Source: a virus. Taken from it: DNA of 23,311 nucleotides. Under the pieces are notes generated by a model. It did not search any database, had not been told where the DNA came from, and saw only the letters and a list, made by a program, of their open reading frames with translations. Positions 1 through 23,311 of the stretch are shown one piece after another. Location of the stretch: positions 1-23,311 of the IMG/VR virus record IMGVR_UViG_3300027082_000007; one strand, 5' to 3'. Made by a program: the position numbers and the translations under genes. Position 1 is the first letter of the stretch; the number at the start of each line of letters is the position of its first letter.

Positions 1-1152
1 CCCGGAGTCTGCATTATTATCATAATAGGTATAGAAATAATCGCCAATATGCTCACTACTCCCGCCTGAAATATCAACTGGCAGCATCTGCCCCTCTACT
101 AACTTACTCGCATATCCATCATTTTCTGCAAGATTTCCTACAAGATTATAACCTGTTTCAGTATCATCAGCAAAATTAGCCGGGTCTTTCGCCTGAAAGG
201 CCCTCGATCCCTCTGCGCTACTATTATGGATATTAAGTCCATCTTGCCATTCCCAAATGTGCCCCAAAACATCTCTCATGTGCCATATTACAGCCATCTG
301 AGTATTCAATGTAAGTGAGCCGGTGCCCCAACTATCAACTGTAACAGGAATTTCACCAACTCGTACATCAGCCGTATTGGGATCACCTGGTGTAGCAGTT
401 ATTGTGCCTGCACCATAATCGCTTGCCGCTCCTCCATCTGCTGTCCAAACCGGGTAATATCCGTTGTAATCATCCCAATCTCCGCCACCGGCATTCGTTG
501 CTCCTGTACTTATATCTTCCTGAGAGTTCAGGTTGAGTCTTTCAGCAACTAACAAGTGCCAGATCACGTTATAATAATAATAAGGGGTTATGCACCACCC
601 GCTGCCTATATTTGCAGCCTTTCCGCGATACCAGCTTCGTGTCTTGTTCGTTTCCGGGGTAACATTTGAAATGCTTCTGAGAATATCATTCCCAGAATCA
701 TAATAAGCTGGATAGATGCCCATAAAAAAGCGTGGAAATCTGGTGTAGCCGGGAAGCTGATATAGGGAAAATTTCCAATCCTCATAAGTGTTCGACCCGT
801 CAGACCAAACATCATACCTGTAATAGAAAGGCTCGAATACTGTCATCACTTCACCGTCTGTACCATCGAGATTAGAAGCCTCAGCTGAGCCTAATTTTTT
901 CGTTAGGTCATTCCCGGTGGAACCACCAAGTTTGTAGTTAATTGAACCATCGTGATTGACAACAGCAGGGTAAATCCTGTCGGTAGATGATACAGGCTTA
1001 TTAGCTATAGTAGTGGAATCACTGCCTATCTCTGTTACAAGAGTCTCGGTTTGGCCTTTGATTAAGCGGAAGCCATACCAACCACCAGACGCTTTGCTAG
1101 ACGCACCAATTGTATTTGTATTGCCCCCTATTGTATTACCTGATATATTCAT
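1..1152 (-). CDS. C-type-lectin-fold tail protein, C-terminus cut by window edge
   Basis: An open frame of 384 codons runs from an ATG at 1152 to the left edge without a stop, so the C-terminus is missing. The pattern is that of phage tail-tip proteins with a C-terminal C-type lectin fold. Residues 97-112 match the common DGTDGEVM...FYYRY start of the domain. Residues 183-187 (GSGW), 207-211 (LNSQ), 225-232 (DWDDYNGY) and 297-305 (GHIWEWQDG) are the usual landmarks, with a GDYFYTYY stretch at 370-377 just before the missing end. Such proteins normally bind host surface molecules. The same fold is the display scaffold of diversity-generating retroelements, whose variable residues sit at the extreme C-terminus, not visible here. 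The gene follows the 97-aa gene as TAATAATATG. Local G+C is about 45% (27 of 60 at 241-300) against about 30% in the next genes, suggesting a swapped-in module. Fold call good; retroelement link is inference. Confidence 0.8.
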   Translation of the reverse strand, partial: MNISGNTIGGNTNTIGASSKASGGWYGFRLIKGQTETLVTEIGSDSTTIANKPVSSTDRIYPAVVNHDGSINYKLGGSTGNDLTKKLGSAEASNLDGTDGEVMTVFEPFYYRYDVWSDGSNTYEDWKFSLYQLPGYTRFPRFFMGIYPAYYDSGNDILRSISNVTPETNKTRSWYRGKAANIGSGWCITPYYYYNVIWHLLVAERLNLNSQEDISTGATNAGGGDWDDYNGYYPVWTADGGAASDYGAGTITATPGDPNTADVRVGEIPVTVDSWGTGSLTLNTQMAVIWHMRDVLGHIWEWQDGLNIHNSSAEGSRAFQAKDPANFADDTETGYNLVGNLAENDGYASKLVEGQMLPVDISGGSSEHIGDYFYTYYDNNADSG

Positions 1153-1156
1153 ATTA

Positions 1157-1450
1157 TTAGTATTTCCAAAGTATTACATGACCATTAGTACCTATTTCAA
1201 TAGATTTAAAATGAATAGGTAGAAATATACCTGTAGGCAAATAATTAGACAGATCATCTGAAGAAGTCAGTTCTGAACCATTAAGTTCATAACCATCGTC
1301 AGTAGTTAATGTCAAAGAATCAGGTGAAGCAGTTACTGTCAAACCATAAAAGTCACCTGTATATGTATCAGCTGTACTAACAAAATGAGCACCTGATTTT
1401 GCATATGACATATTAATACTCTTTTTACTTTCTCTTTCTAATTGATTCAT
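1157..1450 (-). CDS. Small beta-rich virion-type protein (97 aa)
   Basis: This encodes 97 residues. The core runs from about residue 19 (SGAHFVSTADTYTGDF) through a beta-rich middle to a C-terminal stretch with PIHFKSIEIG and HVILWKY. I recognise the general pattern (GxHFVS.ADTYTGDF ... F.SI.I..G.VI.Y) from small proteins next to tail and fibre genes of many phages, but I cannot assign a function. No signal peptide or membrane segment is visible. The chosen ATG at 1450 lies 12 nt after the stop of the upstream gene and has an A-rich leader (CAATAAAAATATTAG). A second ATG at 1411, giving MSYAKSG, would remove a charged N-terminal extension and is a real alternative. It lies directly before the lectin-fold tail protein, which hints at a tail-tip role. 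Confidence 0.7.
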   Translation of the reverse strand: MNQLERESKKSINMSYAKSGAHFVSTADTYTGDFYGLTVTASPDSLTLTTDDGYELNGSELTSSDDLSNYLPTGIFLPIHFKSIEIGTNGHVILWKY

Positions 1451-1462
1451 ATTCTAATATTT

Positions 1463-2149
1463 TTATTGTTGTTGTACACGTTGTGTTTCAGCGTTAGGAC
1501 TTAACCTATGTGAACTATCATTTGTATTATCACTAGGTGACTGAGATTCAATATTTAACTCTTGTTGTAATATCATCTGTTTAAGTATAGGCACCTTATC
1601 TTGTGGTAAAGGGTAATTAGTACGCCAATCAGTTTCATTAGTATCTTCAATTTCTAATGGATTCTCAAATATACCACGTACATTAATATACTTAAGCTCC
1701 TCGGCATTCAGTACATATACATATTGATTACGAAGAGCAGCTATATTATCTTTACTGGTATACTTACGATACTTTTGATGCTCTAACCTATTATAAGGAA
1801 CTACTTGTAATTGCTTACCTAAAGTAGTACCAACATAAGTTACACCACTTTTCTGAGGTAAATCAAGAGTCTTAGGTAGTTTATTTTTAGTCCTTAAAAT
1901 ATAAGTACCAGATCCTACAGGAGCATCTTCAGACTTCTCAATAAAATCTAACTCCATATTATCCATCTCTTGAATATAGTCCTGATTAATCTGATAACCT
2001 TTACCTAAGTCCCTACGCATCAAAAGAGCCCTATACTGATGAATCCAATCTTCAATCTGACGTTCAGATATGACTTCACTCTGAGCTATCTTTGAGCCCC
2101 TAATAATCAGCAATAAGTCCTTTGTTAATTTATCTAAATTTATACCCAT
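1463..2149 (-). CDS. Conserved phage virion protein, possibly ring/neck component (228 aa)
   Basis: This encodes 228 residues with no membrane segment. An N-terminal helical part carries SERQIEDWIHQYRALLMRRD (about residues 28-47). A central beta part has KLPKTLDL, VTYVGTTLGK and VPYNRLEHQKYRKYTSKDN. A segment KYINVRGIFENP follows at about 153-164, then a Pro-rich part and a polar Asn/Ser/Gln tail. I recognise this arrangement as a family widely shared by crAss-like and other Bacteroidota phages and encoded among structural genes. A role in the neck or tail ring is plausible from context only. The start is preceded by an unusual stop-start arrangement, TAA ATG AAA TAA T ATG, linking it to the spanin-like gene upstream. 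The protein could equally be an internal or tail-hub protein. Confidence 0.7.
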   Translation of the reverse strand: MGINLDKLTKDLLLIIRGSKIAQSEVISERQIEDWIHQYRALLMRRDLGKGYQINQDYIQEMDNMELDFIEKSEDAPVGSGTYILRTKNKLPKTLDLPQKSGVTYVGTTLGKQLQVVPYNRLEHQKYRKYTSKDNIAALRNQYVYVLNAEELKYINVRGIFENPLEIEDTNETDWRTNYPLPQDKVPILKQMILQQELNIESQSPSDNTNDSSHRLSPNAETQRVQQQ

Positions 2150-2159
2150 ATTATTTCAT

Positions 2160-2879
2160 TTAGATAGCTACAGCTATAATAGCTAACATTTGTACACCAT
2201 TAACTATATAGCTTACTATTTTATATTTCTCTTGTCTAGTGGCTTCGTCTTGATATTGTTCATACAAGTCTTTATAATTGACATTAATAGCTTCAAGTGT
2301 GTCTATCTTATATTCTAACGAATCATTGATAGACTCTGTAATCATCAATTCTTTTGACAACTTACTATTAACACTGTCTAAAAATTCAACCTGATTATCT
2401 AAATTATCAATAACCTCACCACGTTTCTTATAGTCTACATGTTTCTTAACTATATCACGTACTGTAGTATCTTGAAAAGCAATATAGATTGTATCACTTA
2501 TACGTTCAATCTTATAACCAGTACCTACATAATTAGTTACAATGTATTTAGCTAGTGAATCTAATGATAGACTATCTACACCAGTTTTTAAGCTATCATA
2601 TTTATTCTCAATTTGTATACGCTCATCACGTTCATTAAGCCACAAATGTTTATACCTATCAACTTGTTTAGATACTTCAGCTTTTTCATCTTCTAAAGCA
2701 AATATAGCTGAATCAGCTGATTGTATATAGTCTTCATAAATAGCTACTTTATCTTCAAGTTGCTCAATCTTATTTTGGTTGACTTTATCTTCTTGATGGT
2801 TATTGTATTGAGTTATACCAAACATAACAGAACCCAACACAATGATACCAACCAACAAATTTTTAATGCTTTCCATCAT
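2160..2879 (-). CDS. Spanin-like membrane/coiled-coil protein (239 aa)
   Basis: From the ATG at 2879 this gives 239 residues: a short basic N-terminus, a hydrophobic segment (about residues 7-22, NLLVGIIVLGSVMFG), a long charged helical region rich in E, K, D and Q (about 30-210), and a hydrophobic C-terminal tail (IVNGVQMLAIIAVAI). There is no lipobox Cys. The layout suggests a periplasm-spanning protein anchored at both ends. Its place directly after endolysin and holin-like genes suggests an outer-membrane disruption (spanin) role, though it is not a typical Rz/Rz1 pair. The start was chosen because ATGATG at 2874-2879 overlaps the end of the preceding gene by about 15 nt, the style seen at the previous junction. 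An ATG at 2915 would add 12 residues and overlap further. Function is inferred from architecture and context. Confidence 0.6.
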   Translation of the reverse strand: MMESIKNLLVGIIVLGSVMFGITQYNNHQEDKVNQNKIEQLEDKVAIYEDYIQSADSAIFALEDEKAEVSKQVDRYKHLWLNERDERIQIENKYDSLKTGVDSLSLDSLAKYIVTNYVGTGYKIERISDTIYIAFQDTTVRDIVKKHVDYKKRGEVIDNLDNQVEFLDSVNSKLSKELMITESINDSLEYKIDTLEAINVNYKDLYEQYQDEATRQEKYKIVSYIVNGVQMLAIIAVAI

Positions 2880-3081
2880 CTTTTTTAATAGTTTTATTAT
2901 TACCAAATTTGTCACCTACTGTTTCAGCAGTGATGGCAGCAAATGCAGAAGGTAAAGCTACAGTCCAATATGTATTGTCTTTAGTATAAAAACTTAAACC
3001 AGCTGCTAATACTATTGCTAGAAAACCAGCTAATTTTGGTGTAGTTACCTTTAAATTAGTACTAAATATTTTAGCCTTCAT
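2863..3081 (-). CDS. Holin-like two-TM protein (72 aa)
   Basis: From the ATG at 3081 this gives a 72-residue protein with two hydrophobic stretches, about residues 18-33 (GFLAIVLAAGLSFYTK) and 39-54 (WTVALPSAFAAITAET), followed by a charged, Lys-rich tail (KTIKKDDGKH). Small size, two predicted membrane helices, a polar C-terminus and a position immediately after an M15 endolysin are the usual marks of a holin. The gene starts inside the last codons of the endolysin (ATGAAGGCTAA). The upstream ACTAAATATAAATACT resembles the A-rich leaders seen elsewhere in this window, which is why I prefer this start over an ATG at 3105 that would give 80 residues. No sequence family is recognised, so the call rests on topology and context. 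Confidence 0.6.
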   Translation of the reverse strand: MKAKIFSTNLKVTTPKLAGFLAIVLAAGLSFYTKDNTYWTVALPSAFAAITAETVGDKFGNNKTIKKDDGKH

Positions 3082-3544
3082 AGTATTTATATTTAGTGTA
3101 GCCATCTTCTTTATAAGCTACTAGAATTTCATGTCTATTGTCTTCATTATAATCATAGCTTACATGTACCCATTCAGGCTCCCCTTTGTCATCAGGGAAT
3201 TCAGATATTAATTGATCGAATCTAGTACTATGTAATATAAAATCAAATATCTGCTTATTAGTTATAGACCTATATACATCTGCATCTATATCTATAGCTT
3301 CACCAGTAACATGTTGACTTGAATCTGAACCGCCTATTTTATCATTAAGTTTAGGTGAGCGATAGAAGCTAACCACAGCAATAGGTACTTTATAGAAAGT
3401 ACGCAATGGTTCAAATATCTTATTAGCTACTTTTTTCATACGCTTAATAGTTTTACTATCAGGAGTATTATCTATATTAAATTTAGTAGCTGTATAAGAC
3501 TTAGTAGCTTCTTTATATGATATATGTTTACTTATTTTATCCAT
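3071..3544 (-). CDS. Endolysin, M15-type zinc peptidase (157 aa)
   Basis: The product is a 157-residue M15-family peptidase, the phage endolysin type that cuts peptide crosslinks of peptidoglycan. The zinc site is intact: SSQHVTGEAIDID gives His78 and Asp85, and EWVHVSY gives Glu124 and His127. The FYRSPKLND segment (about 60-68) supplies the conserved Arg of the fold. There is no cell-wall-binding domain and no signal peptide, so release would depend on a holin. The ATG at 3544 is preferred because it follows the upstream stop as TAATATG and begins directly at the conserved region. An upstream ATG at 3658 would add 38 residues that merely overlap the preceding gene's coding sequence. It sits between a coiled-coil/TM gene and a holin-like gene. 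Family assignment is firm; the cleaved bond is not determined. Confidence 0.88.
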   Translation of the reverse strand: MDKISKHISYKEATKSYTATKFNIDNTPDSKTIKRMKKVANKIFEPLRTFYKVPIAVVSFYRSPKLNDKIGGSDSSQHVTGEAIDIDADVYRSITNKQIFDFILHSTRFDQLISEFPDDKGEPEWVHVSYDYNEDNRHEILVAYKEDGYTKYKYYEG

Positions 3545-3545
3545 A

Positions 3546-3833
3546 TTAAATACCTTGAAATACGAACCTAAGTAGCAAAGTAACCAATGAAGCAACAATT
3601 GTAGCTCCACCATATACAGTCCATTTAAGCTTTTTAAGCTTATATACCTCTTCCTCAAGATCTTTCACACGTTCAATAAGTCCTTTATGCTGATATTCAT
3701 TCCCGAGCAAAGCGGTTTTAATCTCAGCGATATCATCTTTAAGCATTTTGATAATACCGTTGGGTATATTAAACATTTCTTCTGTTTCTTCTATTTGATT
3801 ATAATCAGATTTTCTTTTTACTTGTTGACCCAT
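3546..3833 (-). CDS. Coiled-coil protein with C-terminal TM helix, XhlA/holin-like (95 aa)
   Basis: This encodes 95 residues: a polar N-terminus, a helical coiled-coil region about 26-68 with regular hydrophobic spacing (IIKMLKDDIAEIKTALL and LIERVKDLEEEVYKLKKLK), one membrane helix at about 71-90 (WTVYGGATIVASLVTLLL), and a short tail. This is the architecture of XhlA-like accessory lysis proteins, where an N-terminal coiled coil precedes a C-terminal membrane anchor. It ends TAA T ATG directly before the endolysin start, so the two are probably translated together. It could act as holin, as helper of the holin encoded after the endolysin, or as an anchor with another role. Topology is clear; function rests on context. 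Confidence 0.65.
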   Translation of the reverse strand: MGQQVKRKSDYNQIEETEEMFNIPNGIIKMLKDDIAEIKTALLGNEYQHKGLIERVKDLEEEVYKLKKLKWTVYGGATIVASLVTLLLRFVFQGI

Positions 3834-3835
3834 AC

Positions 3836-4141
3836 TTATACTTCTAATTTAAGATTTAAATTATATTGTGTTCCACATATTTTGTTAATATGAGTAATAA
3901 TATCTTCCATCTGTGCTCGGGTGAAAAAGTTTATATTTTCATCTTCTTCATTCTCTTCGTCATAATCTTGAAGTGTATATTCATTAATTATACTGATAAA
4001 AGCATTAAGCAAATTCAATTCTACCATCTTATTTTCTAGACCTGATTTACCTAACGCTTTATCTTTAGCAAGTCTTTCAGCTTTTTGGGATGAATACCAA
4101 TATAATTGAAGCTTATAATTATCAAACTCTTGTTGCGTCAT
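3836..4141 (-). CDS. Small conserved phage protein, unknown function (101 aa)
   Basis: The product is a 101-residue, mostly helical protein. It opens with FDNYKLQLYWYSSQKAERLA, has an acidic patch at about 62-72 (DYDEENEEDEN), and ends with a conserved-looking stretch FFTRAQMEDIITHINKICGT (about 74-93). No signal peptide, membrane segment or catalytic motif is visible. I recognise the C-terminal pattern (FFT..E..DII.HIN.IC.T) from small proteins in Bacteroidota phages but not a function. It is separated from the genes on either side by only 2 nt (TAA GT ATG and TAA TT ATG), so it is part of the same transcript as the lysis genes. It might be an assembly helper or a regulator; nothing in the sequence decides. 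Confidence 0.6.
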   Translation of the reverse strand: MTQQEFDNYKLQLYWYSSQKAERLAKDKALGKSGLENKMVELNLLNAFISIINEYTLQDYDEENEEDENINFFTRAQMEDIITHINKICGTQYNLNLKLEV

Positions 4142-4143
4142 AA

Positions 4144-4467
4144 TTATTTAGTTTTAGCCAAAGGATTCTTTTTACCTTCAAGAATAGCATTAATCTGACC
4201 ATAAATTAGAATACCATATACTTTGGGTAGTTTTTCCTGAAGCCTAACAATCTTTTTATTCTCAAGTTCAACTTCCTCATTTGTATTATTCAATTCTAAG
4301 AAAATATTAAAGTCTATATCTTTATTATTCTTAGAATCATCAGTTTCAGATAGTGCTATATTTTTAAGAAATATCCTCAACTCTGGGGTTATAATTTGCT
4401 CATTTTCTTTTACTGTAAGTTTATTTCCAGACGTATCGTAGAGGTTCTGTGTTAAATCTATTTTCAT
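4144..4467 (-). CDS. Small conserved phage protein, unknown function (107 aa)
   Basis: The product is a 107-residue soluble protein. It starts MKIDLTQNLYDTSGNKL, a beginning shared by many small phage proteins of about 100 residues. An Asn/Asp/Glu-rich centre follows, then a helical end with LQEKLPKVYGILIYGQINAI. The pattern suggests a small folded helper protein, but I do not recognise a function. Its leader is one of two exact copies in the window of AAAACTAAATAAAA, ending 1 nt from the ATG (the other precedes the gene starting at 15966). It follows a 69-nt gap, one of the three longest in the window, so a new transcript or a processing point may lie there. Confidence 0.6.
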   Translation of the reverse strand: MKIDLTQNLYDTSGNKLTVKENEQIITPELRIFLKNIALSETDDSKNNKDIDFNIFLELNNTNEEVELENKKIVRLQEKLPKVYGILIYGQINAILEGKKNPLAKTK

Positions 4468-4536
4468 TTTTATTTAGTTTTAGGTTATTCTAGAATATAC
4501 GTGTAATAAGGATTTTTGTTACTTAATATTACATTA
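4468..4536 (-). promoter_or_regulatory. A/T-rich intergenic leader with AAAACTAAATAAAA motif
   Basis: This 69-nt gap lies between the BACON-domain gene and the 107-aa gene. It contains AAAACTAAATAAAA (plus-strand positions 4468-4481), identical to a copy at 15970-15983, and a short TTCTAGAA palindrome. No Shine-Dalgarno site and no convincing Bacteroidota promoter (TTTG ... TAnnTTTG) is visible. The A-rich motif is best read as a translation-initiation leader; a promoter role is possible but unsupported. Confidence 0.4.
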
Positions 4537-5031
4537 TTATAGACCCGTTCCAGCTTGATCAATATTACAAACTGCATCAGATACAGTAAAATTGTCCAAA
4601 CTGATCGTCACATTGCCCAATCTAGGGAATGAAGAATTGTACTTTGCGATATATACGGTGATAGTCATACTTCCGTAGCCACTGTAACTCGAAAGATTTA
4701 TCCAAGATTCACTTGTTGTTGCTGTCCATTTGGCTCCTGATGGATTGGTTGTTATTTGAAGGCCGAACGATCCTCCAAAAGATTCAAAATGCTTACTTGT
4801 CGGATCTACTGAAATTGATACATTGTTATGAGATCCATAATTCCGAAAATAATATAACTTAAAACCTCTCTTATCCGAAGCATTTGAATCAAAACCACTA
4901 GGGACATAATCAGAATCAAAATAATCATTTTGTGCTTGATCAAAACAATCTACTAAAGTAGTCTGATAACCTCCAAAAGCTCCATCAGAAACATCTTGTA
5001 AAGAAAATGTACTAGTATCAGGTACTCCCAT
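4537..5031 (-). CDS. Tail/fibre protein with BACON domain (164 aa)
   Basis: The product has 164 residues in two parts. Residues 1-66 begin MGVPDTSTFSLQDVSDGAF and end in a LYYFRNYG motif, a pattern I recognise from N-terminal virion-attachment regions in Bacteroidota phages and prophages. Residues about 70-161 match a BACON domain, a beta-sandwich often found in carbohydrate-active or surface-binding Bacteroidota proteins: the SW of SESWINLSS, the G.G..TITV strand (SGYGSMTITVYIA), N...R.GNVTISL, and the terminal CNIDQAG. It probably adds a glycan- or mucin-binding element to the tail or capsid. It begins TAA T ATG after the S74 fibre and is likely translated with it. A GGAGG lies 6 nt before the ATG, but it encodes the last Leu-Glu-Glu codons of the upstream gene, so its use is uncertain. 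Binding specificity cannot be read from the sequence. Confidence 0.72.
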   Translation of the reverse strand: MGVPDTSTFSLQDVSDGAFGGYQTTLVDCFDQAQNDYFDSDYVPSGFDSNASDKRGFKLYYFRNYGSHNNVSISVDPTSKHFESFGGSFGLQITTNPSGAKWTATTSESWINLSSYSGYGSMTITVYIAKYNSSFPRLGNVTISLDNFTVSDAVCNIDQAGTGL

Positions 5032-5032
5032 A

Positions 5033-6697
5033 TTATTCCTCCAACTTTTTTACACGTTGTTCAAGCCTTGATATTTTAGAAAGTAAAAAATCTATATAAG
5101 ATACAGTTAAATAACCCTTGCTGTTTTTATTTACTAAATTAGGATAAAATTCTTGCAATTGCTGTGCAGAAACACCATATCTAAGTCTATCACTTTCTTT
5201 AAACTTAAACTGAATAAAATCTACATTATCAATATCCTCATTTTGTATTCTTTCAACATCCTTTTTTAAGGTTATATCTGAATTTAATATAAAATCTCCT
5301 GCTGTTATTTCGTAGCTTCCTATATCCACATTTCCATTCGCACTTAAATTATTAACATATAATGTTCTAGTACCCATGGATGTTACATGACCATGACCAT
5401 CTATATAAATATTATCTATAATAGTACTTCCACTTGTATTTATATCACCTTGACTAGAAGTATCTGAATGTGAGATGGTGGGGTGTGATTCATTTCCCTT
5501 TCCTCCACTAATACTAATACCACTACCCGCATTTACGTTATAAGCATCCCATAAAACTGCTGTACCATTTCCACCCCAAGAACCCAAAAAACCGATAGAA
5601 TTATCTCTTCCTATTTCTCCATCATTAACATCTTCAATATTTGAAAATTTAACATGGTCTACATCTCCATTTTCAATTGCATTTCTTGCTTCTGAATCTG
5701 TATAATAATTTGCATTACTATCACCTGTGAAACCTAAATTAGATAATGTTAAATTTCTAGTACTATATGTAGCATTTGCATCTGTTACATGACCTTCTGT
5801 ATCTGAATTTATATTAAAATTTAAATCACTAATTACTGTAGCTCCACTCAAAGCTCCCGTATCTACAGAGGCATTATCCCCCGAATGTGAAGGGTGTGAA
5901 TAGTTATTAAAATTATTACTCACCCATGTTTCAGTTGCTACTGTATTATCAATACTGATCGTACCGGAGGAATAATCAATACCTGTACCACCGGAAAGAT
6001 GAGCGTCAACATCGCTATCAGTATAATAATTATGTGATGCAGTAGAACCGTGATCTGTATCGTTATTTATTGCATTTATTGCATGAGAATTGTCATAGTA
6101 ATTATTTGATGTCCACGGTGTTGTCCCATCATCTAATTTAGCACTCCTTAGATTGTTAACTTCTGATGATGTAAAGTTATCTGCAGGAATTGTTGAACTA
6201 TAAGCTATACTTGGTTTATTTGCCAAATCAGTATAATCACCGCTGAAATAATTATGTGATGCTGTACTACCATGATCCCCGTCATTATTTATTGCACTTA
6301 TTGCATAAGAGTCATCATAATAATTGTTTGATGTCCAAGGAGTTGAACCATCTGCCAATTGATTTGCTTGTAAGTTGCTTACTTCAGTTGAAGTGAAAGC
6401 ATCAGCTGCAATAGGTGTAGTATATTCTGGTGCAGTTAAACCTAAATCACTGTAAGTATAAGAGTATTGGGTAATGTCAGATTTATCTATAGAAGATAAG
6501 ACAGAAGTCCAATCACTATTAGTTATACCCCCTTCTAATCTATATTTTTGATCACCAACTACATATACCTCAAGACCTTCATACCTTTTAACATCAGATA
6601 TATTGTCCCTTTCTGTGGTACTTGAAACCACAGTCCTCAGATCAAGAGGTTTTTGTAATGAAGCATTAAATCCGCTACTTAGAGGTATTCCAGCCAT
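5033..6697 (-). CDS. Tail fibre with C-terminal S74 self-cleaving chaperone (554 aa)
   Basis: The product is a 554-residue fibre or spike. Residues 1-75 form an N-terminal attachment region (KRYEGLEVYVVGDQKYRL). Residues 95-152 and 169-226 are an obvious 58-residue duplication. Further fibre modules include two GHVT...TR.L motifs (about 302-316 and 437-445). Residues 471-554 are an intramolecular chaperone of the S74 type: NSDITLKKD with the predicted cut between Asn472 and Ser473, YGVSAQQLQEFYPNLV at 507-522, YLTVSYIDFL, and a closing coiled coil (LLSKISRLEQRVKKLEE). In this family the chaperone drives trimerisation and is then released. Here an 82-residue fragment would leave a roughly 472-residue mature fibre. 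It lies between the Ig-like tail gene and the BACON gene. It is likely the receptor-binding fibre or one of several. The receptor is unknown. Confidence 0.88.
   Translation of the reverse strand: MAGIPLSSGFNASLQKPLDLRTVVSSTTERDNISDVKRYEGLEVYVVGDQKYRLEGGITNSDWTSVLSSIDKSDITQYSYTYSDLGLTAPEYTTPIAADAFTSTEVSNLQANQLADGSTPWTSNNYYDDSYAISAINNDGDHGSTASHNYFSGDYTDLANKPSIAYSSTIPADNFTSSEVNNLRSAKLDDGTTPWTSNNYYDNSHAINAINNDTDHGSTASHNYYTDSDVDAHLSGGTGIDYSSGTISIDNTVATETWVSNNFNNYSHPSHSGDNASVDTGALSGATVISDLNFNINSDTEGHVTDANATYSTRNLTLSNLGFTGDSNANYYTDSEARNAIENGDVDHVKFSNIEDVNDGEIGRDNSIGFLGSWGGNGTAVLWDAYNVNAGSGISISGGKGNESHPTISHSDTSSQGDINTSGSTIIDNIYIDGHGHVTSMGTRTLYVNNLSANGNVDIGSYEITAGDFILNSDITLKKDVERIQNEDIDNVDFIQFKFKESDRLRYGVSAQQLQEFYPNLVNKNSKGYLTVSYIDFLLSKISRLEQRVKKLEE
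6020..6193 (-). repeat. Fibre repeat, second copy (58 residues)
   Basis: Residues 169-226 of the S74 fibre. They share with residues 95-152 the order PAD.FTS.EV.NL, DG.TPWTSNNYYD, AI.AINND, and DHGSTASHNY. The two copies are equal in length and lie 222 nt apart, indicating a tandem duplication with a 16-residue spacer. Confidence 0.85.
6242..6415 (-). repeat. Fibre repeat, first copy (58 residues)
   Basis: Residues 95-152 of the S74 fibre, the partner of the copy at residues 169-226. The best-conserved part is TPWTSNNYYD through DHGSTASHNY. The differing codons show the duplication is not recent. Confidence 0.85.
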
Positions 6698-6702
6698 AAT
6701 TA

Positions 6703-7455
6703 TTAATATTTATAAGTTATTTTAAAATCTGTTTGAGTAGTTAAATTATTAAACTCATACACTTTATAGATTTGATCTGTACCATCTAACATAGAAAAGG
6801 TCTCATCAGTTTCAGTAAAATCACCTATAATTTCAAATCCGTTAGAATCTAATATAGAGCTTAATGAACCATAACTAGCAGGATAAGCAAAATAATATAC
6901 TTCAGATGAAGGGGATTCATAAACTACTTTATTAGATTTAGACTCAATAAGTTTAGTTAGGTTTTGTACCTCAGATGGAGTTAAACCTGGAGCACCAGTA
7001 CCATGATAATAAGGGTAAACAAAATTGTAACTTTCAGAGTCACTTACAGTTTGAGTACCATCACTAACATCTACACGATAAGTTGTATTTGAAGAAACTC
7101 CAGTGCTATCTGTATAAGTTTCAGTACCACCAGAAGCTGAAGGACTAGATACCACATGTATAGATGAGCCATCCCTAAAAAATTCAACTGAAGTTATATC
7201 ATTAGTATTTTTAGTTGTATTAGCTGATAAATCTACAGACGTAATGTTATCACCATATTCCCTTAAGCTATTTGTAGGTGTAACACTCAAATTAACAGAT
7301 GGAGCTATATAAGGATATAAAAGCTGATCAAACATTTGAGTCATAGTTTCATCGCTAAAAGTATCACCAGATTCTATACCCCCTAAATCTTGAGGTACTG
7401 GAGTACTGTTAGTATATGTTTGTTGGCTTACTTGTATTAACCTATTACTGCTCAT
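6703..7455 (-). CDS. Tail protein with Ig-like domain (250 aa)
   Basis: The product has 250 residues. The N-terminus (about 12-52) carries PVPQDLGGIESGDTF and MFDQLLYPYIAP, a pattern I recognise from proteins encoded beside fibres in many phages, where it probably attaches the protein to the tail or a fibre. Residues about 53-150 form an Ig-like beta region (VNLSVTPTNSLREYGDNIT ... VEFFRDGSSI ... NTTYRVDVSDGTQTV). A C-terminal domain of about 100 residues starts with GAPGLTPSEVQNLTKLIESK and ends in beta strands. It starts inside the stop of the glycosyltransferase gene (ATGA), so the two are translationally coupled. An AAGGAG precedes the start by 9 nt but is also the Leu-Arg-Arg coding of the upstream gene. 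Likely a structural tail accessory protein; ligand unknown. Confidence 0.7.
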   Translation of the reverse strand: MSSNRLIQVSQQTYTNSTPVPQDLGGIESGDTFSDETMTQMFDQLLYPYIAPSVNLSVTPTNSLREYGDNITSVDLSANTTKNTNDITSVEFFRDGSSIHVVSSPSASGGTETYTDSTGVSSNTTYRVDVSDGTQTVSDSESYNFVYPYYHGTGAPGLTPSEVQNLTKLIESKSNKVVYESPSSEVYYFAYPASYGSLSSILDSNGFEIIGDFTETDETFSMLDGTDQIYKVYEFNNLTTQTDFKITYKY

Positions 7456-8039
7456 ACTTTATATCTCCTTAAATAATTTCTATAACTAAATACCCTATCA
7501 ACCCATTTTATATTTTCTTCACCAGCTTCTTGAATTAAATTTTTTAAATAATCATATTCTTCAGCATATAATCTTTCATTTTCCCATTTAATATGTTTAT
7601 ATTTTGAAGGTACAACTATTTGAGCTGTATCAATATACGCTGGCTTTATATATTTAATATCAAATTTTTTAATTCTCCTTTTCCTACTGGCTGAAAACTG
7701 ATTAAATATTAATATAGTATTTTCATCACCATAGGTTTCTATTTTCTCTAAAAGCTTTGAATGTACTAGATTATCATCATCTAAATAATAAATCCATTTC
7801 CCTTCAGCTAATTCTAAACCTTTATTTCTCTGATCACTCCCATAAGCATAACCACCTTTTTGATGTACTAATTTAATAGGAACAAAATCTTCATAAAGTT
7901 TAATTCTGCTATCAATACTATCAGAATCATATACAATAATCCATTCAACTTCATTACTCCCCATTTCTAATATAGACCTATACATTGCAGGGAGATTCAT
8001 TGGTCTTGTACAAGGAGTTATTATACTTAATTTAAACAT
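7452..8039 (-). CDS. Small family-2 (GT-A fold) glycosyltransferase (195 aa)
   Basis: The product is a 195-residue GT-A-fold glycosyltransferase. It starts FKLSIITPCTRPMNLPAMYRS, the usual nucleotide-binding opening of family 2. It has EWIIVYDSD at 32-40, RNKGLELAEGKWIYYLDDDN at 71-90 with the metal-binding DDD at 87-89, and DTAQIVVP later. Enzymes of this kind transfer a sugar from a nucleotide-sugar donor; donor and acceptor cannot be read here. At 195 residues it is short for the family and has no membrane segment. It is locked into the fibre operon: TAA T ATG after the 1026-aa fibre, and its stop overlaps the next start (ATGA). It is the only gene here ending in TGA. The position suggests sugar modification of a fibre or other virion protein, but modification of host surface glycans is also possible. 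Confidence 0.85.
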   Translation of the reverse strand: MFKLSIITPCTRPMNLPAMYRSILEMGSNEVEWIIVYDSDSIDSRIKLYEDFVPIKLVHQKGGYAYGSDQRNKGLELAEGKWIYYLDDDNLVHSKLLEKIETYGDENTILIFNQFSASRKRRIKKFDIKYIKPAYIDTAQIVVPSKYKHIKWENERLYAEEYDYLKNLIQEAGEENIKWVDRVFSYRNYLRRYKV

Positions 8040-8040
8040 A

Positions 8041-11000
8041 TTACCAAGCTATATTCAACCTATTTACAAAAATATTTGAACTCCCACTAGTAGCATCATA
8101 ACTTCCTACCATACTATCAGACATCCAAAAAAATCTTACTTTATCAGTAGTAACACGCTTAACTTTACTTACAATACAATTATTTCCATAAGTATCGTGT
8201 TTAAAAGAACCTGATACTGGAATAGACTCATTTACAGATAATAATGAACTGAAAGCACTAAATACTTCATCTTCTGTAGGCTCAAATAAATCATCAATAG
8301 AATTATGATAATTATTTACTAAATTATACCATTGGTTTCCGTTATAATAATACAATCCATCAGGATCTGAAGAATGGTTCTTTAATCTCATTATATACCC
8401 TTCAAAAGGATTTGAATTGTAAGTAGAACTATCAACAAACTGTAAAGTATTATCCAATGTCATATAATTATCTCCTACAGTAAACACTTGCTGAGTACCA
8501 TAGCCTGTAGTAGATTTCAACCTGATATCACTGTATGATTCTACTTGAAAATCAGCATACCCTGCCCAGCTGTATGTCTTAAGTAAGATACCAAGATTAT
8601 CTTTACCTATACTAAATTGGTCTGCATAATCTCCTCCTCCTGTATCGGCACCAAATTTAATCCAATCAAACGCTGGCCAACCGTCATATGTTTCTGTACT
8701 TTTAATCTTAAATAAAGTAGTATCTTCAGCAGAAACATTGTAACCAAAAGTATTTAAACTATCATCCCATACTAATCCTGTACCACCAAAACTACCACCA
8801 TTGTTATATTGAACTTGACCATCAGTACCACCCGGTGAACCACTACCAGAAGGAGCATCAGTCAGCTCGATAGCATCTCCAGCAGAATTCACTTTTAACC
8901 ATTTATCTGCTGTAAGTGAAGGAAAATTACTAAGTTCAGAAATATTATGATTAGAAAGTACAGTAAGATCATTAGGGACATCCATTACTACTTGATTACT
9001 ACTGTCATTATAACTAGTAGAAATATTAGTATGGTTAGTATGATTAATTAGTGGTGCCGCATAATCTTGAACTTCTTCTTGTGATAATTGTGTATTATCA
9101 GTTGCATATCTACCATCTAAATTAGTTGATATACTAGCTAAACCTTCGGTTCTATCTAATGTTAAATCACCACTAGCACTATCAAATGATATTAAATTTA
9201 CTACACCATCAGCTGAACCACTACTCCCACCTAAATCTGTTAAATCATAAGGTTCTTCTATAGCTATAGTAGCTTGACCATTATATTCTATTAAAACTGA
9301 TTGTATAATGTCAGATTCTGGTTTAGTGCCTGTTACTTTACCTGCAGTATCTTGAGATAGAAAATAGTACTCACCAGCAACTAATGAAGAACTAATATCA
9401 TCTGTTAAAGAACTTGAATCTATTAAACCTGTTTGATATAAATAAAAATTATCATCGTCTATCTTAACAGCAAAATGTGTAGCACACGTATCAGCTGAAT
9501 TTGCTTGAGCTTTAACCCAATTTGTACCGTTAAAATAAATAAAATGACCATCAAAGCCATGACTTGTTTGGTTTACTTCTGGTACTGTATTTGCACTTCC
9601 ACCTGATGTAAAACTAACCCAAGAGCTACCATCATACCCTTCAAAATCTGAACCAGTCCACCTAATAGTACCTGATACATTACTTGTGGAATCCCCTATT
9701 TGTATACCATTGTTTAGAGTTAATGAATCAAAAGTAGGTGTACCATCAGTGTGTAATGCAGTTAATTGAGCATTAGTATCATGCAATGCATTATAAACAG
9801 ATTCTGATACATGGTATAAATCAGCACTACCATATAAATCAGTTAAATTATTATGACTAGATACACCTGATATTGTGAAAGGTATATCAAATGCTGATTG
9901 AACTATACCAGTATCTTCACCTTTCTCTATAATAATACGGCCTACTAATATTGAATGAAACTTAATAATATCAGGCACATCACCCCTAGGTTGGGCTTCT
10001 TGAGCATCTGTTAATTTGTTATATTGCTCATCATGCATTATATAACATGCAGCTTTAACAGTATTATTCTCAATTGCCCTATATACCCATACTATAGTAT
10101 AACGATTATTATTTAAAGTAGCTAGACCAGTTGTAGGGTTATATTGTGTATTATTATATTGTGTAGTAGTATCATCACGTTGCCATGTAGCACCGTCATA
10201 GTAATAAAAACACCACGTATCTACTGTAGAATCAAAAGCTTCAATACCTATTCTTTGAGCACCTTGCCATATATAACCACTACTTATAGATACATTACGG
10301 GTACCAAATTCTGATATATTCAAACCCTTTTCACGCTCAAACCTATATATGAATATATCCTTCTTGTGTAACCTATTTACAAGACCATTAGCTAAATGAT
10401 CCCAATCTAGTTGCCTTTGTACTGTATTATTTTCAGCATAAAAAGTATATATAGGTACTTCATCAGATTCACTAATTACAGTTTGACCTGTACCTATTTT
10501 ATATTTAGGTGAACCACTATCATAAGCTGCATATACAAAATTTGTTTCTGCATCTGTAAAACTTAAGGTAGCTTCAGGTATAGTATACTCATATATACTA
10601 CCAGTAAAATCTGGTGTAGTAAATAACCTAACATCAGCTGTACCTACAGTAACAGTACCATCACCATTATCAGTAAATGTTGGTTTATCAGCAGCAATAC
10701 CTGTACTATTAAACTGTGAATGATACCATGATATAATATTATCCATATAGTTTATAGTATCCCTAGCAGAATCATGTAATCTGCGTATTTGAGATACAGA
10801 TAAACCTATATGACCACCAGTAAGCTCTGATACAAACCCAATCATATCTTGATAAGGGGCTTTAAAAGAAGCTTCAGAATACTGCTGACCTTCGTTTATA
10901 TCATATACTTCAACCGTATTAGTACCAGAGTCAATTATATCTACAATCTTATATAAATAACCCAAGTAATCAACTAAATAAAGGCCGGTATTTAGAGTAC

Positions 11001-11121
11001 CAGCCCCTTTATCATTTAAGTTCTTAACAGGTAAAGTACACTCATAATAATGAGCACCAGTTGAAGATAAGCTTACATCTTGTATTTTAGTTTCCCAGCT
11101 TATGTTAGGTACATATATCAT
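8041..11121 (-). CDS. Large tail fibre / tail hub protein (1026 aa)
   Basis: The product is 1026 residues, the longest in the window. Residues about 1-145 form an N-terminal attachment domain ending in GHIGLSVSQIRRLHDSARDT and a NYMDNIISWYHSQF helix. Residues about 145-400 are a beta-rich segment beginning PTFTDNGDGTVTVG, a common opening of phage baseplate and fibre domains. The rest is a chain of fibre modules, including a YYFLSQDTAGKVTG segment and the widespread GGTDGQVQYNNGGSFGG motif at about 764-780, ending in a beta-rich tip. No enzyme motif is evident. A SDIRLKS string late in the protein resembles the S74 cleavage site, but no chaperone follows. It is coupled to the collagen-like gene upstream and the glycosyltransferase downstream through TAATATG junctions. 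Probably the main tail fibre or a tail-hub/fibre fusion. Confidence 0.8.
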   Translation of the reverse strand: MIYVPNISWETKIQDVSLSSTGAHYYECTLPVKNLNDKGAGTLNTGLYLVDYLGYLYKIVDIIDSGTNTVEVYDINEGQQYSEASFKAPYQDMIGFVSELTGGHIGLSVSQIRRLHDSARDTINYMDNIISWYHSQFNSTGIAADKPTFTDNGDGTVTVGTADVRLFTTPDFTGSIYEYTIPEATLSFTDAETNFVYAAYDSGSPKYKIGTGQTVISESDEVPIYTFYAENNTVQRQLDWDHLANGLVNRLHKKDIFIYRFEREKGLNISEFGTRNVSISSGYIWQGAQRIGIEAFDSTVDTWCFYYYDGATWQRDDTTTQYNNTQYNPTTGLATLNNNRYTIVWVYRAIENNTVKAACYIMHDEQYNKLTDAQEAQPRGDVPDIIKFHSILVGRIIIEKGEDTGIVQSAFDIPFTISGVSSHNNLTDLYGSADLYHVSESVYNALHDTNAQLTALHTDGTPTFDSLTLNNGIQIGDSTSNVSGTIRWTGSDFEGYDGSSWVSFTSGGSANTVPEVNQTSHGFDGHFIYFNGTNWVKAQANSADTCATHFAVKIDDDNFYLYQTGLIDSSSLTDDISSSLVAGEYYFLSQDTAGKVTGTKPESDIIQSVLIEYNGQATIAIEEPYDLTDLGGSSGSADGVVNLISFDSASGDLTLDRTEGLASISTNLDGRYATDNTQLSQEEVQDYAAPLINHTNHTNISTSYNDSSNQVVMDVPNDLTVLSNHNISELSNFPSLTADKWLKVNSAGDAIELTDAPSGSGSPGGTDGQVQYNNGGSFGGTGLVWDDSLNTFGYNVSAEDTTLFKIKSTETYDGWPAFDWIKFGADTGGGDYADQFSIGKDNLGILLKTYSWAGYADFQVESYSDIRLKSTTGYGTQQVFTVGDNYMTLDNTLQFVDSSTYNSNPFEGYIMRLKNHSSDPDGLYYYNGNQWYNLVNNYHNSIDDLFEPTEDEVFSAFSSLLSVNESIPVSGSFKHDTYGNNCIVSKVKRVTTDKVRFFWMSDSMVGSYDATSGSSNIFVNRLNIAW

Positions 11122-11122
11122 A

Positions 11123-12601
11123 TTAAGCGAATATTAGGTGTATTTTTAGGGTATATACTTCAGTTGTTAATGAAGCTAATTCTACTTTACCATTTGTAAC
11201 ATCATTTGCTAATTTAGTATATGCTGCATCGCCTACTAAGCTTACATATATATCTGGACTTGTAGTTGATTTATACATAACCCTAGCCTCAAATACTGGC
11301 TTAGGATTGCCGCTTGAATCGGTTATATCATGATTTATAATGAGGTCATCAGGATTGTCTTGAGTAACACCACCAGCTGAACCATCAGTTAATGTCCAAC
11401 CTTCTGGATATTGATCTGAAGTTATATTTGCTACACGTTGTGTGGTAGTAGCATATGCTGGTAATTCAACTTCAAATACTTTACCACGTTCAGTCTCTTC
11501 TTGACTATAAGGTACACCAGATAGATTTAAATTCCATGAGCTGTAAGTACCAGTACCACGTTTATGTGTTATAACTAAATCTATAGTAGTACCACCAGTA
11601 TAATTATCTACTTCAGCATAAAACCTATTACTATTTGTATTAGCTACAACTATAATTTGGCCAGCTGTATAACTCATACCATCATCAGCTATATTAACTG
11701 TAATAGTTGAACCAACTGTAATAGTATCTAAGTTTATAGAATCTGAACTAGTGGTAGTATATACAGCACCAGTGAGTGTAGTTATATTAGACCATGTTGA
11801 TTCACCTGCAGTTTTATAATATATATCATTTGTATTAGTATCAATATAGTTGACATTATATGCCCTTACAGATGAATCAGTTGGGGAGCCTGTACCATAT
11901 ATCCATGCATCACCATTTTCAACTAATGTCTGCCAAGCTGTACCATCATATACATATGACCTACCTTCAGTTGTATTATAATAAGCATCATTTTCTGATG
12001 GACTACTAGGAGCTGAAGCATAACTACCTAGCCAATTAATTGATACACCGTCTGCACCATCTGCACCTGCAGGGCCAGTATCACCAGTGTCGCCAGTATC
12101 ACCTTTAATATTACCTATGACAGTCCAAGAACCTGATTGATTCTCATACAAGTCATAATTATCTGTATTGATGTATAAATCACCATCATTACCACCAGAA
12201 GGGGCACCAGAAGCTGCAGAAATAGTATTACCATCTGTACCATCAGCCCCAGCTGCACCATCTATACCATCAGCACCATTAGTAACTACAAAATCTTTAA
12301 TTGTACTATCGGTATACGTAATCCTATAAGTGTCAGTAGAACCCGCATCACCAGGTGTATCATTACCATCACTATCTGATAAAAATACTATAGATGTTAT
12401 ACCACGGCCATCTTCACCAGCTGGACCTTGTTCGCCAGATACATCACCAGTAGCTGAATAATATGAAATATCCCACTCATATGATGGGACATAATTAGAC
12501 TGATACTCAACTGACTGATTTATTTCATCAATATCAACAGTTGAAGTTACAGTTTTATAATCATAATTTGGCTCATTAGTCTTAATTACTGTAACACTCA
12601 T
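11123..12601 (-). CDS. Collagen-like tail fibre protein (492 aa)
   Basis: The product is 492 residues. Three Gly-X-Y stretches are visible: about residues 56-67 (GEQGPAGEDGRG), 109-125 (GADGIDGAAGADGTDG) and 167-185 (GDTGDTGDTGPAGADGADG). Such stretches form trimeric collagen-like rods in phage fibres. Between and after them are two short fibre modules of the type GD.Y.NT....Y....G.W (140-163 and 204-224), then a C-terminal beta-rich domain of about 250 residues (to KIHLIFA). The N-terminus (MSVTVIKTNEPNYDYKTVTS) likely attaches to the virion. The start overlaps the end of the 170-aa gene by 20 nt. Probably a trimeric fibre or a connector for the larger fibre encoded next. Only the collagen-like character is certain. 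Confidence 0.82.
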   Translation of the reverse strand: MSVTVIKTNEPNYDYKTVTSTVDIDEINQSVEYQSNYVPSYEWDISYYSATGDVSGEQGPAGEDGRGITSIVFLSDSDGNDTPGDAGSTDTYRITYTDSTIKDFVVTNGADGIDGAAGADGTDGNTISAASGAPSGGNDGDLYINTDNYDLYENQSGSWTVIGNIKGDTGDTGDTGPAGADGADGVSINWLGSYASAPSSPSENDAYYNTTEGRSYVYDGTAWQTLVENGDAWIYGTGSPTDSSVRAYNVNYIDTNTNDIYYKTAGESTWSNITTLTGAVYTTTSSDSINLDTITVGSTITVNIADDGMSYTAGQIIVVANTNSNRFYAEVDNYTGGTTIDLVITHKRGTGTYSSWNLNLSGVPYSQEETERGKVFEVELPAYATTTQRVANITSDQYPEGWTLTDGSAGGVTQDNPDDLIINHDITDSSGNPKPVFEARVMYKSTTSPDIYVSLVGDAAYTKLANDVTNGKVELASLTTEVYTLKIHLIFA

Positions 12602-13094
12602 TTATATAGGGGTTTTTGCATAACCTCTGTAGTGAGGCTAATATAGTTTTAATCTCACTTATTTGACCGGCAGCTGCTGAATATTCCATTGACTTCAGGT
12701 AGGTGTACATGAAAATAGCACGTTGTACTTTCTTATTACTGCACACATTACAGTTGTGTACATCAGGGATTAACCTTAGTATATTGTATACACAATACCT
12801 AACATTGTAGTCTAATAGTGTATTATAAGCCACTGCATCTTCATTGTCTGCATTGTAGTCTGCTTTATATACACCATCTGAAAACTTATCTGTAGACTGC
12901 CCAACATCACTTGGTTTAACATCAACAGACTCATCCCCAGGTGTAGACCAGCTAGATATATCTATACTATAACTAGAATCACCAAATGTAATAGATAATG
13001 TAGCACCTGTAAGATCTGTACCATCATCTGATACATCTGAAATACGCAGCGTCTCACCGTTATCAATTTGTTCAAAATCTAATTTTAATGCCAT
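12582..13094 (-). CDS. Conserved virion-region protein with Cys motif (170 aa)
   Basis: The product has 170 residues in two halves. The N-terminal half (1-75) is beta-rich (TDLTGATLSITFGDSSYSID) and resembles a small virion-attached domain. The C-terminal half is helical and carries Cys101, His113, Cys115, Cys118, Cys159 and Cys167, with HNCNVCSN at 113-120. The spacing would allow a metal site or disulfides. I recognise the C-terminal pattern (C..C, then a helical repeat ending LC.....C) from proteins near tail and neck genes of Bacteroidota phages, without a known function. It is the first gene after the terminator at 13111-13141 and has an A-rich leader (ATTTAAATAAAGCGAT). It may therefore open a new transcript for the fibre block, though no promoter is evident. 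Confidence 0.65.
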   Translation of the reverse strand: MALKLDFEQIDNGETLRISDVSDDGTDLTGATLSITFGDSSYSIDISSWSTPGDESVDVKPSDVGQSTDKFSDGVYKADYNADNEDAVAYNTLLDYNVRYCVYNILRLIPDVHNCNVCSNKKVQRAIFMYTYLKSMEYSAAAGQISEIKTILASLQRLCKNPYINECYSN

Positions 13095-13110
13095 ATCGCT
13101 TTATTTAAAT

Positions 13111-13141
13111 AAAAAAGGGCAGGGTGCTATACCCCACCCTT
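13111..13141 (-). terminator. Intrinsic terminator after 342-aa virion gene
   Basis: On the minus strand the sequence forms an 11-bp stem, AAGGGTGGGGT / ACCCTGCCCTT with two G-T pairs, and a 5-nt loop. The 3' arm runs into six T and then further A/T-rich sequence. It lies 24 nt after the stop of the 342-aa gene and 17 nt before the next start. It is the best intrinsic terminator in the window and probably marks the end of the head-gene transcript or protects its mRNA. Confidence 0.8.
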
Positions 13142-13164
13142 ATATTTTACAGGTTAATTAACTA

Positions 13165-14193
13165 TTAACTAAAAGATACATTAGCAAATCCTTTAGGCAA
13201 TGAAGCCATCCAGGGGTTCAATACAGCCGTTACTGAATCATGTCCTGCAGACGGAGATGTACTAGTTTGATCTGCACCATTAGGTAAATAGATTTCAGTA
13301 GTAAGAGGTTGAGTCTTCTCATACTGATTATCAGCAGCAATGTAAGGAGCCATATGCTCAATTACAATTGTATCATACCAAGTATCAGTGTCTACATCAA
13401 GAGTAGGCTTAATAATTGGGAAATATGTACGATTAGTAACACCTTCATAACTCTGTGCATGCTTTTCTTTATCACGTACCAGCAAGGGGTTACCGTTACC
13501 AGGATGTGCTTGGGTATTATAGGTAATATCAACATCATCAAAATTCTTAGAAGTCAAGAAAACTTCAAAATTAACTTGGTGATATTCATCAATAGCATCC
13601 TTAGTATCATCTGCTACAGCTTTACCTGTGATTACTAGGTCATTACTGCCGTCTTCACTAGCAGTAACACGTGAGGGCTTAGTATTATTAATACGCTTAA
13701 CAAAGTCATCTACCAATGTAGCAGTAGTTCCATCACTAGAAATTACCCTAAAATCTTGGGCAAATTGTCCAGGATGTACTTCTACGTCAGTATAAACAAC
13801 TCGAATAACATATTCTTCCCCTTCAGTAGGACTAAAGCTAGAAGCAGTTTCAAGGTCAATAGTAGCTTTACGTTCAGTAGCAGAACCATCAGTATCTAGA
13901 CCACGATAACCACTTACAAATTTACCCTTAATAGGGTTGGACCATTTAATCTTACGGATACCTGTAACTTCAGTTCCATCAGGCAAAGTTACATCATAAG
14001 TTTCACCAGTTCCTACACCAATATAAATTGTATCAGCATCGGAAATGGTAGAACTAGCAGAAAGCAACGAACCATGCCCATCAGTTACGAATACCTCACC
14101 TTCAGCCAAATTTTGACTAGCAGTTGCGGTGATATCGAGATTTTCTGTGCGAGCGATGTCCTTACCAATTAATACACTATTTACTCGTCTCAT
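13165..14193 (-). CDS. Probable abundant virion protein (342 aa)
   Basis: The product is a 342-residue, beta-rich protein with no membrane segment or enzyme motif. The N-terminus (MRRVNSVLIGKDIARTENLD) is followed by DITATASQNLAEGEVFVTDG, a start resembling phage capsid-decoration or tail-tube-like proteins. Later parts include VHPGQFAQDFRVI, TYFPIIKPTLDVDTDTWYDT and a C-terminal NPWMASLPKGFANVSF. Its mRNA is followed by the strongest terminator in the window, and the capsid gene is also followed by a hairpin. This hints that both products are made in large amounts. In a short-tailed phage a capsid-associated or head-fibre role is more likely than a tail-tube role. I do not recognise the family firmly; structural role by position and composition. 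Confidence 0.7.
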   Translation of the reverse strand: MRRVNSVLIGKDIARTENLDITATASQNLAEGEVFVTDGHGSLLSASSTISDADTIYIGVGTGETYDVTLPDGTEVTGIRKIKWSNPIKGKFVSGYRGLDTDGSATERKATIDLETASSFSPTEGEEYVIRVVYTDVEVHPGQFAQDFRVISSDGTTATLVDDFVKRINNTKPSRVTASEDGSNDLVITGKAVADDTKDAIDEYHQVNFEVFLTSKNFDDVDITYNTQAHPGNGNPLLVRDKEKHAQSYEGVTNRTYFPIIKPTLDVDTDTWYDTIVIEHMAPYIAADNQYEKTQPLTTEIYLPNGADQTSTSPSAGHDSVTAVLNPWMASLPKGFANVSFS

Positions 14194-14224
14194 TTTATAT
14201 AAATTTTATTTGTACTCACTTATT

Positions 14225-15217
14225 TTATTCACTTTCTCTTTCTTCGATAGTATGGGTTTGATACCTCGGATTCCCGGTATTCTCTAACATCATGTTAGCA
14301 GCTTCTTTAATTATTTCGTCGTGTACCATCTGAGGTAGATCTATAGTCTTTCTAACTTCACCACTAGTTGTTGTGAAATCAGTTTCAGATGTACCAACGA
14401 AAGTATCTCCAGGATTATAATCAGTACCATTATATTCAACAGTACCTTTAGTTACATCATAAAGTACACCTTCCTCAATATTACCATTAGTTACTTTATT
14501 GATAGAAACTTCCTGTGGAGACTTCAAATATTTTAAATAATAGTGTGTAATACCATATTCACCATCTGTAGTAAGTATAACTTGATCTTGAGTAAATAAC
14601 CTTAAAGGCTTAGCTTGTTTGTTATAAAATATATATTCACTATATGGATTTGATAATTGAAAAGTATAATAGTCTGAAGTAGTTTCAGTTATACCTTGCC
14701 TCTTTGTGGTACATTCATACACACTAGGAGTACTGCTGGATTCTATATTATAGTTGCCTGCAGTAGCTTCAAAATAATCCCCATCTGAATACTCAGTACC
14801 ATCATGGGAAATAGTGCCACCTTCAACTTTATACCACGTACCTGCAGTTAAATTAGAATTCCCTGTTGACTCTGTAGCAGTTGGGTATACAATCTGCACC
14901 TCCTCACTGATAGTGAACCAGTAAGAAGATGGAAGAGAAGCTTTATAAACATTAGGTCTATCGAAGTCTTCAGTACCCCTTGTAACAGATATTGATGTAG
15001 TGCCAACTAAAGTACGTAGATCATCGATCCTTTTTTGATGTTGTTCAAAAGCTTCTCCCTTAACACCCGAACCACTAAACTTTCTTTTAACTTTTTCTCT
15101 TATAGCAGAATTAAGCCAATAATCATATTCTTCAGGCCTAAACCCAACAGAGTCGAGAGAATCTGTTTTGTCAATTTCATATTTAACAGCTGTATGTAAA
15201 CCTAAAACAGTAGCCAT
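14225..15217 (-). CDS. Connector/ring-type head-tail protein with duplicated beta module (330 aa)
   Basis: The product has 330 residues. Helical ends bracket beta-rich inserts: the N-terminal helices include RPEEYDYWLNSAIREKVKRK and FEQHQKRIDDLRTLVG, and the C-terminal helix includes MVHDEIIKEAANMMLENTGN. This bundle-plus-insert layout is that of phage adaptor proteins that attach below the portal. Residues 122-162 and 246-286 are two copies of a 41-residue beta module (Y.V..GT....GT.Y..GD.F). A further beta segment lies between them (about 165-240). The stop of the previous gene and this start share a base (TAATG), so the two are coupled. Position two genes after the capsid protein agrees with a neck role. 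Assignment rests on architecture and context, not a confirmed homologue. Confidence 0.65.
   Translation of the reverse strand: MATVLGLHTAVKYEIDKTDSLDSVGFRPEEYDYWLNSAIREKVKRKFSGSGVKGEAFEQHQKRIDDLRTLVGTTSISVTRGTEDFDRPNVYKASLPSSYWFTISEEVQIVYPTATESTGNSNLTAGTWYKVEGGTISHDGTEYSDGDYFEATAGNYNIESSSTPSVYECTTKRQGITETTSDYYTFQLSNPYSEYIFYNKQAKPLRLFTQDQVILTTDGEYGITHYYLKYLKSPQEVSINKVTNGNIEEGVLYDVTKGTVEYNGTDYNPGDTFVGTSETDFTTTSGEVRKTIDLPQMVHDEIIKEAANMMLENTGNPRYQTHTIEERESE
14360..14482 (-). repeat. Beta module, second copy, in connector-type gene
   Basis: Residues 246-286 of the 330-aa protein. Ungapped alignment with residues 122-162 gives 14 identities in 41, including GT, GT.Y and GD.F at matching places. 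The two copies are 124 residues apart. Confidence 0.75.
14732..14854 (-). repeat. Beta module, first copy, in connector-type gene
   Basis: Residues 122-162 of the 330-aa protein, the partner of residues 246-286. The shared pattern is Y.V..GT....GT.Y..GD.F, a small beta unit also seen in other phage virion proteins. Confidence 0.75.
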
Positions 15218-15966
15218 TATTTTTTATCAATTTCATTCATTATAATCTGCTTAATTTCCTGGTTCTGTTTATCATCAAGGAATGCGATTGCATCTTCCAT
15301 ATCACGCCCGATGATTTCAGTACCATACATATAAGCATTTTTGTTCTTACGAATAACATTCTTAGCTACAGCTTCTTCAACTAAGAATTGGGTTTGTCTA
15401 TTCTTATTGTTAACCCAAATATCAAGAAATTGTTGAGGATCATTCTCAACTACTTCAAACAGTTTCTGTTCTGCTTGTTCAGCACTAATATTGTCAGATT
15501 TAAATCCATACAGCCTCAGTGCTTTCCTAATATCATTAGCTGATAGTTTATCAAATTCTTTGAATGCCTTACGCTTAAGTTTAGCACCTTTATTTTCTTT
15601 CTTAGCTTCTTCATCATAATCAACGAGAACATATTCAGCAGTTGCTTTATTCTCGCTATATGAATTCTTAACCAGCTTATGACTTTTTAGGAATTTATAT
15701 TTTAGTTCGTCCATAGGACTGTCCAGATTGAGTCGAAGCGGTTCAGACCCAATTCGGATGAAAAACGTGTCCCAGAACTCTGAATTTGGATTTAGGTCTT
15801 TACGTAGTTCTTCGCCTAATCTCTTCTCATCTTCCCTTGTTAAACCAGTATACCTACTGCCATCTCTTAGGAAGTAGGTGCTAATGTCTTCATGACAATT
15901 TTTATACCTAATAATGTTTGACCAAGGTTTGCTTGAAAGCGGTTCAAATGTTACTATTTTAGCCAT
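15217..15966 (-). CDS. Conserved capsid-region protein (249 aa)
   Basis: The product is 249 residues, charged and mostly helical, with no membrane segment or known catalytic motif. The N-terminal part has YKNCHEDISTYFLRDGSRYT and GLTREDEKRLGEELRKDL. The middle has EFWDTFFIRIG and SPMDELKYKFLKSHKLV. The C-terminal half has DIRKALRLYGFKSDNIS, a NDPQQFLDIW segment and an end with IGRDMEDAIAFLDDK. I recognise the overall pattern as a family regularly found just after the major capsid gene in Bacteroidota phages of the crAss-like type. Its function is not known to me; a virion protein is likely. The leader holds the second exact copy of AAAACTAAATAAAA, and the stop overlaps the next start. Confidence 0.7.
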   Translation of the reverse strand: MAKIVTFEPLSSKPWSNIIRYKNCHEDISTYFLRDGSRYTGLTREDEKRLGEELRKDLNPNSEFWDTFFIRIGSEPLRLNLDSPMDELKYKFLKSHKLVKNSYSENKATAEYVLVDYDEEAKKENKGAKLKRKAFKEFDKLSANDIRKALRLYGFKSDNISAEQAEQKLFEVVENDPQQFLDIWVNNKNRQTQFLVEEAVAKNVIRKNKNAYMYGTEIIGRDMEDAIAFLDDKQNQEIKQIIMNEIDKK

Positions 15967-15969
15967 CTC

Positions 15970-15983
15970 TTTTATTTAGTTTT
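15970..15983 (-). promoter_or_regulatory. A-rich translation leader, AAAACTAAATAAAA
   Basis: This 14-nt motif ends 4 nt before the ATG at 15966 and is identical to one ending 1 nt before the ATG at 4467. No Shine-Dalgarno sequence is present at either start. Bacteroidota ribosomes typically use A-rich, SD-free initiation regions, so this is probably the ribosome-loading leader. Confidence 0.5.
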
Positions 15984-16004
15984 GTTCTACATAATTAAGA
16001 GCAA

Positions 16005-16027
16005 GGAGTGAGGATTAACCCCACTCC
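16005..16027 (-). terminator. Hairpin after major capsid gene
   Basis: On the minus strand GGAGTGGGG pairs with CCTCACTCC over 9 bp (one G-T) around a 5-nt TTAAT loop, and AGGGC/GCTCT can extend it across a 2-nt bulge. It lies 15 nt after the capsid stop. It lacks a clear T-run (TTGCTCTTAATT follows), so it may stabilise the capsid mRNA or attenuate rather than fully terminate. Confidence 0.6.
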
Positions 16028-16042
16028 GCCCTAAATTTTTAA

Positions 16043-17506
16043 TTACTCAGCATCACAGATCAATTCTCCACTAGATGTGGGATCTTTCAGCATGATACCC
16101 TGTTCAGCCAGGAAGTTGACAGTATAACCATCCTTACCGTTTGCACGCATAGTGCTAGCGGATTTAGCATGGCCTGCTCCAGGAGCAACTGCACCAGCAA
16201 CATGCCACATAACCATTTCACGATCCCTGCGAACAACCTTAGTCAGGTTGGGTTCACCATCACGACTACCGATGTCCAAGAAGGTCATACGATAGGATTC
16301 GAGAGGCTTACCAGATACAGGGTGAAGCTTACGGTTATAAGTAGTGTTGTCATACAGAGGCAGATGCTTCAGAGTCAGCTCGATACCGTTCAACATCTTA
16401 TAAGTAGTAAACTGACCACCAAGCGTCAGATTCTGACCCGAACCAGTTACAAATTTGGTATCAACCAGAGTATATGCAGAAGCTTTCTCCTTCAATACAC
16501 GGTCAAATTCTTTCATACCCATTTCACCAGTCAGGGCTACAAACTTACGCTCATTAGTACCCAGAATATTATAAGATAGATCGAACAGGAAGTCTTCAAG
16601 CAGATCTGCAGTCAGCTTAGTATAATATTTCCTGTTAGCCGGGGCAATTTGCTGCAGAAGTCCTGCACCAATATATACCGGTCGTCCGTTGGTTCCTTTC
16701 AACGCAGTAGTTCCATCTTCAGCACCATTGTACTTAGAATACACGAGGAAACGATCAATAGTTTCATACCACTGACGAAGAGCTACCCACTCCTGATAAT
16801 CAGACCACATATACGAAGTCTTATTAGACTGCGGATCTTTCATAGCGATTACCATAACTGTGCTATAAGCGCTACCAGTAATCTCATATTTGAGACGCAT
16901 AGTAGTCAGCTGGTTGCGCAGTTTAAACGGAGTTTGATAGTTCACGATGTCAGCTTCTTCACTGTATTCTTCATAAGCTGAACCTTCCCTACTTACTTGT
17001 CTACCAGTCTCCAACATTTCAGGCGGAATAAACGACTGAGGTTGACCATCAGCTACCTGAACGGTATAAACCCAATCAGTACCGTCTTGATAAGGCTCGC
17101 TCATAACACGGGCTTGGAATTCCCTATCATCAAATGCCAAAATGGCACCAGGGCCAAACCACTTTTCAGCTACCCAAATTTGAATAGGACTGCCATCGAT
17201 ACCAGGAGTATCATTTGATGTAATAGCAGCACCACGCCATTTAGCGTCTTTGATTGTAATAGCTTTGTCATGCTCGATAGCTACTGGCCATTCATATTCC
17301 CGATCATCAATAGTAATGGTTTTACCCATACCACTAGTCAGGAAATCAATGGTGTTGTTCTCATATCGACCAAAGATATAAGACAATACGGTAGATACCT
17401 GATGAGGCTTAGTGACGAGTGCATTTGAAAGCATATTCTCGTCAGTCAGGCCTGAAAATGTCTTGGACTTGTAAAGTTGTAGATTATTTAAAACAGTATT
17501 GTCCAT
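16043..17506 (-). CDS. Major capsid protein (487 aa)
   Basis: The product is 487 residues, close to the usual length of crAss-like major capsid proteins (about 490). It begins MDNTVLNNLQLYKSKTFSGL and continues NALVTKPHQVSTVLSYIFGR. It holds YEWPVAIEHDKAITIKDAKW, a helical middle (YMWSDYQEWVALRQWYETID), and a C-terminal MTFLDIGSRDGEPNL and EMVMWHVAGAVAPGAGHAKS. These match my recollection of crAss-like capsid proteins, which adopt the HK97 fold; the fold itself is not provable by eye. It follows portal and a scaffold-like gene, the standard head-gene order. Sampled G+C is 45% (27 of 60 at 16081-16140), well above most neighbours, fitting codon choice for very high expression. A hairpin follows the stop. 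No SD; the leader is A/T-rich. Confidence 0.85.
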   Translation of the reverse strand: MDNTVLNNLQLYKSKTFSGLTDENMLSNALVTKPHQVSTVLSYIFGRYENNTIDFLTSGMGKTITIDDREYEWPVAIEHDKAITIKDAKWRGAAITSNDTPGIDGSPIQIWVAEKWFGPGAILAFDDREFQARVMSEPYQDGTDWVYTVQVADGQPQSFIPPEMLETGRQVSREGSAYEEYSEEADIVNYQTPFKLRNQLTTMRLKYEITGSAYSTVMVIAMKDPQSNKTSYMWSDYQEWVALRQWYETIDRFLVYSKYNGAEDGTTALKGTNGRPVYIGAGLLQQIAPANRKYYTKLTADLLEDFLFDLSYNILGTNERKFVALTGEMGMKEFDRVLKEKASAYTLVDTKFVTGSGQNLTLGGQFTTYKMLNGIELTLKHLPLYDNTTYNRKLHPVSGKPLESYRMTFLDIGSRDGEPNLTKVVRRDREMVMWHVAGAVAPGAGHAKSASTMRANGKDGYTVNFLAEQGIMLKDPTSSGELICDAE

Positions 17507-17538
17507 TTCAGATAAATTTTAATTTTACTTATTTCTTA

Positions 17539-18813
17539 TTAATTCGTTAGCAGTTGACTCATTTGACTTATCATATCAATGCTCGATGTCGAACCTGCTG
17601 AGCCTCCACCTGAAGTTTGGCTTTTAGATCTTTTTCCTTTGCTTTTCTTCATTCTGTTCTTAAGATTCTTAGTAGCATCTGTGTTGGCTCTTTTTTGAAT
17701 TTGCTTAATAATATCATCACCTTGCATAGTGAAAAAAGCAGATTCGATTAAATTGTTATAGGATTTTGAATAGTCTTTTTGATAACCTGTCATCCCATTT
17801 GCATCTGTTTCAAACAGATAAGTCTTGAGGTCTTCTTTTTGTTTTTGTGTTAGAGGAATACCTTTAACACTTTTCATACTATCTATATTGCTCTTTACGT
17901 CTTCAATAAACTTTTGTTGCTGCTGTTCCCTCTGCTTACGTTGTTCTTCTTGTTGTTTTAATAGCTTTTCCTTCTCTTTCTCGTTATCTTTTTTTAATAA
18001 CTCTAGGGAATCTTGCGCTTCTTCTTCAAGAGTACCTACATCTTCATAACGTTGTATCTTATTCTCTATATTCTCTTGAGAGAATCCTTGCTTATTAAGA
18101 TGTTCACGAATAACTTTCTTTTGATTCTCAATATTATCTTCTAAGCTGATATTCTCAATACTTACATCTTGATTATAGGCTTCAAGATAGTCCTGAAGAT
18201 TACCACCATTAGCAATATAATCATTCAGCTCTTTTATCTCTGGAGCAGCAAATGAATTGGCAGCACTCTGCTGCACCAAATCGTTCATATAATTAACCAG
18301 ATCATTAATGGATTTAGGCTTTTGTTCTTCATCATATTCCCAACCTAATTCCTGAGCAAAAAGATCAAAGAAAGAATCTACGATTTCTTCTTCATTTGGT
18401 TCATTATCCTCTGAACCATCTGACCCCTCATCAGATTCATCTGATGATTGCGTTCCTGTCTCTTCTTCTCCTTCAGATTCTTCCTCTTCCGTTTCAACAG
18501 TTTCTTCCTCCTCTTTATTTCCAGTCTCTTCTGTTTCTTCAGTTCCTTCTGCCTGTTCTGTTTCTGTTTCGTTTTCTTCATTTTGTTCAAGGTTTTGAGT
18601 GTTATCATCTTCTTCATTATCTTGTTCAAAATATTCCGGTGGTACTTCCTGCACACTAGATGAACCAGTTTTATTGTCTATAGTGGCGGATGAGGAAGAA
18701 ACCGAACTACTTTTTTCATCTGAACCAATGCCAAATACTTGTTGAAATCCATCTAGAAAATCGTTTTGACTCCCTTGTTCTTTAAAACTAATACTTTTAC
18801 TATTCCCTTCCAT
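17539..18813 (-). CDS. Candidate capsid scaffolding protein (424 aa)
   Basis: The product is 424 residues of highly uneven composition. Residues 1-55 are Ser/Gln-rich. Residues about 56-145 are extremely acidic and low in complexity (long Glu/Thr/Ser runs). Residues about 146-260 are helical. Residues 262-310 are a Glu/Lys/Gln-rich coiled coil, and the end is basic (about 373-398, KNLKNRMKKSKGKRSKS) followed by a Gly/Ser linker and a final hydrophobic helix (SSIDMISQMSQLL). Position between portal and capsid protein, an acidic helical body and a basic C-terminus that could bind the capsid lattice are what scaffolding proteins show. No protease domain is visible, so removal from the head would need another factor. 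An internal head or DNA-mimic protein is the main alternative. Function rests on architecture and position. Confidence 0.65.
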   Translation of the reverse strand: MEGNSKSISFKEQGSQNDFLDGFQQVFGIGSDEKSSSVSSSSATIDNKTGSSSVQEVPPEYFEQDNEEDDNTQNLEQNEENETETEQAEGTEETEETGNKEEEETVETEEEESEGEEETGTQSSDESDEGSDGSEDNEPNEEEIVDSFFDLFAQELGWEYDEEQKPKSINDLVNYMNDLVQQSAANSFAAPEIKELNDYIANGGNLQDYLEAYNQDVSIENISLEDNIENQKKVIREHLNKQGFSQENIENKIQRYEDVGTLEEEAQDSLELLKKDNEKEKEKLLKQQEEQRKQREQQQQKFIEDVKSNIDSMKSVKGIPLTQKQKEDLKTYLFETDANGMTGYQKDYSKSYNNLIESAFFTMQGDDIIKQIQKRANTDATKNLKNRMKKSKGKRSKSQTSGGGSAGSTSSIDMISQMSQLLTN

Positions 18814-18824
18814 CTCTAATAATT

Positions 18825-21170
18825 TTATCTATTTGTATTTTGATTTCTCATCTGCTGTGATTTAAGTTGAAGTTCACGCTGTTTAAGTTGTTCTTGTACT
18901 CTATTCTGACGCTTCTCTTCTTCAAGCTTTTCAGCTTTCTGCCTAGATTCTTCTTGCTTTAATGCTAATTGAGCTCTTTCTAGCTCATCTTTATAAGAAT
19001 TTTGCATATTACTATCATCAGAATTAATAAGTGCAACTTCAACATCAGTTCTAGCAGACCTGATAGAATCTTCTTCTTTAATCCTATCTTCATTATATTT
19101 CTGTTCAAGTTCCATTTGAAGTTTCCTAAGCTCAGTTTGCTGTTCAGATTGTTGCGCTTGTTGTTGCATTTGAGTTCTACGATCTTCAATCTGTTGCAAT
19201 TTCTTACTCATCTCAGGAATATTATTGGACCTAAGCATTTCAGATATTTCTGATAATGAAGCTCCTTGACCAATAGCAGATTCAGCAAGATTATGCATGA
19301 TTTGTACTTTCATGTTTTCATCGCTAGAATCGCTTACAAATATATCAAAATCAGAATAAAAGAAATCATCTGTAATATCAATAAATGATCTCTTCATATC
19401 ATCCATAATAAAATGCAACTTCTGCTTATTACTATCAGCCCATGCAATCTTAGCAGCATCTAATAAAGCAGAGTACAATCTCCTCTTAACAGTATTATGT
19501 TTCCAGAACAGAGGCTCAGTAACATGAGATGACTGAACAACTGAACGTTCAACATTACCTACAAGCTCACGTTGTGAAATAGAACCTTGACGTTGTCTAG
19601 AGATACCAGAAAGTTCGCCTACCATCTCTTCAATCTTATCAAGCAATTGAATATATTCAGCAACTACTTTAGACATAGTTAAATCAACACTAGACATTTG
19701 ATTGAATGCAGCAGGATTACCACCTTCTCTACCTGGTACATCCCAACCCTCTTCATAAGGGTTAATAAAATTAACACCAAATGAACTTAAGTAGTGTAAC
19801 CAACTCTGAATATCTAAACCTTGACTCTTAGGTATCTGTGTGATATCCATATTAAGTACCCTACCTTTATTCTGTGCCATTGCCAATTCAAGCCTATACC
19901 AAATAATAATATACATATATTGTAGAGGTTTCATGATATCTACAAGTGATACTGACTGTGAATTGTCATCATTATAAACAGCACCAACATAAGGTAGTTT
20001 ATTTTGACTAGGCTCGTCAATTGAGAATTCTTGGTTTGGGATAGGCTCAACACCAACATAAATGTCACTACCTATTTTGTAACCTTCCCAAACTTCAGTA
20101 ACCCATTCCCAATCAATTTCAGCTCCAATCTCTTTATCTTGTTCAGTAAGCTTATAAGTCTCATCTACAGTTTCTTCAGCTTCTTCACCTGTATCAGGAT
20201 CAATATAACTTAAGAAACCTATCTTTTTAAATGACTTCCATACTACATGATACACATCTAATGTAACCGTATGAGAATCATCTAGCTCTTTAGGGCTATC
20301 AGCCAAATTAGCCCTATAAATAATTTTATCATAATTAACATCACTAGCTTTACCGCCAGTGGGTTGACCGCCAGACATTTCTAACAATCTGTCTAGATAA
20401 TCACTCTCCTTCAATAAATCATAAAACCTATCATAAATAGCTGCTGGAGACATACTCATATGCCTTACAGCAAAATCACCATCTTCAATACTATCAATAT
20501 CTGGACTTTTATCATAATAAAAACCTATAGGATTAACTCTTTCGCCTATAGGCTCACCATTAATAATACCAGTATAATAGATTTCTCTACCAGCTATAAG
20601 AGCATCTTTCATACCTTTAAGCAACTCATCTTGGAGATTGAGATTATGCTTAAGATATTTCAAAGTTTGATATGCTGTAGATTCAGCTATATCTGAGAAA
20701 TCGTATTCAATATAGTCTTGAATAGCTTCTGGTGTCATTTGTTGACTAGAATCCATTGGCATACCTTCTCTAAGATCTGACATAACATTTTGAAACAATA
20801 GTTCAGTCATGGTTTCTTCTGCTTTTGAAGCACCATTACGATTAGTCTGAACTACTTTAAAATTATCAGGACGCTTAGATTCCTCACCAATCAACAAATC
20901 TACTTTAGGCTTAACGATATTATAATTTTGAGGAGAAGCTGGAAATCCTTCTTCTGTTTTATAAGGATCAGTTACATATTCCAGATCTTTCTCATGGAAT
21001 TTACTATTATACAGATCATATTTGATCTTAAGTTCTTCATCATCTGATCCATTTAGACCTGCAACACCAATCCAATAATCCAAATTTTGCTCTTTCCAAG
21101 CTTTATTCTTTTTACTTAGTGGCAATTTTTGGACTGGTAAACTTGATCCTATTCTATCATAATTAGCCAT
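18825..21170 (-). CDS. Portal protein (781 aa)
   Basis: The product is 781 residues, matching the large portal proteins of crAss-like phages. The N-terminal part contains SPQNYNIVKPKVDLLIGEES (79-98) followed by KRPDNFKVV, the conserved start of the portal core. Helical stem-type segments follow, including a YMYIIIWYRLELAMAQNKGR stretch and an ELSGISRQRQGSISQRELVG stretch that I associate with portal proteins of this group. From about residue 660 to the end lies a long Gln/Glu/Lys-rich coiled coil, probably the barrel or an internal extension. The portal forms the dodecameric DNA channel to which terminase docks and below which the neck proteins assemble. It is coupled to the terminase gene (TAATATG) and is followed 11 nt after its stop by the scaffold-like gene. 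Family recognition is by eye. Confidence 0.85.
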   Translation of the reverse strand: MANYDRIGSSLPVQKLPLSKKNKAWKEQNLDYWIGVAGLNGSDDEELKIKYDLYNSKFHEKDLEYVTDPYKTEEGFPASPQNYNIVKPKVDLLIGEESKRPDNFKVVQTNRNGASKAEETMTELLFQNVMSDLREGMPMDSSQQMTPEAIQDYIEYDFSDIAESTAYQTLKYLKHNLNLQDELLKGMKDALIAGREIYYTGIINGEPIGERVNPIGFYYDKSPDIDSIEDGDFAVRHMSMSPAAIYDRFYDLLKESDYLDRLLEMSGGQPTGGKASDVNYDKIIYRANLADSPKELDDSHTVTLDVYHVVWKSFKKIGFLSYIDPDTGEEAEETVDETYKLTEQDKEIGAEIDWEWVTEVWEGYKIGSDIYVGVEPIPNQEFSIDEPSQNKLPYVGAVYNDDNSQSVSLVDIMKPLQYMYIIIWYRLELAMAQNKGRVLNMDITQIPKSQGLDIQSWLHYLSSFGVNFINPYEEGWDVPGREGGNPAAFNQMSSVDLTMSKVVAEYIQLLDKIEEMVGELSGISRQRQGSISQRELVGNVERSVVQSSHVTEPLFWKHNTVKRRLYSALLDAAKIAWADSNKQKLHFIMDDMKRSFIDITDDFFYSDFDIFVSDSSDENMKVQIMHNLAESAIGQGASLSEISEMLRSNNIPEMSKKLQQIEDRRTQMQQQAQQSEQQTELRKLQMELEQKYNEDRIKEEDSIRSARTDVEVALINSDDSNMQNSYKDELERAQLALKQEESRQKAEKLEEEKRQNRVQEQLKQRELQLKSQQMRNQNTNR

Positions 21171-21171
21171 A

Positions 21172-23311
21172 TTACCTTAATCTATTAAAATTAAATTTCC
21201 TATCATCAGTAAAAAATCTCTTTTTGAAGAAATTATCTACTTTGGTTGTTTTTTTCTTTTCTTTAACATGTACATTGTGCAATTCCTTCTTATACAACAT
21301 AACCATCATAAGTGCAATAACACGGTCAAAGTTGCCTTTATCATTATATGCTATAAGTTCTTGAAGTAAAGGAATTGACATTATCTTTTCTAAATTTTTG
21401 TGGCCAGGTGCATATTCCTCATTTAACCAATCCCGTATCTCTCGTTCGCCCCAGTCTTTAATTGCCTTGGTCATATGGATACCTTTCTTACGCTGTACTT
21501 TTGTAGTACTAATTATATCACTAATAATATCAGGTTGATTAGCTAACATGTAATCATAACCTTTAATAGCAAAATGAGCATATAAACCTTTACGCTCATT
21601 CTCATACAATAATCTAGCATTATAATATTTTAATAACTTAAGTACATTCTCGTAATATTCTTCAGCTGAATCTGGCCTACCAGTATACTCAGCTACAATA
21701 ATATCATAATATTCTTCAAAAGACTGAAAGCGTTTATAGATAAAAGTACTACCTAAAGATGAGGTAGTTGATTCATCATGATCGTACGGATCACAGTTAT
21801 GTCCAGTACAATAAGGGCTTATAAAAGAATGTGTCTCACAATCAAAATTATAAACAGTACCAGTATAAGTTGATTCCTTTATATCTTTTATTTGTAAATA
21901 TATATAATCTAAATCATTACTAAAAAAACACCCGTCTTTAGGTCTTTGTCTAACATCTGGTAAATTACCTATATCTACTTTATTAATTTTATGATCTATT
22001 TTATCGTGTACTTCATTAACAAACTGAAGCGTAGAATGGTGTGATAATCTTAAATGATAAGTATCTAACTGTTCAACATCTCTACCTAATATAATACCTT
22101 GTTTAGAATTTCTTAATTTATTCATATTTGATATTATACCTATACTAAATAAAATATCCTGAATATCTTCTAGTAGCTCTTGGCTTACACTAACAAATTC
22201 AGTACTATAATATTTTTTATTCCTTAGTATACTACCATCAGAATCTAAATATCCTTGTAACAAATCAACTTTATATTCCCAAGGTATATATTTAACCCAT
22301 TCTGGTATGTTTTTACTTGAAGCACCCAAACCAAAAGTTTCGTTTAAAAACAAAGACAATTCTTGGTGACCAAAGCTAAGTTCAATACAATTACCTCTCA
22401 ACCTAGAATAAACCTTTCTATCAAATATATTATTAGCTATATTAATAAATTTATCTATATATAAATATTCATCCTTATTAAAACTTACATATATTTTATT
22501 CTTATCAGCCCATCCATCTCCTAACCATAAACCTACAAACCACCAAAAATAATCTTCATCTTCTATATTAAAAGGTAAATTATAAGGTTTATTTTTCTTA
22601 TAAACATTAGGATATTTTATCCATTGACCTTCTTTAACATTTCTTACCCTAACAAAATCAAAATTAAAATTACTAGAATTTATTGTATTATTAGAGTTAT
22701 AATAAGAATCACTTACATATAACGGATGTTCTTGAGTCAAAGTAGTAGTCCTATAAATATTGCTAACTTTTATTTTATAAATAGGTTCATCTTCTTTTTC
22801 ATATCTTAATAGAGTATTTATATCAACTAGCTCACCTTCTTTATTTATAAGTTTATCATCTAAAGTAACATCTTCAACATTTTTTAGACCTTTATCTGTC
22901 TTAACTTTTTCACCAGGAGTTAAACAACCAGCAATATATAATCCATAAGGTGGGTCTTCAACAGGATGTTCCCATATAACAACAGCTCCGTGCTTATCAT
23001 CATTTTTATCAAGTGGAAACTTAGTTATATCTTTAGAGTCTGTAGTTTGTACCCACTTAAGCCTTCCATCTGGGCCAAATTTTAAATCACCAACTTGTTT
23101 ATAATTATACAATTTTTTATCTGTTTGAATTTTAGCCAACTGGTCTTGTAATTCTTTCTTTGGGAATATATTACCAGCTAATTGCAAAGTAGCTTCCATC
23201 GGTGTATTTGGATGTTCTGCTATGTGCCTATCAATTGCATTCTTATCGCCTGAATTCTGCTCAACCTTACGTCTTTCTTTATTAGTCTTTTCTATGGCTT
23301 CTTTAATCATA
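21172..23311 (-). CDS. terL: Terminase large subunit, C-terminal part, with intein; N-terminus beyond window
   Basis: The frame is open to the right edge, and the ATPase domain (Walker motifs) must lie beyond it. An ATG at 23310 is most likely an internal Met, because the first visible residues (IDRHIAEHPNTPMEATLQLAGNIFP) belong to the linker after the ATPase. Numbering from that Met, the nuclease domain has its first catalytic Asp in CDPYDHD (Asp507), an acidic second site in LLYENE (Glu570) and a third in FDRVIAL (Asp662), the RNase-H-fold pattern of TerL nucleases. A 377-residue intein sits between Gly128 (GLYIAG) and Cys506, so the Asp is joined to its beta strand only after splicing. The protein cuts and pumps concatemeric DNA into the head. 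It is coupled to the portal gene (TAATATG). The tail is basic (KEKKKTTK). Confidence 0.9.
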   Translation of the reverse strand, partial: MIKEAIEKTNKERRKVEQNSGDKNAIDRHIAEHPNTPMEATLQLAGNIFPKKELQDQLAKIQTDKKLYNYKQVGDLKFGPDGRLKWVQTTDSKDITKFPLDKNDDKHGAVVIWEHPVEDPPYGLYIAGCLTPGEKVKTDKGLKNVEDVTLDDKLINKEGELVDINTLLRYEKEDEPIYKIKVSNIYRTTTLTQEHPLYVSDSYYNSNNTINSSNFNFDFVRVRNVKEGQWIKYPNVYKKNKPYNLPFNIEDEDYFWWFVGLWLGDGWADKNKIYVSFNKDEYLYIDKFINIANNIFDRKVYSRLRGNCIELSFGHQELSLFLNETFGLGASSKNIPEWVKYIPWEYKVDLLQGYLDSDGSILRNKKYYSTEFVSVSQELLEDIQDILFSIGIISNMNKLRNSKQGIILGRDVEQLDTYHLRLSHHSTLQFVNEVHDKIDHKINKVDIGNLPDVRQRPKDGCFFSNDLDYIYLQIKDIKESTYTGTVYNFDCETHSFISPYCTGHNCDPYDHDESTTSSLGSTFIYKRFQSFEEYYDIIVAEYTGRPDSAEEYYENVLKLLKYYNARLLYENERKGLYAHFAIKGYDYMLANQPDIISDIISTTKVQRKKGIHMTKAIKDWGEREIRDWLNEEYAPGHKNLEKIMSIPLLQELIAYNDKGNFDRVIALMMVMLYKKELHNVHVKEKKKTTKVDNFFKKRFFTDDRKFNFNRLR
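21796..22926 (-). other. LAGLIDADG intein inside terminase large subunit
   Basis: The in-frame insertion is 377 residues, residues 129-505 of the visible product. Splicing features are all present: N-terminal Cys129 (CLTPGEKVKTDKG), a block B TQEH with His195, a C-terminal part VYNFDCETHSF, penultimate His504, terminal Asn505, and Cys506 as first extein residue. Two homing-endonuclease motifs lie in the middle: FVGLWLGDGW (acidic Asp265) and LLQGYLDSDG (acidic Asp358). Both keep the catalytic acidic residue, so the endonuclease looks intact. The insertion is much more A/T-rich than the flanking extein: 6 of 60 G+C at 22441-22500 and 9 of 60 at 22561-22620, against 26 of 60 at 21421-21480. That fits a horizontally mobile element. 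It is not an intron, as the reading frame runs straight through. Confidence 0.92.

Follow-up and report, generated by a model that had tools for sequence, protein, structure and literature searches.

What raises a question at this locus is the position of an intein in a phage large terminase (TerL): the element lies one residue before the first metal-binding aspartate of the nuclease domain, where it may have settled as a homing element with a preference for highly conserved targets or may serve to delay DNA packaging until splicing is done. The window, by which we mean the whole stretch of DNA analysed here, comprises all 23,311 bases of an IMG/VR record and is a linear fragment. The N-terminus of TerL is lost at the contig end, the first codon seen being the contig edge, and the ATPase domain is therefore missing from the window. 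PHROG 6681 (TerL) matched the exteins in a profile search with E = 5.6e-68, and the features of the gene are collected in Table 1.

The window also gave matches to phrog_6681, 6547 and 11589, the TerL, portal and major capsid homologues of the crAss-like group, and to the ring protein profile CrAss_Ring_3_4 at the cut-off of that profile, while the closest TerL matches were crAss-like records. These matches place the phage, at group level, among the crAss-like phages (Crassvirales). Elsewhere on the minus strand, a Peptidase_S74 chaperone domain (3.3e-8) ends a long fibre-like protein at 5033-6697, and a family 2 glycosyltransferase (2.6e-11) is encoded at 7452-8039, flanked by structural genes. 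The Trp/Tyr/Gly-rich protein at 1-1152, also on the minus strand, is truncated by the contig end and had no Pfam match; judging by its composition, it may be a tail protein that binds a receptor. No matches were obtained when the 251-aa ORF at 2160-2915 was used in a scan.

Table 1. Positions of the terminase, its intein, the empty intein sites and the intron-like inserts of related loci (window coordinates unless a locus is named)
Feature	Position	Strand	Remark
TerL ORF, 712 aa, C-terminal part	21172..23310	-	Last minus-strand ORF
N-extein: linker and first nuclease-domain strand, ending GLYIAG	22927..23310	-	
C-extein: remaining nuclease domain and stop codon	21172..21795	-	
Intein, 377 aa, CLTPGEK...CTGHN	21796..22926	-	ORF residues 129-505
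Cys1, first splicing nucleophile	22924..22926	-	
Block B, T64-Q-E-H67	22726..22737	-	
First LAGLIDADG motif (FVGLWLGDG), acid D137	22513..22545	-	
Second LAGLIDADG motif (LQGYLDSDG), acid D230	22234..22260	-	
Block F, VYNFDCETHSF	21823..21855	-	
Block G, His376-Asn377	21796..21801	-	
Cys+1, second splicing nucleophile, first residue of C-extein	21793..21795	-	
Asp+2, first catalytic Asp of nuclease	21790..21792	-	T4 gp17 D401 equivalent
Empty intein site B (AEHPN/TPMEA)	23203..23208	-	
Empty intein site D (GNFDR/VIAL)	21319..21324	-	
Intron-like insert, copy in L089	L089:3616-3839		
Intron-like insert, copy in L091	L091:5070-5292		
Intron-like insert, further copies			L163, L164, L168, L171

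The initial annotation had recognized the intein by eye, with its splicing residues complete and neither LAGLIDADG acid lost, and its boundaries proved exact to the base. The element splits TerL as GLYIAG/CDPYDHD. Every splicing residue was found (C1, T64/H67, H366, H376, N377 and C+1), as were both endonuclease acids (D137 and D230), in an unbroken reading frame, and the GC content of the intein was 25.6% vs 30.6% and 34.6% in the exteins. Comparison with intein profiles, which the annotation had proposed as a check, gave a match to LAGLIDADG_3 at E = 2.8e-10, better than the Pfam cut-off, and a weak match to Intein_splicing at E = 4.6e-5, below Pfam's own cut-off. A profile built from nine same-site inteins matched PI-PkoII (2e-12) and also PI-SceI, and in Foldseek the AlphaFold model of the precursor gave matches of about 1e-15 to both VMA inteins and PI-SceI. 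With Cys at position 1, a TxxH block B, a terminal His-Asn, Cys+1, a Hint fold recovered through the Foldseek intein matches and two LAGLIDADG motifs that keep their acidic residues, the element is, as judged from its sequence, a class 1 intein bearing a LAGLIDADG homing endonuclease, and both its splicing and its endonuclease are presumably active.

Close relatives carry the empty site. The TerLs of L002 and L003, with 94% amino acid and about 90% DNA identity to the window, read uninterrupted GLYIAGCDPYDHD at the intein site, so that the flanks join as YIAG-CDPYD exactly as had been predicted for intein-free homologues, and against them the insert is 1131 bp, exact save for a TGT common to both junctions. 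The TerLs of L004-L006 (78% identity to the window) also lack an intein at this site, again with the flanks joined exactly. These exact empty alleles, the full set of splicing residues and the recurrence of homologous inserts at the equivalent position of dozens of independent contigs leave practically no chance that the insert is a permanent TerL domain or an assembly artefact that does not splice; on sequence grounds, that reading is already refuted.

The difference between the window and L002 may be either a gain in the window or a loss in L002. DNA identity between the two was about 98% from -110 to +70 and about 90% farther away, with two mismatches near the intein site, at 0 and +12. A co-conversion tract was considered for this segment, but no clear one is seen: the mismatches fall at 0 and +12, and co-conversion would not predict so close a match to an allele that is empty, so no tract is claimed.

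The catalytic identity of Asp+2 is supported by alignment. L129, a T4-type TerL with an intein at the same site, places Asp+2 on D401 of gp17, the residue with which the nuclease triad begins, and the Asp was invariant in 15 divergent intein-free TerLs, the residue preceding it being variable. On the strength of this alignment and this invariance, the initial annotation was correct in placing a single residue between the intein and the first metal-binding Asp. Searching the PDB with the TerL profile returned spurious nanobody matches only. The pLDDT of the AlphaFold precursor was about 31-42 at the intein junction, and the model of an intein-free TerL was poor throughout (mean pLDDT 46.6); both models being poor where they were needed, neither was used to argue for disruption of the sheet. 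The initial annotation had the strand that carries the Asp detached from its sheet until splicing; since a Hint fold has its two ends near each other, the sheet may be disturbed to a greater or lesser extent.

Scans with the intein recovered homologous inteins at the homologous point of 86 further loci, giving 87 in total, many of them redundant; 50 loci were left at <90% intein identity with intron-bearing loci set aside. Like the other members of this family, the window intein directly adjoins the Cys-Asp pair that contains the first nuclease Asp (hereafter site C), and Cys-Asp directly followed the intein at all 87 loci. The members recovered first also had identical splicing residues. The TerL types that carry the family include CDPYDHD, CDSYDQD, CDSIDSD, CDPAEDD and the T4-like CDVSRGDG, and most of the hosts tested were confirmed as terminases by profile searches. 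Intein matches in other phage proteins were at most 27% identical. One member, at L172:4001-5143, is on a contig that was binned with an uncultured bacterium; the contig is probably a co-binned phage.

The trees of the inteins and of TerL conflict. Between the window and T4-type TerLs, the inteins were 39-45% identical and the C-exteins only 13-18%. The opposite was seen in L124 and L086, where the exteins were 89% identical and the inteins 39%, and in the window and L103 (79% and 49%). The window and L103 were sisters in the TerL tree (99), and forcing their inteins together was rejected (AU p 0.0015); for the second discordant pair, L124/L086, the AU test was not significant (p 0.135). Occupancy was counted among 95 distinct TerLs found in two scans restricted to what lies downstream of the junction. 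The intein was present in 13 of them, and at least 11 occupancy changes were required on the tree.

Other motifs of the same protein have been hit as well, and inteins thus target several sites in the TerL of this group. Site A (FGTGG/TEE, in the ATPase domain) was occupied in L004 and L005 (in L005 upstream of 5818), site B (AEHPN/SPMEA) in L002 and L003 (L002:3895-4914), and L084 carried two inteins, one at the window's site and one at site D (GNFDR/CMAFM; L084:5697-6815). In L046 (4726-5814) the intein lay three residues further along the ATPase motif (FGTGGTEG/). The inteins at sites other than the window's are different inteins, and the window and L002 are reciprocal at sites B and C, one being filled exactly where the other is empty. 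Sites A-D ranked at the 82nd-93rd percentile of local conservation along TerL, a pattern that fits selfish elements surviving only at conserved targets with zero scar. Most of the intein-free relatives L007-L081 use in-frame TAG as a sense codon in TerL; the TerLs of 67 relatives contained 379 in-frame TAG and no TAA or TGA, and that of the window contained no TAG.

We regard the element as very probably a homing LAGLIDADG class 1 intein that belongs to a widespread TerL-specific family. The same-site family in unrelated TerLs, the conflict between the trees, the turnover and the other motifs hit in sister phages point to homing at a conserved target, and they support the first of the two readings that the initial annotation had offered, a preference of homing endonucleases for conserved sites. 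The intein would be translated within the terminase and would excise itself through Cys1, Asn377 and Cys+1, joining GLYIAG to CDPYDHD and thereby restoring the nuclease active site. Its endonuclease would cut the intein-free terL of co-infecting phages near the codons of the catalytic motif, and repair of the cut gene would copy the intein in; we infer the homing event itself from the patterns above. Three things would favour the site: few stretches of the gene are as conserved, any scar kills an essential enzyme so that scarless splicing is forced, and many susceptible TerLs have the +1 Cys from the outset. Cys was found at +1 in 68 of the 78 empty TerLs of the window's clade, and among TerLs farther removed the residue varied (H, A, Y, T, L, I, V); this Cys may be either a footprint of past occupancy or a precondition for insertion.

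About ten of the 87 family members align with an altered LAGLIDADG acid or penultimate residue, and therefore not every member is an active homing element. Endonuclease decay is a normal stage in the homing cycle, and the altered acids in some members, together with this expected loss, would suit a decayed or trapped intein that still splices but whose endonuclease is inactive, leaving the gene stuck with it. The window element keeps both acids and the motifs around them, matches LAGLIDADG_3 above the cut-off and has an unbroken frame, so we consider decay unlikely in this case.

The second reading, that slow or signal-dependent splicing holds back the nuclease and packaging until late infection or a signal, to the profit of the phage, draws on the position of the intein in a catalytic motif that the enzyme cannot do without. 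Some inteins of other proteins are known to splice conditionally. For TerL inteins, the authors of the work on cyanophage Mic1 proposed that splicing may control packaging (PMC7156551). The distribution in relatives speaks against such a switch here: a 94%-identical TerL lacks the intein at this site and has a different one elsewhere, sister lineages have theirs in a different domain, and the at least 11 occupancy changes among 95 TerLs indicate frequent turnover, all of which would be unexpected if a switch mattered. Moreover, no regulatory feature was found in the window, and the mycobacteriophage terminase inteins that have been tested spliced readily (PMC5050341). There is thus no sign yet of a packaging switch, the suggested delay has no support beyond the position of the intein, and we consider it very improbable. 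The striking position at the catalytic Asp is found again in terminases with hardly any sequence in common, and nearly identical phages do without the intein; the evidence shifts a plausible idea towards selfish homing.

The site is also close to a second kind of insert. It breaks the C-extein of cr7_1, cr131_1 and many contigs directly behind TGYGACCCGT, and the frame resumes with ATGAYCAYGAY. The insert is ORF-less and about 225-240 nt long (somewhat longer in a few), and its position in terL is constant, 10 nt downstream of the intein junction. A T precedes its 5' end and a G stands at its 3' end, which are hallmarks of group I introns, and its fold is backed by 24 pairs changed on both sides among six copies. 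No Rfam match was obtained at the insert. From its junction bases and covarying fold it appears to be a group-I-like intron, whose removal is predicted to join CCGT to ATGACCATGA. The RefSeq terminase CDS of cr7_1 (NC_055895.1, L089) and cr131_1 (NC_055902.1, L091) ends just after the intein, and the intron, with the change of frame, has left the remaining nuclease domain unannotated there. This matters for annotation, as these two terminases are truncated where the intron comes after the intein.

The core motif of the intron was found in at least 80 viral contigs, in 25 of them at the TerL junction (20 with the intein and five without), and no copy was present in the window, which has the intein only. 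Among the 95 junction-independent TerLs, eight had intron and intein, four the intron alone, five the intein alone and 78 neither, an association with a Fisher p of 4e-6 that is uncorrected for descent; a descent-corrected test had about five usable pairs, nearly all in one direction, and cannot reach significance. The intron thus accompanied the intein in 8 of 12 distinct copies and stood alone in the remainder. It is possible, and we suggest it tentatively, that the first-Asp codons of terL are a cross-family homing hotspot for the intein and the group-I-like intron, which would splice by different chemistries, and that, where both are present, the intein endonuclease mobilises the pair as a single compound element. 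Close relatives with an empty allele, the intein, the intron or both provide a natural system of homing elements that compete for or share a target.

Among known inteins, PI-PkoII, PI-SceI and the TliVMA intein likewise consist of a Hint splicing domain that harbours a two-motif LAGLIDADG endonuclease, but they occupy other insertion sites in other host proteins, and identity is about 13-16%. Inteins in crAss-like TerL are already published, and the window adds one more member. According to passages in Yutin et al. (2021; PMC7886860), the TerL of Delta-group crAss-like phages "typically" holds an intein, which is the same type of host protein as in the window; these passages give no residue-level site, spread over unrelated terminases or tree comparison. 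The inteins of RefSeq cr7_1, cr118_1 and cr131_1 were 36-38% identical to the window's and lie at the identical site. In the incomplete body of literature searched, the first-Asp site was not found described as a same-site family across unrelated terminases.

The Mic1 TerL (PMC7156551) has one nuclease-domain intein, also followed by Cys+1-Asp+2. Its location (QDHL/C...N/CDALRY) reads as the third-Asp motif and not as site C, and it is short and lacks the endonuclease domain that the window intein has. In mycobacteriophages, the terminase inteins TerL1-a to -e, TerL6-f and Pham3880-g have been described, and some of their LAGLIDADG endonucleases cut intein-free partner alleles (Kelley et al., 2016; PMC5050341). 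They likewise occupy functional motifs of a phage terminase, and site A of the window's relatives (FGTGG/) resembles their C-motif site f. All mycobacteriophage sites are in the ATPase domain (PMC5050341), whereas the window's family interrupts the nuclease domain, next to its first catalytic Asp; terminase inteins thus extend beyond the ATPase domain, unlike what was found in the mycobacteriophage survey.
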